Assembly (NCBI RefSeq): GCF_028532485.1
Contig: NZ_CP116942.1
Location: forward strand, 806,001-870,000
Direction: 5' to 3'
DNA length: 64,000 nt
From: Iamia majanohamensis
GTDB lineage: Bacteria; Actinomycetota; Acidimicrobiia; Acidimicrobiales; Iamiaceae
This document shows positions 1-64,000 of this stretch, piece after piece; the stretch's first letter is position 1; the number at the start of each line of letters is the position of its first letter. The notes beneath the pieces are model-generated. The model did not search any database. It worked only from the letters and a program-made list of their open reading frames with translations, and was not told where the DNA came from. Made by a program: the position numbers and the translations under genes.

Positions 1-1
1 C

Positions 2-322
2 GCGTTCCTCGGCAACGTGGAGGCGAGTGCCCTCTCCGCCGCCACCGAGGACCGGGTGACCGTCCAGATCGAGGCGGGGGTCGGGTACGTGCCGGTCGAG
101 GCGGTGGAGCAGGCGGCCACCGACGCCGCGCTCCCACCCGACGAGGTCGACGAGCTCGTCGAGGACTACGCCGACGCCCAGCTGGGCGGGCTCCGGGCGG
201 GGGTGCTGGCGGGCGTGGCCGTGGCCCTGGTCGCCCTCGGGTCCACCCCCCACCTGCCCTCCCGCCGCCCGCGGCCGGAGGCCGAGGAGGCACCGGCCGG
301 GGCGGGGGCGACGTCACCCTGA
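2..322 (+). CDS. C-terminal end of a membrane transporter, probably MFS
   Basis: The reading frame is open from base 2, so the gene starts before the window. About 106 residues are visible. They contain an acidic stretch (VDELVEDYADAQ) of the kind found in the last extracytoplasmic loop of MFS drug exporters, one hydrophobic helix (GVLAGVAVALVALGS), and a short Pro/Arg/Glu-rich cytoplasmic tail. The last transmembrane helix plus tail fits the end of a 12-14 TM transporter. The family is inferred from this fragment only. Confidence 0.5.
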   Translation, partial: AFLGNVEASALSAATEDRVTVQIEAGVGYVPVEAVEQAATDAALPPDEVDELVEDYADAQLGGLRAGVLAGVAVALVALGSTPHLPSRRPRPEAEEAPAGAGATSP

Positions 323-377
323 GCGGCGCCCGGTACCGTCGTCGGTCCCGGTCCACGCCCACGAGGAGTGCACGACG

Positions 378-2339
378 ATGGCCAACGGGATCGACCTCGC
401 CCACCGCTCGGAGGGGGTGCGCCCCCAGGACGACCTCTTCCGGCACGTCAACGGGACGTGGCTGGAGGAGGCCGAGATCCCCGACGACCGGGCGACCGAC
501 GGCGCCTTCCACCGCCTCCGCGACCTCTCCGAGCAGCACCTGCGCGACCTCCTCGACCGCCTGGCCGAGGAGAGCCACGAGCCGGGCTCCGAGGCCCAGA
601 AGGTGGGCGACCTCTACGCCGACTTCATGGACGAGGAGCGGGTCGAGGCCCTCGACGGGGAGCCCATCGCCGCCGACCTCGAGGCCGTCGACGCCGTCAC
701 CGACACCTCCGGGCTGTGCCGCCTCCTCGGCCGGCTGGGTCGCACCGGCGTGCCCGGGCCCTTCGAGGTGGCCGTGTTCGCCGACGCCCGGCGGTCCGAC
801 CGCTACGCCCTGTACCTCGGCCAGGGGGGCCTGGGCCTGCCCGACGAGGCGTACTACCGCGACGACGCCTTCGCCGAGGTACGCGAGGCGTACCAGGCCC
901 ACGTCGCCCGCATGCTCGCCCTCACCGGCCTCCCCGACGCCGAGGCCGAGGACGCGGCCCGGCGCGTCGTGGCCCTCGAGGCGCGCCTGGCCGCCGCCCA
1001 CTGGGACCAGGTCGCCGACCGCGACGCGGAGAAGACCTACAACCCCCACGACCGCGCTGCGCTCGACGCCCTGACCCCGGCGGTCGACTGGTCGGCGTGG
1101 CTGGAGGGCGTCGGGGCCCGCCCCGACCTGCTCGACCGGGTCGTGGTGCGCGAGCCCGAGGCGCTCCAGGGGATGTCCGAGGCCCTCGCCGAGGTGCCCC
1201 TCGAGGACTGGAGGGCGTGGCTGCGCTGGCAGGTCGTCCACGACGCCGCCCCCGCGCTCAGCCGCCGCTTCGCCGAGGAGAGCTTCGCCTTCTACGGCCG
1301 CACCCTCACCGGCGCCCCCGAGCTGCGGGCCCGCTGGAAGCGCGGCGTGGGGGCGGTCGAGGCGGCCCTGGGCGAGGCCATGGGCAAGCTCTACGTGGCC
1401 GAGCACTTCCCGCCCGACGCCAAGGAGCAGATGCTCGACCTGGTCGACAACCTGGTCGAGGCCTACCGCCGCAGCATCTCGGACCTGCCCTGGATGACCG
1501 ACGAGACCCGGGCCCGGGCCCTCGACAAGCTGGAGCGGTTCACCCCCAAGGTGGGCTACCCGGACCGGTGGCGCGACTACTCGGGCCTGGAGATCACCGC
1601 CGGCGACCTGGTGGGGAACCTGCGCCGGGCGGCCGCCTTCGAGATCGACCGGCAGCTGGGCCGGGTGGGGGAGGAGGTGGACCGCGACGAGTGGTTCATG
1701 ACCCCCCAGACGGTCAACGCCTACTACAACCCGCTGATGAACGAGATCGTGTTCCCGGCCGCGATCCTCCAGCCGCCGTTCTTCTCCCCGGACGCCGACC
1801 CGGCGGTGAACTACGGGGCCATCGGCGCCGTGATCGGCCACGAGATCGGCCACGGCTTCGACGACCAGGGCTCCCGCTACGACGGCGACGGCAACCTCCA
1901 CGACTGGTGGACCGACGACGACCGGTCCGCCTTCGAGGAGCGCACCGCCGCGCTCATCCGCCAGTACGACGCCCTCGAGCCGGCCCAGGCCCCGGGGCAC
2001 CACGTCAACGGCGCCTTCACGGTGGGGGAGAACATCGGCGACCTGGGCGGGCTGACCATCGCCCACGCCGCCTACCGCATCGCCCTCGAGGGCCGGACGC
2101 CCCCGGAGGAGGACGGCTTGGACGGCCCGCAGCGGTTCTTCTGGGCCTGGGCCCAGGCGTGGCGGACCAAGTCCCGCGACGCCGAGGTGGTGCGGCTGCT
2201 GTCGATCGACCCGCACTCGCCGCCCGAGTTCCGCTGCAACGCCGTGGTCCGCAACCTCGACGGGTTCCACGAGGCCTTCGGCGTCACGCCCGAGGACGAG
2301 CTCTGGCTCTCCCCGGACGAGCGGGTCGCCATCTGGTGA
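378..2339 (+). CDS. M13 (neprilysin/PepO-type) zinc metallopeptidase
   Basis: 653 residues, the usual length for bacterial PepO-like M13 peptidases. The zinc site HEIGH is at residues 488-492 and the third zinc ligand is E551 in GENIGDLGG (E551 and D555 form the ExxxD motif). The family substrate-binding NAYYNP (VNAYYNPLMNEIVFPA) lies upstream of the zinc site. These enzymes cut short peptides on the N-side of hydrophobic residues. No signal peptide is visible, so it is probably cytoplasmic. The ATG at 378 is followed directly by the family N-terminus (HVNGTWL near residue 24). Confidence 0.96.
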   Translation: MANGIDLAHRSEGVRPQDDLFRHVNGTWLEEAEIPDDRATDGAFHRLRDLSEQHLRDLLDRLAEESHEPGSEAQKVGDLYADFMDEERVEALDGEPIAADLEAVDAVTDTSGLCRLLGRLGRTGVPGPFEVAVFADARRSDRYALYLGQGGLGLPDEAYYRDDAFAEVREAYQAHVARMLALTGLPDAEAEDAARRVVALEARLAAAHWDQVADRDAEKTYNPHDRAALDALTPAVDWSAWLEGVGARPDLLDRVVVREPEALQGMSEALAEVPLEDWRAWLRWQVVHDAAPALSRRFAEESFAFYGRTLTGAPELRARWKRGVGAVEAALGEAMGKLYVAEHFPPDAKEQMLDLVDNLVEAYRRSISDLPWMTDETRARALDKLERFTPKVGYPDRWRDYSGLEITAGDLVGNLRRAAAFEIDRQLGRVGEEVDRDEWFMTPQTVNAYYNPLMNEIVFPAAILQPPFFSPDADPAVNYGAIGAVIGHEIGHGFDDQGSRYDGDGNLHDWWTDDDRSAFEERTAALIRQYDALEPAQAPGHHVNGAFTVGENIGDLGGLTIAHAAYRIALEGRTPPEEDGLDGPQRFFWAWAQAWRTKSRDAEVVRLLSIDPHSPPEFRCNAVVRNLDGFHEAFGVTPEDELWLSPDERVAIW

Positions 2340-2540
2340 CGCCCCGGGCCCGTCGGGCCCCGCGCACCTCCGCGTGACATCCGGCCGTCCGCCGAGGACG
2401 GCTCATCATCTGCGACGGTCCGCCGATGGGCCGGGCGCACGTCACCCGGGCGGGGGGCTGGTCGAGGCGCTCGACGAGCCGCGACGTGCTCCACCGGCGG
2501 CGCGAACCCCTTTGCTCCGCCCTGTCCCCAAGGAGCAGAG

Positions 2541-3011
2541 ATGCGCAACATGTCCACCCCCAAGAAGGTGGTGGTCTCGGCCGTCGCCGTGGCCGTCGGC
2601 CTCACCATCGGTGCGGCCATCGCCCTGTGGTCCGCCCAGGGCTCGGGCTCCGGCTCGTCCCAGGCCCTCGAGGCCGAGACCGTCACCGTCACCGCGGCCA
2701 CCGGCGCCGCCGACCTCTACCCCGGCTTCGCCGACGGCGACGTCTTCTTCACCCTCGACAACGACAACCCCTACCCGGTGACCTTCACCGCCATGACGCC
2801 CGGCACGGTCGCCTCCAGCAACGAGGCCGTCTGCCCGGCGTCCAACGTCACCGTCGAGGGTGCCACCGGCCTGTCGCTCGCCGTGGCCGCCGACTCCACC
2901 AGCGCCACCCAGTCGATCGCCGACGTGGTGACCCTCGCCAGCGAGGCGCCCGACGGGTGCCAGGGCGTGACCTTCACCATCGGCCTGACCCTCACCGGCT
3001 CCCAGGCCTGA
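2541..3011 (+). CDS. Small secreted or membrane-anchored protein, unknown function
   Basis: 156 residues. Basic N-terminus (MRNMSTPKK), a hydrophobic helix at about residues 10-30, then a Ser/Gly linker and a beta-rich Thr/Val/Ala domain with two Cys (near 93 and 137) that could form a disulfide outside the cell. A strong ribosome site AAGGAG lies 5-10 nt upstream of the ATG. It is separated from the next gene by only 4 nt, so the two are almost certainly translated together; it may be a partner or pilin-like subunit of that large surface protein. No family recognised. Confidence 0.8.
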   Translation: MRNMSTPKKVVVSAVAVAVGLTIGAAIALWSAQGSGSGSSQALEAETVTVTAATGAADLYPGFADGDVFFTLDNDNPYPVTFTAMTPGTVASSNEAVCPASNVTVEGATGLSLAVAADSTSATQSIADVVTLASEAPDGCQGVTFTIGLTLTGSQA

Positions 3012-3015
3012 GCCC

Positions 3016-5508
3016 GTGTCGGCACGCGTCGGACGCCATCGCCTGCTGCTGCTCCTCGGGGCCGCGCTGGCGGTGGCGTTCGCCGCGTCCCGGCCCCCGG
3101 TGGTCGACCTGGCCCACCGCCTGGTCGCCTGGACCGGCGGTGGGGCGGGGGGTGGGTCGGTCCACGCCGAGGTCCTCCCCTCGGCCGCGGCCCCGACCGG
3201 CAGCGCCATCGGCACCGACGTCTCGCTGTCGTGGTCGCCCGTGGTGATGGTGTCGGGCGCCCAGGTCGACGGCTACGAGGTGCGGCGCTACGACCTCGAC
3301 GGCACCCTCCACGCCACCCTGGACGGCTGCGACGGCCTGGTCACCGGCACCATGTGCACCGAGCTCGGGGTGCCGGTCGGGTCGTGGCGCTACGCCCTCG
3401 TGACCCGCAGCGGCTCCTGGACGGCCGTCGAGAGCCCGCGGAGCACGACCATCGCCGTGGGCGGGGCCTCCCTCGGCTTCACCTCGTCGACGACCATCAC
3501 CGCGCTGCCCGCCACCCTCCAGGGGGCCGTGTCCGGCTTCCGCGCCTCCGAGGGCCTCACCTTCCACCTCGACGCCGAGGACGGTCCGGTGCTCGCCGGC
3601 ACGCCGAGCGCGGTGGGGCCGGACGGCACCGCGACCGTGTCGGTCACGCTCCCCGCGGGCACCGACGACTCGCCCCACGCCGTCGTCGCGGTGGGCGACG
3701 GCGGGACCGTCGCCCGCGCCGCCGTCTCGATCGTCGACCCCCCGTCGCTCGTCGCGCTCGAGGCCTTCGACGTCGATCGCGACGGGCGCGTCGACCGGGT
3801 GGCCGCGACCTTCGACGAGCCCCTCGCGGCCTACACGGCGGGCACGGCGCCGTGGGCGCTGAGCGCGGCCCCGTCCGGGGCCACGCTCGCCTCCGTGTCG
3901 GTCAGCGGTGCGGTCGCCACCCTGGAGCTCACCGAGGGCACCGGCGCGGCCACCACGGCCCTCGGGTCGTTCAAGGTCGCCCTCGGCGTCAGCGGGACGG
4001 GGGTCCGCGACGCCAACGGCCACCGGTCGTCGTTCCCCGCCACGGCCCCCGTCGACCGGGCCGCCCCCGCCCTCCTCTCGGCGACGATGTCCGAGGCGGT
4101 CGTCAACGGCCGGGTCGACCGCATCACCCTGACCTTCTCCGAGACCCTCGCGGCGGCCTCCTCGGGCACGGCCCCGCTGACCCTCGCCTCCGTCCCGTCG
4201 GGCGGCACGGCCGCGAGCCTGACGACCTCGGGGACGACGGCGACGATCGGCATCACCGAGGGACCCGGGGCCCCGGACACCGCGGTCGGCGACCTCACCG
4301 TGGCCCTGGCGCCGAGCGCGACGGGGATCCGCGACGCCGCCGGCAACCCGTCCTCCTTCGCGGCGCGGGCCCCGGCCGACGCCGCCGCCCCCGTCGCCGT
4401 CTCCCGCCTCGGCTACGACGTGGACGCCAACGGCCGCTTCGACCGCGTGGTCGTGGCCTTCTCCGAGGCGCTCGCGCCCTACGGGGCGGGGACCGCCGGG
4501 TGGGGCCTCTCCTCGGCCCCGTCCGGCGCCACCCTCGGCTCGGTGAGCGCGTCCGGCACCACCGCCACCCTGGCCCTCACCGAGGGGACCGGGACCCGCA
4601 CCACCGCGGTGGGGTCGTTCCGCCTGTCGCTCACCAAGCAGGCCGACGGGATCCGGGACGCCGCCGGCAACCAGACCAGCTTCGCGTCGTCGTCCGCCAC
4701 CGCGGTCGCCGACCGGGCCGGACCGGTGCCGAACGTGGTGAGCCTGCTCGACGGCACCACGAGCGGCAACGGGAACGGCAAGGTCGACCGGGTCACGGTC
4801 ACCTGGACCGAGACCATCTCGACCACCTACGCGGCCGGCACCGCCCTCTGGACCCTGACCGACGTGCCGTCGGGCGGCACGCTGGCCTCGGTCGGCCTGA
4901 CCACCTCGACGGTGACGCTCACGCTCACCGAGGGGACCGGTGCGGCCGACACCGCCGTGGGGGCCATGCGGGTCGCCATGGGGGCCAGCGCCAGCGGTGT
5001 GCGCGACGGCTCCGGGAACCCGGCCCCCGCCTTCGCCCCGGTCGCGCCCCGGGACCAGGCCCGGGCCGTGCCCCTGGACGTGACCGACACGAACGGCGCC
5101 ACCGACGGGCGCGTCGAGCCGGGCGACACCCTGTCGCTCCGGTTCTCCGAGCCCCTCGCGGCGGCCTCGGTGCCGTCGACCTCGACGGTCACCCTGGCCG
5201 ACCCCACCGGCACCGGGAACGACACCCTGAGCATCGCCGGCATCACCAACGGGGCCCGCTCGACGGGGTCGAACGCCTACGTCACCACCGACGCGACCTC
5301 GGCGTCGTGGCCGGCGACGGTGGCCCTCAGCGCCGACCGCACCACGATCACGGTGACGGTCGGGTCCACCTGCACCGGCACCGGCTGCGCCGGGCTGGGC
5401 ACGGCCACCTCGGCTGCCAGCTTCTCCTACCTCGGGGCCACGACGCTCGACGACGGCACCATCGCCGTCACGACCGGCGCCCGGACCTTCTCCCGTCGCC
5501 TCTTCTGA
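3016..5508 (+). CDS. Large surface or secreted protein with five SwmB/Ig-like repeats
   Basis: 830 residues starting with GTG 4 nt after the preceding stop. A hydrophobic N-terminal segment (residues about 7-25) acts as signal or anchor. A fibronectin-like region follows, then five related units beginning near residues 247, 352, 457, 571 and 685. Each unit opens with a DxDxxGxxDR-like motif followed by FSExL (for example DVDRDGRVDRVAATFDEPL) and later carries LTEGTG and GxRDxxGN. The acidic opening loops resemble calcium-binding loops. Such repeats are typical of adhesins and cell-surface proteins. There is no LPXTG or C-terminal anchor. Confidence 0.82.
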   Translation: MSARVGRHRLLLLLGAALAVAFAASRPPVVDLAHRLVAWTGGGAGGGSVHAEVLPSAAAPTGSAIGTDVSLSWSPVVMVSGAQVDGYEVRRYDLDGTLHATLDGCDGLVTGTMCTELGVPVGSWRYALVTRSGSWTAVESPRSTTIAVGGASLGFTSSTTITALPATLQGAVSGFRASEGLTFHLDAEDGPVLAGTPSAVGPDGTATVSVTLPAGTDDSPHAVVAVGDGGTVARAAVSIVDPPSLVALEAFDVDRDGRVDRVAATFDEPLAAYTAGTAPWALSAAPSGATLASVSVSGAVATLELTEGTGAATTALGSFKVALGVSGTGVRDANGHRSSFPATAPVDRAAPALLSATMSEAVVNGRVDRITLTFSETLAAASSGTAPLTLASVPSGGTAASLTTSGTTATIGITEGPGAPDTAVGDLTVALAPSATGIRDAAGNPSSFAARAPADAAAPVAVSRLGYDVDANGRFDRVVVAFSEALAPYGAGTAGWGLSSAPSGATLGSVSASGTTATLALTEGTGTRTTAVGSFRLSLTKQADGIRDAAGNQTSFASSSATAVADRAGPVPNVVSLLDGTTSGNGNGKVDRVTVTWTETISTTYAAGTALWTLTDVPSGGTLASVGLTTSTVTLTLTEGTGAADTAVGAMRVAMGASASGVRDGSGNPAPAFAPVAPRDQARAVPLDVTDTNGATDGRVEPGDTLSLRFSEPLAAASVPSTSTVTLADPTGTGNDTLSIAGITNGARSTGSNAYVTTDATSASWPATVALSADRTTITVTVGSTCTGTGCAGLGTATSAASFSYLGATTLDDGTIAVTTGARTFSRRLF

Positions 5509-5521
5509 GCGCCGCCGATGT

Positions 5522-5548
5522 CCTCGGCGCCGTCGCGAGGCGACGAGG
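5522..5548. terminator. Hairpin between convergent genes
   Basis: GTCGC (5532-5536) pairs with GCGAC (5540-5544) around a GAG loop, extended by CCTC/GAGG with an internal bulge. It lies between the stop of the repeat protein and the stop of the hemerythrin gene. There is no U-tract, so function as a bidirectional terminator is inferred from position. Confidence 0.4.
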
Positions 5549-5584
5549 TGCGCCCCGGCGCCGCCGGCCCCGACTGGGCCAGGC

Positions 5585-6277
5585 TCAGGACCCGGCCTGC
5601 GCCGGCACCGGGATGCTGCCGAACGCCCGTGCCTCGAGACGGGCGTGGCGGCCGCGGGTGGCCCGGTAGAGCACCTTCAGCGGCAGGGGCGCCTCGGCCA
5701 GCATCCGGGCCCGCTCCTCGTCGGTCACCACGGCCACGGCGAACGGCACCGTGAAGGCGGCCTGGGCACCGAGGCCGACGGCAGCGATCGCCGCCCGGTC
5801 CAGCTCGGCGTACTCGTCGGCGGAGAAGTGGCGCTCGAAGAGGGGGAGGATCTCGTCGTCCTCGAAGGAGAGGTGGGCGTCCATCAGGTCCCCGAGGGCG
5901 TCGAGGTCGTCGATGAGGCTGAACGAGCGCAGGTCGCTGCCGTGCAGGAGCCGGGTCATCCCCTCGCCCACCGAGGTCATGAGGGCGTCGAGGCGGTGGT
6001 GCTCGTCGTCGGTCCGGGCGAGGAGGCCGGCCGCCTCCGGGCACCGGCCCACGAGGGCGGGGAGGAAGACGTCGTCCTCCACGGTGTGGTGGGTCAGCAC
6101 CTCGCCAGCGTAGCCCTTCCAGTAGCGGGCCAGGGCGGTGCTGCGGCGACGGTCCTCCGGGGTCGTGAGCCGCACCGACGCGGCCAGCCGGTGCGGGGCC
6201 CGGCGGAGGGCCGCGTGGATGTTGCGGTAGCCGGTGAGGTCCGGGGTGTCGGCGGGGGTGGTGGTCGTGGTGCTCAT
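5585..6277 (-). CDS. Hemerythrin HHE-domain protein
   Basis: 230 residues. Metal-ligand motifs of the hemerythrin/HHE fold are visible: H21, HHTVEDD (63-69), DDEHHRLD (90-97), then a second half with HLSFEDDEILPLFERHF. Such domains bind a di-iron centre and sense or carry O2, NO or iron. The gene is monocistronic and divergent from the next gene across about 300 bp (6278-6573), in which I see no further gene and no clear regulatory element. Confidence 0.9.
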   Translation of the reverse strand: MSTTTTTPADTPDLTGYRNIHAALRRAPHRLAASVRLTTPEDRRRSTALARYWKGYAGEVLTHHTVEDDVFLPALVGRCPEAAGLLARTDDEHHRLDALMTSVGEGMTRLLHGSDLRSFSLIDDLDALGDLMDAHLSFEDDEILPLFERHFSADEYAELDRAAIAAVGLGAQAAFTVPFAVAVVTDEERARMLAEAPLPLKVLYRATRGRHARLEARAFGSIPVPAQAGS

Positions 6278-6573
6278 GTGTCCTCCTCGTGGGGACCGGC
6301 GGCTGCCGGGGGTGTGGAGGCATCATCGGGCCGGGCGGTTGCGGGCCACGTGGAGACGACGTGGACACCGAGCAGGAGGGCTCCGTCCCTGGTCAGCGGG
6401 GCGCGGCGTTGGTCGTGAGCGATGGTCCGCGCCCGGTCGTCCGGTGCTCGCCGGTCCCGCCCAGGTCCCGGCCGTCGGTGCCTTCCCGCAGCGGGGTCGC
6501 GGTGCCATGCTCACCGCGTGGGGCAGCGGGGGATGGAGCCGGTGCGGGACGAGGGGTCGGCAGGGCCGCGCTG

Positions 6574-7203
6574 ATGGACTGGGTGCGCTGGCACGGGGCC
6601 TACGACGACCCCGCCTCGCCGCTCTCGCAGCGCCTGGAGGTGGTGCGCCGCCGTGTGGAGGAGGCGCTCGACCTGGTCGACGCCGATCGGCCGTCCGTCC
6701 TCAGCCTGTGCGCCGGCGACGGGCGCGACCTGCTCCCCGTCCTCGCCCGCCGACCCGCCCGGGCACGAGGCCCGGTGGTGGTCGTCGAGCAGGACCCCAC
6801 CCTGGCCGAGGCGGCGAGGCTGACCGCCGGCGACGCCGGCCTCCACGAGGTGGAGGTCCGCCAGGGCGACGCCGCATCACCGGCGGCGTGGGCCGATGCG
6901 CTGCCGGTGGACGTCCTGCTCCTCTGCGGGATCTTCGGCAACATCACCGCGGAGGAGGTCGACGGGCTCGTCGCCCTCGCCCCCGCCCTGCTCCGGCGCG
7001 GTGGCTGCGTGGTGTGGACCAGGGGGCGCACCGAGCCGGACCTGCGTCCTCGGGTGCGTGCCGCCTTCACCCATGCCGGGTTCGACGAGCTCGCCTACGA
7101 CGGGGACCCTGCGCAGTACGGCGTCGGTCTGGCCCGGCTCGTCGTGGCGCCGCCGGATCCCCGCCCACCCCTCCCCGAGCGGCTGTTCGCCTTCCTCCGC
7201 TGA
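6574..7203 (+). CDS. Class I SAM-dependent methyltransferase
   Basis: About 209 residues from the ATG at 6574, chosen because upstream in-frame sequence is low-complexity Gly/Arg/Pro and unlike protein. Motif I for SAM binding is LSLCAGDGRDLLP (residues 43-55). An acidic residue at the end of the second strand (VVVVEQDP) would bind the SAM ribose. LLLCGIFGNI is the motif IV region. Substrate unknown. No strong ribosome site is visible. Confidence 0.8.
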   Translation: MDWVRWHGAYDDPASPLSQRLEVVRRRVEEALDLVDADRPSVLSLCAGDGRDLLPVLARRPARARGPVVVVEQDPTLAEAARLTAGDAGLHEVEVRQGDAASPAAWADALPVDVLLLCGIFGNITAEEVDGLVALAPALLRRGGCVVWTRGRTEPDLRPRVRAAFTHAGFDELAYDGDPAQYGVGLARLVVAPPDPRPPLPERLFAFLR

Positions 7204-7248
7204 CCGTGAGGACCTGGGCCGGAGCCCGTCGGGCTGTCCACCGCTCGC

Positions 7249-7255
7249 TGTCACA
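7249..7255 (+). promoter_or_regulatory. TGTCACA motif upstream of the DUF4262 gene
   Basis: TGTCACACCCCC 28 nt upstream of the ATG. The same sequence, in nearly the same position, occurs upstream of sbcD (9377). TGTCACA is the reported -35 element of ECF41-type sigma factors, and a SnoaL-tailed ECF gene lies between the two sites. A Shine-Dalgarno GGAGG (7261-7265) lies between the motif and the start here, which argues against a simple -35 role at this spacing. Confidence 0.35.
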
Positions 7256-7276
7256 CCCCCGGAGGATGATCGGGAC

Positions 7277-7804
7277 ATGTGCGAGATGTGCGACGGCAAG
7301 AGCTTCCAGCAGGTCCTCGACGACACCCGGGACCACGTGCGCCGCTTCGGGTGGGCGGTGCGGGGCGTCCAGGCCGAGGAGGGGAGACCGGGCTGGGTGT
7401 GCACGGTCGGCCTGCTCGACAGCTACGAGCACCCGGAGCTGGTGGTGTTCGACGACGACTGGTTCCGGGGGGCCTCGCTGCTGAACGCCCTCGGGCGGGC
7501 GGTGCGCGACGGGGAGGAGCTGGTGCCCGGCGACCACCTGTGCCTCGGCGAGGGGGCGGCGGCCCACGTGGTCGACGTCCACCCCGACCACCTGGGCACC
7601 GAGGTCTTCGCCATGTGGCACAACGTCCGGCGGGTCGGCACCGTGACCCCGCCCGACGAGCTCCTCGCCCACCAGGTCGTCCTCCTCCACCCCGAGGCCG
7701 GCCAGCAGGGCCCCGACGGCATCCGCCTCGACCGCCCGGCGGCGCCTGCGCCGGCGACCCCTCCGCCGCCGCCCTGGGAGTGGCCCCGCCTGCGCGCCGG
7801 CTGA
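7277..7804 (+). CDS. DUF4262 domain protein
   Basis: 175 residues. The N-terminus has a CEMC motif (residues 2-5), then the DUF4262 core: GWVCTVGLLDSYEHPELVV and FGWAVRGV, with later HLGTEVFAMWHNV and HQVVLLHPE. The function of this family, common in actinomycetes, is unknown. The C-terminus is Pro-rich (PAPATPPPPPWEWPR). Ribosome site GGAGG at 7261-7265. Stands alone between a methyltransferase and a STAS-like gene. Confidence 0.85.
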   Translation: MCEMCDGKSFQQVLDDTRDHVRRFGWAVRGVQAEEGRPGWVCTVGLLDSYEHPELVVFDDDWFRGASLLNALGRAVRDGEELVPGDHLCLGEGAAAHVVDVHPDHLGTEVFAMWHNVRRVGTVTPPDELLAHQVVLLHPEAGQQGPDGIRLDRPAAPAPATPPPPPWEWPRLRAG

Positions 7805-7831
7805 CGCCGGCGCCCCCGAGGGGGGGCACCG

Positions 7832-8176
7832 GTGAGTCCCGCCCCGCCCCTCCGTCTGCCCTCCATGGAGGCGTCCCGACCCGAGGGCCAGAGCGCGCCG
7901 GGGTGGACCTCGGTCGAGCTCCGCCTGGCCGACGGCACGCGCGTCGAGGTCGGGCGCGTGCCGGTGGCCTCGCGGGTCGACCTCGGCACCGTGGAGGGGC
8001 TGGCCCGGCTCCAGGTGGGTGCCCGTCGCCGCGGCTGGCGGGTCAGCCTCCACCACGACGACCGGGGGTGCCCTCTCGCCCGACTGCTCGACCTGGTCGG
8101 GCTCACCGCCGAGGTGGAGGACGTGGTGGCCGAGGCCGAGGCCCTCCTCTGCGGGCGAGGCGGGCCGACTGCGTAG
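7832..8176 (+). CDS. Small STAS-like protein
   Basis: 114 residues from GTG at 7832 with a purine-rich ribosome site (GAGGGGGG) upstream; an ATG at 7865 is an alternative start. The segment DLGTVEGLARLQVGARRRGW followed by LLDLVGL resembles the second half of actinobacterial STAS domains (anti-anti-sigma or MlaB type), where an acidic residue then a helix follow the central strand. The first half is short, so the domain may be divergent. Ligand or partner unknown; it sits next to a sigma factor gene. Confidence 0.6.
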   Translation: MSPAPPLRLPSMEASRPEGQSAPGWTSVELRLADGTRVEVGRVPVASRVDLGTVEGLARLQVGARRRGWRVSLHHDDRGCPLARLLDLVGLTAEVEDVVAEAEALLCGRGGPTA

Positions 8177-8252
8177 GCGCGTCGGTCTGCGGTCGCCCGA
8201 GGTGCGGGGTCGGTGACCGGGGGCGGGGCCCGCCGTCGCCACCGGGGGACGC

Positions 8253-9266
8253 TCAGGCGGGCAGGGGGTCGCCGTCGGGGGTGAGGGCCGGGGGCAGCCC
8301 GAACTCGGCGAAGAGGTCTTCGTAGATGAAGTGGTTGAGGGCCGTGATCTTCCCGTCGCGGGACTCCACCACCTGGATCGACCAGGGTCGCAGGGTGCCG
8401 TCGTCGGCGGGCTTGTAGGAGGCCACGCCGGGCACGCCGTTGGCGGTGATGGGCAGGACCCGCGAGCCCTCGCAGCCCGCGCCCTTGCCCAGGTGCCACC
8501 GCCCGATCTCGTCGGGGCCTCGGAGCCACAGCTCCCAGGGGGGCATGGACATCACCGCGTCCTCGTGGAGGAGCTCGACCAGGGCGGAGATGTCGTAGCG
8601 CTCGAAGGCGTCGACGTAGCGGGCGAGGAGGTCGGCGTGGGCCTCGTCGACCGGGGCGGGGTCGACGCCGGTGGGGGGCAGCGCCTCGAGGGTGGCCCGG
8701 GCCCGCTGGAGGGCGCTGTTGACCGACGCCACCGAGGTGTCGAGGAGCTCGGCCACCTCGGAGGCCTGCCAGCGCAGCACCTCGCGGAGGATCAGCACCG
8801 AACGCTGCTTGGGCGGCAGGTGCTGGAGGGCAGTGACGAAGGCGAGGCGGATCGACTCCCGGGCCGCGGCCACGTCGCCGGGGTCGCCGTCGTCGGGCAC
8901 GACCCGCTCGTCGGCGACGGGGCGGACCCACATCTTCTCGCCGCGGGTGGGGCCGATGTCGCCGTCGGCCGAGCCCGGCGGGCCCAGCTCCATGGGCCGG
9001 GCGCGCCGCTGCACGCTGCGCACCATGTCGAGGCAGACGTTGTGGGCGATCCGGTACAGCCAGGACCGCAGCGACGACCGGCCCTCGAAGGAGTCGATCT
9101 TCCGCCAGGCCCGGATGAAGGTCTCCTGGACGGCGTCCTCGGCCTCCGAGCCGGAGCCGAGCATGCGGTAGCAGTAGCCGGTGAGCTCGCGGCGGTGGGC
9201 CTCCAGGGCGGCCTCGAGGTCCTCGGGCGCGGGGCGCCCCTCGGTGGGGGTTCCGGTGATGGCCAA
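8253..9266 (-). CDS. ECF RNA polymerase sigma factor with SnoaL-like C-terminal domain (SigG/SigJ type)
   Basis: Region 2 is at the N-terminus (LTGYCYRMLGS, AEDAVQETFIRAWRKID), region 4 follows (LPPKQRSVLILREVL, EVAELLDTSVASVNSALQRA), then a ~110-residue SnoaL-like domain (DAFERYDISALVELLHEDAV, HFIYEDLF). The attached domain replaces an anti-sigma factor as regulator in this group. The start is uncertain: TTG at 9264-9266 gives about 337 residues and the expected N-terminus; the frame stays open to 9446 but would then overlap the sbcD promoter. Confidence 0.88.
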   Translation of the reverse strand: MAITGTPTEGRPAPEDLEAALEAHRRELTGYCYRMLGSGSEAEDAVQETFIRAWRKIDSFEGRSSLRSWLYRIAHNVCLDMVRSVQRRARPMELGPPGSADGDIGPTRGEKMWVRPVADERVVPDDGDPGDVAAARESIRLAFVTALQHLPPKQRSVLILREVLRWQASEVAELLDTSVASVNSALQRARATLEALPPTGVDPAPVDEAHADLLARYVDAFERYDISALVELLHEDAVMSMPPWELWLRGPDEIGRWHLGKGAGCEGSRVLPITANGVPGVASYKPADDGTLRPWSIQVVESRDGKITALNHFIYEDLFAEFGLPPALTPDGDPLPA

Positions 9267-9376
9267 GGACGACGAGTGTACGGCGCCGGGCCGGGCCGGT
9301 CGACGGGTGGGCCCCCGCCCGATCCCCCTCTCCGCGGTCGGCGCGCCACGCAACGGGAGGGGGGCATCCACCGGGC

Positions 9377-9399
9377 TGTCACACCCCCTCCGTAACGTC
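9377..9399 (+). promoter_or_regulatory. Candidate ECF-type promoter of sbcDC
   Basis: TGTCACA (9377-9383) then C-rich spacer and CGTC (9396-9399), 7 nt before the sbcD ATG. TGTCACA and CGTC are the two conserved elements reported for ECF41-type promoters, but the 12-nt spacing seen here is shorter than usual. It lies in the divergent region shared with the ECF gene. Confidence 0.35.
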
Positions 9400-9405
9400 G
9401 CGGCC

Positions 9406-10653
9406 ATGAAGGTCCTGCACACCTCCGACTGGCACCTGGGGCGCATGTTCCACGGCGCCCCGCTCCTGGGCGACCAGGCGCAGGCCCTCGACAGGGTGGT
9501 CGAGGTGGCGCGGGCCGCCGAGGTCGACGCCGTCCTCGTGTCCGGCGACCTCTACGACCGCGCCGTCCCCCCGGCCGACGCCGTCGACCTGCTGGGCGAC
9601 GTGCTGCGCCGCCTCACCGAGCTCGGCACGCGGGTCGTCGCCATCACCGGCAACCACGACTCGCCCGGCCGGGTGGGCAGCCTCGACCCCGTCCTCCGCG
9701 ACGAGGTCACCCTCCGGGGCCGCTTCCGCCCCGACGCCCCGGTGGTGGTCCCCGACCGGGCCGGCGGGCCCGACCTGGTCATCCACCCCGTCCCCTACCT
9801 CGAGCCCCTCGCCGCCCGCGCCGACGAGAGGGCGCGGGTGGGCCGGTCCCGCCCCGGCGACGCCGAGGACCCGGGGCGCTCCCGCCGGGCCACCCAGCAC
9901 CAGGTGCTGGCCCACGCACTCGACCAGGTCCGGGCCGACCTGGCGGGGCGGGGAGCCGTGCGCTCGGTGGTGGTGGCCCACGCCTTCGCCGCCGGCGCCG
10001 CCCCGTCGGCCAGCGAGCGCGAGCTGAGCGTGGGCGGGGTCGACCGGGTGCCGCTCGAGGTGTTCGACGGCGTCCACTACGCCGCCCTGGGCCACCTCCA
10101 CCGGCCCCAGGCCCTCACCGAGCGCATCGCCTACGCCGGCTCGCTGCTGCCGTACTCCTTCTCCGAGACGGCGCCCACCTCGGTGCGCCTCGTCGACCTC
10201 GCGGCCGACGGTGCGGTCACCGCCGAGGTCGTCCCCCTCGGGGTGGGCCGGTCGGTCACCACCCTGGTGGGCCGGCTCGACGAGCTGCTCGTCGACCCCG
10301 CGCTGGCCCCGTCCGAGCAGGCCTGGGTGCGGGCCCGCCTCACCGACGAGGTGCTCCCCCGCCACGCCATGGCCCGGCTGCGCGACCGCTTCCCCCACGC
10401 CGTGGTCCTCGAGCACGACGCCCCCCGCGGCTCGGCCGCGGCCGACGACATCCGCACCCGGGGCGACGAGGTCACCGACCTCGACCTGGCCCTCGCCTTC
10501 GTGGCCGAGCGTCTGGGGCGCGACGCCGACGAGGCCGAGGTCGCCCTGCTCGCCCGTGCCTTCGACGCCGCGGCGGCCGAGCGTCGTCGCGACGGCGAGC
10601 CGCTGCCGGCCCCGGCCCTCCCCGCCGCCGGCCCCGCCGGCGCGGTGGCCTGA
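9406..10653 (+). CDS. sbcD: SbcCD nuclease, subunit D
   Basis: 415 residues from the ATG at 9406, which begins the family N-terminus MKVLHTSDWHLG. Metallophosphatase motifs: D8 and H10, GDLYDR (VSGDLYDRAVPP), GNHDS, then VVAHAF and ALGHLHRPQ with the metal-binding His residues. SbcD is the Mn-dependent nuclease that, with SbcC, opens hairpins and trims double-strand break ends. Followed 10 nt later by sbcC, so the two form an operon. Confidence 0.97.
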   Translation: MKVLHTSDWHLGRMFHGAPLLGDQAQALDRVVEVARAAEVDAVLVSGDLYDRAVPPADAVDLLGDVLRRLTELGTRVVAITGNHDSPGRVGSLDPVLRDEVTLRGRFRPDAPVVVPDRAGGPDLVIHPVPYLEPLAARADERARVGRSRPGDAEDPGRSRRATQHQVLAHALDQVRADLAGRGAVRSVVVAHAFAAGAAPSASERELSVGGVDRVPLEVFDGVHYAALGHLHRPQALTERIAYAGSLLPYSFSETAPTSVRLVDLAADGAVTAEVVPLGVGRSVTTLVGRLDELLVDPALAPSEQAWVRARLTDEVLPRHAMARLRDRFPHAVVLEHDAPRGSAAADDIRTRGDEVTDLDLALAFVAERLGRDADEAEVALLARAFDAAAAERRRDGEPLPAPALPAAGPAGAVA

Positions 10654-10663
10654 GGGGCCGGCG

Positions 10664-13600
10664 GTGCGTCCCCTGCGCCTCGAGGTCGAGGCCTTCGGCC
10701 CCTTCGCCGAGACCCAGGTCGTCGACTTCGACGACCTGGGCGCGGCCGGCCTGTTCCTGATCAGCGGGCCCACCGGCGCGGGGAAGAGCTTCCTGCTCGA
10801 CGCCCTGTGCTTCGCCCTCTACGGCGAGACGGCGGGCGACCGCCCCCTGGCCCGGCTCCACTCCGACCACGCCCGGGGCACCACGCCCCGGGTCGAGCTG
10901 CGCTTCCGACTGGGCGACGACGAGTGGTGCGTCCGCCGGGAGGCGCCCCGGTGGCGGCACCGGCGCGACGGCACCGCCACCCAGAACCCGGCCAAGGCGG
11001 TGCTCGAGCGGCGCGTCGCCGGCGGGGTCGACGTCGTGGCCACCAAGGTCACCGACGTCAACCGCATCCTGGTCGACCGGGTGGGCCTCACCGCCGAGGA
11101 GCTCCGCCGGGTGGTCCTGCTGCCCCAGGGCCGCTTCGAGCAGGTGCTGCGGGCCACCTCGGCCGAGCGCGAGGACCTGCTCAAGGCCATCTTCGGCACC
11201 ACCGTGTTCGAGGACGTGGCCCGCACGCTCGACGAGGCCGCCCGCGACGAGGCCCGCGCGCTCGACGAGGCCCACCACGAGCAGGCCCTCCGCCGCGACG
11301 CGGCCCGGGCCGAGCTCCGGCGCCTGGCCGCCGACCTCGCCCCCGAGGCGGTCACCGCGGCCGGGCTGGCCCCCGAGGCGCCCCCCGGCGACGGCCCCTC
11401 CCTCCCGGTCGCCCTCGCCGTCGGCGACGACGAACCCGGCCAGGCCGACCTCGACCGGGTCGCCCGCCGCCTCCGGGAGGCCGTCGAGGTCGTGGGCCGG
11501 GCCGCCACCGAGGCCGGCGCCGCGGCCGACGCCGTCGCCGCCCGGGCCCGCGAGCAGGCCGACGCGGCCCGGCGCTGGGACCAGCGCCGGTCGCTCGAGG
11601 CCCGGGCCCACGACCTCGATGCCCGGGCCGGCGCCACCGACGCCGACCGGGCCCGGTTGGCCGCGGCCGAGCGGGCGGGCCGGGCCGTCGCGTCCCTCGA
11701 CGCGGCCGAGGCCTGCGAGGCCGAGGCCACCTCGGCCTCGGCCCGGGTCGCGGAGGCCGCCACCGCGGTGGCCGCGGCCTGGTCGTCGTGCTCGGTCACC
11801 CTGCCCGAGCCGCTGCGGGGCCGGGCCCGGACGGCCGACGAGCTGGTGGAGGTCGACGCGGGCTGGCTGGGGGAGGCCGACCGGGCCGTGGCCCGGCGCG
11901 CCGCCGAGGTCGACCACGCCGCCGCCGAGGTGCGCACCGCGGCCGAGGCGTCGGCCGCCGCGACCAGGGCCGAGGCCGAGGCGGACGCCCGTCGGACCAG
12001 CGCGGTGCGCTTCGCGGCCAAGGCCGACGAGCTGGAGGACGAGCTGGGGCCGTCGCGCGAGGCGGTGGCGGCCTCGCGCGCCGCCGCCGGCCGGGTCGGG
12101 GCCCTGCGCGACCAGGTCGCCCTGCTGGCCCGGTGGGCCGCCGCGGCCCGGCGCCTCCCCGCGGCCGACGCCGCCGTCGCCGAGGCCCGGGCCCGGCTCG
12201 ACGCCGACCGCCAGGCCGAGCTCGACGCCCGCGACGCCTTCGCCGACGCCCGCGAGGCGCTGCTCGACGGCATCGCCGCCGACCTGGCCGCCGGCCTGGA
12301 GGCCGACGCCCCCTGCCCCGTCTGCGGCTCCGAGGCCCACCCCCGTCCCGCCCGCCCCGTCGACGGGGCGCCGTCGAGGGCCGACGTCGACGCGGCCGAG
12401 GCCGCCGTCGTGGCCGCCACCGCAGCGCGCGAGGCCGCGGCCGCCCGGGTCGAGGCCGCGACCGCGGCACGGGCCCAGGTGCGGGTGGAGGCGGGTGAGG
12501 CCGGCGACGACCCCGACGGCGTCGATGCCCGCCTGGTCGACGCCCGTGCCGCCCTCGACGAGGCCGAGGCCGAGGCCGACGCCCGCCGCGACCGGGAGGC
12601 CGCGGTCGTAGGCCTGGCGGCCGCGGTGGTCGAGGCCCGCCGCCTGGCCCAGGACGACGCCGCCCGCGCCGCCACCGAGGGCGCCGCGGCCGAGGGCCAC
12701 CGCGCCCGGGCCGCCGAGGCCGCCGGCGCGGCCGAGGCCGTGCTCGGCCCGGGGGCCGACCCGGCCTCCGCGCGGCGCGCCGAGCGGGGCCTCACCGCCC
12801 TCGCCGTGGCCCTGGCCGACCTGGCCCGGGCCCGGGCCGGGGCCCGGGACCTGGTGGCCCGGGCCGCGCAGGCGGGCGACGCGGCCACCGCGGCGGTGGC
12901 CGAGGCCGGCTTCGCCGACCGGGTCGAGGTGCGCGCCGCCGCCCTCCCCCCGGCCGAGGCGGCCGCCCTGGCCACCGCCATCGAGGGGTGGGAGGCCGAC
13001 CGGGCCCGGGTGCGGGCCGAGCTGGCCCACGCCTCCCTCGCCGACCTGCCGGTGGCGCGCCCCGACCCCGCCCCGGTCGAGGCCGAGGCCGAGGCCGGGG
13101 CCCGTCGCCACCGCTCCCTGGTCGAGGCCCGCGTCCGCCTGGCGTCCGCGGCCGACCTGGTGGGCGAGGTCGCCGCCGCCCACGGCGAGGCCGAGGCCGC
13201 CCTGGCCGTGGCCGAGGCCGAGCACGCCGTCCGGCGGCGCCTGGCCGAGATCTGCACCGGGCGCACCGGCGACCGGGTGTCGCTGCAGCGCTGGGTGCTG
13301 GCTGCCCACTTCGCCACCATCTGCGACCGGGCCAACCAGCGCCTGGCCGTGATGACCGACCAGCGCTACTCCCTCCGCGTCCACACCGGTGCCCGCCACG
13401 GGGCCCGCTCGGGGCTCGACCTGCGGGTCCACGACGCCCACAACGACCAGGAGCGGGAGGTCACCTCCCTGTCCGGGGGCGAGACCTTCCAGGCCTCGCT
13501 GGCCCTCGCCCTGGGGGTGGCCGACGTGGTGGCCGAGCGGGCCGGCGGCGTCCGCCTCGACGTCCTCTTCATCGACGAGGGCTTCGGCTCCCTCGACCCC

Positions 13601-13771
13601 GACGCCCTGCACCTCGCCCTCGACGAGCTCGACCGCCTCCGGGCCGGGGGCCGCATGGTCGGCGTCATCAGCCACGTGGCCGGCCTGCGCGAGCGCATCC
13701 CCGCCGGCATCGAGGTGCGGCGGGAGCGCACCGGCTCCCACGTCCGGGTGGGGATCGGTCCCGGGCGCTGA
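10664..13771 (+). CDS. sbcC: SbcCD nuclease, subunit C (SMC-like ATPase)
   Basis: 1035 residues from GTG at 10664. Walker A GPTGAGKS at 35-42; Q-loop region LLPQGRFEQVL; long Ala/Glu/Arg-rich coiled coils; zinc hook CPVC at 551-554; ABC signature LSGGE at 936-940; Walker B VLFIDEGFGSLD from 967. Length is typical. It is the ATP-driven clamp of the SbcCD repair nuclease. The coiled coil is extremely alanine-rich, matching the GC content. The gene ends convergently, 16 bp from the next gene. Confidence 0.97.
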   Translation: MRPLRLEVEAFGPFAETQVVDFDDLGAAGLFLISGPTGAGKSFLLDALCFALYGETAGDRPLARLHSDHARGTTPRVELRFRLGDDEWCVRREAPRWRHRRDGTATQNPAKAVLERRVAGGVDVVATKVTDVNRILVDRVGLTAEELRRVVLLPQGRFEQVLRATSAEREDLLKAIFGTTVFEDVARTLDEAARDEARALDEAHHEQALRRDAARAELRRLAADLAPEAVTAAGLAPEAPPGDGPSLPVALAVGDDEPGQADLDRVARRLREAVEVVGRAATEAGAAADAVAARAREQADAARRWDQRRSLEARAHDLDARAGATDADRARLAAAERAGRAVASLDAAEACEAEATSASARVAEAATAVAAAWSSCSVTLPEPLRGRARTADELVEVDAGWLGEADRAVARRAAEVDHAAAEVRTAAEASAAATRAEAEADARRTSAVRFAAKADELEDELGPSREAVAASRAAAGRVGALRDQVALLARWAAAARRLPAADAAVAEARARLDADRQAELDARDAFADAREALLDGIAADLAAGLEADAPCPVCGSEAHPRPARPVDGAPSRADVDAAEAAVVAATAAREAAAARVEAATAARAQVRVEAGEAGDDPDGVDARLVDARAALDEAEAEADARRDREAAVVGLAAAVVEARRLAQDDAARAATEGAAAEGHRARAAEAAGAAEAVLGPGADPASARRAERGLTALAVALADLARARAGARDLVARAAQAGDAATAAVAEAGFADRVEVRAAALPPAEAAALATAIEGWEADRARVRAELAHASLADLPVARPDPAPVEAEAEAGARRHRSLVEARVRLASAADLVGEVAAAHGEAEAALAVAEAEHAVRRRLAEICTGRTGDRVSLQRWVLAAHFATICDRANQRLAVMTDQRYSLRVHTGARHGARSGLDLRVHDAHNDQEREVTSLSGGETFQASLALALGVADVVAERAGGVRLDVLFIDEGFGSLDPDALHLALDELDRLRAGGRMVGVISHVAGLRERIPAGIEVRRERTGSHVRVGIGPGR

Positions 13772-13787
13772 CCCCGTCGGGCCCGGG

Positions 13788-15089
13788 TCAGCCGGCCGGA
13801 TCGACCCGGGAGATGGCGCCGTCGATGGACAGGACGAAGAGCTCGCCGGCCCCGTCGGCGTCGATCGACACCACCTGGCCCACGTCGCCGTCGAGCACCG
13901 TCGTCTCCTCCACGGTGCCGTCGTCGCCCAGGCGGATGGCGTTGAGGCCGGGCTTGCAGTAGTCGCCGAAGAGGTAGGCACCCTGGAGGTCGGCGATGGC
14001 GTCGCCCCGGTACACCGGGCCGCCGCTCACCGAGCACCAGCCGTCGTCGTGGGACATCTCGAACACCGGTCCGAGCGCGGGGCCGTCGACCACCTGGCGC
14101 GACTCGTCGTAGGTCTGGGTGCCCTCGAAGCGGCTCCAGCCCAGGTTGGTGCCGAGCACCGCGTCGGCGGGGACGCGGTCGATCTCCTCCACCGCGTTCT
14201 GGCCCACGTCGGCCACCCAGATGTCGCCGGTGGCCTGGTCGATGCGGAACCGCCACGGGTTGCGCACCCCGCTGATGGCGATCTCCGGAGCACCCCCGCC
14301 GTCGGCGTAGGGGTTGCCGTCGGGGATGCCGTAGGCCCTGCCGTCGGCGGGCGCGGTGGGGTCGATGCGGAGGATCTTGCCCAGCAGGTCGTCGGGGTCC
14401 TGGGCCCGGTCGTCGGGGTCGCCGCCGCTGCCACCGTCGCCCAGCCCGATCCAGAGCAGGCCGGCGTCGTCGACCACGATCTCGCCGCCGTTGTGGTTGG
14501 AGAAGGGCTGGGGCACCTCGAGCAGGTCGGTGCGGCTGTCGGGGTCGGCGGCGTCGCCGTCCATGGCGTAGGACGCGACCCGGGTCTCGCCCTCGGTGCC
14601 GCTGTGGTGGACGTAGAGCGTCTCGCCGTCGGGGGAGAAGGCCAGGCCCAGCAGCCCCTGCTCACCCCCCGCGGTCACCTGGTCGGCCAGGTCGAGCACC
14701 TGCTCGGGCTCGGCCTCGGTGCCCTCGGTGGGGTCGAGGGCCAGCACCCGGCCCCCCTGCTCGGCCACGTAGAGGAGGTCGCTGTCGGGCCGGGCCACCA
14801 GCTTGGTCGGGGCCTCGGCCGTGGCGACCTCGGTGAGGGTGACGGCCACGTCGGCCAGCGGTCCGGGGGCCGGGGCCGCCGAGGTGGGCGTCTCGGGCGG
14901 AGCGTCGGTGCCCTCGCCTGCGGTCGTGGGACTGCCCTGGGGGGCGTCGGTGGTGGGGGCCGAGCCCTCCACCTGCTCACCGGTGCCGGAGGGCTCGTCG
15001 GCCCCGCAGCCGGCGGCCAGCAGGACCAGGGCCAGCCCGGCGGCGGCGAGGGGGCGACGGGTGGCGGAGGCGGGGGAGGAGGGGCGCAC
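13788..15089 (-). CDS. PQQ-type soluble sugar dehydrogenase, lipoprotein
   Basis: 433 residues from GTG at 15089. Lipobox LLAAGC with Cys28 gives a lipid-anchored exported protein, followed by a ~55-residue Thr/Pro/Ser linker. The beta-propeller domain has family motifs EQGLLGLAFSPD, NHNGGEIVVDD, LWIGLGDGGSGGDP, GVRNPWRF and GGPVYRG. Related enzymes (YliI/Asd, glucose/sorbosone dehydrogenase) oxidise aldoses with PQQ. No PQQ synthesis genes are in the window, so cofactor supply and true substrate are unknown. Confidence 0.9.
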   Translation of the reverse strand: MRPSSPASATRRPLAAAGLALVLLAAGCGADEPSGTGEQVEGSAPTTDAPQGSPTTAGEGTDAPPETPTSAAPAPGPLADVAVTLTEVATAEAPTKLVARPDSDLLYVAEQGGRVLALDPTEGTEAEPEQVLDLADQVTAGGEQGLLGLAFSPDGETLYVHHSGTEGETRVASYAMDGDAADPDSRTDLLEVPQPFSNHNGGEIVVDDAGLLWIGLGDGGSGGDPDDRAQDPDDLLGKILRIDPTAPADGRAYGIPDGNPYADGGGAPEIAISGVRNPWRFRIDQATGDIWVADVGQNAVEEIDRVPADAVLGTNLGWSRFEGTQTYDESRQVVDGPALGPVFEMSHDDGWCSVSGGPVYRGDAIADLQGAYLFGDYCKPGLNAIRLGDDGTVEETTVLDGDVGQVVSIDADGAGELFVLSIDGAISRVDPAG

Positions 15090-15208
15090 GGTGTCCGGGG
15101 ATCGGGGGCAGGGCCGCGGCCAGCATCGCACCTGGGCTCCGGGCCCGGAGGTCGGCTGCCCGTGGCCAGGGCGAGGTCCGAGACCGGAGACGGGGCGCGG
15201 AGCGCCGG

Positions 15209-16081
15209 TCAGCGCTCCGGGGGCGGCTGCCAGGGGCGGATGAGGCCCTCCTGCACCACCGAGGCGACGAGCGCGCCGGCCCGGTCGAAGAACAGGCCCC
15301 GGGCCAGGCCCCGGCCCCCGGAGGCCGAGGGGGTGTCCTGGGCGTAGAGGAGCCACTCGTCGGCCCGGAACGGCCGGTGGAACCACATGGCGTGGTCGAG
15401 GCTCGCCATCATCACGTCCTGCTCGACGAAGGAGCGCCCGTGGGGCAGCAGGGTGGTGTCGAGGAGCGTCATGTCCGAGGCGTAGGTGACCACGCAGGTG
15501 TGCAGCACCGGGTCGTCGGGCAGGGCGCCGTCGGCCCGCAGCCACACCCGGCTGTGGGGCGGCAGCGGCCCCCGGTCGAGCTGCGGGGTCCAGTCGACGT
15601 GGCGGATGTCGATGGGGCGGGGACGGTCGAGCCAGTCGACCTCCCGGTCGCCGAGCAGCGTCCGCCACCGGGTGGCGAAGTCCGGGAGGGTCTCGGGGTC
15701 GGGGGTGTCGGCCGGTGCCTCGTCCTGGTGGTCGAAGCCCTCCTCGGGGACGTGGAACGACGCCGAGAGGTTGAAGATGGCCCGCCCGTGCTGGATGGCC
15801 ACCACCCGCCGGGTGGCGAACGAGCGGCCGTCGCGGATGCGGTCGACCTCGTAGAGGATCGGGACGGTGGGGTCGCCGGGGCGCAGGAAGTAGGCGTGGA
15901 GGGAGTGGACGTGGCGCTCGCCGTCGACGGTGCGGGCCGCGGCCACCAGGGCCTGCCCTGCGACCTGGCCGCCGAACACCCGCTGGGCGTCGTGGTCGGG
16001 GCTGCTGCCCCGGAAGATGTTGACCTCGATGGACTCGAGGTCGAGGACCTCGACGAGCTGGTCGACCGCGGCCTGCTGCAC
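15209..16081 (-). CDS. tesB: Acyl-CoA thioesterase II
   Basis: 290 residues from GTG at 16081, matching the ~286 of E. coli TesB. Double hotdog fold motifs: VFGGQVAGQAL, SLHAYFLRPGD, and in the second half ASLDHAMWFHRPF (catalytic Asp), SDMTLLDT (Thr) and SVVQEGLIR (Gln). Hydrolyses medium and long acyl-CoAs in the cytoplasm. No good ribosome site. Longer in-frame upstream sequence looks non-coding. Confidence 0.94.
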   Translation of the reverse strand: MQQAAVDQLVEVLDLESIEVNIFRGSSPDHDAQRVFGGQVAGQALVAAARTVDGERHVHSLHAYFLRPGDPTVPILYEVDRIRDGRSFATRRVVAIQHGRAIFNLSASFHVPEEGFDHQDEAPADTPDPETLPDFATRWRTLLGDREVDWLDRPRPIDIRHVDWTPQLDRGPLPPHSRVWLRADGALPDDPVLHTCVVTYASDMTLLDTTLLPHGRSFVEQDVMMASLDHAMWFHRPFRADEWLLYAQDTPSASGGRGLARGLFFDRAGALVASVVQEGLIRPWQPPPER

Positions 16082-16172
16082 CGGGCCATCCTGGCACGGG
16101 CGTCGCGACGGCCCGGTCGGGCCACCCGGTTGGCTACGGATCGGCGGGGGTGCGGCGCTAGGTTGCCCCTCC

Positions 16173-16706
16173 GTGGATCTGATCCTCACCCCGCGGGGGC
16201 TGCTCGAGCACAGCCGCACCGAGGCCGGCCGGCGCATGATCCGCTACGCCGCCACCTCCGCCGTCGGGGTGGCCGGCACGCAGGTGTTCCTGCTCCTGTT
16301 CCTGGTCGCCCTGAGGTGGGACGCGGTGCCCTCGAACCTGGCCGCCACCATGCTCATGTCGATCCCGGCCTTCCTGCTCAACAAGTACTGGGTGTGGGGC
16401 AAGTCGGGTCGGGCCCACATGCGGCGCGAGGTCATCCCCTTCTGGATCTTCACCGTCGCCGGCTGGGCGCTGTCCACCGGGGCGGTGGCGGTGGTGGCCG
16501 GCCTCAGCGAGCCCGAGACCCTGGTCCACACCCTCTCGGTGATGGCCGCCACGATCACGGGCTTCGGGGTGCTCTGGATCCTCAAGTACATGTTCCTCGA
16601 CAAGATCATGTTCGGCACCGACCACCACACGCCCTACGACGAGGACTACGAGCGCGAGGAGGCCGTGGTGGAGGCCCAGGCCACGGCGAGCGCCACCGAG
16701 TCCTGA
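16173..16706 (+). CDS. GtrA-like membrane protein
   Basis: 177 residues from GTG at 16173, divergent from tesB. Four hydrophobic segments (about 22-48, 52-72, 88-112, 118-142) with the GtrA signature PAFLLNKYWVWG at the second-helix loop. GtrA proteins are thought to move or support undecaprenyl-linked sugars in the membrane. The C-terminus is acidic and cytoplasmic (DEDYEREEAVVEAQ). No glycosyltransferase is directly adjacent. Confidence 0.88.
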   Translation: MDLILTPRGLLEHSRTEAGRRMIRYAATSAVGVAGTQVFLLLFLVALRWDAVPSNLAATMLMSIPAFLLNKYWVWGKSGRAHMRREVIPFWIFTVAGWALSTGAVAVVAGLSEPETLVHTLSVMAATITGFGVLWILKYMFLDKIMFGTDHHTPYDEDYEREEAVVEAQATASATES

Positions 16707-16731
16707 CCCCGGCGGTCCCGGCGGGCGTCGG

Positions 16732-18036
16732 TCAGAGCACCGGGTGGTGCACCGCGGCCCGCTCCTCGGGGTCCGGGAAGGCCAGGTCGGCGGCGTGGTC
16801 GAGGAGCCGGCGCTGGCGCTCGAGCGCCGGGCGGCGGTCGTCGTCGACCACGGCGAGCAGGTCGTCGAGCAGCGACCGCATGTGGCGCTGCACCTGGAGC
16901 GAGGTGCCGCCGTAGGTGCGGATCTCGTCGCAGGCCAGGCCGACCATCCCGTCCCAGTCGGTGACCGGGTGGACGAGGCGCAGGCGGCCCTCGTGGTCGC
17001 GGTGGTAGCCCGTCGGCGCCGGGGCCACCGCCACCCGGCGGAGCAGGTCGTGGATCCGGTCGAGGGCCTCCGACGCCGTGGTGGGGTCGTTGATGGCGGG
17101 CGACAGCGCCTTCTCGGCGATGTCGACCAGCTGGCGGAACCCGAAGGCCACGTCCTGGTGCATGGTCCGCTCCCGGTTGAGCCCCACGTGGCTGATGACG
17201 ACGTCGGGGGTGAGGTCGGGCGGCGGGGCCCCGTCGTCGCCCCACACCTCGGCCAGGGGGACGCCGGACGCCAGGTACTCGCCCATGCGGGGCACGAGGC
17301 GGATGAGGCACCGGTGGGCCCGGGCCACCCGCACCAGGTCGTCCTCGTCGAGGGTGACCACGCTGCCCGGGCGGCTCTCGAAGGCCAGGACCAGGTCGGG
17401 GGGTCGGGCCGGGACCTCCTCGGGGGCCGCCGCCGGCCCCGGGACGTGGACCTCGCGGATGGCGGCCCGGGTCTCGGCCGCCACCGAGTCGATGATGGAC
17501 ACGATGCGGATGGCGTGGACGACGTGGTTCACGTAGTAGACGAACGCGCCCAGCGAGAGCAGCACCAGGCCCAGGGCCACGTCGATCGACACCCGGGGCA
17601 CGAACTCGGGCCGGGCGTCGGCCGCGTGCACCTGGCGGAGCACGGTCAGGCTGTACATGAAGGTGCCGGTGAAGATGCCGAGGGCGACCTTGGTGCCGGT
17701 GTCGCGGAAGAACGTGCGCAGCACCCGGGGGGAGAACTGCTGGCTGGCCAGCTGGAGGGCCACGACCGTCACCGAGATGACGAGGGTGGTGAGGGCCAGG
17801 ATGGAGGTGGCGATGGTGCCGAGGAGCGACTGGGCCGCGGACGGGTCGCCCTCGAAGAGCAGGCGGCCGGTGTCGTCCTGGAGGGCGATGTCGACCTGGC
17901 GGAGCAGCAGGGCGAGGCCCACCGCACCGAGCACGCAGGCGGCCGGGATGACCCCGAGGCTGTCGCGGATCGCCTCCCGCCACCCCGTCAGCCGCACGTC
18001 GTGGTCCGGCGGCGCAGGCCGGTGGGGGCGGGTCAC
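16732..18036 (-). CDS. DUF2254 membrane protein
   Basis: 434 residues. Four N-terminal transmembrane helices (about 28-48, 70-95, 112-135, 150-172), then a soluble domain. DUF2254 hallmarks include SVTVVALQLASQQFSPRVLR and, in the soluble part, LSPAINDPTTASEALDRI. Members are inner-membrane proteins of unknown, possibly channel-like, function. Confidence 0.9.
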   Translation of the reverse strand: MTRPHRPAPPDHDVRLTGWREAIRDSLGVIPAACVLGAVGLALLLRQVDIALQDDTGRLLFEGDPSAAQSLLGTIATSILALTTLVISVTVVALQLASQQFSPRVLRTFFRDTGTKVALGIFTGTFMYSLTVLRQVHAADARPEFVPRVSIDVALGLVLLSLGAFVYYVNHVVHAIRIVSIIDSVAAETRAAIREVHVPGPAAAPEEVPARPPDLVLAFESRPGSVVTLDEDDLVRVARAHRCLIRLVPRMGEYLASGVPLAEVWGDDGAPPPDLTPDVVISHVGLNRERTMHQDVAFGFRQLVDIAEKALSPAINDPTTASEALDRIHDLLRRVAVAPAPTGYHRDHEGRLRLVHPVTDWDGMVGLACDEIRTYGGTSLQVQRHMRSLLDDLLAVVDDDRRPALERQRRLLDHAADLAFPDPEERAAVHHPVL

Positions 18037-18050
18037 GGCGTGATCGTAGG

Positions 18051-18088
18051 CCCGCCCCGGCCCGCGACAGCGGTGCTCCCGGGGCGGG
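18051..18088 (-). terminator. Hairpin directly after the methyltransferase gene
   Basis: CCCGCCCCGG (18051-18060) is perfectly complementary to CCGGGGCGGG (18079-18088). The 10-bp stem starts at the base next to the stop codon of the minus-strand methyltransferase gene. No U-tract. Confidence 0.6.
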
Positions 18089-18736
18089 TCAGCCGGTGCG
18101 GGTGAGGATCCGGAGCGAGCCCACGGCCCGGCGCTCGGTGAAGCGCCCCGAGCCGATCGCCGGGAGGTAGATCTGCTCGTAGGGGGCCTGGCCGCCGTCG
18201 GCCGGGTCCGGGAACACGTCGTGGATCGCCAGGGTGCCGCCGGGGGCGACGTGCGGGGTCCACCCGTCGTGGTCGCGCCGGGCCGGCTCCTCGCCGTGGC
18301 CGCCGTCGATGAAGCAGAGGGCGAGGGGCGTGGACCAGATGGCGGCCACCGCCGAGGACTGGCCCACCGCGGCCACCACGTGGTCCTCCAGGCCGGCGTC
18401 GAAGACGGTGCGGCGGAAGCGGGGGAGGGTGTCCATCACGCCGACCGCGGGGTCGACCAGGTCGGGCTCGTGGAACTCCCAGCCGGGCTGGTTCTCCTCC
18501 GATCCGCGGTGGTGGTCGACCGCGAGCAGCGTGGTCCCGCAGGTCCGGGCGGCGGCGCCGAGCCAGATGGTGGAGCGCCCGCAGTAGGAGCCGACCTCGG
18601 CGAAGGGCGCTCCGGGGACGGCGGCGGCGGCCTCCAGGGCCGCGGCGTGGAGGGCGTCGCCCTCCTCGGGCGGCATGAAGCCCCGGGCCGCGAGGGCGTG
18701 GGCCCGGAGGTCGGGGTCGAGGGCGGCGTCGGGCAC
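18089..18736 (-). CDS. Class I SAM methyltransferase (Methyltransf_24 type)
   Basis: 215 residues. SAM-binding motif AEVGSYCGRSTIWLG; acidic ribose-binding segment LLAVDHHRGSEEN; catalytic-region motif LCFIDGGHG, typical of O-methyltransferases that act on sugars, antibiotics or catechols; then APGGTLAIHDVF. Substrate unknown. It is preceded by the thioredoxin-like gene on the same strand, 30 bp away, possibly co-transcribed. Confidence 0.85.
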   Translation of the reverse strand: MPDAALDPDLRAHALAARGFMPPEEGDALHAAALEAAAAVPGAPFAEVGSYCGRSTIWLGAAARTCGTTLLAVDHHRGSEENQPGWEFHEPDLVDPAVGVMDTLPRFRRTVFDAGLEDHVVAAVGQSSAVAAIWSTPLALCFIDGGHGEEPARRDHDGWTPHVAPGGTLAIHDVFPDPADGGQAPYEQIYLPAIGSGRFTERRAVGSLRILTRTG

Positions 18737-18766
18737 GGCGGGAGCCTAGGGGTCGCCGCCGCGGCC

Positions 18767-19780
18767 TCAGGTGGTCGGCGTGTACCCCGGGCGGCCCGCC
18801 GCGTCCCACTCCTCCCAGAAGACGAGGAAGTCCTCGCCGAGGAACGGGTCCTCGCCCTGGAGGGCCAGGCCGCCCCGGCGGATGGTCCAGTCCCACGGGG
18901 CCAGCTGGGCGGCCCGGGCCAGGTGGCCGGCCGCGGCGCGGGTCTGCCCCTGGCCGTGGAGCCAGGCCCCCAGGCGCCGCTCGGCCAGGGCCTCCTGGCC
19001 CTCGGGGGAGCGCACCGGGGTGCTGGGGCCCTCGGGCACGGTGCCGTCGCGCACCCAGGCCCGCAGGGCGTCGTGGTGGGTGGCGGCGTCGATCTGGGTG
19101 AAGTCGGCGAACTGGTCGTCGCCGGGGGCGATGGTGGGCGGCTTCACCACGGTGCCGTCCTCGTCGACCCACACCACGCTGGGCACGTTGGTGATCCCGT
19201 AGCGCTCGGCGGTGACGTGGGCGGTGTCGACGACCACGGGGTAGTCGGGGTCGGCGGCCTCGATCCACGGGCGGGCGTCGTCGGGCGTGGCGTCGAGGGC
19301 GACCGAGAAGACGGCCAGCCCCTCGTCGGCCAGCTCGTCCTGGATGGCCTGCCAGGCCCCCAGCTCGTGGCGGCACCCGCACCACGACGCCCACGTGACG
19401 AGCACCCGCTTGCGCCCGGCCAGCTCGGCGAAGGACCGGGTGCTGCCGTCGAGGGCGGGCAGCTCCAGGTCCGGGGCGGGGACGCCGGCCCGGCCCGTGT
19501 CGTGGGCCGGCGGGGCCAGGGCGGCCACGATGTGGTCCTCGTCGAGGGCGAGGGCCAGGCCCAGCGCTGCGGCCCACTCGAGCAGGTCGATGCGCCCGTC
19601 CTCCCAGACGATGGGTCGACCGAGCAGTGGCACGCAGGTCTCGTCCCGGCACAGGCCCTCGGGCTTGAGGGTCCAGCCGGTGGCCTCGGTCAGCGACTCC
19701 GGGTCGACGGCCTGGGTATCGCCCGCGACCTCGTGGGCCTGGCCGTCGACGTCGAGCAGGGTCAGGGACGGTGTGGTCAC
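18767..19780 (-). CDS. Thioredoxin-like (redoxin) protein with a CGC active site
   Basis: 337 residues from GTG at 19780. A ~110-residue N-terminal region precedes a thioredoxin/AhpC-like domain: APDLELPALDG, then LVTWASWCGCRHELGAW (about 125-142), VFSVALD and the cis-Pro region ITNVPSVVWVDEDG. The usual CxxC is replaced by CGC. A C-terminal helical region follows. It is probably a cytoplasmic disulfide reductase or peroxiredoxin-like protein; there is no signal peptide. Confidence 0.8.
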   Translation of the reverse strand: MTTPSLTLLDVDGQAHEVAGDTQAVDPESLTEATGWTLKPEGLCRDETCVPLLGRPIVWEDGRIDLLEWAAALGLALALDEDHIVAALAPPAHDTGRAGVPAPDLELPALDGSTRSFAELAGRKRVLVTWASWCGCRHELGAWQAIQDELADEGLAVFSVALDATPDDARPWIEAADPDYPVVVDTAHVTAERYGITNVPSVVWVDEDGTVVKPPTIAPGDDQFADFTQIDAATHHDALRAWVRDGTVPEGPSTPVRSPEGQEALAERRLGAWLHGQGQTRAAAGHLARAAQLAPWDWTIRRGGLALQGEDPFLGEDFLVFWEEWDAAGRPGYTPTT

Positions 19781-19842
19781 CGGCTCAGGGTAGGACCGGT
19801 TCCCCCGATCCCGCTGCTCGTGCGCGGTCGACGGCGGGCCGC

Positions 19843-21384
<1,542 letters not shown>

Positions 21385-21419
21385 GCCCCGGAACCTACCC
21401 GGACCGCAGCGACGCCTGT

Positions 21420-21429
21420 CACAGCTGTG
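21420..21429. promoter_or_regulatory. Palindrome upstream of the acyl-CoA synthetase
   Basis: CACAGCTGTG is a perfect 10-bp palindrome 36-45 bp upstream of the start codon on the minus strand, where an operator could lie. No regulator gene is adjacent. Confidence 0.3.
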
Positions 21430-21449
21430 CCTCGTGCGCCCTGCGAAGC

Positions 21450-21489
21450 GGTGAAGGCTCCCCGTCGCCGGTGACGGGGGACCTTCACC
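21450..21489 (-). terminator. Strong hairpin after the HAD gene
   Basis: GGTGAAGG (21450-21457) pairs with CCTTCACC (21482-21489). After two mismatches the stem continues with CCCCGTC/GACGGGG around a short loop. It begins 10 bp past the stop of the minus-strand HAD gene and should isolate it from the downstream synthetase gene. Confidence 0.7.
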
Positions 21490-21498
21490 GGTACGGGG

Positions 21499-22332
21499 TC
21501 AGAGGAGGTGGCGCTCGATCCAGGCGGCCACGCCGTCCTCGGCGTTGGTGCCGGTGACCTCGTCGGCCACCTCGACGACGCCGGGGTGGGCGTCGCCCAT
21601 GGCCACCCCCGTGCCGGCCCAGGTGAGCATGGCCAGGTCGTTGCGGGCGTCGCCGAAGGCGACCACCTGGTCGGCGCCGATGCCCCGCTGCTCGCAGAGG
21701 GCGGCCAGGGTCGTCGCCTTGGTCACGCCCCGGGCCGACACCTCGACCAGCTGGAGGCCCCCGCTGGCGGTGACCTCGCCCAGGTCGCCCACCGCCTCGG
21801 TGGCGGCGTCGATGTAGGCGTCGCCCTCGGTCCCGGGGACCTTGAGGAGGATCTTGGCCGCGGGCCGGGCCACGCTCTCGTGGGCGGGCCCCACCCACGC
21901 CTCCACGGCCGTGGGGACCTGGCCGTGCCAGGCCTCCTCCATGGCGATGCCGTCGGCGAACTCGACGGCCATCATCCCGTCGGGGTGCAGGGCGCGGAGG
22001 CGGGCCACGACCTCGGCGCCGGCCTCGGGGGTGAGGGTGTGCTCGGTGATGACCTCCCCGGTGCCCAGGTCGAGGACGAGCGCACCGTTGGAGCAGATGG
22101 CGAGCCCCGGGCCCAGGCCCAGCCCGACGGTCCAGCGCGGCGGGCGCCCGGTGACGGCGACGAGGTCGATGCCCCGGGCCCGCATGCGGTCGAGGGTCGC
22201 GGCGGTGCGCTCGGACAGCCCGCCCAGCCGCCGGCCCTCGGGGCGGGCGAGGAGGGTCCCGTCCAGGTCGGAGGCCACCAGGGCCACCCGCCCGTGGTCG
22301 GTCCGGGCCTCCGATGCGTCGACGCTGCTCAT
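21499..22332 (-). CDS. HAD-superfamily phosphatase, Cof type
   Basis: 277 residues from the ATG at 22332. Motif I ASDLDGTLL with nucleophile D22 and acid D24; motif II AVTGRPPRW; motif III Lys in KATTLAALC; motif IV FGDARNDLAML. The insertion between II and III is a C2b cap. Cof-type enzymes dephosphorylate sugar phosphates or cofactors such as FMN; the substrate here is unknown. Confidence 0.92.
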   Translation of the reverse strand: MSSVDASEARTDHGRVALVASDLDGTLLARPEGRRLGGLSERTAATLDRMRARGIDLVAVTGRPPRWTVGLGLGPGLAICSNGALVLDLGTGEVITEHTLTPEAGAEVVARLRALHPDGMMAVEFADGIAMEEAWHGQVPTAVEAWVGPAHESVARPAAKILLKVPGTEGDAYIDAATEAVGDLGEVTASGGLQLVEVSARGVTKATTLAALCEQRGIGADQVVAFGDARNDLAMLTWAGTGVAMGDAHPGVVEVADEVTGTNAEDGVAAWIERHLL

Positions 22333-22650
22333 GTCGCGATCACCCGTGCAGCCTGCCCCACGGACCGCCGACCTCCGCACCCCACCGTCGGTCCCGCCCC
22401 GCGCCGAGCAGCCAGGTCGATCCGAGGACCTGGACTGCGGCGCCGCCACCCGTGGGCACCGACGAGCCGGTGCGCGCGACCACGTGGACCCGTCGCAGCG
22501 CCCCTGGAGCCCGTCGCAGGGAACCGTGGGCACCGAGGAGCGAGGTGGGTCCGAGCACGTGGAGCGCGGAGCAGCAGCGAACGGTGGTCACGGAGGATCT
22601 GGGTGGGCCCGAGGACGTGGGAGCCGGCGCAGCCGCTGGGGGGTGCGGGG
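22333..22650. other. Non-coding stretch with degenerate tandem repeats
   Basis: 318 bp between the HAD gene and the IS30 element without a convincing gene. Open frames exist on both strands but are Arg/Gly-rich and follow the repeat pattern rather than a protein pattern. The repeats are listed separately. Confidence 0.6.
22384..22638. repeat. Four degenerate tandem copies, ~58-75 bp each
   Basis: Units begin near 22384, 22448, 22522 and 22580. The shared pattern is ACCGTGGGCACCGA, then a variable part, then CCGAGCACGTGGAGC and GCGCAGC-like ends. The third and fourth copies align best, 58 bp apart. No stem-loop typical of an RNA gene is evident. Function unknown. Confidence 0.55.
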
Positions 22651-22677
22651 GGTGGTCTCAGGGGGTGGGCGCAAGGA
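22651..22677 (+). repeat. Left inverted repeat of the IS30 element
   Basis: The core TCAGGGGGTGGGCGCAAGGA (22658-22677) matches the right end with one mismatch; the outer GGTGG is also shared. Confidence 0.85.
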
Positions 22678-22704
22678 TCTTCGTGGTCTCGATCACGGAG
22701 GTTG

Positions 22705-23874
22705 ATGGTGAAGAAGAAGCGTCGTTGGCAGCGGTTGCCTGACGAGGTGGTGTCTGAGGTTCGTCGCTTGGATGCGCTGGGTCTGTCCGAGCAGCAGATC
22801 GTGGAAGCGGTCGGTGTCGGGAAGGGGTCGGTGCATCGGGTTCGGCATCGTCGGGCCGATGTGGTCGGGCCGGTGGAGCCGTGGCAGCCCCGTCGGGGGT
22901 GTCTGACCTTGGAGGACCGGGTGCAGATCGCGGTCGGGCTCGGACGGGGTGAGACCTTCACTGCGATCGGGGCCCGTGTCGGTGTTGCTGTGTCGTCGAT
23001 CTCTCGGGAGGTCGGCGGTTGTCGAGGGCGGAGGTCCTATGACGCGGCGAAGGCGCACCGGCGGGCGCAACGGGCGGCCCGGCGACCGAAGTGCCGTCGG
23101 CTTGATGTCAGCTCGGAGTTGCGTCGTCGGGTGGTCGAGCTGCTCGAGGCGTGGTGGTCACCGGAGCAGATCGCGGCCAGGCTGCGATGCGAGTTCCCTG
23201 ACCGGCCGGAGATGTGGGTGTCGCACGAGACGATCTACCAGTCGCTGTATGTGCAGGGCCGCGGGGAGCTGCGCAAGGATCTCGCCCGCTGCCTGCGCAC
23301 CGGGCGGGCTCGCCGCCGGTCCCGTCGTGAGAGCCTTCGCCGGGGACCGATTCCCGACCCGGTCCCGATCAGCGAGCGGCCCGCCGAGGTCGAGGACCGC
23401 GCCGTGCCCGGCCACTGGGAAGGTGACCTGATCTTCGGTGCCGGGACCCGGCACGCCTTCGGCACCCTCGTCGAGCGCCAGACCCGGTTCGTGATGCTGT
23501 TGCACCTCCCGAACGGTCACAGCGCCGAGAACGTCCGAGCTGCGATGGCCGCCAAGATCACAGACCTCCCGGCCGAGCTGGTCAAGACCATCACCTGGGA
23601 CCGGGGCGTCGAGATGGCCCGCCACCAGGCCCTCACCATCGACACCGGCGTCGAGGTCTACTTCTGCGACCCGCACAGCCCCTGGCAACGCGGGTCCAAC
23701 GAGAACACCAACGGCCTGCTCCGCCAGTACTTCCCAAAGGGCTCGGACTTCTCCACCATCACCGCCGAAGACCTCGACCAGGCCGCCGCTAGCCTCAACA
23801 GCCGGCCACGCAAGACCCTCGACTGGCGCACGCCAGCCGAAGCGCTCACCGAGCTCCTTGCACCCACCCCCTGA
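22705..23874 (+). CDS. IS30-family transposase
   Basis: 389 residues from the ATG at 22705, with a perfect GGAGG 5 nt upstream. Two N-terminal HTH regions (LSEQQIVEAVGVGKGSVHRV; FTAIGARVGVAVSSISREV) precede the IS30 DDE domain: D241 in HWEGDLIFG, D299 in TWDRG and E333 in GSNENTNG, i.e. DD(57)E(33) spacing. Intact and probably functional. The last codons and stop lie inside the right inverted repeat. Confidence 0.96.
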   Translation: MVKKKRRWQRLPDEVVSEVRRLDALGLSEQQIVEAVGVGKGSVHRVRHRRADVVGPVEPWQPRRGCLTLEDRVQIAVGLGRGETFTAIGARVGVAVSSISREVGGCRGRRSYDAAKAHRRAQRAARRPKCRRLDVSSELRRRVVELLEAWWSPEQIAARLRCEFPDRPEMWVSHETIYQSLYVQGRGELRKDLARCLRTGRARRRSRRESLRRGPIPDPVPISERPAEVEDRAVPGHWEGDLIFGAGTRHAFGTLVERQTRFVMLLHLPNGHSAENVRAAMAAKITDLPAELVKTITWDRGVEMARHQALTIDTGVEVYFCDPHSPWQRGSNENTNGLLRQYFPKGSDFSTITAEDLDQAAASLNSRPRKTLDWRTPAEALTELLAPTP

Positions 23875-23881
23875 ATCCACC
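23855..23881 (-). repeat. Right inverted repeat of the IS30 element
   Basis: TCCTTGCACCCACCCCCTGA (23855-23874) plus outer ATCCACC. It overlaps the transposase stop codon TGA (23872-23874). Confidence 0.85.
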
Positions 23882-23948
23882 GGGGGTCTCCCCCCGCAGA
23901 GGCCGGGGGCTGCGAGGGACGAGCCGCCCCTGCCGGGATCCCTCCGTC

Positions 23949-24000
23949 GCGAGCGCAGCGAGCACCGTCAGCTCGTCGGAGTGGAGCGAGCGCAGCGAGC
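23949..24000. repeat. 15-bp direct repeat after the IS element
   Basis: GCGAGCGCAGCGAGC occurs at 23949-23963 and 23986-24000, 37 bp apart, just past the 3' end of the next minus-strand gene. The second copy is embedded in a longer GAGCGAGCGCAGCGAGCGA. Similar runs are common 3' of genes in high-GC actinomycetes; function unknown. Confidence 0.5.
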
Positions 24001-24018
24001 GAACGACGACGAAGACGC

Positions 24019-25074
24019 CTACGCGGGCACCGAGAGGGCGGGGAGGAGGGCGTCGTGGTCGGAGAAGAGGCTGGAGGCCGGGCCCTTCCCCTCGAGGGCG
24101 TCGGCGGCCAGGATCACCGCCGCCGCGGTGTAGGTCGACTGCTCGCCGCCGGGGTAGTGCACGCCCTCGGGGAAGACGGTGCCGGTCCAGTAGCGGCCGC
24201 CCGGCTCCCGGTACTGCTGGGCCCAGCGGAACAGGGCCTCGGCGGTCTCGCGCTCGCCGGCGGCGAGGTGGGCCATGGCGCACTCGCACGTCTCCGCCGC
24301 GGTGATCCAGGGCCGGTCCGACACGCAGCGCACGCCGCGGTCGTCCATGAGGAAGGCGGCCCGGCGCTTGGCCAGCCGCTCCCGGGCGAGGTCACCGGTG
24401 AGGGCGCCGCAGAGCACGGGGTAGTACCAGTCCATGGCCCAGCGGTGCTTGGGGGCGAAGGCGTCGGGCTCGGTCTGGATGACGTGGGCCAGGCGGCTGG
24501 CGGCGGCCATCCAGTGGGGGCGCTCGTGGCCCAGCTCGGCGGCCACCGCGGCGGCGCAGCGGAGGCTGTGGCAGATGCTGGAGGACCCGGTGAGCAGGGC
24601 GAAGGACCACGGCGTGCCGTCGGCGTGGCGGGCCCAGAGGATCTCGCCCCGCTCGGTCTGGAGGTCGAGCACGAAGCCGATGGCGGCGTCGAGGGCCGGC
24701 CACATCGTCTCGAGGAAGCCGCGGTCGCCGGTGAGCAGCCAGTGGTGCCAGGCGCCGGTGGCCGGGTAGGCGATGACGTTGGCGTCGAGCTTGTCCTGCT
24801 CGACGCCGTCCTCCAGGTAGTACTGGTGCCAGGACCCGTCGGGCCGCTGGAGGTCGAGGAGCCACTGGTAGGCGCGCTCGGCCTCGGCGATGCGGCCCCC
24901 GAGGGCCAGGGCCATGGCCGCCTCCACGTGGTTCCAGGGGTCGGCGTGGCCGCCCGGGTACCACGGGACCATGCCGTCGGGCAGCTGCCACTCGGCGATG
25001 GCGTCGACGGTCTCCTGGACCTGCGCGCCGGTGACCATGCCCTCGACGCCCGGGGTGGGGTGGCGGCGGGTCAC
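24019..25074 (-). CDS. Alpha/alpha-barrel protein, prenyltransferase/terpene-cyclase-like
   Basis: 351 residues from GTG at 25074, which overlaps the upstream methyltransferase stop by 4 nt (GTGA). Repeated helical-barrel motifs: ADPWNHVEAAMALALGGR, QRPDGSWHQYY, ITAAETCECAMAHLAAG and YTAAAVILAADAL. The QxxDGSW element is the repeat typical of squalene-cyclase/prenyltransferase barrels, but a catalytic DXDD is not evident. It might instead act on a glycan, since it is coupled to a methyltransferase and near a GT4 gene. Confidence 0.7.
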   Translation of the reverse strand: MTRRHPTPGVEGMVTGAQVQETVDAIAEWQLPDGMVPWYPGGHADPWNHVEAAMALALGGRIAEAERAYQWLLDLQRPDGSWHQYYLEDGVEQDKLDANVIAYPATGAWHHWLLTGDRGFLETMWPALDAAIGFVLDLQTERGEILWARHADGTPWSFALLTGSSSICHSLRCAAAVAAELGHERPHWMAAASRLAHVIQTEPDAFAPKHRWAMDWYYPVLCGALTGDLARERLAKRRAAFLMDDRGVRCVSDRPWITAAETCECAMAHLAAGERETAEALFRWAQQYREPGGRYWTGTVFPEGVHYPGGEQSTYTAAAVILAADALEGKGPASSLFSDHDALLPALSVPA

Positions 25075-25835
25075 GCCGACACCGCCAGGTCGAGGTCGGC
25101 GGGGGCCGGGGCCTCGCCGCGGAGCGGGCGGGGGCGGGAGTAGACCACGAGGCTCTTGCCCATCACCGGGTTGAGGACCTTCTCGGCCCACCGGGTGGTG
25201 CGGGGCGCCTTGGTGATGTCCCAGACGAGGAGGCGGTGGTAGGCCCGCACCAGCGGGTGGTCGTCGTTGGTGGGACCGACGGCGCACTTGAGCCACCAGT
25301 ACGGCGAGTGCAGGGCGTGGGCGTGGTGGCTGTCCCCCGGTCGGAACCCGGCCTCGCGCAGGTCGCGCCGCAGCCGGGCCTCGGTGAAGATGCGCACGTG
25401 GCCGCCCTCGACGAAGGGGGCGTGGTACTCCTCGGACAACTTCCAGCACAGGACCTCGGGCAGGTGCGAGGGCACGGTGGCGGCCATCATCCCGTCGGGC
25501 TTGAGCACCCGACGCAGCTCCCGCAGCGCGGCCGCCTCGTCGGGGATGTGCTCGAGGACCTCGGAGCAGATGATGCGGTCGAAGGTGGCGTCGGGGAACG
25601 GAAGGCGCGTCCCGTCCCCGTTCACGGCGGTGCCGAGGTCGCTGCCCTCGCCCCCCTCCTGGAGGGCGGCGAGCAGGGAGCGCACCTCGGGCAGCTCGTC
25701 GAAGCCGTAGTCGAGGGCGATGACCCGCGCCCCCCGGCGGAAGGCCTCGAAGGCGTGGCGCCCGGCCCCCGCCCCCATGTCGAGCACCAGGTGCCCGGGC
25801 TCGAGCTTCAGCCGGTCGTAGTCCACGGTCAGCAC
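25071..25835 (-). CDS. Class I SAM-dependent methyltransferase
   Basis: 254 residues. Motif I LVLDMGAGAGRHAFEA (residues 17-32), acidic ALDYGFDELPE, and motif IV IICSEVLEHIPDE. The GTG start at 25835 has GAGGGGGAC upstream. It forms an operon with the barrel protein and probably acts in the same pathway as the GT4 gene upstream. The start region is duplicated 65 bp upstream (see repeat). Substrate unknown. Confidence 0.87.
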   Translation of the reverse strand: MLTVDYDRLKLEPGHLVLDMGAGAGRHAFEAFRRGARVIALDYGFDELPEVRSLLAALQEGGEGSDLGTAVNGDGTRLPFPDATFDRIICSEVLEHIPDEAAALRELRRVLKPDGMMAATVPSHLPEVLCWKLSEEYHAPFVEGGHVRIFTEARLRRDLREAGFRPGDSHHAHALHSPYWWLKCAVGPTNDDHPLVRAYHRLLVWDITKAPRTTRWAEKVLNPVMGKSLVVYSRPRPLRGEAPAPADLDLAVSA

Positions 25836-25913
25836 AGGTCCCCCTCGGCGTCCGGTCGGGCCGGTCCCCGCTCACCCCGGTCGTCGTCCACGGTCAGCAC
25901 GGGTCCCCCTCGG
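25821..25913. repeat. Duplicated translation-start module (28 bp, copies 65 bp apart)
   Basis: Copies 25821-25848 and 25886-25913 are identical at 27 of 28 positions. On the minus strand each contains the ribosome site CCGAGGGGGACC, a GTG and the first codons of the methyltransferase. The upstream copy therefore also presents a start. Confidence 0.85.
25829..25900 (-). CDS. 23-codon mini-ORF from the duplicated start
   Basis: It begins at the GTG in the upstream copy of the duplicated module, with the same ribosome site as the real gene, reads MLTVDDDRGERG and so on, and stops at a TGA overlapping the first codons of the methyltransferase. It may be translated and feed ribosomes to, or hold them from, the true start. 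It is probably a by-product of a tandem duplication rather than a functional peptide. Confidence 0.3.
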   Translation of the reverse strand: MLTVDDDRGERGPARPDAEGDLC

Positions 25914-25989
25914 ACGGGTCGTCGGCGACGGCTGGTGCCGTCGGCCGGCGTCGGCCCGCGGCGGTGCGCACCTCAGGCCTGCGCACCGC

Positions 25990-27252
25990 TCAGCGGTCCT
26001 CGGCCAGGCGGGCGCGGTACTGCTCGACGGTGCGCCGGGCGGTGTTGTGCCAGCTCCACTGCGACTCGACCCGGGTCCGCCCCGCGGCCCCCACCGTCTC
26101 GCGCAGGTCGGGGCGGTCGAGGGCCCAGGCGATCTTGGCCGCCAGGGCCTCGCTGTCGCCGGGCTCGACGAGCAGAGCGGTCTCCCCGTCGGGGCCGACG
26201 ACCTCGGGCAGGGCGCCGCCGGTGGTGGCCACGACGGGCGTGCCGCAGCTCATGGCCTCGATGGCGGGCAGCGAGAAGCCCTCGTAGAGCGACGGCACGA
26301 CGGCGAGCTGGGCCTCGTTGTAGAGCTCGACGATGCGGCGGTCGGTGACCCCGGTGACGAACTCGACGTGGTCGGTGAGCCCCAGGCGGTCGATGGTCTC
26401 GGCCGAGCGCCCGCCCTCCTTCTTGCGCCCGATCACGGTGAGGTGCAGCTCGGGCCGCTCGACCCGCAGCTTGGCCAGGGCCTCGAGCAGGTAGGAGAGG
26501 CCCTTCATGGCCACGTCGGCGCTGGCGGTGGTGATGAGGTGACCGGGGCGGCGGTCGACCTCGGGCAGCGGCGTGAACAGCTGCGGGTCGACCCCGACGG
26601 GCACGATGTGCATGCGGTCGCGGGGGACCTTGTGGTCCCGGGCGATGTCCTCGAAGGAGTTGGCCGACACGGTGATGACCCGCTTCAGGCGCCGGGCCAC
26701 CTCGGTCTGCATGCGGGTGAAGCCGTACCAGCGCGACAGCGTCAGGCGCTTGTAGAGGCTGCTGGCGTGGGCCATCTCCAGCTTGCGGTCGACGGTGATG
26801 GGGTGGTGGATCGTGGCGATGACCGGGATCCGGGCCACCTTCTCCAGGGCGAGGACGCCGTAGCCCAGGCTCTGGTTGTCGTGGATGATGTCGAAGTCGT
26901 CGCGCCGGTCCTTCAGGGCCTGGTAGGCCCGCACCGAGAAGGCCAGCGGCTCGGGGAAGGTGCCGAGGGAGAAGGCCCCGACCTCGACCACGTCGGCCAG
27001 GCTCTTCAGCTCCCACACGCCCGGCATCCGCATCGGGAAGTGCTCGTTGTAGATGTCGAGGCTGTCGAGGGGGTGCAGGACCACCCGCTCGTCGACCTCG
27101 GGGTGGGGTTGGCCGGAGAACACCTCGACGTGGTGCCCGAGGTCGACCAGCGCCTTGGCCAGGTGGCGCACGTAGATCCCCTGGCCCCCGACGTGGGGCT
27201 TCCCCCGGTAGGTGAGCAGGGCGATCCGCAGCGGTCGGTCGTCGGTCGCCAT
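25990..27252 (-). CDS. GT4-family glycosyltransferase
   Basis: 420 residues from the ATG at 27252. N-terminal IALLTYRGKPHVGGQGIYV (sugar-acceptor fold), middle IATIHHPITVDR, and the C-terminal GT-B nucleotide-binding site with YEGFSLPAIEAMSCGTPVVA, carrying the EX7E motif. It transfers a sugar from a nucleotide-sugar to a lipid, polyol or protein acceptor. A palindrome (27276-27291) lies 24 bp upstream of the start. It probably works with the methyltransferase and barrel genes downstream. Confidence 0.93.
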   Translation of the reverse strand: MATDDRPLRIALLTYRGKPHVGGQGIYVRHLAKALVDLGHHVEVFSGQPHPEVDERVVLHPLDSLDIYNEHFPMRMPGVWELKSLADVVEVGAFSLGTFPEPLAFSVRAYQALKDRRDDFDIIHDNQSLGYGVLALEKVARIPVIATIHHPITVDRKLEMAHASSLYKRLTLSRWYGFTRMQTEVARRLKRVITVSANSFEDIARDHKVPRDRMHIVPVGVDPQLFTPLPEVDRRPGHLITTASADVAMKGLSYLLEALAKLRVERPELHLTVIGRKKEGGRSAETIDRLGLTDHVEFVTGVTDRRIVELYNEAQLAVVPSLYEGFSLPAIEAMSCGTPVVATTGGALPEVVGPDGETALLVEPGDSEALAAKIAWALDRPDLRETVGAAGRTRVESQWSWHNTARRTVEQYRARLAEDR

Positions 27253-27275
27253 GAGCGGGCCAGCCTCCCCCGCGG

Positions 27276-27291
27276 TTGACCACCCGGTCAA
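27276..27291. promoter_or_regulatory. Inverted repeat TTGACC-N4-GGTCAA, candidate operator
   Basis: TTGACCACCCGGTCAA: perfect 6-bp arms around ACCC, 24-39 bp upstream of the GT4 start codon. Shape and spacing resemble TetR-family operators of actinomycetes. No regulator gene is adjacent in the window. Confidence 0.5.
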
Positions 27292-27351
27292 ACGTGCGCC
27301 GCCCCCGTCGCCACCCTCGGTGGTCACCCCGTCGGGCGAGGCCCCGACGGG

Positions 27352-28665
27352 TCAGCCGACCAGCTGGCCCACGGTGTAGATCACCAGCCCCACCAGGCCG
27401 CCGACGACGGTGCCGTTGATGCGGATGAACTGCAGGTCGCGGCCCACCTGGAGCTCGATGCGGTCGGTGGCCTCGGCCGGGTCCCACCGGGCCACGGTGG
27501 TGGCGATCACGTCGCCCACCTCGCCCTTGGAGCGCTCCACCACCTCGACCGCGGTGGTGGCGATCCACTCGTCCACCCGGGCCTGCAGGGTGGGGTCGTC
27601 GCGCAGCCTCTCCCCGAGGGAGCGCACCGTGCCCGCCAGCCGCCGGCGGAGGTCCGAGTCGGGGTCGTCGGCCCGCTCCAGCAGGGCCGCCTTGAGGTCG
27701 GCCCACATGGTCGAGGACCACTCCCGGAGGGCCGGGTGGTCGATGAGCTCGTCCTTGAGCTGGTCTGCACGCGCCCGCATCGAGGGGGAGCGGGACAGGT
27801 CGTCGGCCAGGCGACGCACCCGCTCGTCGAGGGTGTCGCGCAGCGGGTGGTCCTCGTCCTCGGCCACCTCCCACAGGAAGCGCTGCAGCCCCGTGTGGAC
27901 GCGGTCGAAGATGCGGTCGTCGACCCGGCTGGGCAGCCAGCGGGGCGTCTCCTCCTCCAGCCGCGACCGGAGCAGGTCCTCGTTCTCGACCACGGCCTCG
28001 GCCACCTTGCGCAGCACGACCGAGAGCACCTCCTGGTGGCGACCGTCGGCCACGGCCAGGTCAATCCCCCGGGCCAGGACCGGCCCGGCCTCCAGGGCCC
28101 GGACCCGCTGGGCCACCGCCGCCTCCAGGGACTCCTGCACGTCCTCGTCGCGGAGCGTCTCCAGGGTCGAGCGCAGCACCCCGGCGGCCTGGTCGGCGAC
28201 GCGGTCGGCGTGCTCGGGCTCGGCCAGCCACTCGCCCAGGCGCGCCCCCAGGGAGATGCCGGCCAGGCGCTCCTGCACCACCGAGGCGGTGAGGAAGTTC
28301 TGCTGGACGAACGCGCCCAGGCCCCGGCCGATGTCGTCCTTGCGGGCCGGGATGATGGCGGTGTGGGGGACCGGGACCCCGAGCGGGTGGCGGAACAGGG
28401 CCGTGACCGCGAACCAGTCGGCCACCGCCCCGACCATGGCCGCCTCGGCCGTGGCCCGGACGTAGCCCAGCCACGGGGTGGCGTCCTCCCGCACCCGGGT
28501 CACCAGGAACACGATGGTGGCCCCCACCAGCAGGCCCGTGGCGGTGCGCTTCATGCGCCGCAGGTCGGCCCGTCGCTGGTCGGCGTCGGCCGACGTCGAG
28601 GGCGCCGGCCCCGCCGACGGGGACGGGCTCGACGGGGGAGCGGGAGCGGGCGCGGGTCCGACCAT
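27352..28665 (-). CDS. DUF445 membrane protein
   Basis: 437 residues from the ATG at 28665 (a GTG at 28713 is possible). A Pro/Ser-rich N-terminus, TM helix about 43-61, then the DUF445 signature AAMVGAVADWFAVTALFRHP, IPARKDDIGRGLGAFVQQNF, a long soluble helical region and a C-terminal TM helix (GGLVGLVIYTVGQLVG). Function of the family is not established. Confidence 0.9.
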   Translation of the reverse strand: MVGPAPAPAPPSSPSPSAGPAPSTSADADQRRADLRRMKRTATGLLVGATIVFLVTRVREDATPWLGYVRATAEAAMVGAVADWFAVTALFRHPLGVPVPHTAIIPARKDDIGRGLGAFVQQNFLTASVVQERLAGISLGARLGEWLAEPEHADRVADQAAGVLRSTLETLRDEDVQESLEAAVAQRVRALEAGPVLARGIDLAVADGRHQEVLSVVLRKVAEAVVENEDLLRSRLEEETPRWLPSRVDDRIFDRVHTGLQRFLWEVAEDEDHPLRDTLDERVRRLADDLSRSPSMRARADQLKDELIDHPALREWSSTMWADLKAALLERADDPDSDLRRRLAGTVRSLGERLRDDPTLQARVDEWIATTAVEVVERSKGEVGDVIATTVARWDPAEATDRIELQVGRDLQFIRINGTVVGGLVGLVIYTVGQLVG

Positions 28666-28744
28666 GGCCGTCAGCCTCGCACCGGAGGCCCGGCGCCCCT
28701 CGCCCCGAGTCACGGCCGGACGGGCCCCGTCCCGGCCGAGGGGG

Positions 28745-28948
28745 TCAGACCTCGAGCATCAGGGTGACGGGCCCGTCGTTGACGAGGGAGACGGCCATGT
28801 CGGCGCGGAAGCGGCCGGTGGCGACCTCCGCGCCCCGGTCGCGCAGGGCGGCGACGACGGCGTCGACGAGGGGCTCGGCCTGCTCCGGCGGGGCGGCCGC
28901 GGCCCACGACGGTCGCCGGCCGCGCGAGGTGTCGCCGTAGAGCGTGGA
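28745..28948 (-). pseudogene. dtd: 3' part of dtd (D-aminoacyl-tRNA deacylase), cut by the prophage
   Basis: The last ~67 residues of Dtd are intact: [14 protein letters not shown] and the C-terminal Gly-cisPro motif NDGPVT ([14 protein letters not shown]). Upstream of TLY the expected SQF of the catalytic SQxxT motif is missing and is replaced by unrelated sequence leading to the phage integrase. Dtd removes D-amino acids from tRNA. The 5' half should lie beyond the other prophage end, outside the window; the phage may or may not restore a full gene there. Confidence 0.88.
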
Positions 28949-29013
28949 ATGACGACCGGCCAGGGCAGGTGCTCGCCTTCCGCAGGCTGGCGGCATAACC
29001 GTTGACCAGGCAC

Positions 29014-29030
29014 TTGGCACCGGCTGCCAA
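29014..29030. promoter_or_regulatory. Inverted repeat TTGGCA-N5-TGCCAA before the integrase
   Basis: Perfect 6-bp arms separated by CCGGC, 44-60 bp upstream of the integrase ATG and about 70 bp inside the attachment junction. It could be an operator, an integrase arm site or a hairpin. Confidence 0.45.
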
Positions 29031-29073
29031 CTCTCAAGAGGTCGTCGAGGTTACTGACGGGAACCTTGACGGG

Positions 29074-29949
29074 ATGCACTCCACGCTCACCCCGCACATC
29101 AACACCCACCTCACCGGGCGACTACGCCGCGGTGAGATCGCCCCCGTCACCGCACGGGACCTCCGGTACACGCTGTCGTCGCTCGACCGGTCATTCGGGC
29201 GACGGCCGCTGAACCAGCTCGGCCCCAAGGCGATCGACCGGTGGCTCGAGTCCATCGGCCACCTGGCCCCCGCCACCCGCCGCGAGTACCTGTCGAGGGT
29301 GCGGGTGTTCTGTGCGTGGCTGCTCGCAGAAGGGCTCATCCGCAAGAACCCGACCGCCCACGTCCCTGCCATCCGCCAGCCTCGACGCCGGCCGATCACG
29401 CTCACCGAGGTCGAGGTGGCCCGGCTGCTGCTCGCCGCACCTGACCTGCGGGCCAGGGCTGTCGTGTGGTTGATGGTCGGGTGCGGGGCCCGGTGTGTGG
29501 AGGTGTCCCGGGCGACAGTGGAGGACTACGAACCGCGGCACGGGACGTTGCTGCTCCGAGGGAAGGGCGGTCACGAGCGGATGATCCCCGTCCCGACCGC
29601 CGCACGCGACTGCCTCGACCGGTACCTCGACACCACGGGCAGGGCGTCCGGGCCGCTGATCCGGTCCGAGGTGAACCCGCAAGCCCTCCTCTCCCCAGCC
29701 ACCTTGTCTCAGTACATGCGGAAGTGGATGCGAGCCGCCGGGGTGAAGACCCGGGCGCTCGACGGGCGCTCCGCCCACGGCCTCCGCCGGACGGCGTTGT
29801 CGGACGTGATGGACCGCACCTCGGACGTGCGGGTCGTGCAGGAGATGGCGGGGCATCGGGACCTGGACACGACCGCCCGCCACTACCTCCGGCCGGTGAC
29901 GTTGGATCAGCTGCGGACGGCGATGGAGGGAAGGGACTACGCGGCGTGA
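29074..29949 (+). CDS. Phage integrase, tyrosine recombinase
   Basis: 291 residues from the ATG at 29074 (in-frame TTG at 29002 is an alternative). N-terminal SAM-like core-binding domain (residues about 1-95), then the catalytic domain with R140, K164, H235-x-x-R238, H261 and nucleophile Y271 (HRDLDTTARHYLRP). All catalytic residues are present. It directs integration into dtd. The stop overlaps the next ATG (TGATG). Confidence 0.95.
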   Translation: MHSTLTPHINTHLTGRLRRGEIAPVTARDLRYTLSSLDRSFGRRPLNQLGPKAIDRWLESIGHLAPATRREYLSRVRVFCAWLLAEGLIRKNPTAHVPAIRQPRRRPITLTEVEVARLLLAAPDLRARAVVWLMVGCGARCVEVSRATVEDYEPRHGTLLLRGKGGHERMIPVPTAARDCLDRYLDTTGRASGPLIRSEVNPQALLSPATLSQYMRKWMRAAGVKTRALDGRSAHGLRRTALSDVMDRTSDVRVVQEMAGHRDLDTTARHYLRPVTLDQLRTAMEGRDYAA

Positions 29950-30149
29950 TGGCAGCGACTGACCTGACCCGCTACGGTCCGCTCCAGGGGGAGGAAGGCC
30001 GGGCCCCCATGGACGTCCACTCGTTCACGACCCAAGTGACCCAGCACGGCGGCCTGGTCGTCACGCACACCCGGTGCGACCGGTGCGGGCAACGGGTCGG
30101 GACGGACCGGCAGGCCATGTCGGAGCACCCTGGGGCGTGCCGGCTGTAG
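29949..30149 (+). CDS. Small Cys-rich protein coupled to integrase
   Basis: 66 residues. The ATG overlaps the integrase stop, so translation is coupled; an internal ATG at 30009 would give 46 residues. C-terminal CDRCGQRVG and HPGACRL could bind one zinc ion. The position suggests a helper of excision or integration, but it has no HTH typical of Xis. No family recognised. Confidence 0.6.
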   Translation: MAATDLTRYGPLQGEEGRAPMDVHSFTTQVTQHGGLVVTHTRCDRCGQRVGTDRQAMSEHPGACRL

Positions 30150-30181
30150 ATCGCCCCGTGGTCCGGTGCGATAGCCCCCCT

Positions 30182-30246
30182 GTCGCGCCGGGCCCGGGGC
30201 ACCCCCGGACGCGACGAAGGCGCCCTCCCCCGGAGGGAAGGGCGCC
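30182..30246. terminator. Two hairpins between convergent integrase and phage operons
   Basis: Hairpin 1: GTCGCG (30182-30187) with CGCGAC (30210-30215) and G/C-rich interior. Hairpin 2: GGCGCCC (30219-30225) with GGGCGCC (30240-30246), stem extended by TCCC/GGGA with one bulge. Together they would separate the integrase transcript (+) from the minus-strand gene ending at 30341. Confidence 0.65.
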
Positions 30247-30340
30247 AGCCGAAGTCGATAGGTGCCCCGCCCCGAACGCCAGCGACCAGCACGGAAGCCG
30301 GCGGTGGTGCGGGGCGGGGCTGCTCCCCTAGCGGGGAGAC

Positions 30341-30631
30341 CTACAAGCAGTCGGCGCAGAAGCCGAACTGGTTGAGCAGGTATGACGGCCACCGCTTGTC
30401 GCACCTGCGGCAGCGCGGAGACGGAGTAGGCGGGGCTGGGGCGTGCCACATCTTCCGCACGGCTGCGAGAACGACCCGCTCAAGTTCCTCCGCCGTGAAC
30501 CCATCTAGGCCGTCGATGTAGCGAGCCACAGCGTCCTTGGCCGCCGCTTGCTGGTACTCCAACTCATCCGCCTCAGCAATGGCCCGCATCTCTGCGATGG
30601 CTTCGTCGAGTGACTGCCTTGTCAGCGCCAT
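30341..30631 (-). CDS. Small protein with C-terminal zinc ribbon
   Basis: 96 residues with an AGGAGA ribosome site. An Ala/Glu-rich helical N-terminus is followed by CRRCDKRW and CADCL, a two-CxxC zinc ribbon at residues 74-95. It is the last minus-strand phage gene, past the lysis cassette and its terminator-like hairpin, so it may have its own promoter. Function unknown. Confidence 0.75.
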   Translation of the reverse strand: MALTRQSLDEAIAEMRAIAEADELEYQQAAAKDAVARYIDGLDGFTAEELERVVLAAVRKMWHAPAPPTPSPRCRRCDKRWPSYLLNQFGFCADCL

Positions 30632-30731
30632 TCGTGGGTTCTCCTGCTGCTAGGGGTACCCGGTCACCACAACCGGGGCTGGGGCTCATGGTACGCCGGT
30701 GGTGTGACAGCCGGCTAGGGGTCGGTTGAGT

Positions 30732-30748
30732 GGTGCCCAACAGGCACC
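30732..30748 (-). terminator. Hairpin at the end of the late operon
   Basis: GGTGCC (30732-30737) pairs with GGCACC (30743-30748) around CAACA, 6 bp past the stop of the last lysis-region gene. Confidence 0.5.
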
Positions 30749-30753
30749 AGCGG

Positions 30754-30939
30754 TCAGCAGCGGCGGCGGTCCTGCTGCCGGAACCATGCCACCCACCCGC
30801 CGACCGCCGCAGCCAGCACAGGTGTCACGACCTGCAACGCCAGCACCCCGGCCAGCCACCCGCCGTAGACGGTCAACCCACCGGACCAGCCCAGCAGGGT
30901 CATCGCCAGAGCGCCGCGGGTCAACGGGTAGCGGCTCAT
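30754..30939 (-). CDS. Small membrane protein of the lysis region, two helices
   Basis: 61 residues. The ATG at 30939 overlaps the upstream stop (ATGA). Two hydrophobic helices (about 12-30 and 34-52) and a basic C-terminus (RQQDRRRC). The size and topology fit a class II holin, but it is one of several candidates. Confidence 0.65.
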   Translation of the reverse strand: MSRYPLTRGALAMTLLGWSGGLTVYGGWLAGVLALQVVTPVLAAAVGGWVAWFRQQDRRRC

Positions 30940-31325
30940 CGGGGCTTGCACGTGTCCTCCGACGCTGCACGCTCCACCAGCGCCCGGTTCAGCGCCGACC
31001 GGGCCGCCTGGTAGTCGGCGACCGCGTCAGCCAGCGCCTTGTCGTCCTCGGCGGCGATCGCAGCCAACCCGGCACCGACGGCGAGAGTCACCTGCCCCTG
31101 CTCCTGGACGACCTGACCGGAGATCCGGGACCGGCAGTTCAGCTCGACCCGCAGCGCGGTGACCTGCTGGTTGTTCTGTGCCCGTTCGTCGCGCCGGTCG
31201 TAGTAGCCGGTGATCTGCGACACCAGCACCGACGCCAGCAGCAGGATCACCGCCAGGACGTACCCCCACTTGACGGTCACCTTCGACGCCAGCTTGCGCA
31301 TCGTCGCTGCGATCGGTCGGCTCAC
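30936..31325 (-). CDS. Membrane-anchored lysis-region protein
   Basis: 129 residues from GTG at 31325 (GTGA overlap with the upstream gene). One TM helix at about residues 18-38 (YVLAVILLLASVLVSQI), followed by a charged helical domain predicted outside the membrane, with Cys near 69 and 125. Not a classical spanin, since there is no outer-membrane partner in an actinomycete. Function unknown. Confidence 0.7.
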   Translation of the reverse strand: MSRPIAATMRKLASKVTVKWGYVLAVILLLASVLVSQITGYYDRRDERAQNNQQVTALRVELNCRSRISGQVVQEQGQVTLAVGAGLAAIAAEDDKALADAVADYQAARSALNRALVERAASEDTCKPR

Positions 31326-31675
31326 TGCTCCAGCTCCTCGATCCGCTTGTACGCCGCGGTCAGCCGGGTCATCGTCTCCCGCTCCCGGTCGTGGGCCTCG
31401 TCGCGTTCGCGGCGGGTAACGGCCAGCTCCCGCTTCGTCTCCTCGAGTTCCTCTCGGACCTCGTCGAGCTCGGTGCGCATGTCCTTGAGCTGGAGTCCCA
31501 TCCACACGACCTGTTGCCTGAGCCCTTCGGTTGTGGCTTCCCAGTCGGCGCGGTCCTCGGAGCGGTCGACTTGGTCGGCTTGGCGGCGGGTGGAGCGGAC
31601 GTTGGCGACGAGGGTTGCGACGGATACGAACCCACCGAGGAGGGCGAGGACGGCGCCGGCGTTGAGGCTGTCCAC
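31322..31675 (-). CDS. TM plus coiled-coil protein of the lysis region
   Basis: 117 residues from GTG at 31675. N-terminal TM helix (AGAVLALLGGFVSVATLVAN), then a strongly heptadic coiled coil (residues about 50-117: LKDMRTELDEVREELEETKR). Possible antiholin or membrane-tethered regulator; inference from position only. Confidence 0.7.
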   Translation of the reverse strand: MDSLNAGAVLALLGGFVSVATLVANVRSTRRQADQVDRSEDRADWEATTEGLRQQVVWMGLQLKDMRTELDEVREELEETKRELAVTRRERDEAHDRERETMTRLTAAYKRIEELEQ

Positions 31676-31678
31676 ACT

Positions 31679-32026
31679 TCAGCCCCTCTCTGCCTGTCGG
31701 ACACCCCACCAGAGCAGGGCGCCGATGCCGGCGATGTAGAGCCACCCGGTCGGGGACTCGGAATCGCCGTTGACGGCGGCGACCAACAGGGCGACGGACC
31801 AGGTGGCGATCCCGCCGACCATGGCGATCGTGGCCCAGGTGACCCACGGGCGGCGGAGGGTGAACATGGCGACGGCGAGCGACACGAACGCCGCAGCCCA
31901 GAGGCGGGGACGGAACAGGTCGAACGCCACCGTGTAGGTGCCGGAGGTGTAGTCCTCGGGGTGGAGGAGCATGCCGGCGAAGAACCCGCCGATCATCAGG
32001 GCGATGATCCGCCGAGGCGTGTCCAT
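31679..32026 (-). CDS. Multi-helix membrane protein, holin candidate
   Basis: 115 residues. The ATG at 32026 overlaps the amidase stop (TGATG). Four hydrophobic segments (about 7-23, 42-58, 63-85, 93-110). Direct coupling to the amidase makes it the best holin candidate. No named holin family recognised. Confidence 0.7.
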   Translation of the reverse strand: MDTPRRIIALMIGGFFAGMLLHPEDYTSGTYTVAFDLFRPRLWAAAFVSLAVAMFTLRRPWVTWATIAMVGGIATWSVALLVAAVNGDSESPTGWLYIAGIGALLWWGVRQAERG

Positions 32027-32808
32027 CAGCCCTTGGGCACGGTCGGGTCGTGCCGGATGGCGTCCTCGCGAGTGACGCCGACCTTCTCGGCGATCGCCCC
32101 GACCCAGCCACGGAGCGACCCGTAGTTGCGGCGGCCCGCTTCGGCCACCTTCTCGTCGGATGCCTCGTCGAGCATGATCCCGCGACGGATGTCGTTGGTC
32201 TCCTCGCGGATGATCTGGCGCAGTCGGGCCTCGTCCATGTCGAGCTCCTCGGGGTTGGGGGTGGTGCCGCCGGTCATCTGCTGGGCGACGCGGCGGCGGT
32301 GGTCGTCCATGTCGTAGGTCGGGTCGATCTTCCGGCGGGGATCGACCTCTCGGTGTCCGAGGGCGTGGTCTGCGGGTTGGCCGAGGTGGCGGAGGATGGC
32401 GGCGTCGCCGACCACCTGGCTCTCCCGCTGGTGGGTGGGCCAGGGCTCGCCGAGGCCATCGTTCTCGGACTCGCGGCCGACGCTGGTGCTGTTCGGGTTG
32501 GAGCCGTCCGGGTTGGTGCCGTACCCGGCGTGGTTGGCTCTCCCTGCGGCAACGACGGTGGTGACCCCGTCGCGGGAGTCGTGGACGTGGCAGAGGGGGC
32601 CGGGGAGCCCGGGCCTTCCGTAGATGCAGATGCGCAGCGACCCCGACGGCCCGGACCGCCGGCTGCTCGCCGTGTGGTGGTCGGTGATGAACCGGGGCAT
32701 GCCGGGCAGTGGCTTGCCCCGGGTCTGCCAGCCGGTGACGGTCTGCACCCTGAACCCACGGGGCTCCAGGGAGCGGCGCAGGACGTCCTCGAGCCACGTC
32801 ATCCGCAC
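32026..32808 (-). CDS. Endolysin, N-acetylmuramoyl-L-alanine amidase
   Basis: 260 residues. Amidase_2-type motifs: ITDHHTASS (zinc His near 44-45), RANHAGYG, and HREVDPRRKIDP with the second zinc His and catalytic region. The C-terminal ~80 residues are helical and charged (a possible binding or multimerisation domain). It cuts the amide bond between muramic acid and stem peptide. No signal peptide, so it needs a holin. Confidence 0.92.
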   Translation of the reverse strand: MRMTWLEDVLRRSLEPRGFRVQTVTGWQTRGKPLPGMPRFITDHHTASSRRSGPSGSLRICIYGRPGLPGPLCHVHDSRDGVTTVVAAGRANHAGYGTNPDGSNPNSTSVGRESENDGLGEPWPTHQRESQVVGDAAILRHLGQPADHALGHREVDPRRKIDPTYDMDDHRRRVAQQMTGGTTPNPEELDMDEARLRQIIREETNDIRRGIMLDEASDEKVAEAGRRNYGSLRGWVGAIAEKVGVTREDAIRHDPTVPKG

Positions 32809-32811
32809 CGG

Positions 32812-33177
32812 TCAGGCCCCCTCGGGGAAGTCGGGGACGTCGCCGGTGCGGGGGCGGACCATCTGGGCCTGCCGCTTGTCGGTCTGGCCGTCGATCGGGG
32901 GCAGCGGGTCGGCGCCGAGGTCGACCAGCTCCGGGTCGAGCACCTGGGGGTAGGTCCACCGCTGGGCGTAGCGGCCGATGCGCCAAGCGATGACGCCGAC
33001 GAGGAACACGACCAGGGCACCGCCCGAGACGGTCACCGGCTCCGGGACGGAGTCGGGCACCAGGGACAGGCCCCAGCCGGCCAGGGCCAGCAGGAACGGG
33101 GTCAGGACAGCCGTCAGGGTGGTCGCCGTGGCGGGGGCGTTGGTGGTGAGCGCGTTCGGGCGGGTCAGGGCTTCCAT
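32812..33177 (-). CDS. Two-helix membrane protein, second holin candidate
   Basis: 121 residues from the ATG at 33177, with AGGAG upstream. Helices at about 16-36 and 45-65, then a soluble acidic Pro-rich tail. It lies 3 bp upstream of the endolysin gene on the same transcript, a position often taken by phage holins. Confidence 0.7.
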   Translation of the reverse strand: MEALTRPNALTTNAPATATTLTAVLTPFLLALAGWGLSLVPDSVPEPVTVSGGALVVFLVGVIAWRIGRYAQRWTYPQVLDPELVDLGADPLPPIDGQTDKRQAQMVRPRTGDVPDFPEGA

Positions 33178-33185
33178 GGAGGCTC

Positions 33186-35099
33186 CTAGGTGGTCTCGTA
33201 GGGGCCGAGGACGAGCACGAGCTCGACACCCCCGGCGGTGAGGTCGATCGGGGCGTTCGACGCGAACGACGTGGGAGTGGGGACATCGCCGGGGCGGAGG
33301 TCGAAGTCGATCGTCACCCAGTTCGCCGGGACGGGTTCGACTGACCCGAGGGCGGCCTGCAACCCCGGGCCGCCACGGCACATGAGCGGCGTGTAGATCC
33401 CGTCCGCCGAGGAGGGGGACCCGTCGAGTAGGTCGATCCGCCCGCCGATGCTGCGGAGGTCGTGGGTGCCCATCGAGGCCGAGGAGATGTCGTAGGGCAG
33501 CGGGAGGAACAGTTGCCCGCCGCCGTTGAAGTCGGGGGAGGAGCCGATGATGATCCGGCCGTCGATCCAGCAGGTCGTACCGACCTTGAGGACCCGGGCG
33601 GAGGCGTCGCCACCGGTGCCGAGGTCCACTTCAGCCCCGGTGAGGCCGCAGATGAGGGTGGGGGTCCAGTCGACCCAGGCGGGGAACCCGTGGGAGTGAT
33701 CGGCCCGGGACACGAGGGTCGAGGAGCCTGCGGCGGTGGTGCCGATCGTGGCGGGGCCGGCGCCGGACAGGTTGGGGTAGGTGTTGTACGAGGTGGCCTG
33801 GGCGGTGGGGTCCTCGTCGCCTGCCCCCTGGTACGCCTGGCCGTCGGCGATGACGATGACGAGCTGGCCGACCCTCGGCTGGGGGTCGGCGGGGATGCAC
33901 GGCCCGGTCTCGGTGATGGTCCACACACCAGCGTCGGTGCCCGACGCGGCGAGGAGCACGAACCCGGCGCCGAAGGCGCGAGGGAAGGTGCCGACGCCGG
34001 GGATGGTGAGGTCGGTGAAGTCGCCGCCGGACAGGTCGGTGGACGGGTCGACGAGGCGGGACGCCCGGTAGACGGTGTAGCCGTCGGTGCGGGTGTCGGT
34101 GTAGGCCCGGTCGCCGTGCGGGTCGGAGTCGCCTTCGTGGGTGGTGATCGCGGCTGCGGCGGTGCCGGTCGGGTCTGCGTCGACGTCGGAGGCGGTGACC
34201 TGGTGCGGGTTGCCGGAGGTGGTCTGGGAGTGGGTGTAGGCGGTGGCGCCGCGGTCGCCTCGGTAGGCGGTGGACGACGTCTCGCCGAGGGCCAGGTCGG
34301 ACCCGATGGCGACGTAGGCCGACCCGGACCACCGGTAGGTGATGTTCGTGTCGACGGTGACGTAGACCTTGCCGGTCTCGCCGGTGGCCGGCAGGGAGGC
34401 GAAGTCGGCGGCTTCGACGACGTCGTCGACGTAGGACGGGAGCTGGGCTGAGGGGACGGTGCCAGCGACGAGGTCGGCCTTGGTGGGGAGGGTGGCCTCG
34501 ACGGTGTCGAGGCGGCCGTCGAGGGCTGTGTCGGCGTTGGTGCGGGCGGTGGTCTCGTCGGCGAGATCCGAGGCGACGTCGGCGACTGCGGCGGTCAGCG
34601 TTGCGTCGGCTGCGGTTCGGGCGGTCTCTTCGTCGCCGATGCGGTCCCCGAGGGCGGTGTCGGCGGCCTCGAGGTCGGAGGGGTCGAACGTGCCGCCGAG
34701 GGACAGGTTGGTGACGGTGACGGCGGTGGTGTCCTCGGTCCAGGTCACTGCGGAGGATTCGCCGTGGCCTCCGCCGACGGGGGTGCCGTCGGTGGTGACC
34801 TTGTGGTTGCCGGTGAGGAGGGTGACCCGGTCGGTCGTGCCGGGGCCGTTGCCGTGGAGCGCCCACCGGTAGTCGCCGACGTCGAGGGCGGCGCTTTCGG
34901 CGATGGTGAGGACGAGGGTGCCGGTGGCGGCGTCGGTGGAGTCGACGCCCATGTTGATCGTGGCGCCGCGGCCGGTGACGGGGGCGGTCCAGGTCCAGGC
35001 GGTGAGGTCGACGGGGTCGGTGCCGTCGGTGACGGTGACCTGGTGGACGTAGCCGTCGCCGGGGTATTGGCGGGTGTTCCGCTTCGCTGGGCCGGTCAT
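33186..35099 (-). CDS. Tail fibre / receptor-binding protein
   Basis: 637 residues. The N-terminal beta domain (residues about 1-115) resembles baseplate upper-protein folds; a helical Ala/Thr/Asp-rich stalk (EETARTAADATL, DETTARTNADTAL) follows; then fibre-type motifs YVDDVVEAADFASLP, TGETGKVYV, TTSGNPHQVTASDV and HSHG. The C-terminal domain probably binds the host surface. Last structural gene before lysis. Confidence 0.85.
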   Translation of the reverse strand: MTGPAKRNTRQYPGDGYVHQVTVTDGTDPVDLTAWTWTAPVTGRGATINMGVDSTDAATGTLVLTIAESAALDVGDYRWALHGNGPGTTDRVTLLTGNHKVTTDGTPVGGGHGESSAVTWTEDTTAVTVTNLSLGGTFDPSDLEAADTALGDRIGDEETARTAADATLTAAVADVASDLADETTARTNADTALDGRLDTVEATLPTKADLVAGTVPSAQLPSYVDDVVEAADFASLPATGETGKVYVTVDTNITYRWSGSAYVAIGSDLALGETSSTAYRGDRGATAYTHSQTTSGNPHQVTASDVDADPTGTAAAAITTHEGDSDPHGDRAYTDTRTDGYTVYRASRLVDPSTDLSGGDFTDLTIPGVGTFPRAFGAGFVLLAASGTDAGVWTITETGPCIPADPQPRVGQLVIVIADGQAYQGAGDEDPTAQATSYNTYPNLSGAGPATIGTTAAGSSTLVSRADHSHGFPAWVDWTPTLICGLTGAEVDLGTGGDASARVLKVGTTCWIDGRIIIGSSPDFNGGGQLFLPLPYDISSASMGTHDLRSIGGRIDLLDGSPSSADGIYTPLMCRGGPGLQAALGSVEPVPANWVTIDFDLRPGDVPTPTSFASNAPIDLTAGGVELVLVLGPYETT

Positions 35100-35135
35100 C
35101 GGGGCGCGTGGGGGTGCATGGGGGGCTCCTCTGGG

Positions 35136-35615
35136 TCAGGAAGCGCGGACGAGGGACCAGGTGATCGACCGGGCGGTGACGGTCCCGGCGTTGATGGTCA
35201 ACTGGCCTTCGATGTTCGCGGTGGTCGGACCGGGGATGAGGTCGTTGGCCTTGACCGGCGAATAGTTGATCTTGGCGTCGCTGGCGAGCGTGAAGAGCGA
35301 GGCGTAGATGGCGACGCCGATCTCGTAGTCCGTAGCCCCGGCCTGTTCGTGGACCGCACGGAGCATCCACACGCCTTCGGGGATATCGACCGACTCGTAC
35401 ACCGTGCCCGCACTGAGGTCCGCGCCGGAGAAGGCAACAGACCCGTAGTCGGTGGCACCCCCCTGACTCTCCGCCGGTGATGGCTTCTTGGTCTTGGGGC
35501 GCCGTTCCCGCATGTCCCTGCCGACGGTGGGGCCCATCCCGTCCGCTCCCACCGCGTGGGGGTCAGCGCCGAGGGTGCGTTGCCAGTCTCGGGGCATCGC
35601 CGGCATGCGGCCCAT
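35136..35615 (-). CDS. Minor structural protein, tail region
   Basis: 159 residues from the ATG at 35615 (TGATG overlap with the upstream tail gene). Basic N-terminus, then a beta-rich ~100-residue domain (GSVAFSGADLSAGTVYESVD). Probably a small tail-tip or decoration protein; no family recognised. Confidence 0.65.
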   Translation of the reverse strand: MGRMPAMPRDWQRTLGADPHAVGADGMGPTVGRDMRERRPKTKKPSPAESQGGATDYGSVAFSGADLSAGTVYESVDIPEGVWMLRAVHEQAGATDYEIGVAIYASLFTLASDAKINYSPVKANDLIPGPTTANIEGQLTINAGTVTARSITWSLVRAS

Positions 35616-37336
35616 CAGGCCGCCTCGTCCGTGCCGACATCGAGCACCACCAGCCGGGCGGCGTCCATCAGAGTCCTCTTCACCACACGCATCGTCCTGT
35701 CCAACCTCCACAGCCCGTCCATGTGGATCACCCGGAACGAGTCCCCCACCGCGATCCGCCGGCCCAGGTCCCACCGGACCACCAGCCGGGCCGTGTCCTG
35801 CGGCTGCGCGACCTGCGCCAACTGGGCGGCCGTCCACTGGTCCAACGCCAGCAGCTCCATGTCGTTCGGGGCCCGGGCCTGCCGTTCGATCACGTGCCCG
35901 GCGGTCTGCGACGTGTCCGTCACGACCGACTCGACCCGCCAGTACGCCTCACCCCGGTCCGTGACACCGCGCATCGACGAGGCCATGGCCCCCGGGTCGT
36001 GCGACCAGTTCTGCACAGCGACGATGTCCGACGGGCCGAGCACGATGTCGTCGCGCACCGACCCACGGCGGGCGCCGATGTGGATCTTCCAGTCCGGCCC
36101 CACCCACGGCGGGTCGGGGCCGTCGTCTCTCGAGGAGATGGCCGACAGGGCGTCGCGCAGCGGCTGCTCGTCCTCGTGGCGCCACACCCCGATCTCCGAC
36201 ACACCCGAGTCGGTGCCCCGGGCGAACCCCAGCGACCACGACGACTTGTCACGCCCCTCCTGAGCGTCACGGAGCAGGATCAGCTGGTGGTCGACCAGGT
36301 CACGCTCCACCCTGGTCGCCAGCGTGTCCCGCTGGAAGATCTCAATCTCGTCGATGTAGGTCCACGCCCCCGACGACGCCCCCGACTCCAACGGGGCCGG
36401 GTAGAACTTCGCCACCACCCACACCCCGAACGGCGGCGCCGGCAGCTGCCCTGCGGCCACGGTCGGGGACCGCATCCACTCCTCTCGGGGCATGTCCTCT
36501 TCGATGTTCGCCACGTACGGGTTCGCCGACCCCGATGGGGGCCACAGCTGCCCGCCGTTGAGGGTCCGCACCTCGACGGCCATGACCGTCGTGTCGTCCG
36601 CAGCGCCGTCGGGCAGCTGGAGAAACGCCGAGGACCGGACGGTGACCTTCTGGTTCGCGCCCTCGCTGGAGGACACGACGCACCCGATCTCCAGGCGGTC
36701 GGTGAGCGAGTCGCCCCGGATGCGGATGCACCTCCCACCCCGAACCCCGGGGGTGAAGAACTCGATGTCGCCGGGGTCGCCGGTCCAGTTGATGCCAAGC
36801 GACCCGTAGGTGCCCGACCCGGGGAAGTGGCCCCGCCCGTAGAGCAGGTCAAGCCGGCGGCCGGTGCCGACGATCCGGTCGTCGAACAGCCGGGTCGGCT
36901 CGACACCGGACAGGGACACGACCCCGTTGTCGATGGTGATGTCGGAGCGGAGGACGTACGAGGCGTCAACCTTGCCGTTGATGACGATGTGCGCGGCCCG
37001 GTCGATCAACTTCGGGCGGCCGGTGTACCGGTCGCCCCAGAGCTCGACGTCGTCGAGGAGGGTGACGAGGGCGGACGGGTCGGAGGTGGGGACTTGGATG
37101 CGGACGGTGCCGGTGCCGTCGATGGTCTGGGAGCGGCCGTCGTCGACGGCGGCGTCGAGGAGTTCGCCGAGCCACCGGAAGTCGCGGATGGTGGAGATGG
37201 CGACCTGGACGCGGGTCGGGGTGCCGGTGTCGTCGAAGGGTGGGGCTTCCCAGTCTTCGGCCGGTGGGGTGGTGTCCCAGGCGGGAAGCGCCGGGGGTGC
37301 CGCCACGGTGATGGCGACGGGGTCCCAGGTGGTCAC
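35615..37336 (-). CDS. Minor tail protein (tail-tip, Gp37-like)
   Basis: 573 residues. Located after the distal tail protein, as for tail-associated (Tal-like) proteins. N-terminal ~150 residues are beta-rich; the middle resembles a carbohydrate-binding sandwich (YIDEIEIFQRDTL); the C-terminal third (VGDSFRVIHMDGLW, MRVVKRTLMDAARLVV) resembles the base domain of siphovirus tail-tip proteins. Confidence 0.75.
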   Translation of the reverse strand: MTTWDPVAITVAAPPALPAWDTTPPAEDWEAPPFDDTGTPTRVQVAISTIRDFRWLGELLDAAVDDGRSQTIDGTGTVRIQVPTSDPSALVTLLDDVELWGDRYTGRPKLIDRAAHIVINGKVDASYVLRSDITIDNGVVSLSGVEPTRLFDDRIVGTGRRLDLLYGRGHFPGSGTYGSLGINWTGDPGDIEFFTPGVRGGRCIRIRGDSLTDRLEIGCVVSSSEGANQKVTVRSSAFLQLPDGAADDTTVMAVEVRTLNGGQLWPPSGSANPYVANIEEDMPREEWMRSPTVAAGQLPAPPFGVWVVAKFYPAPLESGASSGAWTYIDEIEIFQRDTLATRVERDLVDHQLILLRDAQEGRDKSSWSLGFARGTDSGVSEIGVWRHEDEQPLRDALSAISSRDDGPDPPWVGPDWKIHIGARRGSVRDDIVLGPSDIVAVQNWSHDPGAMASSMRGVTDRGEAYWRVESVVTDTSQTAGHVIERQARAPNDMELLALDQWTAAQLAQVAQPQDTARLVVRWDLGRRIAVGDSFRVIHMDGLWRLDRTMRVVKRTLMDAARLVVLDVGTDEAA

Positions 37337-37716
37337 GAGCCTGCGGCGGTGATGGCCCCGGAGGGGCAGGAGATGGGGTACGGGTCGGCGGGGGTGCCGC
37401 CTGCGTCCTCACCCCAACGGAGCAGGACCCTGTCGGCGTCGGTGGCGCCGTCGGTGGCGAGCACCCAGCCGCCGACGATGGCGGCGGAGTCGATGTCGAC
37501 CTCGATCGGCTCGGAGTCGATGTCGAGGCGGAGGACGTTGGAGGTGAGCGACGTGGAGACGGTGCAATCGGCGCGTCCGACTTCGTCGAGGAGGTCTGCG
37601 ACGGTGGCGTGGGAGGGGTCGGGGGTGTAGCCGGGGCCGACGACGACGATCACGGCGTCGTCTCCGTCGAGGGCTGCGATCGCCCCGAGGGCGCCGTCGT
37701 AGACGAGGTCAGTCAC
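37333..37716 (-). CDS. Small tail-region protein
   Basis: 127 acidic residues; overlaps the next gene by 4 nt (ATGA). Beta-rich, with two Cys (near 51 and 117). Coupling to the tail-tip gene suggests an assembly or structural role. No family recognised. Confidence 0.65.
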   Translation of the reverse strand: MTDLVYDGALGAIAALDGDDAVIVVVGPGYTPDPSHATVADLLDEVGRADCTVSTSLTSNVLRLDIDSEPIEVDIDSAAIVGGWVLATDGATDADRVLLRWGEDAGGTPADPYPISCPSGAITAAGS

Positions 37717-37749
37717 CAGGCACCCCCGGCGGGGGGGGCCGCTAGGGCG

Positions 37750-37986
37750 TCAGACGTACGTGTGGAAGGGCCTAGCAGGCGGTGGGCACTCGGAGCACGA
37801 CGCCTCCCACCAATCGTTCGTGTCGATGCACGATTCGCAGGTGACTTCCGCCCAGTGGGCGGAGACCCGCAGATCCCCAACGCAGCAGCACGCGGCCGGG
37901 CTGAAGTCGCCGGGCTTGGGGCCGCTGCGAGGCCGCAGCCCCGGAGAGAGTGAGCGGCGCAGGTGCACCTTGCGTTGTCGCGGCAC
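37750..37986 (-). CDS. Cys-rich small protein
   Basis: 78 residues. Basic N-terminus, then CCC, CESC and CSEC motifs (residues about 33-67) that could bind zinc. Placed among structural genes but without structural character. Function unknown. Confidence 0.55.
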   Translation of the reverse strand: MPRQRKVHLRRSLSPGLRPRSGPKPGDFSPAACCCVGDLRVSAHWAEVTCESCIDTNDWWEASCSECPPPARPFHTYV

Positions 37987-37995
37987 ATGGAGATT

Positions 37996-38238
37996 CTAAC
38001 TCGCGGTCCCATCTGGATGCCCCCCCCTCTTCCTTTCCAGTTCTTCCCGGATAGGCGCCCATGCGGCACGACGCCGTGCAACCAGGTCGTCCACTGCAAG
38101 GTGGGCGTCCATCACCCGCAACTCGGCCTCTTCGACTGCGACCATCGCCCGAAACTTCTCGTAGTTCGCCTCGGTCACCGCCGCGAGCAGCCGAGCCATC
38201 TCCGGGTCCTTCAGCGCCAGCGGCTCCACGCCCGTCAT
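37996..38238 (-). CDS. Helical small protein
   Basis: 80 residues, almost all helical and charged (EANYEKFRAMVAVEEAELRV). Start ATG at 38238, overlapping the stop of the upstream coiled-coil gene (ATGA). Unknown function. Confidence 0.6.
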   Translation of the reverse strand: MTGVEPLALKDPEMARLLAAVTEANYEKFRAMVAVEEAELRVMDAHLAVDDLVARRRAAWAPIREELERKRGGHPDGTAS

Positions 38239-38447
38239 CGGTCCCCCAGGGCGGCAAAGGCGGCGTCCTGGCGACGCAGGGCGTCGGCCAGTTCGGCGAG
38301 CAGCCGCCGTTGCTCATCAAGCGCAGCGGCAACCTCATCTTGCGCTCCCGCCACCCTCGCCCGTGACGCCTCGATGGCCTCTCTCGCCTCCTCGGCTGCG
38401 GCGGTGCTGGCCGCGAGATGGTCAAGGGCCGACTGTTCGATCGTCAC
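38235..38447 (-). CDS. Coiled-coil small protein
   Basis: 70 residues, Ala/Glu-rich continuous coiled coil (EEAREAIEASRARVAGAQDE). Overlaps its neighbours on both sides by 4 nt, so it is in a coupled chain with the distal tail gene. May pair with the next helical protein. Confidence 0.6.
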   Translation of the reverse strand: MTIEQSALDHLAASTAAAEEAREAIEASRARVAGAQDEVAAALDEQRRLLAELADALRRQDAAFAALGDR

Positions 38448-39274
38448 CAGGTGCTCCTATGGGTGAGGGTCGCGGTGAACCCGCCGTCGAGGCAGCCCAT
38501 GACGATGTTGTTCGACCCGGGGCGAAGCACCGGCCAGAACGGGATCGGCGACCCCGACGGGCCCTTGACCGTCGCCAACTTCAACGTCAGCCCCAGGTAC
38601 GTGACCCGCCCGGTGGTCACCGTCACGACCTGCCCGGCCGTCAGCGACTCGGACAGCAGCCACTGCTCGTTGGCGTTCGGAGAGTGCCGCAGGTACGGCC
38701 ACACACACCCCGACGCCCCGGCGGTGATCGTCCACGTCATGCACCCCGGCGACGTCGCCGCCAGCGACCCGGCGTTGACCACAGCGACCGTGTCAGCACC
38801 GCCGGAGGTGCCGGCCACCTCGAACGCGGTGGCGGTGGTCGCGTCCGAGTAGACGACCGGGTCCGGGGCGGTCAGGTTCACGAAGGCTCGGGGCGACTTG
38901 TAGACCCATTCGGACAGGTCGCCTGGCAGGTCAAGGGGCTTGCCTCTGGGCTTCACCAGTGCCCGCTTGGTCGGCTCGCCCTCGGGGCGCCACCGGAGCA
39001 ACTTCGGCGTCACCCCGTCAACAGAGGGAGACACGGCGGCCTTCAGGGCGTTCTTCTCTGCGGCGGACCAGTAGTTCGGACCGAGGGTGATCGTGACGGC
39101 CCGGTCACGCATGCGGGACTGCCCACTGGTTCGACCGTTGTCGGACCGATCCATGCCCTCCGTGGCCGTGTCGGCAAGGTCTTCCAGTCCCTCTGCCGAG
39201 ATGACCGGGTACGGGGTGCCGTCGCCCATCAGGAGGCCATCGAGCTCCCACTCGAACTCGTTCAGCTCAGCCAC
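38444..39274 (-). CDS. Distal tail protein (Dit-like)
   Basis: 276 residues directly after the tape measure gene, overlapping it by 8 nt. Beta-rich, with a phage tail domain at the N-terminus and a C-terminal galectin-like half containing an FEVAGTSGGADTVAVVNAG segment, typical of siphovirus Dit proteins. It forms the ring joining tail tube and tip. Confidence 0.75.
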   Translation of the reverse strand: MAELNEFEWELDGLLMGDGTPYPVISAEGLEDLADTATEGMDRSDNGRTSGQSRMRDRAVTITLGPNYWSAAEKNALKAAVSPSVDGVTPKLLRWRPEGEPTKRALVKPRGKPLDLPGDLSEWVYKSPRAFVNLTAPDPVVYSDATTATAFEVAGTSGGADTVAVVNAGSLAATSPGCMTWTITAGASGCVWPYLRHSPNANEQWLLSESLTAGQVVTVTTGRVTYLGLTLKLATVKGPSGSPIPFWPVLRPGSNNIVMGCLDGGFTATLTHRSTW

Positions 39275-42191
39275 CCGTCAGCACCTTGGCTGCGTCGTCG
39301 AGGAACTTGCGCTGCCGTCGCTCGGTCTCGCGCTGGACCTCGATGTCGGACCCGTTGACGGTCATCGGTGCGTTGATGATGAGCCCCCCCATCTTGTCGA
39401 GCAGGTTTCCGCTGCGCTCTCCACCGACCTGGCCGCCGATGCGACCGCCCTGGGCCGCAAGGCCGGCTTGCTGGTAGTAGTCGGTGACCCCGGACCCATC
39501 GTTGAACGGGATGGCCGGCGGCGGGCCGTTCCGCTGGTACGGGGCCAGCACCCCACCCAGCTCGTCGACGAGAGCGGCGATCCGCTGGCGGAGCGGGTTG
39601 TTCGGGTCGAGCTGCTCAGCGAGGCGCAGCAGCTCCGCCCGGTGCCGTTGGATGCCGGCCACCGTCCCGTCGTGGGCAGCGGTCGCAGCCCCGGCCATGG
39701 CCGCCTCGTTCAGCGCAGCCTCAGCCGCCCGGTTCTCAGCGTCGACGACGACCTTCTTGGCATCGTCGAGGATCTTCGCAGCGTTCCGAGAGGCGTCGCC
39801 GACCCGCTTCTGCGCCTCGGCCACCTGGTCCTCAGCCTCCCGCACCCCTTGGGCCGCGTCGCGCACGCCACGGTGCGACTGCATCAGCGCCTCTTCAGCG
39901 TCACGCACGCCACGGTGCGAAGCCGCCAGGGCCTCCTGCGCATCCCGGACACCGACACTGGCATCAGCCAGAGCCTGACGGGCAGCGATGACCCCCTCGT
40001 CACCCTCCACCCCAGCCCTAGCCGCATCGGCAGCGTCACGGTCGGCCTGCGCCCGCTCATCCCTCGCAGCCGCTGCGGCGGCGACCGCCTCGTCGTACTC
40101 TTGGCGGGCCTCGTCCTTGTCGAGCATGGTGGCCGAGTCGTCACGCATGACCCGGTCGAGCTCTTCCTTCGCCCGACGGGCAGCGATGTCCGCACCGGAC
40201 TCGTTGAGGGCGGCTTCACGGGCGGCGGCGGCGAGGTCGCGGATCTTCTCCGCAGCGTCGGCCCGGGCGTCGGTCAGGTTGACCTGAGCTTCACGCACCC
40301 CCTCCTGCGCGTCGGCCAAGCCCTCCTCGGCGTCGCGCACGCCGCGCAGCGCGTCCTGCACACCCTCCTGGGCGTCGCGCACGCCGCGCTGCGCGTCGGC
40401 GAGGCCCTCCATGGCGTCCTGCACGCCCCGCTGCGCGTCGCCGACGCCGTCCTCTGCGTCTTCGATCTGCTCGAGGGCGCCCCGGTACTCGTCGGAGTCG
40501 CCGGTCGCGGCACGGCGGGCCTCGGCCAGGTCAGCCTGGGCCTCGGCGGACTGGTCCTGAGCGTTCCGCAGCGCCTCCTCGGCGGACACCTGCTCCTGCC
40601 ACTTGTCGTATGCCTTCTCGGTCTGCTCCCGAGCGTTCCGCCAGGCGTTGGTCTGCCGCTGGAGCGCAGCGTGGCGGCGCTCCTGGGCGGCGGTGTTCTT
40701 CTCCGTCGACGACGTGTTCTCGTCGGTGTCACCGGTCGTCTCGGAGATCTCCACACCAAGGGCGCCCTGGGTCCGGGTCAGCTGCTCCTGCTGGGAGCCC
40801 GCCTTGTTGCTCGCGTCCCGCAAGGCGTCGAGGTTGCGGATGGTGGGCTGGATCTGCCCGCTCTTGCCCGCCTCGGCGAGCGCCCGGGACACCTGCTCCT
40901 TGAAGGCTTCGAACTCTGCACCGGTGCCGGTGAGGGCCTCGGCGGTCTGGGTGGCGGTGACCCCGGCGGAGTCGAGGGCCGACTCGAGCCCACCGAACGG
41001 CAGTTCCAGGTCGCTCTCCAGGCCCGACAGCGTCCGGGCAAGGTTCTCGCGGAACACCTCGTCGAGCGACTTGTCCATGGAGTTGGCGGTGTCGATGAGG
41101 GTCTGGGCGTTCTTGTCGGCCAGCTTCGCCCCATCGGACATCTCGATCAGCGCGATGGCCAAGGCACCCACGCCTAGGGCGGCGGCGCCCATGGCGGCCG
41201 GAGAGGCCCCGACCCGACCGACGACCCCACCGATCGCATTGGCGGCACCCGCGCCCTGCTGGGTCACCCCCATCAGGCCGAGGCGGAAGTTCGTCATCGA
41301 CACGCCCGCGGCCCGATAGGCGGTCACCAGCTTGGGTCCGAGGAGGACGACCCCTGCCAGGGCCACTGCGCCGACCTGCAATGGGCCCGGAAGAGCGCCG
41401 AAGGCCACAGCGAAGACCCTGGTGACATCAGCCGCCGCCTTCATCACGGGGATGAAGTTGGTGCCCAGCTCGACCTTCGCCTCCTCGATCGCGGCGGTGG
41501 CCCGCATCGTCTTGACCGTGGCGGTTTCGCCCTCACGGCCGATGGCGCCCTGCATGTTCTTGGTCTGCTCGAGGATCAGGACGTAGGTGGCCTGGGCCCG
41601 GGCGGAGTTCGACAGCTCCTCCCCAGCGCCCATTAGGCCGAGCTCCATCGCCTTCGCCTCCACCGACGCCTGGTTGAGCAACACCCCGAACCGCTTCAGC
41701 GGCTCCTGCTCACCCGCGAGCCCCGACTGCAGGGCGTTCAGCGCCTGGTCGACCGGCACGTCGGCTGTGGCCGCCATGTCGGAGGCGAGTCGCACCAGTG
41801 CGATCGACATGTCGGCCGCCTGGTCGGCGCCGACGCCCATCCCGGTAATGAGGTTCCCGAACGTCCCGGCGGCCACGAGAGCGGATTTCTCGGACTGGGC
41901 GATGGAGTCGACGGCCTGGTCCCCGAACTCCTGCACCTTGCCAGCCGACTCACCGAAGACGTAGTTGACCTGGCCCTGGGCCTGCTCGAGCGAGGCGGCC
42001 TCCTCGGTAGCGCCCCTGAGGAACTGGATCCCCTCGACCGCGGCCCAGGCGCGGGCCATGTCGACCGCGGCGCCCTTCACCTTGTCGCCGAGAGCGTCGG
42101 TGTCGACCTCGACCTGGCGCATCGCCTTCGACGCCCCGGTGGCGTCGCCGTTGATGACGATGGACAGGTTGGCGGACTTGCTGCGGGCCAT
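39267..42191 (-). CDS. Tail tape measure protein
   Basis: 974 residues. ATG at 42191 chosen because AGGAGG lies 5 nt upstream; a GTG at 42197 is too close to it. N-terminal helical region, hydrophobic patches at about residues 270-345, and a long coiled-coil region. Residues 582-637 form eight consecutive heptads of GV(R/Q)DAxE type, and a second series (GVRDAxEAL with SHR) is near 740-790. It sets tail length and helps DNA ejection. Confidence 0.95.
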   Translation of the reverse strand: MARSKSANLSIVINGDATGASKAMRQVEVDTDALGDKVKGAAVDMARAWAAVEGIQFLRGATEEAASLEQAQGQVNYVFGESAGKVQEFGDQAVDSIAQSEKSALVAAGTFGNLITGMGVGADQAADMSIALVRLASDMAATADVPVDQALNALQSGLAGEQEPLKRFGVLLNQASVEAKAMELGLMGAGEELSNSARAQATYVLILEQTKNMQGAIGREGETATVKTMRATAAIEEAKVELGTNFIPVMKAAADVTRVFAVAFGALPGPLQVGAVALAGVVLLGPKLVTAYRAAGVSMTNFRLGLMGVTQQGAGAANAIGGVVGRVGASPAAMGAAALGVGALAIALIEMSDGAKLADKNAQTLIDTANSMDKSLDEVFRENLARTLSGLESDLELPFGGLESALDSAGVTATQTAEALTGTGAEFEAFKEQVSRALAEAGKSGQIQPTIRNLDALRDASNKAGSQQEQLTRTQGALGVEISETTGDTDENTSSTEKNTAAQERRHAALQRQTNAWRNAREQTEKAYDKWQEQVSAEEALRNAQDQSAEAQADLAEARRAATGDSDEYRGALEQIEDAEDGVGDAQRGVQDAMEGLADAQRGVRDAQEGVQDALRGVRDAEEGLADAQEGVREAQVNLTDARADAAEKIRDLAAAAREAALNESGADIAARRAKEELDRVMRDDSATMLDKDEARQEYDEAVAAAAAARDERAQADRDAADAARAGVEGDEGVIAARQALADASVGVRDAQEALAASHRGVRDAEEALMQSHRGVRDAAQGVREAEDQVAEAQKRVGDASRNAAKILDDAKKVVVDAENRAAEAALNEAAMAGAATAAHDGTVAGIQRHRAELLRLAEQLDPNNPLRQRIAALVDELGGVLAPYQRNGPPPAIPFNDGSGVTDYYQQAGLAAQGGRIGGQVGGERSGNLLDKMGGLIINAPMTVNGSDIEVQRETERRQRKFLDDAAKVLTGG
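40281..40448 (-). repeat. Eight in-frame 21-bp repeats in the tape measure gene
   Basis: Units encode GVGDAQR, GVQDAME, GLADAQR, GVRDAQE, GVQDALR, GVRDAEE, GLADAQE and GVREAQV. Each equals one heptad of a coiled coil (about 1 nm of helix). Copy-number change would alter tail length. Confidence 0.85.
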
Positions 42192-42193
42192 CG

Positions 42194-42657
42194 TCACCTC
42201 CTGTCAGTGAGCACGGCGCCGAGGTCTTCGACGAGGCCGGTCAGTTCGCCGTAGGGCATGTCGGCCAGCTCTTCGGGGCCGAGGCCGTAGATGCGTCGGA
42301 GGGCGGGCAGCAGCGTGCGCAACTCCCGCCTCAGCCGTTTGGGTCGGCGTCCGGGACCGCGTCTGCGTCGACCGCCTCGGGGGCGTCGACACGCACCTCG
42401 GAATCGAAGGTGATCTGGTCGAGCAGGGTGTCGATGTCGACCGGCTCTCCCCGCTGAAGGTGCGACAGGTAGACCATCGCAGCCACCTCGGGGAGGTCGA
42501 TCATCTTCTCCTTGATGAGCCGCGGAAACGCCCGGGGCGACATGCCGAAGAGCTGGCGGACCTCTGCCACCTGGCGGGCGGTGATCTCCCCGTAGAGGAT
42601 CGGGTGCTCGTCGCCGTCCACGGTCACGGTCACGTCAGGGGCAGTAGTGTCGGCCAC
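42194..42657 (-). CDS. Tail assembly chaperone, long form made by -1 frameshift (gpGT-like)
   Basis: Read in one frame to the CCCAAAC heptamer at 42337-42343, then -1. The second frame encodes 47 further residues (RRELRTLLPALRRIYGLGPE, then ELADMPYGELTGLVEDLG) and stops at 42194. Total about 154 residues. The second part has no start codon of its own in a sensible place and matches the tail end of typical chaperone T-parts. It lies directly upstream of the tape measure gene, as expected. Confidence 0.88.
42331..42657 (-). CDS. Tail assembly chaperone, short form (gpG-like)
   Basis: 108 residues. Typical N-terminal beta part (VTVTVDGDEHPILYGEI) and helical middle (EVAAMVYLSHLQRGEPVDID), ending with an acidic tail. 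The stop TGA lies 3 nt after the slippery heptamer. Ribosomes that do not slip make this form. Confidence 0.9.
   Translation of the reverse strand: MADTTAPDVTVTVDGDEHPILYGEITARQVAEVRQLFGMSPRAFPRLIKEKMIDLPEVAAMVYLSHLQRGEPVDIDTLLDQITFDSEVRVDAPEAVDADAVPDADPNG
42337..42343 (-). other. -1 ribosomal frameshift slippery site CCCAAAC
   Basis: The sequence is C CCA AAC in the zero frame, i.e. X XXY YYZ. Slippage gives CCC AAA C and joins the G and T parts of the tail chaperone. It is placed one codon before the zero-frame stop. Confidence 0.9.
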
Positions 42658-42685
42658 AGTTGTCTCCAGTGAGGGGAAGCAAGGG

Positions 42686-42877
42686 GTGTCAGAGCAGACG
42701 AACCAGCCGGCGGTGCCCGAGAAGACGACCGCAGACCGCTTGAAGGCGATCGAAGGTCAGGTCGACACGATCAAGACCCTGTTGGGGGTGCTGGTCTTCT
42801 TGGCCGCCATGGGTGTCGCTGTCGCCGTCTGGCTGCTGCTCACGGCCGAGGAGACCGGGAGCGGCGGCGGCTTCTAG
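42686..42877 (+). CDS. Tail-anchored membrane protein on the opposite strand (moron candidate)
   Basis: 63 residues from GTG at 42686 with GAGGGGAAG upstream. A short coiled coil (ADRLKAIEGQVDTIKTLLG) leads into one TM helix (VLVFLAAMGVAVAVWLLL), then a Gly-rich end. It exactly fills the gap between two minus-strand tail genes and ends convergently, sharing CTAG with the stop of its neighbour. The isolated reverse orientation is typical of a lysogeny-expressed moron. Function unknown. Confidence 0.7.
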   Translation: MSEQTNQPAVPEKTTADRLKAIEGQVDTIKTLLGVLVFLAAMGVAVAVWLLLTAEETGSGGGF

Positions 42878-43398
42878 CGGTCCCGGGTACGCGCCGAGGG
42901 CAGCGCCCGAGCGACCGCCTGCCACTGGCCGTCGAGGTACATGTCCTCGATCTCCGGCAGCCGGGCGGCGAGCATCGGGTTGATGACGTAGGGCCCGCCG
43001 CTCCGAACAGCGACAGACCACGAGTTGCCGATCCACGGGGGGTGCTGGCGGCCGGCGGAGTCCCGGTACCGCTTCGCTGCGTACCAGCCGCTGTGCCCCT
43101 TGGCCCCCCAGAACGCGACGGGTGCCATCGGGGCTCGGGCCGTGCCTCGGACGGTGATCTTCGCCGCCTTCGCCCCAGCCGACGACCCGATCCCCCCAGC
43201 GGCACGCCGTTGCAGTGGTGTGCCGGACGCTGCTGCGACCCGGGCCCAATCCCGGGCTTGACGGGCGACCGCCCGGTTGGAGGCCGCCAGCTCCTTGTTG
43301 ACACCCTTCCGGGCGGCCTGCATCGCCGCTGCGAGTTCCGCAGCGCCCTCGGCTCGGAAGGTGAAGGCTGCGTCGGGGACCGACCCCGGGAGGGGCAT
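42874..43398 (-). CDS. HK97 gp10-like connector / tail completion protein
   Basis: 174 residues. N-terminal helix AELAAAMQAARKGVNKELAA (the family's characteristic opening), a basic middle and a globular part with FWGAKGHSGWYAAKRYRD. Normally this family sits before the major tail gene; here it follows it. Family assignment is tentative. Confidence 0.6.
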   Translation of the reverse strand: MPLPGSVPDAAFTFRAEGAAELAAAMQAARKGVNKELAASNRAVARQARDWARVAAASGTPLQRRAAGGIGSSAGAKAAKITVRGTARAPMAPVAFWGAKGHSGWYAAKRYRDSAGRQHPPWIGNSWSVAVRSGGPYVINPMLAARLPEIEDMYLDGQWQAVARALPSARTRDR

Positions 43399-43403
43399 GG
43401 GGG

Positions 43404-44414
43404 TCAGGCGGCGGTGTCGGAGGTGATGATGGTGACGGTGACCGGCGGGTCGGTGTCGTTGTCGAGCACCTGGAACGGCAGGTTCTGCATCGTCGGGTTG
43501 TCGACCGACACCTGCGGGTCCTCACCGGTGAACCGGATCGCCGGCACGTCGATCTTCAGCGACGGGTAGGTGGTGTCCTCGATGGCCGTCGGACCCTCCC
43601 AGTATGCGGAGAGGGTGAAGATCGTCCCCGCCTTGAACGCGTCGTAGTAGGTGGGCGCCTGGTACTTCCAGTTCACCGCACCCGTGGGGGCCGGGGTCTC
43701 CTTGCGGGTCGGCTCGTGGCGGGGGGTGCCGGACTTGATGCACCAGTCCTCGAGGTCGAGGCCGAGCGGCAGCGACAGCTCGAACGACTGGAGGCACTCG
43801 TCGGCGTCGGAACCGCCGTCGGGGGTGAGGGTGATGGTGGCGTCGGGCCAGGCGTAGAGGAACCCGGGGTCGGGGGTGGTCTCGGACCGGGACGGCAACG
43901 ACCCCTGACGCTGGGCGTCGAGGTAGTCCATGGCGAACTTGAGCATCACGTGCCCGGAGGTGTCCTGCGAGATGTCGACCTGGGTGACCTTGCCGCCGGT
44001 GAACGTGTAGGCGTCGAGGGTGCCGTCGCGGCGGTCCCGGTAGACCTCGGTCGACAGGGAGGTGCCGGTGGGGGCGGAGGTGCCGTCGAACTCGTAGACC
44101 TGCTCGTAGGCGTCGGTGCCGCCGGACACGACCGCGGAGGCGGAGGTGGAGGCGGCGGCACGCCAGAACAGGCCCTGGCTGTTCGCCATGGCGGGGACGT
44201 CGATGGTGCCCTCGCCGCCCATGAAGTCGTTGACCCGCACGGACGCCACGGAGGGGGCGCCTCGGGCGGGGGCGATGCCCCGGTAGGTCAGCGAGTCGTC
44301 GAGGGGACGGGCCTTGTGGTCGTCGGTGGCCACCTCGATCTGCCGCCACCCGGAGGCGGGAGCGGTGCCGTAGGTGGACTCCTTGGCGAACAGGAACCGT
44401 GCGTTGCCTGCCAT
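43404..44414 (-). CDS. Major tail (tube) protein
   Basis: 336 residues, beta-rich throughout, starting FLFAKESTYGTAPASGWRQI, a pattern common in phage tail tube proteins. The C-terminal part (DNPTMQNLPFQVLDNDTDPP) suits the extra domain exposed on the tail. Its position before the chaperones and tape measure supports the call. Confidence 0.87.
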   Translation of the reverse strand: MAGNARFLFAKESTYGTAPASGWRQIEVATDDHKARPLDDSLTYRGIAPARGAPSVASVRVNDFMGGEGTIDVPAMANSQGLFWRAAASTSASAVVSGGTDAYEQVYEFDGTSAPTGTSLSTEVYRDRRDGTLDAYTFTGGKVTQVDISQDTSGHVMLKFAMDYLDAQRQGSLPSRSETTPDPGFLYAWPDATITLTPDGGSDADECLQSFELSLPLGLDLEDWCIKSGTPRHEPTRKETPAPTGAVNWKYQAPTYYDAFKAGTIFTLSAYWEGPTAIEDTTYPSLKIDVPAIRFTGEDPQVSVDNPTMQNLPFQVLDNDTDPPVTVTIITSDTAA

Positions 44415-44417
44415 GTG

Positions 44418-44732
44418 TCAGCCCTCCTGGGCGTCGGGGTCGCCGGGGGTGGCGAGGTCGGTCAGGTGCCCGATGAGAGACACCCGGGGGTTGGGTCGGG
44501 TCTGCTCGTCCGCGAGTGCGGCGGCAGCCCGGTCGGGGTCGGTTCCGACCCACTTCTTGATGTCGGCGATCGTCCCGTCGGGGATGCCGCCGGTGGTCCA
44601 CTCGTCGCCGAGGCCGTCGGCCTCCTCCGCGGTGAACGTCACCGGCTCACCGCGGGTGAACCGGATGAGCCGGTCGGCGTTGGTGCGGACGGTGCCGGAG
44701 GCTGCCGGGCCGATGTAGGTGCGGTCAGGCAT
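44418..44732 (-). CDS. Small head-tail region protein
   Basis: 104 residues with an acidic C-terminus. TYIGPAASGTVRTNADRLIRF at the N-terminus suggests a small structural protein. Located 3 bp from the major tail gene. No family recognised. Confidence 0.6.
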   Translation of the reverse strand: MPDRTYIGPAASGTVRTNADRLIRFTRGEPVTFTAEEADGLGDEWTTGGIPDGTIADIKKWVGTDPDRAAAALADEQTRPNPRVSLIGHLTDLATPGDPDAQEG

Positions 44733-44741
44733 GGGGGCTCC

Positions 44742-45215
44742 TCAGTGGATGTTCTGGACGCAGGCGACCGTGAAGAAGATCGCTGCTTCGATCGTGTTGT
44801 CCTGCTGCGGCTGCGGCGGTGAGTGGAGCGGGCCGTCGACGTCTTGGATGCGGCACCGGAACTGTGCGAACGCCGGGTCGTCGTCCAACCCGTGGACGCC
44901 CAACAGTCGGGGGTGGGCGAGCAACGTCGCCTCCAGGGTCCGTAGATGCGTCTCCGCGGCGTCCTCGGCCTTGTAGGCGTCGAGGTGGCCGACGACGGTC
45001 AGGTTGCAGTCGATCGTGAACTCGTCCTCGGTGAGCGGCTCCGCCCCACCCACCGACTGCGGTTCGGTCGGACCCGAGGTCGCCCCGAAGAACAGGGTGT
45101 CCCGCAGGATTCGCTCGATGTTCCATGTGTACGCGACCTCGATGTCGGTCAGGACGTGGCCGGCGACAGCGACGAGGCGGGCCTTGGCGCCGGCCCGGTT
45201 CCGTTCAGCCGACAC
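44742..45215 (-). CDS. Probable tail terminator protein
   Basis: 157 residues overlapping the upstream adaptor gene by 11 nt. An alpha/beta protein with VAYTWNIERIL, FTIDCNLTVVGHLDAYKAED and an ETHLRTLEATLLAHP helix, in keeping with the siphovirus tail terminator fold and position. Assigned mainly by synteny. Confidence 0.65.
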   Translation of the reverse strand: MSAERNRAGAKARLVAVAGHVLTDIEVAYTWNIERILRDTLFFGATSGPTEPQSVGGAEPLTEDEFTIDCNLTVVGHLDAYKAEDAAETHLRTLEATLLAHPRLLGVHGLDDDPAFAQFRCRIQDVDGPLHSPPQPQQDNTIEAAIFFTVACVQNIH

Positions 45216-45792
45216 CGGGCACCCGATGGTCGGGGAGGCTGTTCAGAGCGGCGTCGACGACCTGCAACCCGGTCGGCCGCCCAGCAGCCCAGTCGGGGGT
45301 CGACTCCCGGTACGACCAACCCGAGTCGTCCTGGTAGGAGGTGACGTTCCTGGGGCCGTTGCCGGTCTGCTCGAGCACCTTCGCCCGGACGAACTCCCGG
45401 CACGCCCGGGTGACCGCTGGGGGCGTCTCTGCGAGCCCGTGGGTGTAGGTGACGGTGATGTCCCCGTGCCAGCCGACAGGCCGGTACAGGCGCCCCCACG
45501 TCTCCGTGGTGACATCTGCGAGCTCGTCGACGGTGAGCGACGTACCGTCGACGGTGACGCCGGTGACGGCGGTGACCTGCGGCCAGGTGAGCAGCAGCGC
45601 GTCGGTGGAGGCCCGGGGGAACACGTCGGTCGCGGTGCGCGGCACGTACGCGACCCCCCGGTACTCCTCAGCGATGCCCTGGAACTCGGCCACCAGCTCC
45701 TCGATGAGGTCGACCAGGACGTCTTCGTCCAGGGGGACCTTGTCGAGGACGGGGACCTTGGCCCGGATGTCGCTCGCCGTCGGGTAGGCCAT
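45205..45792 (-). CDS. Head-tail adaptor (gp6-like connector)
   Basis: 195 residues. Helical N-terminus (ASDIRAKVPVLDKVPLDEDV, LIEELVAEFQGIAEEYR), a beta region (VTVDGTSLTVDEL) and HGLAETPPAVTRACREFV, typical of the gp6/gp15 adaptor that binds the portal. The ATG overlaps the preceding stop. Confidence 0.8.
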   Translation of the reverse strand: MAYPTASDIRAKVPVLDKVPLDEDVLVDLIEELVAEFQGIAEEYRGVAYVPRTATDVFPRASTDALLLTWPQVTAVTGVTVDGTSLTVDELADVTTETWGRLYRPVGWHGDITVTYTHGLAETPPAVTRACREFVRAKVLEQTGNGPRNVTSYQDDSGWSYRESTPDWAAGRPTGLQVVDAALNSLPDHRVPGVG

Positions 45793-46067
45793 CAGCCCTT
45801 CGGGGCCGCCTTCTTCGCAGCGGCCTTCTTGACCGGGGCCTTCTCCGAACCCATGTGCGACGACTGCACGGCACGCCCCTCGGTGGGCGCGTCGTGCAGC
45901 TCCGCAGCGACGGTCTCGGTGTTCTCCCGGTACAGCTCGACGGTGGCCTTCTCGGCGTTCGTCGCCGACCGTCCGGGGGGGACGATCTGTCGGCCGCGCT
46001 CGGGCTGGCTGTGGACGATCTTGCCGGTGGCCTTGTCGAGCCAGACGCCGTTGGTGCTCTCTGCCAT
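45792..46067 (-). CDS. Small protein with Lys/Ala-rich tail
   Basis: 91 residues from the ATG at 46067 with an AGGAGG site. The C-terminal segment (APVKKAAAKKAAPKG) looks nucleic-acid binding. It lies directly after the capsid gene and its hairpin; a head-associated DNA-binding or decoration role is possible. Confidence 0.6.
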   Translation of the reverse strand: MAESTNGVWLDKATGKIVHSQPERGRQIVPPGRSATNAEKATVELYRENTETVAAELHDAPTEGRAVQSSHMGSEKAPVKKAAAKKAAPKG

Positions 46068-46111
46068 CTGTGGCCCTCCTGGGGGTGCGTTGGGTGGGGG
46101 TCAGCGGGAAC

Positions 46112-46145
46112 GGGGTGATGGGAGGCGGTCGCCTTCCATCACCCC
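46112..46145 (-). terminator. Strong hairpin after the major capsid gene
   Basis: GGGGTGATGG (46112-46121) is perfectly complementary to CCATCACCCC (46136-46145), and the stem continues with GAGGC/GCCTT. It begins 14 bp past the capsid stop. It could be a partial terminator, or an mRNA stabiliser that raises capsid over downstream connectors. Confidence 0.7.
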
Positions 46146-46158
46146 GGCCCCTACAGGC

Positions 46159-47418
46159 TCAGGCCACGTAGTCGAACGTGACGGAGCAGATGCCCGCCGG
46201 CTCGAACACCGCGAGGCCCAGACGGGCCTCGAGCAGCAGCGTGAGGATGTTGCTGACGAACAGGCTGGCGTGCGAGTCCGTCATGTACGCCGTGACCTGC
46301 TGGCGGTCGAGGACCGCGACGGCCATCGGGTCGATGAGCACCGCGGTGCCCGACGCGACGGCCGTGGACCGGACCTGGGTGAGGCCCCACGAGGTGGTGG
46401 CGCTCGGCCCGGCGAGGTTGGGGACGGCGTGGAGGCCGGCGGAGGCGGCGTTCGACAGGTCGAAGTTCTCCGCGTCGGCCGGGTTGAGGACGACGATCTC
46501 GGGGACCGCCTCGTCCTGCTCCATGAGGGTGATGGCCTTGCGGATCGACGCGTACGCCGGCTCCGAACCCGAGGGGGCGGTGTAGGCGTTGATCCCCGAC
46601 CGGTCGAGCAGGCCCGAGATGTTGGGGCTGGTGCCGTTGCCGTTGATGACCTGGCCGTCGGCCCGACGCTTCACCGAGTACCGCAGGCGACCGTCGAGGT
46701 AGCCGGCGACCTGCGGCGAGTCCGCTGCGGCCTGGCGGGTGATGTTCGCCCACGCAGCGATCGTCTGGATGGGCTCGTTGTCGACGGCCATGGTGACGCC
46801 GGCCTGCGGCTTCGCAGCGGCCTCAGCGACCTCCACCGCCTTGTTCGCCATGTCGGCGAGCGGCGACGCGTCCCGCACGACCTCGACGCCACCGGTGCTC
46901 ACCTGGATGGAGGGCAGCAGGTCGATGAGGAAGGTGCGGCGGTCGAGGAAGTCGTTGGCGACGCGGGAGAGGCGCTGGTTCTGGATGAGCGCCCCACCGG
47001 AGGTGGCTGCGGTGGTGGTGTCGGTGACGGCACGGAAGTCCATCGAGGTGTCCAGCGTGGGGGACGTGCCCCGGGCGCCGGAGTCGACCCACGACCGGAA
47101 CTCGTCGACGTCGACGAACCGCTCGCCGAGGCTGCGGGTGTCGACGATGTCGCCGGACTCGCGGTCGGCGTAGGCGCCGAGCAGCGACCCGATGCCGTCC
47201 TCGATGGCAGCCGAACGCAGCGACTGCTCGATGTTGGCCTCGATGCGGCCGTCGATGGCCTCCAGCTCGGACCGGAGCTCACCCTGGCGAGCCTCCTCGG
47301 TCTCGGTGTACCCGCGCTGGTCGGCGGTCGCGGCCTCGTCGATGGAACGAAGCTCGCCCTGGATGTCCTTGCGGCGGGAGAAGTTGGCCCGCACGATGTC
47401 GATGGTGCCCGTGGGCAT
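46159..47418 (-). CDS. Major capsid protein, HK97 fold
   Basis: 419 residues with a near-perfect AGGAGG ribosome site 7 nt upstream. The N-terminal ~110 residues form a helical delta (scaffold) domain (EEARQGELRSELEAIDGRIE) that the protease would remove. HK97 motifs follow: GGALIQNQRLSRV, a P-loop/spine-helix region (IVVLNPADAENFDL) and GTAVLIDPMAVAVLDRQQVT. Confidence 0.95.
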   Translation of the reverse strand: MPTGTIDIVRANFSRRKDIQGELRSIDEAATADQRGYTETEEARQGELRSELEAIDGRIEANIEQSLRSAAIEDGIGSLLGAYADRESGDIVDTRSLGERFVDVDEFRSWVDSGARGTSPTLDTSMDFRAVTDTTTAATSGGALIQNQRLSRVANDFLDRRTFLIDLLPSIQVSTGGVEVVRDASPLADMANKAVEVAEAAAKPQAGVTMAVDNEPIQTIAAWANITRQAAADSPQVAGYLDGRLRYSVKRRADGQVINGNGTSPNISGLLDRSGINAYTAPSGSEPAYASIRKAITLMEQDEAVPEIVVLNPADAENFDLSNAASAGLHAVPNLAGPSATTSWGLTQVRSTAVASGTAVLIDPMAVAVLDRQQVTAYMTDSHASLFVSNILTLLLEARLGLAVFEPAGICSVTFDYVA

Positions 47419-47446
47419 GATGTGTCCTCCTGGGGACGCGTGAGGT

Positions 47447-47461
47447 CAACCGATGCGGTTG
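47447..47461 (-). promoter_or_regulatory. Short hairpin in the capsid gene leader
   Basis: CAACCG and CGGTTG around ATG, about 29 bp before the capsid start. With the 3' hairpin it would flank a capsid mRNA and may protect or limit it. Confidence 0.4.
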
Positions 47462-47502
47462 CGCCGGTTGCGGGGGGGGTCCTGCGGTGCTGCGGGCGGC
47501 CG

Positions 47503-48177
47503 TCAGGCAGACAGCCAGGACAGGTGCGGTCGGAGCAGGGTGGGGGTCTCCCGGCCCTCCTCCTCGCCTTCCTGGTCGTCGTCTCCGGGGTTGGAGATCA
47601 GTGCCGCCAGCTCGCCGCGCTCAGCGACCTCGACCACGGAACGGAGATCCATCTCGTGTTCGGCGGCGAGGGAGCGCAGGGCAAGGCTGGCGGTGGAGTC
47701 GTCGTAGTAGGGCTGGACGGTGAGGTCGATGACGAACAGCCGGGCCTCGGACACTGACCGGAGGGCCATGCCGTCGTCGTCGACGGACCACTGCTCAGCC
47801 TTGGGGAGGGCTCGGAACCCGATCGAGGAGCCCTTGATGTCGCCTCGCTCGAGGAGGTGGGCGGTGTCGCGGCCGGCGGCGGTGTCGGGCAGGTCGATCT
47901 CGTAGGCGAGCTCGGACCGTGAGTCGAAGGTGCGGACGGTGCCGGCACCGGTGCGGCCGAGGTAGGGGCCGCCGTGCTCGTTGTGGGCGAGGATGTCCTG
48001 CTCCTGGAGCGTCTTGGTGAACGCCCCGGAGCGGAACTCCTCACGGAACTGGCCGCCGATCGGCTTGGACTTGGCGCCGTACCGCATGGCGATGCCGGAG
48101 GCGGTGATGCGGCCGTGGTCGCCGGACCGGAACTCGACCGGCTCGACAAGGTGGCGCTGCTCGTAGGTGGCGGTCAC
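47503..48177 (-). CDS. Prohead protease, HK97 family (S78)
   Basis: 224 residues from GTG at 48177, overlapping the portal stop (GTGA). Family motif ILAHNEHGG with H65/H68 and KGSSIGFRALP with the catalytic Ser 116-117. It cleaves the capsid delta domain during maturation. The acidic C-terminus (DDDQEGEEEGRE) may bind inside the prohead. Confidence 0.93.
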   Translation of the reverse strand: MTATYEQRHLVEPVEFRSGDHGRITASGIAMRYGAKSKPIGGQFREEFRSGAFTKTLQEQDILAHNEHGGPYLGRTGAGTVRTFDSRSELAYEIDLPDTAAGRDTAHLLERGDIKGSSIGFRALPKAEQWSVDDDGMALRSVSEARLFVIDLTVQPYYDDSTASLALRSLAAEHEMDLRSVVEVAERGELAALISNPGDDDQEGEEEGRETPTLLRPHLSWLSA

Positions 48178-49409
48178 TGGGCACCTCCGGGAGGCGGCTG
48201 GTTGGCGGCACCCTGGGCGCCGGCGGGGACGTTGACGTACTGGTCGCCGTTGGGGACGGGCGGCATGTCCTCGAGGGAGCGGGCGTCGTTGGCCGACAGG
48301 AACCCGCTGTTGATGCCGACGGCGTAGGAGTCGTAGCGGTCCTTCAGCGACGCCCGGAGGAGGGCGTCGAGGTTCAGCTTGATGAACACGTCGGTGAGGC
48401 CGTGGGTGGACAGGAGCCGGGTGTGGGCGGTCTCGATGCGCTCCAACCACGGCCGAAGGCTGAACTGCCCGAAGGCGAGGTTCTGCTCGGCAAGGCCCGA
48501 CCCCCACGAGGTCGAGTTGGAAGCGTCGGCGATCAGGTGCGGGGGGACGCCGAAGATGCGGGCGATGTCGGGCACCTGGAACTGGCGGGTCTCGAGGTAC
48601 TGGGCGTCGTCGGGGTTGATGCTGAACGGGACCGGCTCCGCCCCGCCGAGGAGGACCCCGACCTTGCCGGCGTTCTTCGGGCCCCGGTGGGTGGCGTTCC
48701 ACGTCTCGGCGATCTTCTGGGCCCGCTCCTTGGCCGACGACCCGAGGCCACCGTCGGGGCCCGGGGGGACCTTGATGGCCATGGACGGGGTGGCGCCGTT
48801 CTCCATCATCGCCCGCCCGTAGTCCTGGGCGGCGAGGCCGATGCCGATGGTCTCCCGGGCGTACCCGATCGGCGACATGCCCTCCAGCTCACCGGGGAGG
48901 GTCATGCCCTTGATGTGCATCAGGTCCCGGTCCGTGACCTCCTGATCGAAGACCCGGTAGGTGACCCGGCCCCGCTTGCGTTCGACCGTCACGGACTCGG
49001 GGTTGAGGACGAACAGGTCGACCGGAACACCCATGCGGTCACGGGGGGTGAGGACGTAGGCGTTGCCGTCGGTGAGCAGCGAAAGGAGGAGCTGCGACAG
49101 GTAGTCGACCCGAGAGGACTGCGGGGGCTCGAAGCCGAGGTAGTCGGGGCGGGGCCGGTACGGGCGGCGGGTGCCGCCGTTGCGGACGTAGGTGTCGAGG
49201 GGGAGGGTGGAGATCGCTTCGGAGATCAGCCGCAGGCAGGCGAACACGGCGGAGAGACGCATGGCTCGGTCGTTGGTGACAACCGACGACGTCGCCGGGT
49301 TCCAGACCATGCCGCCGCCCCACCAGCCGGCGCCGGGCTGGCCGTACCCGTCGGGGATGTCGGGCACGGACCGCTGCTCGATGCCTAGGGCGTTGCGGAG
49401 GAGGCTCAC
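48174..49409 (-). CDS. Portal protein, HK97 family
   Basis: 411 residues from GTG at 49409. Motifs: AVFACLRLISEAISTLPLD, LSLLTDGNAYVL, HIKGMTLPGELEGMSPIGYA and ARIFGVPPHLIAD, which are typical of HK97-type portals. It forms the dodecameric vertex ring through which DNA is packaged. Confidence 0.96.
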   Translation of the reverse strand: MSLLRNALGIEQRSVPDIPDGYGQPGAGWWGGGMVWNPATSSVVTNDRAMRLSAVFACLRLISEAISTLPLDTYVRNGGTRRPYRPRPDYLGFEPPQSSRVDYLSQLLLSLLTDGNAYVLTPRDRMGVPVDLFVLNPESVTVERKRGRVTYRVFDQEVTDRDLMHIKGMTLPGELEGMSPIGYARETIGIGLAAQDYGRAMMENGATPSMAIKVPPGPDGGLGSSAKERAQKIAETWNATHRGPKNAGKVGVLLGGAEPVPFSINPDDAQYLETRQFQVPDIARIFGVPPHLIADASNSTSWGSGLAEQNLAFGQFSLRPWLERIETAHTRLLSTHGLTDVFIKLNLDALLRASLKDRYDSYAVGINSGFLSANDARSLEDMPPVPNGDQYVNVPAGAQGAANQPPPGGAQ

Positions 49410-49540
49410 AGGCGGGCCTCATCGAGCCCTGCGGCCAGGGTGAGGAGCCCTGCGGCGAGCAGGGCGCCGGAGAACCCGCCGATGATGAAGGCGGCTGCGA
49501 CGACGGCGAAGGCTCCGAGGATGACCAGAACAGCGGGCAT
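49406..49540 (-). CDS. 44-residue membrane protein between terminase and portal
   Basis: ATG at 49540 with GGAGGA 6 nt upstream; the stop overlaps the portal GTG (GTGA). Almost entirely hydrophobic: AVLVILGAFAVVAAAFIIGG then GALLAAGLLTLAAG. Likely two helices or one long hairpin. The good start and coupling argue that it is real. Function unknown. Confidence 0.7.
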   Translation of the reverse strand: MPAVLVILGAFAVVAAAFIIGGFSGALLAAGLLTLAAGLDEARL

Positions 49541-49550
49541 GGGGTCCTCC

Positions 49551-50321
49551 TCAGACGTCCACTACGACGAAGTCCCAGTCGTCGACCGGGTCTTCGATCT
49601 CCAGGTGACCCCAGCGTGCCAGGGTGGCGGTGGCGAGCGGGGTGACGTCGGTGTCGCGCCGGTCCCACATCCACACGTCGCCACGGGTGCGCTTCTTCGC
49701 CCTAGCCACGCACCCGGTGAGCGTGTCGTCGTCGAAGTGGTGGACGGTGTCCTCGGCGACGGCGTCGTAGAACCCGGCGCACGCCTTCGCGTACTCCGCT
49801 GCGGTGACCCGGGTGATGGTCACCCCTGCGGCTTCGATGTCTCGGACCAGCGACCCGACCGGGCCTTCCGGGTCGATCAGGACCGCCTTCGTCGTTGGCT
49901 TCCCAGCCAGCTCGACCACCCGGTCGAGCAGCCACGTCCTGCCCTCGCGGTGCTCTCCGACCTCTACTGCGACCCCGTCGGGGTGGGTCATGGCGGCGGA
50001 GATCGCCGCCCACCCACCGTCGGGTGTGGCCTCCACGGCGTAGGTCACCGTCCCCGACAGGGCCACCGGGTCCCGGGCTGCGTTTCGCCACTGCTCTTCG
50101 GTGATGACCTCCCACCGGGGGGCGTCGTCGTTGTCGGGGAACATGCCGAGCCGCTCCCGGGCGTACTCGTCGTCGTCCATCGCCGCCCGCTCGATGCGGG
50201 AGAACTCCTCGGTGATGCGCCCGGCCGCCATGGCCGGGTTAGCGGCCCACAGCGCGGCCGGATCATCAAGGTCCGAACCCTCGGGTGCAGACCACTCCCA
50301 GTAGGCCAACTTGTCGGTCAT
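49551..50321 (-). CDS. Terminase large subunit, nuclease half (separate gene)
   Basis: 256 residues. Starts at LAYWEWSAPEGSDLDD, the usual linker of actinophage TerL proteins, and contains the RNase H-like nuclease: VTYAVEATPDGGWAAI, VLIDPEGPVGSLV, and DTDVTPLATATLARW. The first catalytic acid appears as Glu in AVEATPD. The ATG overlaps the stop of the ATPase half (ATGA). Normally both domains are one protein of ~500 residues. Confidence 0.88.
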   Translation of the reverse strand: MTDKLAYWEWSAPEGSDLDDPAALWAANPAMAAGRITEEFSRIERAAMDDDEYARERLGMFPDNDDAPRWEVITEEQWRNAARDPVALSGTVTYAVEATPDGGWAAISAAMTHPDGVAVEVGEHREGRTWLLDRVVELAGKPTTKAVLIDPEGPVGSLVRDIEAAGVTITRVTAAEYAKACAGFYDAVAEDTVHHFDDDTLTGCVARAKKRTRGDVWMWDRRDTDVTPLATATLARWGHLEIEDPVDDWDFVVVDV

Positions 50322-51010
50322 GCGGTCTCCGCCAGTGCCCGGCCACGGCGGATCAGAGATCGGAGACGATCGGACTCCGGTCGAGGCAGCGGAGCGGACG
50401 ACGCAAGGATGAGCTGCGGGTTCGGGCGGGCCGACATCGACGGCACCAGCGACCCCAGCTCCAACAGCCAGAACGCCTCGTTCAGCACCACCACGTCACC
50501 CGAGAACCCACGACCGGAGCCCTTGCCCCTGGCCTTGAAGTTCTGACGGGTGCCATCCCTTAGCTCGATCGACTCGGCCCCGTTCGAGTCCTTGATCCCC
50601 GACGGACCGCCGACACCGCGACCGTTGTCCTTCACCTCGGCCAGCAGGTCCGGGCACCCTTCGATGACATCCCGCATCCGGCGGAAGTGGTCGAGGCAGG
50701 TGTCGAACCGGTGCGCCGTGTGGGTGAGCAGCCTGCACCCCTTGTCCAGGTACAGGCCGAACAGCTCCCGCACCAGGAGGATCTCATCCTTCCCGTTCTG
50801 TCGCGTGCAGATGATGCCGGCCTCGGTGGCCGCCCACTTCCCGTGCTCGTCCTCCGCCAGCAGGCCCTCAACTACGTCCTGCTGCCAGTCGTCGAGGAAC
50901 ACCCCGGCCGCCTCACCCAAGTCGAGGGCGTCTCGCCCCGCCGACGAGAAGAACGGCGGCAGGTACTTGTACCTAGGCGGTGCGCTCTGCGCGACGTCGA
51001 GCAAGCTCAT
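50318..51010 (-). CDS. Terminase large subunit, ATPase half (separate gene)
   Basis: 230 residues. Walker A variant CTRQNGKDE (K74); Walker B VVVLNEAF, with Asn where Asp is usual; motif III region LILASSAPLP. It ends at LIRRGRALAET, where a one-piece TerL would continue into the nuclease. It powers DNA packaging. The start overlaps terS by 38 bp. Confidence 0.88.
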   Translation of the reverse strand: MSLLDVAQSAPPRYKYLPPFFSSAGRDALDLGEAAGVFLDDWQQDVVEGLLAEDEHGKWAATEAGIICTRQNGKDEILLVRELFGLYLDKGCRLLTHTAHRFDTCLDHFRRMRDVIEGCPDLLAEVKDNGRGVGGPSGIKDSNGAESIELRDGTRQNFKARGKGSGRGFSGDVVVLNEAFWLLELGSLVPSMSARPNPQLILASSAPLPRPESDRLRSLIRRGRALAETA

Positions 51011-51320
51011 CCAGCACCGACCCCTTCTCCTCCGCCCCCCCGACCGGGATGTTCAGCGCCTTCACGACCTGCCGCAGCTCGGCCACCGTCTGGCGGGCCT
51101 CGGCCACGGCGGAGTCGATCTTGATCTCGTAGTCCTTGGTGCGCACGTTGTGGACCAGACGGCACCACACATCGGCCTCGCCCGAGATCAGGGCATCGAA
51201 CCGGTCCAGCCGGTCGACCAGGCGGACCGCTTCGTCCAACAGGACTCGCTCCCCCGGCCCCATCCCAGGCTTCGCCTTCTCGACCTCCGCCCGAAACGAC
51301 TCGCCCCTGCTCACGGCCAC
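50973..51320 (-). CDS. Terminase small subunit
   Basis: 115 residues, mostly helical (VLLDEAVRLVDRLDRFDALI; DSAVAEARQTVAELRQVVKA), resembling the actinophage/P27-like TerS. It binds the packaging site and presents DNA to TerL. Position between HNH and TerL supports this. Confidence 0.82.
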   Translation of the reverse strand: MAVSRGESFRAEVEKAKPGMGPGERVLLDEAVRLVDRLDRFDALISGEADVWCRLVHNVRTKDYEIKIDSAVAEARQTVAELRQVVKALNIPVGGAEEKGSVLDELARRRAERTA

Positions 51321-51419
51321 TGTCGGTCACCTGCCGGCATTCTCCGAGAGAGATATCCGTTGCAGAGAGGCGGGTCAGCAGCCGGGCGGTTGGGAACTCT
51401 GGAGGCCCCCCTCCCCTTC
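51321..51419. other. Gap between HNH and terS, possible cos region
   Basis: 99 bp without a gene. Contains an inverted TCTCCGAGAGA. In cos phages with an adjacent HNH protein, the cohesive-end site often lies near terS. No sequence feature proves it here. Confidence 0.25.
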
Positions 51420-52145
51420 TCAGCCGATGAGCCGGAGTTGTTCGCCTTGCGGCATGGTGCTGTCACCCTTGAGGGTGTTGCACCGGAAGTGAGCGCACTG
51501 GACGTTGGCGAGTGTGTGGTGGCCGCCCTGGGCCAAGGGGACCACGTGGTCGAGTGTCGGTGCATCGGGGTGAGGCACCTCCGCTGTTGGTTGGGTCCGA
51601 CCGCCACATAGTCCGCATGTCCAGTTGTCTCGCTTGAACACGTCGTGGGGGTCGATGGGCTCGCATGGGGCGCTACGTTGTCGCGCTCTGCGTAGAGCCT
51701 TGGCTGTGCGCTTGGCACGCTTGGCCGGCGCTGCCTGTCGGGCGCAGGCGTTGGAGCAGTAGCGGCGGGGCCTTCCTGTGCCGCTGTAGTGGAAGCCCCG
51801 TCCGCACTGCCCGCACGTCAGGGTCGAGGGCGTTGGCCGGCCAGTGAGCAGAAGTTGGCGACACTGGTAGGCGTGCTGGGTTCGGCCATGGCGTGCTACG
51901 AACCAGGTCCGGCAGGCGAGGCACGAGGCCCACGGGATGACGGTGGGTGGTGGTGGCGTGGTGCAGGTGCGGGAGCAGAGCCGCTGGTTTCGCTTGGTAC
52001 GGGTGAAGGTCTCACCGCACCGCTTGCACACGGCCTGGCCTCGAGGGCGGCGCCATTGGCAGAGGTTGGAGCAGTAGAGCCTGGGGTGGCCTGGCTTTCG
52101 GGGTGGCAACGGGCCAGAGCAGGTGCGGCAGATACGCTCGGCCAT
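51420..52145 (-). CDS. HNH endonuclease with several zinc fingers
   Basis: 241 residues from the ATG at 52145 (AGAGGA upstream; an ATG at 52208 is possible). CxxC pairs (CRTC, CSNLC, CKRC, CSRTC, CLAC, CGQC, CSNAC) make at least three zinc modules. The C-terminal HNH domain has CGLCGGRTQ, TLDHVVPLAQGGHH and HFRCNTLKG. In HK97-type phages, an HNH protein next to terminase is needed for cos cleavage. Confidence 0.88.
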   Translation of the reverse strand: MAERICRTCSGPLPPRKPGHPRLYCSNLCQWRRPRGQAVCKRCGETFTRTKRNQRLCSRTCTTPPPPTVIPWASCLACRTWFVARHGRTQHAYQCRQLLLTGRPTPSTLTCGQCGRGFHYSGTGRPRRYCSNACARQAAPAKRAKRTAKALRRARQRSAPCEPIDPHDVFKRDNWTCGLCGGRTQPTAEVPHPDAPTLDHVVPLAQGGHHTLANVQCAHFRCNTLKGDSTMPQGEQLRLIG

Positions 52146-52229
52146 GTCGATCCTCTCACCAGGGTTGACCAGAGCCCGGGCCGTTACAGCGGCGCCGGGC
52201 TCACTCATTCTCTCAGGTGGGTGTGACAG

Positions 52230-52568
52230 TCACCATGCGTTGGTCAGGACTCGGTGTCGGTCTCCGGCTCGGCGTGCGAGCTCGTGGCGGATGGCTGCTC
52301 TCAGTTCGGGGGTGATCGGCTTGACGCCTCGGATGCCGTTGCACAGCCGGTGGGCGTGGGCCACGTTGCATCGGTCTAGGGCCGAGCCGCCAGCGGTACG
52401 GGGCACCAGTTCGTCGATCACGGATCCCATGGGGTGACGCTGCCTGTCGAGGCTTAGGTCGATGGGGTTGCCGCAGAGGTGGCAGGTCGGTTCCTCTGCC
52501 CGCACCTGGGCGCAGAGGCGCCGGCGTGGCTGGACGTTGAGCTGGGGGTCCCGCTCTCCACCAGGCAT
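52230..52568 (-). CDS. Second HNH-type endonuclease
   Basis: 112 residues. CHLCGNPIDL, then VIDELVPRTAGGSALD (Asp-Glu in place of the usual Asp-His, as in some phage members) and AHAHRLCNGIRG. No extra domains. It could replace the first HNH in packaging or act as a homing-type nuclease. Confidence 0.8.
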   Translation of the reverse strand: MPGGERDPQLNVQPRRRLCAQVRAEEPTCHLCGNPIDLSLDRQRHPMGSVIDELVPRTAGGSALDRCNVAHAHRLCNGIRGVKPITPELRAAIRHELARRAGDRHRVLTNAW

Positions 52569-52572
52569 GGTC

Positions 52573-52665
52573 TCAGGTGCAGGCGATGGCCACGGCCCAG
52601 CACACGGCGAGGATCAGGGCCAGTGCGCAGGGCTGCCAAGGGTGGAGCACCTGCGCCGGGTTCAC
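52573..52665 (-). CDS. 30-residue membrane peptide
   Basis: GTG overlaps the stop of the upstream gene (GTGA), and it ends 5 bp before the next ATG. A single hydrophobic helix: CALALILAVCWAVAIACT at the C-terminus. Tight fit between two genes suggests a real micro-gene; no homology can be judged. Confidence 0.45.
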   Translation of the reverse strand: MNPAQVLHPWQPCALALILAVCWAVAIACT

Positions 52666-53117
52666 GGCCGCAGGTTCGGGTCCATGCGGACTGGCGTCAG
52701 TCGGGTCCGCATGTGGGCGAGGGTGGCGAGCCTGGCTGGAGTGAGCGCCCTGCTGGTGCACGTGACGTCGGCGGGGTGGATGGTGAGGCGGTTGGGCTTG
52801 GCCTCGGTGATGGGCTGGCCGCAACAGGGCAGTACGCCAGCGTCGTCAGGGAGGGCGTGGACCGGGTAGGACATGTGCGCACCGCAGGTGACGCACGCCG
52901 AGTAGTGCGGCTTGTGCTCGCCGTTGAGCCAGCAGAGCGGGCGCCAGAGCCAGAGCGTGCGGGTCCAGGTGTCGGAGTGGCGCCACCAGATGCGGTGCAG
53001 CGTGCCGTCGAGCGGGAACCAGCGGCGGTTCGGGACCAGCCACCCTCGTGGCTGGCGGCCGTCGAGCGGGCCGTCCCAACGGACCTGGCACACCCACGCA
53101 GGCCAGGTCAGCCGCAC
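52662..53117 (-). CDS. Trp-rich small protein with Cys pairs
   Basis: 151 residues. A Trp/Arg-rich half (TWTRTLWLWRPLCWLNGEHK), then CVTCGAH and PCCGQPITEA, which could hold one zinc. Overlaps the upstream gene by 10 nt. Function unknown. Confidence 0.65.
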   Translation of the reverse strand: MRLTWPAWVCQVRWDGPLDGRQPRGWLVPNRRWFPLDGTLHRIWWRHSDTWTRTLWLWRPLCWLNGEHKPHYSACVTCGAHMSYPVHALPDDAGVLPCCGQPITEAKPNRLTIHPADVTCTSRALTPARLATLAHMRTRLTPVRMDPNLRP

Positions 53118-53365
53118 GCGTGGCCCCCGAACAGGTGGTGCTTGCCCATCTCCAACAGGCCCATCACCGAGTGAGCCGGCTGGGCGCCGTTGGCGTGGAG
53201 CAGGAAGATCGTCGTCTCGTCAGCCTCGGCACCAGCAGAAGCGCCTACCACGATCCACGACGTGACGACCTCGCCGTCGTCGATGGCGTCGTAGGCGCGG
53301 ACGGCGGTGTTCACTGCGTCGTCGAGGAGGTTGTCGGCGTGGCGCTGCTCGGGGGTCAGGTCCAT
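53108..53365 (-). CDS. Small phage protein
   Basis: 85 residues with an AGGAG ribosome site. N-terminal helix (PEQRHADNLLDDAVNTAVRA), then beta strands (VTSWIVVGASAG, TTIFLLHANG). No known family. Confidence 0.65.
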   Translation of the reverse strand: MDLTPEQRHADNLLDDAVNTAVRAYDAIDDGEVVTSWIVVGASAGAEADETTIFLLHANGAQPAHSVMGLLEMGKHHLFGGHACG

Positions 53366-53438
53366 GCGCTCACCTCCTGGGTGGTGTGTGGACCGGGCAG
53401 GCGTCCCCGCTGCCCTCTGAGGTCCGACTTGGATTCGG

Positions 53439-53642
53439 TCACTTCGATTCCAAGTCGAACGAGATCCGCACCCCTAGAGCGTCAGCGATGCGCTCAGCCA
53501 TCGGGAGCGTCAGTGCGCCACTGAGCGGACGGGACAGGCCGGACTTGTCGATGCCGAGCCGTGCGGCCACGTCTGTCTGCGTGAGCCCCTGCGATCGCAT
53601 CTCGTCTGTGAGTGCGTCGATCAGGTCCGACCTGACGGTCAC
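53439..53642 (-). CDS. Cro/CI-type HTH regulator
   Basis: 67 residues from GTG at 53642 (GTGA overlap). Helix-turn-helix LTQTDVAARLGIDKSGLSRP at about residues 19-38. It is the second gene after the promoter at 54183-54212, which carries a palindrome, so self-regulation at that site is a reasonable guess. Confidence 0.85.
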   Translation of the reverse strand: MTVRSDLIDALTDEMRSQGLTQTDVAARLGIDKSGLSRPLSGALTLPMAERIADALGVRISFDLESK

Positions 53643-53902
53643 AGCCCCGCGAACCCGGACTCCATGGCCCGCAGGTTCTCCACCGTCTTGCCGTGACGGT
53701 TCTCCACGATGAGCCGCCCGTTGACGGCACGGGGGCCGACCCACAGCGTGACCTCACCGTCGCCGGACCCGCGGGGTGGGGCGAACCGGAGCCACGCACT
53801 GTCGCCCTTCTGGCCGACTGTGTAGTGCTCGGCCTCGTAGGCGTGGTGGTGGGTGTGGTCGGGGGTCTGGGTGGTCTTGAGGAACGCCTTGACGACGAAC
53901 AT
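53639..53902 (-). CDS. Small His-rich protein, first gene after the leader
   Basis: 87 residues with AGGAG 7 nt upstream. MFVVKAFLKTT, a His cluster HTHHHAYEAEHY, then a beta-rich remainder. The first translated gene after the promoter and hairpin leader. Unknown function. Confidence 0.7.
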   Translation of the reverse strand: MFVVKAFLKTTQTPDHTHHHAYEAEHYTVGQKGDSAWLRFAPPRGSGDGEVTLWVGPRAVNGRLIVENRHGKTVENLRAMESGFAGL

Positions 53903-54120
53903 GGATTGCTCCTGGGGAGTCTGTCTTGCTGTCTGTCTGGGGGGTGGGTCAGGTCGGCGTCCCCGCGACCTGTTGGTGACCCACGTGTCGCTGCTGGGCG
54001 GCTTGCCGCACGCCCCCCGGAAGGGGTGCCACGTCCACACTGTGAGCCTGCCGAGGAGACGGGCGGGGCGTTTCGGTGGTCGGGTGGGTGTTCGCTGCGG
54101 CTGCCCTGAGAGGGGCGAGA

Positions 54121-54137
54121 GCGTCCGCCTCGGACGC
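54121..54137 (-). promoter_or_regulatory. Leader hairpin 2
   Basis: GCGTCCG and CGGACGC, a 7-bp perfect stem around a 3-nt loop, 3 nt after hairpin 1 in the transcript. Confidence 0.65.
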
Positions 54138-54140
54138 GCT

Positions 54141-54172
54141 GTAGGCGGCCGGGGAGACCCCAAGCCGCCTAC
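54141..54172 (-). promoter_or_regulatory. Leader hairpin 1, at the 5' end of the transcript
   Basis: GTAGGCGGC pairs perfectly with GCCGCCTAC, and an inner stem GGGG/CCCC closes a TCT loop (mRNA sense). It starts about 4 nt after the predicted transcription start. Confidence 0.7.
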
Positions 54173-54182
54173 TAAGCGCGGA

Positions 54183-54212
54183 AGATTACACGCGTGTAGT
54201 TCGGAAGGTCAA
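54183..54212 (-). promoter_or_regulatory. Sigma70-type promoter with embedded palindromic operator
   Basis: On the minus strand: TTGACC (54212-54207), 18-nt spacer, TAATCT (54188-54183). The perfect 12-bp palindrome TACACGCGTGTA (54187-54198) overlaps the -10 and the spacer, ideal for repression. It is the only near-consensus promoter I noticed in the prophage and is A/T-rich against its surroundings. Confidence 0.75.
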
Positions 54213-54222
54213 GCACCCGGGC

Positions 54223-54879
54223 TTAGGACGCCGCTTCGAGGGCGTAGGGGGCATGCTCCCGGATGATGGCCGTGGTCAGGCCCCGCTTGCCCTTGGGGCC
54301 CTCCAGCACGTCGAGCACGGGCTTGGGGCACCGCTGGCCCCACTGTGCGAACCACTCCCCGCACCAGCGGCACCGCTTCCGGTACCTGCCCTCGGCGATG
54401 GGGACGTCGAAGTGGGCGGCGGCCCAGTGGTCCTGGCACATGCCTGCCGGGCATGCGTTGGGGTCGGCCTGGCGCTGCACTCTCGGGTCGACCCGGTACT
54501 CGCGCTCCAGCCCCAGCAGGCCGGCAATGGCGTAGTCCAGGACCCCGAGGTAGTGGTCGAGGTCCCCGAGGTCACGCAGGGCCGGGTCCGACGCTCCACG
54601 CTCGACGGGGGTCAGCTCCGCCGTGCCGCGCCCTCCGGCATCGTCGTCGTAGCGGGCCGCCTTCGGGAACGCTTCGAGCTGGCCGACGATGTGGCCCCGC
54701 AGGTGGGAGACGGTCTGGTCGGCCTGCATGAACCGCTCGAGGCTGGCCTGCGCCCGTTGGACGGTCATCTGGCGCTGGTGGTTGTTCGCCATCGTGGGGA
54801 CGATGGGCTGGGTGGTGTCCCTGCGTGCCCGGGCGGGCCAGCGGGGCGTCTCGTCGTCGGGGTCGCGGCGTGGGGTCAT
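54223..54879 (-). CDS. Phage protein with C-terminal zinc-binding motif
   Basis: 218 residues from the ATG at 54879 (ATGA overlap). Helical middle (LERFMQADQTVSHLRGHIVG, DLDHYLGVLDYAIAGLLGLE), then CPAGMC, CRWCGEWF and CPKP. The last early gene before the late promoter. Function unknown. Confidence 0.7.
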   Translation of the reverse strand: MTPRRDPDDETPRWPARARRDTTQPIVPTMANNHQRQMTVQRAQASLERFMQADQTVSHLRGHIVGQLEAFPKAARYDDDAGGRGTAELTPVERGASDPALRDLGDLDHYLGVLDYAIAGLLGLEREYRVDPRVQRQADPNACPAGMCQDHWAAAHFDVPIAEGRYRKRCRWCGEWFAQWGQRCPKPVLDVLEGPKGKRGLTTAIIREHAPYALEAAS

Positions 54880-55091
54880 GTGGGGTCTCCCGGGGCTGGG
54901 GTGATGGCGAGCGTCGACGGACCGGAGAACAGGCCGGTGCCGTTGATGACGACCTCGACGTGAGCGGTGTGCTGCCCGCCGTGGAGTGAGTGGCCGTAGC
55001 CGCAGTCCTCGCACCAGCCGTAGTCGTCGCGGCGTTCCAACGGGGTCAGGTGGGTGGGGCAGAGCCCTTCGGCCAACGGGGAGGTGGTCAT
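54876..55091 (-). CDS. Small zinc-ribbon protein
   Basis: 71 residues. CPTH and CEDCGYGHSLHGG near residues 11-39 look like one zinc site. It overlaps both neighbours by 4 nt. Unknown function. Confidence 0.65.
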   Translation of the reverse strand: MTTSPLAEGLCPTHLTPLERRDDYGWCEDCGYGHSLHGGQHTAHVEVVINGTGLFSGPSTLAITPAPGDPT

Positions 55092-55384
55092 GGTGTGGGG
55101 TCTCCTGGATCAGCAGACGGCGGGTACAAGATCGGGTGGCGCTCACGGTGGAGCCGGTTCGCCGCCTCGGGGTCACGGGCGATGGCCTCCAGCCACGTGG
55201 GAAGGGCGGGGTCGGTGTCGGCGCCTTCGAAGTGCAGCGAGTCGTCGAGGTCGTTCCGCCAGCGGGCCACCTTGCCCGGCGATCGTTCGGCCAGGTCGTC
55301 GACGTAGCGGGCGAGCACCGCGTGAGTGCGGACCACGTGGCTCTCGGGGACGGCAACCGACCACTGCGGGCGCTCGGCGCTCAC
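55088..55384 (-). CDS. Small helical phage protein
   Basis: 98 residues from GTG at 55384 (GTGA overlap with the 41-residue gene upstream). Charged helices (THAVLARYVDDLAERSPGKV; DPEAANRLHRER). Unknown function. Confidence 0.65.
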   Translation of the reverse strand: MSAERPQWSVAVPESHVVRTHAVLARYVDDLAERSPGKVARWRNDLDDSLHFEGADTDPALPTWLEAIARDPEAANRLHRERHPILYPPSADPGDPTP

Positions 55385-55506
55385 TGGTCTTCCTCCGGGG
55401 CTGAAGGCTCCCCACCGCGGCGCCACGCTTCGGCCACCTTCTTCGCCCATCGCTCAATCGCGTACGGCTCCCGGTCATCGCTGGGCTGGTCGTCGTCGTC
55501 AGGCAT
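55381..55506 (-). CDS. 41-residue acidic protein
   Basis: ATG at 55506 overlapping the upstream gene; the stop overlaps the next GTG. Very acidic N-terminus (MPDDDDQPSDD), then a helix AIERWAKKVAEAWRRG. Coupling on both sides supports a real gene. Confidence 0.6.
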   Translation of the reverse strand: MPDDDDQPSDDREPYAIERWAKKVAEAWRRGGEPSAPEEDQ

Positions 55507-55759
55507 CCGGTGTGTCCTCCTCTGGTACAGCAGCCGCCAGCGCGTCACGCACCCAACGCCCGCACCTCTCGTAGGCGTTCCGGCTGCCGACGGCCATGCG
55601 GGCCTCGCCCTCCATTCGCTCGGCGACCTCGGCCAGCCCGGCGGCGAGGGCGTCTCGTTCGGCTAGCAGGGCACGGGCTTCGGTGCGAGACACGATGACG
55701 CCATCACTTGCCGACTCGACGGCCAGGGCTTCTCTGAGTGCTTCGTACCGGTCAGGCAT
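55499..55759 (-). CDS. Helical small protein
   Basis: 86 residues from the ATG at 55759. Ala/Glu-rich helices (RALLAERDALAAGLAEVAER) then AYERCGRWVRDALAAAV. Unknown function. Confidence 0.65.
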   Translation of the reverse strand: MPDRYEALREALAVESASDGVIVSRTEARALLAERDALAAGLAEVAERMEGEARMAVGSRNAYERCGRWVRDALAAAVPEEDTPDA

Positions 55760-56324
55760 CGGTCGGGTCCTCCTGGTCATGGTGAGCCCCCAGCGAGCGC
55801 AGCAGCGACCGCATGCCGTCCACGTCCTCCGGGGCGATCGGGAACTGCCACACGCTCCGAGGGGCCGAGCCGTGCAGCTCGTAGCAGGTCGGTGACGGGC
55901 CCTCATGGCAGAGCGGGGCGAGCGTGCCGTCGGGCCGGCTGTAGCCGCTGGTGCCCTCGCACTCGGAGCCGCAACGGACGCACGTGGCGGCGCTCATGCT
56001 TCCCCCTGCGGCTGGTCCCCGGCGCTGCGCCTTCCACGCCTCGAACTCAGCCCGGTCACGCTTCTCGGCCTCACGGGCCTCCCGCTCAGCACGGTCGGCC
56101 TGGATCTCCTCGGGGGTGGCGTCCTCCGTCCACCAGATGTCGAGCCAGCCATCGCACCCCTCGGCGGTCAGGTTGACCTCGGCGTGCGCAGGGAACCCCC
56201 GAAGGGCCTCAAGGGCGTGATCGAGGCGCCGAGGCAAGCAGGACACCTCCACACTCACCATCACCTTGCCCCTGTCGTAGCCGAGCACCGTTCGGGTGGT
56301 CCTCGATCTGATCCGGTCGCTCAT
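55752..56324 (-). CDS. Phage protein with a Cys-rich domain
   Basis: 190 residues. N-terminal alpha/beta part (KVMVSVEVSCLP), charged helix (ADRAEREAREAEKRDRAEFE), then a Cys cluster CVRCGSECEG, C and C around 113-150 that may bind zinc. Good ribosome site AAGGAG. Unknown function. Confidence 0.65.
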   Translation of the reverse strand: MSDRIRSRTTRTVLGYDRGKVMVSVEVSCLPRRLDHALEALRGFPAHAEVNLTAEGCDGWLDIWWTEDATPEEIQADRAEREAREAEKRDRAEFEAWKAQRRGPAAGGSMSAATCVRCGSECEGTSGYSRPDGTLAPLCHEGPSPTCYELHGSAPRSVWQFPIAPEDVDGMRSLLRSLGAHHDQEDPTDA

Positions 56325-56364
56325 TGCTTGGTCTCCTTCTGGGGGTCTTGGGGGCGGCTACGAG

Positions 56365-56994
56365 TCACGACGCAGCCCCGCCCGGAGGTGGCCGACCGAG
56401 CTGAGCCCAGACCTGCTCGGACTTCTCTCGAGTCGCTGCCGACACCGCACCGCCGACCCCCTCCGTCGGAGCATCGGTCACAACCGCCTGCAAGGGGGGT
56501 CGTGAGTAACTCTGAGGTGTAGGAGGCTCCGCTACGTCTACTGCTACGTCTTCCTCTACTTCACCCCTCCCCTCCCCTACAGGGGGTAGGGCTACGTCAC
56601 CGCTACCGTCCGGCTCGCGTAGGTCTCCCGTAGGCGTGTCGGGCGGCTCCGGGACGGGCTCAGGAGGGGCCGGGTACTTCGACGCGACCCGCTTCTGCGG
56701 TCGCTGGTGCTCGTGGAAGTTGACCACCGAGAAGTAGGCCCGGCCCTCTACCTCGTAGCGGACGATTCGCCCGTTGGCTTCGAGCTCGTCCTGCCACTCG
56801 TCGATCTGCTGGCGGCCCACCTCGTCGTCAAGAGGCCAGAGGGCTGCCTTGATGAGCCTCGGGTTGTCGAGGCCGCGGCCGTCGTCGTCGGCGTAGGTCC
56901 ACAGCATGGCGAAGTGGAGCCGGCAGGGGATGGTGAGGTCGGCGATGGCCTCGGACTGGCAGAAGTCCGGCTTGAGGGTGCGCATGCGGGCCAC
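56365..56994 (-). CDS. Phage replication-type protein (winged-helix N-terminus)
   Basis: 209 residues. Opens with ARMRTLKPDFCQSEAIADL, the signature start of actinophage replication-initiation proteins; then LHFAMLWTYADDDGRGLDNP and YEVEGRAYFSVVNFHEHQRP. The second half is a Pro/Glu-rich disordered linker. Likely a DnaD- or initiator-like DNA-binding protein. Confidence 0.75.
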   Translation of the reverse strand: MARMRTLKPDFCQSEAIADLTIPCRLHFAMLWTYADDDGRGLDNPRLIKAALWPLDDEVGRQQIDEWQDELEANGRIVRYEVEGRAYFSVVNFHEHQRPQKRVASKYPAPPEPVPEPPDTPTGDLREPDGSGDVALPPVGEGRGEVEEDVAVDVAEPPTPQSYSRPPLQAVVTDAPTEGVGGAVSAATREKSEQVWAQLGRPPPGGAAS

Positions 56995-57161
56995 TAGTGG
57001 TCTCCTCCCCCAACCGCGGCCTCGAGGTGGAACCGCACCGACTGAGCGACGGTGCGGCCATGCTCCCTGGCATCGGCCTCAAGGGCTCGGGCAAGACCGG
57101 GCTCCATGCGGACGACGAGTCGCGTCGTGAAGCGGCGCCGGCGGTTGGGGGTGTCAGACAT
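56994..57161 (-). CDS. Ribbon-helix-helix (Arc/CopG-like) protein
   Basis: 55 residues from the ATG at 57161 (TGATG overlap). A basic strand (RRRRFTTRLVVRM), then helices EPGLARALEADAREHG and VAQSVRFHLEAA. Probably a small DNA-binding regulator controlling the early operon. Confidence 0.75.
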   Translation of the reverse strand: MSDTPNRRRRFTTRLVVRMEPGLARALEADAREHGRTVAQSVRFHLEAAVGGGDH

Positions 57162-57457
57162 CAGACCCCCCGGCCCGGCCACGTGCAGTCCAGGACGACA
57201 CGACCCGACGCGCCGTTGCCGGTCTCAACGGGGAGCACCTGCCGCCAACGCACAGACGAGACCTGCGAGCGAATCGCCCTTATCACCGCGACGTCGTCGG
57301 GCGTCAGGTCAAGGCCGTCCCCGTCACCGACGGACAGGAAGGGCGGGCAGCCCTCGTGGTGGCACTCCTCGACCTCGGCCGCAGAGATGATGCGGCGGAG
57401 CAAGTCGAGGGCCTGTGCCTCGTCAAGATGCGCAGGGCTATCGTGCGTCTCACTCAT
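57161..57457 (-). CDS. Small phage protein
   Basis: 98 residues. Acidic N-terminus with HxxHEGC (ECHHEGCPP), then LTPDDVAVIRAIRSQVSSV, a helix-turn-helix-like stretch. Unknown function. Confidence 0.65.
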   Translation of the reverse strand: MSETHDSPAHLDEAQALDLLRRIISAAEVEECHHEGCPPFLSVGDGDGLDLTPDDVAVIRAIRSQVSSVRWRQVLPVETGNGASGRVVLDCTWPGRGV

Positions 57458-57579
57458 GAGCGACCTCCTAGCGGTCGGTTGTGGGTCACGGGCCCGGGGC
57501 CGCCTGCCAAAGCGGTCGCCGGGTCCACCCCGTGAACGCCTCTGATTCTAGTGGGTGCAGGGGACAGGTGTTCGGCCAT
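57454..57579 (-). CDS. 41-residue protein coupled to whiB
   Basis: ATG at 57579 overlaps the whiB stop (TGATG), and the end overlaps the next gene. Basic/Gly/Pro composition, no clear fold. Its coupling suggests it is translated. Confidence 0.45.
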   Translation of the reverse strand: MAEHLSPAPTRIRGVHGVDPATALAGGPGPVTHNRPLGGRS

Positions 57580-57854
57580 CAGGCGCCCCTTCTTCGCATG
57601 TACGTCCCCCGCCGGGCCATGCGCATCACCGGGGTTTCCCCGCCGCGGATGCCGTAGCACTCCAACCCCGGGGCCTCCGTCGCATCAGCGTCACGCCGGC
57701 AAGCCGCGATCACACGACAACCACGGCACACGGCCAGCTGCGCCGACGCGTCCTGGGTGGGGGTCGGGAACCAGTCGAGGTCCGAGCCCTTGCACGCAGC
57801 CCGGTCCCGCCACGCCTGGTCCCTCGGTTCACCGATGTGCGCCGGGTTCCTCAC
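57579..57854 (-). CDS. WhiB-family iron-sulfur regulator (phage-encoded)
   Basis: 91 residues. Four conserved Cys at 21, 43, 46 and 52 (CRGCRVIAAC), aromatic WFP at 28-30, the Gly-rich turn YGIRGGET, and a basic C-terminus (RMARRGTYMRRRG). WhiB proteins bind a 4Fe-4S cluster and sigma factor or DNA. Phage WhiB proteins can alter host division and exclude other phages. Confidence 0.94.
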   Translation of the reverse strand: MRNPAHIGEPRDQAWRDRAACKGSDLDWFPTPTQDASAQLAVCRGCRVIAACRRDADATEAPGLECYGIRGGETPVMRMARRGTYMRRRGA

Positions 57855-58411
57855 GATGCCTCCTTCTGCGCCCAGTACCTCGCCCGGCGCTTCGCCTTCT
57901 CCTCCTCGGCGTTGGCCCTGTACCGCTCACGGGCCCGCTCACGCTCCGCATGACCGTTCGCCCGGTACTGGGCCCGCCGCATCCGCCGACGCCCCTCAGC
58001 GCCCACCTCGTCCCTGTACCGGCGGGCTGCGGTCAAGGTGCGCTCCCGGTACTCGGGGTCCTCCGCCCACCGGCGGCGGCGCGACTCCCTCGACGCCCGG
58101 CGGCAACGGCACCTGGCGGAGCAGTAGACCTGGTCGCGGCGGCCCCGGGTGAAGTGCTCGTCGCACTCAGGGCACACCGGCCGGTCGTCGACCCACGGCC
58201 CAGCCTTCTCGAGCAGCTCCGTCCCCCAGTCGGGCCAGATGTTCACCGGGTTCCACCCGGCCCTCGTCGCCAACCGGTCAGCGGTCCGCTCCGACAGGCC
58301 CTCGGTCCGGTACTGCTTCTCTGTCGACCCCGACACGCCGAGGGTCCGGCAGGCTTGCGCCTCCGTCTCCCCCATCGCCTCGGCCAACGGCGCGAACGGG
58401 TACCGCTTCAT
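57851..58411 (-). CDS. Phage HTH-like protein with zinc finger
   Basis: 186 residues from the ATG at 58411. N-terminal ~60 residues (YPFAPLAEAMGETEAQACRT, GLSERTADRLATRAGWNP) resemble a HTH seen in other actinophages; then CPECDEHF and CSARCRCRR; then a long Arg-rich helix. Probably DNA or RNA binding. Confidence 0.7.
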   Translation of the reverse strand: MKRYPFAPLAEAMGETEAQACRTLGVSGSTEKQYRTEGLSERTADRLATRAGWNPVNIWPDWGTELLEKAGPWVDDRPVCPECDEHFTRGRRDQVYCSARCRCRRASRESRRRRWAEDPEYRERTLTAARRYRDEVGAEGRRRMRRAQYRANGHAERERARERYRANAEEEKAKRRARYWAQKEAS

Positions 58412-58457
58412 CGGGTACCTCTGTCGGGCCAGGCGAACCAGGGGACCTCCGAGCACC

Positions 58458-59519
58458 TCACGAGACAGCCCCAAGGTCCAACGGCATCTGCGCCGCAGCA
58501 TCGGTACGGGCCCTGGCCTTCGCTGCACCACCGGAGTGGAAGATGCGCCAGCGGGCGAGGCGGCAGTAGTCGGCGGACAGGTCGGCGGAGATGCCGCGTC
58601 GGTCGTGTGCTCGGGCGACCATGGCGGTGGTGCCGGTGCCACCGAACGGGTCGAGGACGACGCCGCCGGGTGGGGACCAGCCGAGGATGATGCGCCGGGG
58701 GAACTCGGTGGGGAACGCGGCGAAGTGGTCGACGCCGAGGTGGTCGGGGACCCGGAGCGGTTCGGTGGCCACGTCCCACACGGAGCGGGGGGCGGCGCCC
58801 TTGGGGTGCTCAGCTGGAACGGGGTCGCGGTCGGCCCGGTGCTGGGCCGGTCCGGCGGGTGACTCCGGTCGGGGGCAGGTGGCCCGGGCGAAGGTCCGTG
58901 CAGACGCCGACTGACCGGGGACGACATCGGTGCGCAGCGGGTCGAGGTCGGCGTAGTACGACCCCTCCCGGGTGAAGTGGAACCACTGCTCGTGCGAGCG
59001 GCGCACCCGGTCTCGAACCGACTCGGGCATCCCGTTCGGCTTCGACCACACCACCTCGGCCCGCAGCACCCACCCCTTGCCGTCGGGGTCGGCGTGGCCG
59101 TCGATGCAGCCGAGGGCGTACCGCCACGGCAGCCCCATGAGCGACTTGGACCGGATGCCGGTGTTTGCCGGTGCCATCTTCGACCAATAGTCGGCGGCCC
59201 CGTAGCGGGGCTGGCCGTCCTTCAGGCCGCCAGCGTTGTAGTCGCCGCCCGGGCCACCAGCACCGCTGTACTTGTCGCCCAGGTTCACCCACAGCGAGCC
59301 GGTCGGCTTCAGCACCCGCCAGCACTCAGCGGTCACCTTCCACAGCGCCTCGAGGAAGTCCCGCCAGTGCGGCTCTCCACCCACCTGGCCGTCGTAGTGC
59401 TGACCGCCGTCCTGGTAGGAGCGGAGGGCGAAGTACGGGGGGCTGGTGACGATGAGGTCGACCGATGCGTCCGGCAGTGGGAGCCGTCCGGCGTCAGAGC
59501 GGAGGACGAGGGCGGTCAT
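58458..59519 (-). CDS. DNA methyltransferase, beta-class (N4-C or N6-A)
   Basis: 353 residues. Catalytic TSPPYF (S26-Y29) precedes the SAM motif DPFGGTGTT near the C-terminus, the beta-class order. ILGWSPPGGVVLDPFGG and SADYCRLARWRI are typical. There is no restriction enzyme beside it, so it is an orphan, probably protecting phage DNA. It overlaps the nuclease gene by 4 nt. Confidence 0.93.
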   Translation of the reverse strand: MTALVLRSDAGRLPLPDASVDLIVTSPPYFALRSYQDGGQHYDGQVGGEPHWRDFLEALWKVTAECWRVLKPTGSLWVNLGDKYSGAGGPGGDYNAGGLKDGQPRYGAADYWSKMAPANTGIRSKSLMGLPWRYALGCIDGHADPDGKGWVLRAEVVWSKPNGMPESVRDRVRRSHEQWFHFTREGSYYADLDPLRTDVVPGQSASARTFARATCPRPESPAGPAQHRADRDPVPAEHPKGAAPRSVWDVATEPLRVPDHLGVDHFAAFPTEFPRRIILGWSPPGGVVLDPFGGTGTTAMVARAHDRRGISADLSADYCRLARWRIFHSGGAAKARARTDAAAQMPLDLGAVS

Positions 59520-59947
59520 GGTGTGGCCCCCTGTTCGGCCGGCGCCGGCAGATCTGCCAGCGCGTCCGCGACAGGGACAAGCAGACCACTGGCGCCGTAG
59601 CGTCCAGAGACGGCCACCCAGCGGGAGCCGGGCCACGCCTCCGACGTGAGGCACGGCCACTGGCCCACGTCGGTCTCGCGGGGCTTGCGCCAGATCACCA
59701 CCCACGGGCGACCCTCCGCCTCCGCCTCGGCCTGTCGCGCCCACGACGGCCACGACGTACCGGAGGTGTGCGACTTCACCTCGACCACCAGGCCGGGGAC
59801 ACCGTCGATGTCTCCGAGCTGCGACTGCCGGCCGGAGCCGCGCTCCCGGTTCCGGGTGGTCTCGGCGTGCGGGTAGCCGTTGGCGCGGAGCCATCGGGCG
59901 ACCATGCGCTCGGTCTCACGCCAGCGCGTCGTCGACGGTGCGCTCAT
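59516..59947 (-). CDS. PDDEXK-type nuclease, possible resolvase
   Basis: 143 residues from the ATG at 59947 (ATGA overlap). Core GDIDGVPGLVVEVKSH with Asp, Glu-x-Lys as in PDDEXK enzymes; preceded by RGSGRQSQLGDI. Might resolve Holliday junctions or trim DNA during phage replication. Confidence 0.75.
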   Translation of the reverse strand: MSAPSTTRWRETERMVARWLRANGYPHAETTRNRERGSGRQSQLGDIDGVPGLVVEVKSHTSGTSWPSWARQAEAEAEGRPWVVIWRKPRETDVGQWPCLTSEAWPGSRWVAVSGRYGASGLLVPVADALADLPAPAEQGATP

Positions 59948-60207
59948 GGCCGGTCCCCCTGCTCGCCTGCCCACACCCGCCCGCCGCACCGCCACGGCCG
60001 TGGGTCGTCGGACTCGTCACCGATCAGGATGAGGAAGCACCGATCGCAGCACGGGCGACCACCGAACGGCTCCGGCGACTCGCGCACCTCCGTCGCCGGG
60101 CAGTAGGCGCACCCGCCCGACGGCTCAGGCTCGTCGTCGCCGTAGTCCTCCCACGGCTCCCATGCGGGCACAGGCGGCTCCCACGATACGTTGTCGTCGT
60201 CCAGCAT
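59944..60207 (-). CDS. Small acidic Cys-rich protein
   Basis: 87 residues. Acidic Trp/Pro-rich start (SWEPPVPAWEPWEDYG), then CAYC, CCDRC and C. One or two zinc sites. Coupled on both sides. Confidence 0.65.
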   Translation of the reverse strand: MLDDDNVSWEPPVPAWEPWEDYGDDEPEPSGGCAYCPATEVRESPEPFGGRPCCDRCFLILIGDESDDPRPWRCGGRVWAGEQGDRP

Positions 60208-60827
60208 CACTGCTGGTCCCCCTGCTCGCCTGGCTCCCCAGAGGCACGCAGCACGGCCAGCACGGCTCGGGCCTGCTTTCGCTTCCACTCCCAGTAGGAG
60301 TAGGGGCTGGGCAGAGGGCACTCGTGCAGCGCCTTCACTGCCCGCTCCACGAGGTCCGTTGGGTCGGGGCTCTCCGGCTCCGGGGCAGGCGCCGGGCGCC
60401 TGGCGGCGACCATCTCCGGGCAGTCCTCGGCGTGACCGTTCGGCCAGTCCTGGCAGCACTGCGGATCGCAGTCGCCCGGCTCCGGGGCTGGGTCGGGGGC
60501 AGGGGCCTCCCGCAGCACCTCGCGGATCTCAGCCTCGACGACGCTCTTCGTGGGGCTCTCAGGACTGTCTCGGTTCAGCAGGCGAGCCCAACGCTCTAGG
60601 CACTCAGCGATCCCCGGTGGGTCTGCTGGGGCTGGGGGAGCCTCCACCGCAGCCAGCACGCGCACGGCGGCACGATCCACCGTCTCGGCCATCGACCCGG
60701 GCCACGACGAGCCACGGGCGCAGCGAGCCAGCAGGCCCACGTCCGCCTTCAGCGACTCAGGGATGGACTCGGGCGGGCCGTCTCCGGGGACAGGCCCGGT
60801 GCTCGGGGCGGTCACGGGGTCAGGCAT
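60207..60827 (-). CDS. Pro/Ala-rich phage protein
   Basis: 206 residues from the ATG at 60827; a GTG at 60836 is possible. Low-complexity Pro/Glu/Ala segments around helical pieces; a Cys group CDPQCC with His (GHAEDCPE) near 125-141. Unknown function. Confidence 0.6.
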   Translation of the reverse strand: MPDPVTAPSTGPVPGDGPPESIPESLKADVGLLARCARGSSWPGSMAETVDRAAVRVLAAVEAPPAPADPPGIAECLERWARLLNRDSPESPTKSVVEAEIREVLREAPAPDPAPEPGDCDPQCCQDWPNGHAEDCPEMVAARRPAPAPEPESPDPTDLVERAVKALHECPLPSPYSYWEWKRKQARAVLAVLRASGEPGEQGDQQ

Positions 60828-61059
60828 CGGGGTCACCGCCGTCGTTCACGATGGGCAGACGATCACCGATGACGTTTGGGGTGATGGCGTCGGGCATTCC
60901 GTACCGACCGTTTACGCCCTCATCCAAGCGGACGATGCAGAGGCTGCCGCTCCAGGAGAACAGACCCAGTGTCTCGGGCCACTTCTTCGCCAGGCGGCGC
61001 AGGCTCCTAACGGCCTTCTCTTCCTCGTCGGTCAGCGGGGTTCCGTCGTCGGTCTTCAT
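60820..61059 (-). CDS. Small phage protein
   Basis: 79 residues with an AAGGAG site. DEEEKAVRSLRRLAKKWPET then LFSWSGSLCIVRL; resembles small actinophage proteins without a known role. Confidence 0.65.
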   Translation of the reverse strand: MKTDDGTPLTDEEEKAVRSLRRLAKKWPETLGLFSWSGSLCIVRLDEGVNGRYGMPDAITPNVIGDRLPIVNDGGDPDA

Positions 61060-61148
61060 CTGTTGGTCTCCTTCTCGGTGAACAGGGGGTGCAGGGCTGC
61101 GGCGAACACGGCTCCGACGGTGAGCAGGAACCGACGACAGACGGTCAT
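61056..61148 (-). CDS. 30-residue membrane peptide
   Basis: ATG at 61148 overlaps the preceding stop (ATGA), and its own end overlaps the next ATG. One hydrophobic helix (FLLTVGAVFAAALHPLF) and a charged end KETNR. Confidence 0.45.
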   Translation of the reverse strand: MTVCRRFLLTVGAVFAAALHPLFTEKETNR

Positions 61149-61207
61149 GGGTCGCCCGGCCCGTAGACGAGGAACACGGCCATGAGGACGCATATGGCAA
61201 CGAGCAT
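61145..61207 (-). CDS. 20-residue hydrophobic peptide
   Basis: ATG at 61207 overlaps the stop of the Cys-rich gene upstream (TGATG). It encodes MLVAICVLMAVFLVYGPGDP. Its fit between coupled stops suggests translation; it could also serve only for coupling. Confidence 0.35.
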   Translation of the reverse strand: MLVAICVLMAVFLVYGPGDP

Positions 61208-61641
61208 CACGGGCTCTCGCCCCCTTGCTCGGTGATGTCACGGAGGGCAGCCAGCAGGCCAGGGGTCCACGGGGAGGCGGTGGCGCCGGGGTTGGCGTCG
61301 GTCCACTCCCAGCCGGTGTTCGGACGCCAGCCAGTGCCCCGGTGCCAGCCGTCGTGGGATGGCGGCAGGACGCATCCGTCATGGACCCCCGCCGCCCTTG
61401 TCGCCCCGCACTTGCCGCCCGTCTCCACCAGGAGGCGGACGACGGCTTCTGCCCGCTCCGCACGAGCCACCGCAGAGTGAGCCTTGGCTTCCGCCTGCAT
61501 GCGAAGGTCCTTGAACGTCTCCAGCTCGGCCTCGATGGACCACCCGTCCAGCAGGCCCTCCCCCTTGCACCGCACGCAAGGCGCACCGTTCCAAGCGGTG
61601 CCCATGCCGCCGCATTCGCCGCACATCTCCTGGCCGCTCAT
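61207..61641 (-). CDS. DnaJ-like zinc-finger small protein
   Basis: 144 residues from the ATG at 61641. CGECGGMG and CVRCKGEG repeat the CxxCxGxG module of DnaJ zinc fingers; then a helical middle and CGATRAAGVHDGC. Probably binds zinc; role unknown. Confidence 0.65.
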   Translation of the reverse strand: MSGQEMCGECGGMGTAWNGAPCVRCKGEGLLDGWSIEAELETFKDLRMQAEAKAHSAVARAERAEAVVRLLVETGGKCGATRAAGVHDGCVLPPSHDGWHRGTGWRPNTGWEWTDANPGATASPWTPGLLAALRDITEQGGESP

Positions 61642-61892
61642 CGCACCCCACCACCGATCGGGTAGCGCTTGATGCCGCAGTAGCAACGGCCTCCGGTTGC
61701 CACGACCTCATCAAAGTGCGGGTGCTCCGACGACGGTGCAGCCCACTCGTCGCCGTAATAGCCGTGATCGTTGGCGGCGCAGTAGTCCTCGTCGGTCGGG
61801 CGCTGCGGCTCGTCGGCGCGAGCGGCGCACGGACCGTCGAAGCCGTGGAGCACCATGCCGTCCTCGACCAGGCAACCGCACGACGCCCTCAT
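61638..61892 (-). CDS. Cys-rich small protein
   Basis: 84 residues. CGCLVEDGMV, C, C and CYCGIKR; possible zinc site. Overlaps both neighbours by 4 nt. Confidence 0.6.
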   Translation of the reverse strand: MRASCGCLVEDGMVLHGFDGPCAARADEPQRPTDEDYCAANDHGYYGDEWAAPSSEHPHFDEVVATGGRCYCGIKRYPIGGGVR

Positions 61893-62074
61893 CGGGTGCT
61901 CCTCGCGGCCCGGCGGATCACCGGCTTCTCCCACGCCTCCGGCTTGCACCGACGCCACCGCTCCATCCCCCACCAGCGGCGCAGCTCCGGCCGGAACAGC
62001 CACAACCCGACCAGCAAGGCCAGGGCCACGACGACCGCCAGAGCAAGAGCCAGGCCTCCGCCCTCGTAGCGCAT
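61889..62074 (-). CDS. 61-residue membrane protein
   Basis: One TM helix at about residues 8-26 (LALALAVVVALALLVGLWLF) and a basic, Trp/Arg-rich cytoplasmic tail (RRWWGMERWRRCK). Both ends overlap neighbours. Possible superinfection or membrane function; unknown. Confidence 0.65.
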   Translation of the reverse strand: MRYEGGGLALALAVVVALALLVGLWLFRPELRRWWGMERWRRCKPEAWEKPVIRRAARSTR

Positions 62075-62391
62075 CACCGGTCCGCCTCCGCCTGGGTGAT
62101 GAGCGCCCGCGCTGCGCCCACCGTCGCGGTGAGGTTGTCGGGGTCCACGGTGCTGGAACGAGCGGCGAAGTTGGTCAGCCGTCGCAGCAGGTCCAGAGGC
62201 ACCTCGGCAGTGAGGGGCTTCCGACGGGCGATGAACACCCGCTCGGCGACCAGCGGCATCGACACGAGCATGGGGGCTTCGCCTGCGACGATCTCCCAGG
62301 TGTCGTCGTGGGGGATGTCTCGGCCGAGGTACGCGTCCCATCCTTCGGCTCGCATCTCGTCGGTCAGGGCGGGGGTCGGGTCAGGCTGCAT
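62074..62391 (-). CDS. Small phage protein
   Basis: 105 residues from the ATG at 62391; overlaps the HNH gene by 11 nt. Mixed alpha/beta with DLLRRLTNFAARSSTVDPDN. No family recognised. Confidence 0.65.
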   Translation of the reverse strand: MQPDPTPALTDEMRAEGWDAYLGRDIPHDDTWEIVAGEAPMLVSMPLVAERVFIARRKPLTAEVPLDLLRRLTNFAARSSTVDPDNLTATVGAARALITQAEADR

Positions 62392-62740
62392 CGGTGTCTC
62401 CTCGGGTGGAGCGGAGCAGCGTCCCGTTCCGGTACGACTCCGCAGGGTTGGCATGCACGTGCTGGTGATGGGCGTGGGAGAGGGCCAGGAGGTTGGAGGC
62501 GCTGTCGCCCCCTCCGTGGCTGCGAGGGAGGCGATGGTGAAGGCACTGGGCCCGGTCACGGCACCCCGGCTTGCACTCGCACCACCCGGCCGACCGGAGG
62601 GCGACCTCCTCGACGACCTCCGGCGGCACCCGCGACCCAGCGCCCCGCTTGTCGGAGCGTGGCTTGACCCGGCCGCGTCGCCCCCGGGGCTTCGGGAGGC
62701 CCTGCTTCGGCTGGGGGGCGAAGAAGCGGTCAGGCTTCAC
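62381..62740 (-). CDS. HNH endonuclease
   Basis: 119 residues from GTG at 62740 (GTGA overlap). Basic N-terminus with KPRGRRGRVKPRSDKRG, then CECKPGC, QCLHHRLPRSHGGGDSASN and HAHHQHVHANPAES: the HNH fold with zinc-type Cys. The role could be recombination or packaging of replication intermediates. Confidence 0.85.
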   Translation of the reverse strand: MKPDRFFAPQPKQGLPKPRGRRGRVKPRSDKRGAGSRVPPEVVEEVALRSAGWCECKPGCRDRAQCLHHRLPRSHGGGDSASNLLALSHAHHQHVHANPAESYRNGTLLRSTRGDTDAA

Positions 62741-63525
62741 GACGCCGCCTCCATGCCGCAGCCGCAAGCACCCCAGTCCTCGTTGTCGAACAACGACGGC
62801 TGCGCCTCAAGCCGCTCGCGAAACGACCGCAGCGGCAACGGCACAGCCGTTCCGCCCCGGCGGTCACGGAGTATGGAGACGTCCTTCCCGAGCAGCGCCC
62901 GCGTCGCCTCCTCCTCCGTTTCCCACTCCCGGTACCGGTCCGGGAGGCGCCGCAGCAGCAACTCCCACTGCGCCTGGCCGCCACGGACACACCCGCCGCC
63001 GCAGTTGGCATGCGAGAACCCAGCGGCGTACAGCCGGGGCGGCTCAATGCCGCGGGCGCGGAGCCCGTCAAGGATTTGCGCTTTCGTCCGATACGGAGGG
63101 TCCATGAGTGGAGCCGCGACCGTCCACGGCGCCCACGGGCCGGCGCTCGCGGCCATCCGGTGCTCCTCGGTCCAGTCGAACCCGAGGTACACGACCGATT
63201 CCTCCGGGTCGTAGTTGGCGTCCATGTGAGCTCGGATCAGGTCCCGCTTCAGCACCCGGGAACAGACGGCCATTCGATTGTTGGGGACGACTCGCTGATC
63301 CCGGCCGACCTGCATCGGTGTCCGCCCATCGGTGAGCCGGACCCACTGCACACCGTCTGGGAGGGCGTGCACCACGTCCCGGGCGAATCGCCAGTTGTCG
63401 TCGTCCTCAACCAGCGTGTCGGCGGTGATGAGCACAACGTCGGCGGGGTCGTTCCGCTCGGCGACCCGGAAGGCGACCTCGGCCGAGCCGGCACCCGTCG
63501 AGAACTGCACAAGGTGGCGGCTCAC
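62737..63525 (-). CDS. PAPS-reductase-like (PP-loop) phage protein
   Basis: 262 residues from GTG at 63525. PP-loop-like FSTGAGSAEVAF (S9-S14), LITADTLVEDDDNWRF, VVYLGFDWTEEHRM, SHANCGGGCVRGGQAQW, DVSILRDRRGG and a C-terminal CGCG. These motifs define a phage family related to PAPS reductases and DndC-type enzymes. The true reaction is unknown; nucleotide or tRNA modification, or an anti-defence role, is possible. Confidence 0.85.
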   Translation of the reverse strand: MSRHLVQFSTGAGSAEVAFRVAERNDPADVVLITADTLVEDDDNWRFARDVVHALPDGVQWVRLTDGRTPMQVGRDQRVVPNNRMAVCSRVLKRDLIRAHMDANYDPEESVVYLGFDWTEEHRMAASAGPWAPWTVAAPLMDPPYRTKAQILDGLRARGIEPPRLYAAGFSHANCGGGCVRGGQAQWELLLRRLPDRYREWETEEEATRALLGKDVSILRDRRGGTAVPLPLRSFRERLEAQPSLFDNEDWGACGCGMEAAS

Positions 63526-63734
63526 TGGTCGGCCTGCTCTCGTTCCACCGGCCGCGACCAGAAGTCGGCCTGCTCCATGGCGTCGAACGTCGACCGCGCC
63601 GCACCGGAGACGATGCACCGCTGCGCGTCCCACGCCGACCAGCCCTGCGCCTCAGCGATCAGGACCGTGCCGTCGTCGGTGGTCCGCTCGCAGTACGACG
63701 GTCCCGGCTCTCCGCTCACCCTGCGCCAGCTCAT
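63522..63734 (-). CDS. Small phage protein
   Basis: 70 residues; overlaps both neighbours by 4 nt. Contains GTVLIAEAQGWSAWDAQRC. No family recognised. Confidence 0.65.
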   Translation of the reverse strand: MSWRRVSGEPGPSYCERTTDDGTVLIAEAQGWSAWDAQRCIVSGAARSTFDAMEQADFWSRPVEREQADQ

Positions 63735-64000
63735 GCCGTCGGCTCCGGGGTGTGCTCCTCGATGTACCCGATGACCTGCCCGGCCTGCTCACGGTTGAGG
63801 TCGGCGAGCTTCGGGAACTTCCGCTCGTGCCACCACGACTTGACCTCCGCCGTCCACTCGTCGTCCAGGCTGGACAGCAGCGCCGACAGACGGTCGCTCT
63901 GCGTCGTGGTCATCGGCTCCGGTGGCGGAGGGGCGTTCAGCTCCTCCTTCGACCACAGGTCGAGGGCGACCCCGAACCGCATGGCGGCGTTGCGGATGGC
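63731..64000 (-). CDS. Probable ssDNA-annealing recombination protein (ERF/Rad52-like), C-terminal part
   Basis: The frame is open to the window end, so the N-terminal part is missing. The visible part begins AIRNAAMRFGVALDLWSKEE, which resembles the last conserved block of ERF-type annealing proteins, followed by a Pro-rich linker and a helical tail (WTAEVKSWWHERKFPKLAD). Such proteins anneal single strands in phage recombination. An ATG at 63982 is not the likely start. Confidence 0.6.
   Translation of the reverse strand, partial: AIRNAAMRFGVALDLWSKEELNAPPPPEPMTTTQSDRLSALLSSLDDEWTAEVKSWWHERKFPKLADLNREQAGQVIGYIEEHTPEPTA

Follow-up and report, generated by a model that had tools for sequence, protein, structure and literature searches.

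Two overlapping reading frames occupy the place of the large terminase (TerL) gene in a prophage of Iamia majanohamensis, raising the question of whether they represent a broken gene, an error in the sequence, or a packaging motor that is made as two proteins. The window analysed here comprises 64,000 nucleotides of contig NZ_CP116942.1 (positions 806,001 to 870,000; G+C content 72.6%). An earlier note, made from the sequence alone, had described a large terminase split into separate ATPase and nuclease genes at 49551-51010; the split and its range are borne out, as both open reading frames match the large terminase family PHROG 9. The relevant features, in window coordinates, are as follows.

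50973-51320, minus strand: terminase small subunit, directly upstream of ORF1 (PHROG 1496, E 3.3e-24)
50318-51010, minus strand: ORF1, 230 aa, TerL ATPase core of the ASCE fold (PHROG 9, AlphaFold2, HK97 TerL match)
50786-50803, minus strand: Walker A motif RQNGKD, with Asp75 directly after the Lys (sequence, alignment column)
50474-50494, minus strand: Walker B motif VVVLNEA, with Asn177 (Asp in most relatives) and Glu178 kept (sequence, alignment)
50393-50401, minus strand: motif III or C-motif, SSA, 24 aa before the end of ORF1 (sequence)
50327-50330, minus strand: GGAG, Shine-Dalgarno-like, 5 nt before the ORF2 ATG (sequence)
50318-50321, minus strand: ATGA, the ORF2 start codon overlapping the ORF1 stop codon (sequence)
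49551-50321, minus strand: ORF2, 256 aa, predicted ATPase lid, linker and RNase H-like nuclease (PHROG 9, AlphaFold2, HK97 TerL match)
50118-50321, minus strand: predicted lid part of ORF2, approximately residues 1-68, starting MTDK-LAYWEW (HK97 TerL, PHROG 9 order, D6E numbering)
50031-50033, minus strand: first nuclease acid, Glu97 of ORF2 (alignment)
49872-49874, minus strand: second nuclease acid, Asp150 of ORF2 (alignment)
49647-49649, minus strand: third nuclease acid, Asp225 of ORF2 (alignment)
48174-49409, minus strand: portal protein, directly downstream of ORF2 (PF04860, TIGR01537)

ORF1 matches positions 65-364 of the 812-position PHROG 9 profile (E 6.7e-29) and ORF2 matches positions 386-671 (E 6.4e-27), consecutive stretches of a single profile. 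No Pfam or NCBIfam family matched in either frame, and the PF03237 (Terminase_6N) profile found no match in the genome. The pair lies between the small terminase and portal genes, the gene order of a large terminase, and ORF1 carries the Walker A motif, the Walker B Glu and motif III of an ASCE ATPase core; passages of PMC9410871 apply the name motif III or C-motif to TerL. With the core, lid and nuclease distributed over two frames instead of one polypeptide, we file the locus as a two-chain variant of TerL and not as a canonical one-chain TerL. The surrounding prophage encodes an integrase, tail genes, a head-tail adaptor, and an HK97-type capsid and portal; for portal, capsid and tape measure, the frames are intact and each matches its family. 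The tyrosine integrase gene at 29002-29949 (plus strand) probably lies close to the left prophage end. Candidate attachment repeats near it amounted to unconvincing matches of 14-16 bases, and the prophage ends were not found. Two HNH endonuclease genes (51420-52208 and 52230-52568, minus strand) lie just upstream of the small terminase gene, an open reading frame that by eye resembles an HNH gene precedes the small terminase in the related viral locus L002, and an N6_N4 DNA methylase gene is present in the prophage region at 58458-59894 (minus strand).

The position of the break relative to the domains of TerL was queried using AlphaFold2 models of the two halves, each run separately with a 68-row alignment (mean pLDDT 92.1 for ORF1 and 93.7 for ORF2). 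The top-ranked solved structure for both was HK97 TerL (PDB 6Z6D), a single polypeptide in which core, lid and RNase H-like nuclease follow one another in the same order as in the window. ORF1 residues 22-228 correspond to HK97 TerL residues 1-207 (Z 18.7, 188 aligned, rmsd 2.6), and ORF2 residues 1-239 to residues 206-483 (Z 16.5, 233 aligned, rmsd 8.3); the latter rmsd probably reflects a different placement of lid and nuclease relative to each other. By these models, the break falls between the ATPase core and the ATPase lid, at approximately residue 207 of HK97 TerL, and ORF1 would therefore constitute the ATPase core alone, with the lid, linker and nuclease in ORF2. In D6E numbering, ORF1 ends at residue 190-191 and the nuclease part of ORF2 starts at 234-235; passages of PMC5727402 describe the D6E terminase as a lid followed by a linker at 230-241. 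A phmmer alignment of the one-piece relative L092 with HK97 TerL, itself weak (E 0.011), agrees with a core-lid break. HK97 TerL residues F239, placed in the adenine pocket, and R240 and R270, placed in proposed core-lid contacts in passages of PMC9410871, are all located after the break position. The PhiV-1 terminase (8dgc) aligns with ORF2 from residue 25, HK97 TerL from residue 1, and the remaining terminase structures, D6E, Sf6 and T4 included, only from residue 62-72 on; the predicted assignment of the lid to ORF2, and its absence from ORF1, thus draws on few structures, namely the HK97 alignment together with the PHROG 9 order and D6E numbering. The nuclease fold of ORF2 matches the Sf6, D6E, T4 and G20c nucleases (Z 14-15), with Glu97, Asp150 and Asp225 as the predicted acids of an RNase H-like nuclease. 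The natural domain linker at which the earlier note had placed the break is thereby replaced by a joint one boundary earlier.

We searched for the split in related viral contigs. An IMG/VR scan with ORF1 yielded 176 confirmed loci, and 80 were kept; three of these (L002, L003 and L004) carry the split, 76 have a one-piece gene, and L047 is truncated where its contig ends. The scan with ORF2 alone confirmed no relative, while alignment-based scans did find relatives, and further IMG/VR scans added the split loci L093, L219, L337 and L298. The check for the same split in related phages, as the earlier note had suggested, thus returned 7 split loci among 290 fetched related loci with both halves (283 one-piece, window not counted), a proportion that is not an unbiased rate, as the loci had been collected for their similarity to the window or for the RQNGKD pattern and many are near-copies. 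Four more fetched loci contain the ATPase half only. Every other core-lid split known here is on an IMG/VR contig.

The junctions are alike in position and, with one exception, in kind. Six of the seven split loci possess a stop-start overlap, GTGA in L002, L003, L219 and L337 and ATGA in L004 and L093. L002 and L003 are near-identical, and together with L004 they are the nearest relatives of the window, with 65% identity in the core and 37-40% in ORF2; the ORF2 proteins of the window, L002 and L004 share only 35-43% mutual identity, and the junction is shared. The exception is L298, in which two open genes (5679-6251 and 6338-6883, matching phrog_4652 and phrog_5926, function unknown) come after the core gene (4916-5587); next are the lid-nuclease gene (6952-7719) and an open reading frame in the place of the portal gene (7950-9404), and no Rfam family matched at this locus up to E 1. 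In the window, L002, L004, L093, L337, L298 and L219, ORF1 ends 17-27 aa past motif III and ORF2 starts 2-13 aa before the motif [LF]AY[WF]EW (the ATPase half of L219 is itself cut by the contig end). The corresponding distance between these two marks in one-piece proteins has a median of 23 aa (15-41; n=50 with both marks found). A sequencing or assembly error at the junction would have to explain separate contigs with the same kind of stop-start overlap and the two genes between the halves in L298, in a genome that is a single contig of 4.58 Mb and 99.4% complete. A one-base error would not recur at one place, nor would it insert genes; we regard this explanation as extremely improbable.

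Coupled bacterial genes are known to use stop-start overlap with restart, which would be the simplest mechanism by which both halves are translated. The reading of the junction in the earlier note is confirmed in its details: the TGA of ORF1 is shared with the ATG of ORF2 as a four-base ATGA, the frame change is -1, and the overlap looks like stop-start coupling. Before ORF2, the window has GGAG five bases ahead of the ATG, L002 and L003 have only a GGA at ten bases, and L004 and L093 have no Shine-Dalgarno-like motif. An in-frame ATGA or GTGA is already present in 9 of 100 one-piece genes within 75 nt around the joint. Alternatively, some ribosomes may shift frame at the junction, so that a fused TerL arises as well and performs the packaging. 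The second frame is indeed the -1 frame and overlaps the stop. In agreement with the earlier note, no slippery heptamer, the mark of a programmed -1 frameshift, was found: none of the patterns scanned occurs in the last 150 nt of ORF1 in the window, L002, L003, L004 or L093. Frameshifting moreover cannot join the halves of L298, which are separated by two genes. We consider a fused, frameshifted product very unlikely.

To count the origins of the split, a careful tree was computed from 41 rows (39 different) including the window and six split loci, with the junction columns omitted. At least three changes between the split and one-piece states are forced by starred branches, with 3-4 in bootstraps, and a single clade of all seven split rows is rejected (p-AU 1.5e-45). 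The window groups with L002 and L004 (100/99). The split L093 and the one-piece L092 are near this group in an order that the tree does not settle; a smaller tree gave 52/81 for a single split clade among the window, L002, L004 and L093. The second split group consists of L337 and L298 (100/98), beside the one-piece L005 and L252, and the third of L219, a partial row. Three fissions are the simplest reading because one-piece is by far the commoner state, and some of the changes could be fusions rather than fissions. The best reading is that of a conserved two-protein TerL variant, cut at the core-lid joint, that has arisen more than once.

In cellular genomes, ORF2 has a single match in its own genome, which is itself, and no match in 23 other genomes of the family. 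The 68-row core profile has matches in 14 of 397 genomes of the order and 24 of 396 genomes of the phylum, the genome of the window included both times. As read from the open-frame column, no cellular hit with E below 1e-20 other than the window has a half-length frame; eight weaker cellular hits have short frames. Of these eight, L366 and L368 have interrupted TerL frames: at L366, the TerL frame ends near the lid-nuclease boundary and the next open reading frame is without a PHROG match; at L368, the TerL frame breaks inside the nuclease. These frames are perhaps decay, or for L366 another split. Three more of the eight carry a different pair, in which a gene matching phrog_27743 comes after an ATPase gene (phrog_7579, PF03237):

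L370, 572-2115, minus strand: linker-split pair
L372, 386-2016, minus strand: linker-split pair
L395, 1459-2978, plus strand: linker-split pair

Their junctions read TGATG, ATGA or TAGTG, and one of the three has a weak PF17289 match below the cut-off. The ATPase gene seems, by its sequence, to keep the lid, with the cut at the ATPase-nuclease linker; phrog_27743, listed in PHROGs as of unknown function, is probably a terminase nuclease subunit. L394 carries an ATPase of the same type near the end of its locus, and L393 and L399 contained nothing recognisable with the filter used. Like the window, the phrog_7579 and phrog_27743 pairs place a large terminase in two adjacent genes that overlap by stop and start; they differ in belonging to a distant family and in being cut after the lid, as judged from sequence and profile extent, not from structure. 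Two-gene large terminases are thus not confined to the group of the window, and the core-lid cut is what is particular here.

Other known systems differ from the window in their gene structure. The twelve named phages inspected and Redno2 all possess a one-piece TerL (that of WXIN being taken from a start upstream of the annotated one). One-piece TerL proteins of actinobacterial phages, among them Rhodococcus phage REQ1, Mycobacterium phage Bongo and Propionibacterium phage P1.1, show tblastn similarity to both ORF1 and ORF2. The Jug phages, according to passages of PMC12363816, have a terL gene that is interrupted by group I introns and restored by splicing. As in the window, their gene is in two or more pieces; unlike those pieces, the halves in the window overlap by 4 bases, and no Rfam match, intron families included, was found up to E 1 in 49400-51400. 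Our search of open-licence PMC texts returned no report of a split large terminase or of the Walker residue exchange described below, which is weak evidence of novelty with subscription papers mostly outside its reach.

Compared with HK97 TerL, the Walker B motif of the window has Asn, accompanied by Asp after the Walker A Lys. We examined this exchange in an 88-row alignment (window included) that left out L089, L091, L110, L111, L061, L062 and L117, as well as loci that do not have both halves and identical sequences. The Walker A Arg and Lys and the Walker B Glu are kept in 88/88 rows. Walker B Asn is present in five rows, and exactly those five carry Asp after the Walker A Lys. Among 244 aligned ATPases, a set from which proteins without a recognisable Walker A were dropped (5 of 234 in an earlier pass), the two residues occur together in 33; 210 rows have Gly, Asn, Thr or Ser after the Lys together with the Walker B Asp, and one row (L082) is misaligned. 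In a quick tree of 117 rows computed without both columns, to which GKD rows were added if a D or N was in reach at Walker B (a filter that the 244-row set did not have), the pair changes at least nine times, four of them forced by starred branches. All twelve named phages have the Walker B Asp, and none of the eleven with a readable Walker A has Asp after the Lys (the Walker A of SM1 was not read). A DNA scan of IMG/VR for RQNGKD gave 77 stretches and 49 open reading frames of 150 aa or more, with NEA downstream in 31, AEEC or SEEC, of another family, in 4, and neither in 14; one of the latter, L174, has VFDEGD and no TerL context. In L125, L135, L167 and L181, members of the other RQNGKD family, Ala/Ser-Glu-Glu-Cys occupies roughly the expected place of Walker B.

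According to passages of a review (PMC7617512), Walker B coordinates magnesium, and it is plausible that moving the acid from Walker B to the P-loop is a compensation. That the two positions move together argues that the ATPase of the window is under selection and not decaying. VVVLNEAF, pointed out in the earlier note, is present; the emphasis on it as unusual gives way to a recurrent paired exchange, and the Asn is not damage. We see about even chances that two generalizations hold: i) large terminases have been cut repeatedly at the core-lid joint, most simply three times, so that the nuclease subunit provides, in trans, the lid that moves upon ATP hydrolysis, and ii) separately, Walker B Asp to Asn changes have repeatedly been paired with a new Asp beside the P-loop Lys, a relocated acid at the ATP-magnesium site. 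By its recurrence, the exchange offers a natural test of the position at which the acid is required.

The first nuclease acid is likewise variable, with Asp in 58 of the 88 rows, Glu in 8 and neither in 22, and it is His in L093; the second and third acids in the window are Asp. Glu97 was correctly read by the earlier note as the first acid, and with Asp in only 58 of 88 rows it is, from the alignment, not remarkable, as opposed to unusual. The nuclease activity of the window protein could be weak, judging by its sequence. Nuclease halves diverge faster than cores, a feature that is general across the family. Between L002 and L004, identity is 79% for the core and 43% for ORF2, and five one-piece pairs of like core identity have 49-65%, above L002/L004, with the other split pairs within that range. 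We make no claim that the split sped up the decay of the nuclease half, as only L002/L004 falls below the one-piece range.

The fast divergence and the varying first acid would suit halves that no longer form one motor, with ORF1 packaging alone and the lid-nuclease protein a free nuclease. Such a nuclease would not be expected to begin just before the lid motif [LF]AY[WF]EW, as ORF2 does in the window and in six distinct split loci, and the lidless core would be without the adenine-pocket and proposed core-lid contact residues described for HK97 TerL in passages of PMC9410871. We judge this separation of the halves highly unlikely.

Another scenario is the recent decay of a dead prophage, in which a frameshift has struck a one-piece terL that is no longer used. 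The prophage resides in a chromosome, its Walker A/B residues and first nuclease acid look odd at first sight, and the broken TerL frame of another genome, L368, provides a precedent. Against decay, the same junction is found in 7 of 290 related loci with at least three changes of state on the tree, it is shared by the window, L002 and L004 despite an ORF2 identity of only 35-43%, the odd residues fit patterns seen across the family, and open frames that match their families are present for portal, capsid and tape measure. The recent frameshift that the earlier note had offered as its alternative is countered by the same recurrence in related viral contigs, and we consider decay unlikely. The split is real, and the evidence stands against both sequencing error and recent decay.

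Taken together, a model for a two-protein large terminase emerges. Given that both coding frames are open and homologous to TerL, with confident predicted folds, and given where the break lies and that it recurs in related viral contigs, we place at roughly 0.78 the probability that the locus encodes a working large terminase made of a core protein and a lid-linker-nuclease protein by coupled translation, with the coupling, assembly, ATPase activity and packaging inferred. Ribosomes finishing ORF1 at the TGA would restart on the overlapping ATG, with the GGAG five bases upstream, and the coupled restart would keep the two subunits in step, helping their equal supply. The two proteins would then assemble on the portal, together forming what is normally a single chain, and ATP-driven DNA packaging, the function that defines TerL, would be theirs. 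Passages of PMC7617512 and PMC5727402 give models of TerL in which ATP hydrolysis in the core turns the lid and an arginine in Walker A switches to a lid glutamate. With the Walker A Arg in ORF1 and the lid in ORF2, this arginine-lid contact would therefore be between chains, and the core-lid contact that carries the ATP-driven movement would become a contact between two proteins.

A question central to viral packaging motors, and still open, is by what means ATP hydrolysis in the core sets first the lid and then the DNA in motion. A natural motor of separate core and lid proteins would allow each part to be purified, mixed, titrated and replaced, unlike a one-chain TerL. If such two-protein motors are real, core and lid would need no covalent link, and the nuclease subunit could attach to the motor or detach from it between the cutting and pumping steps.
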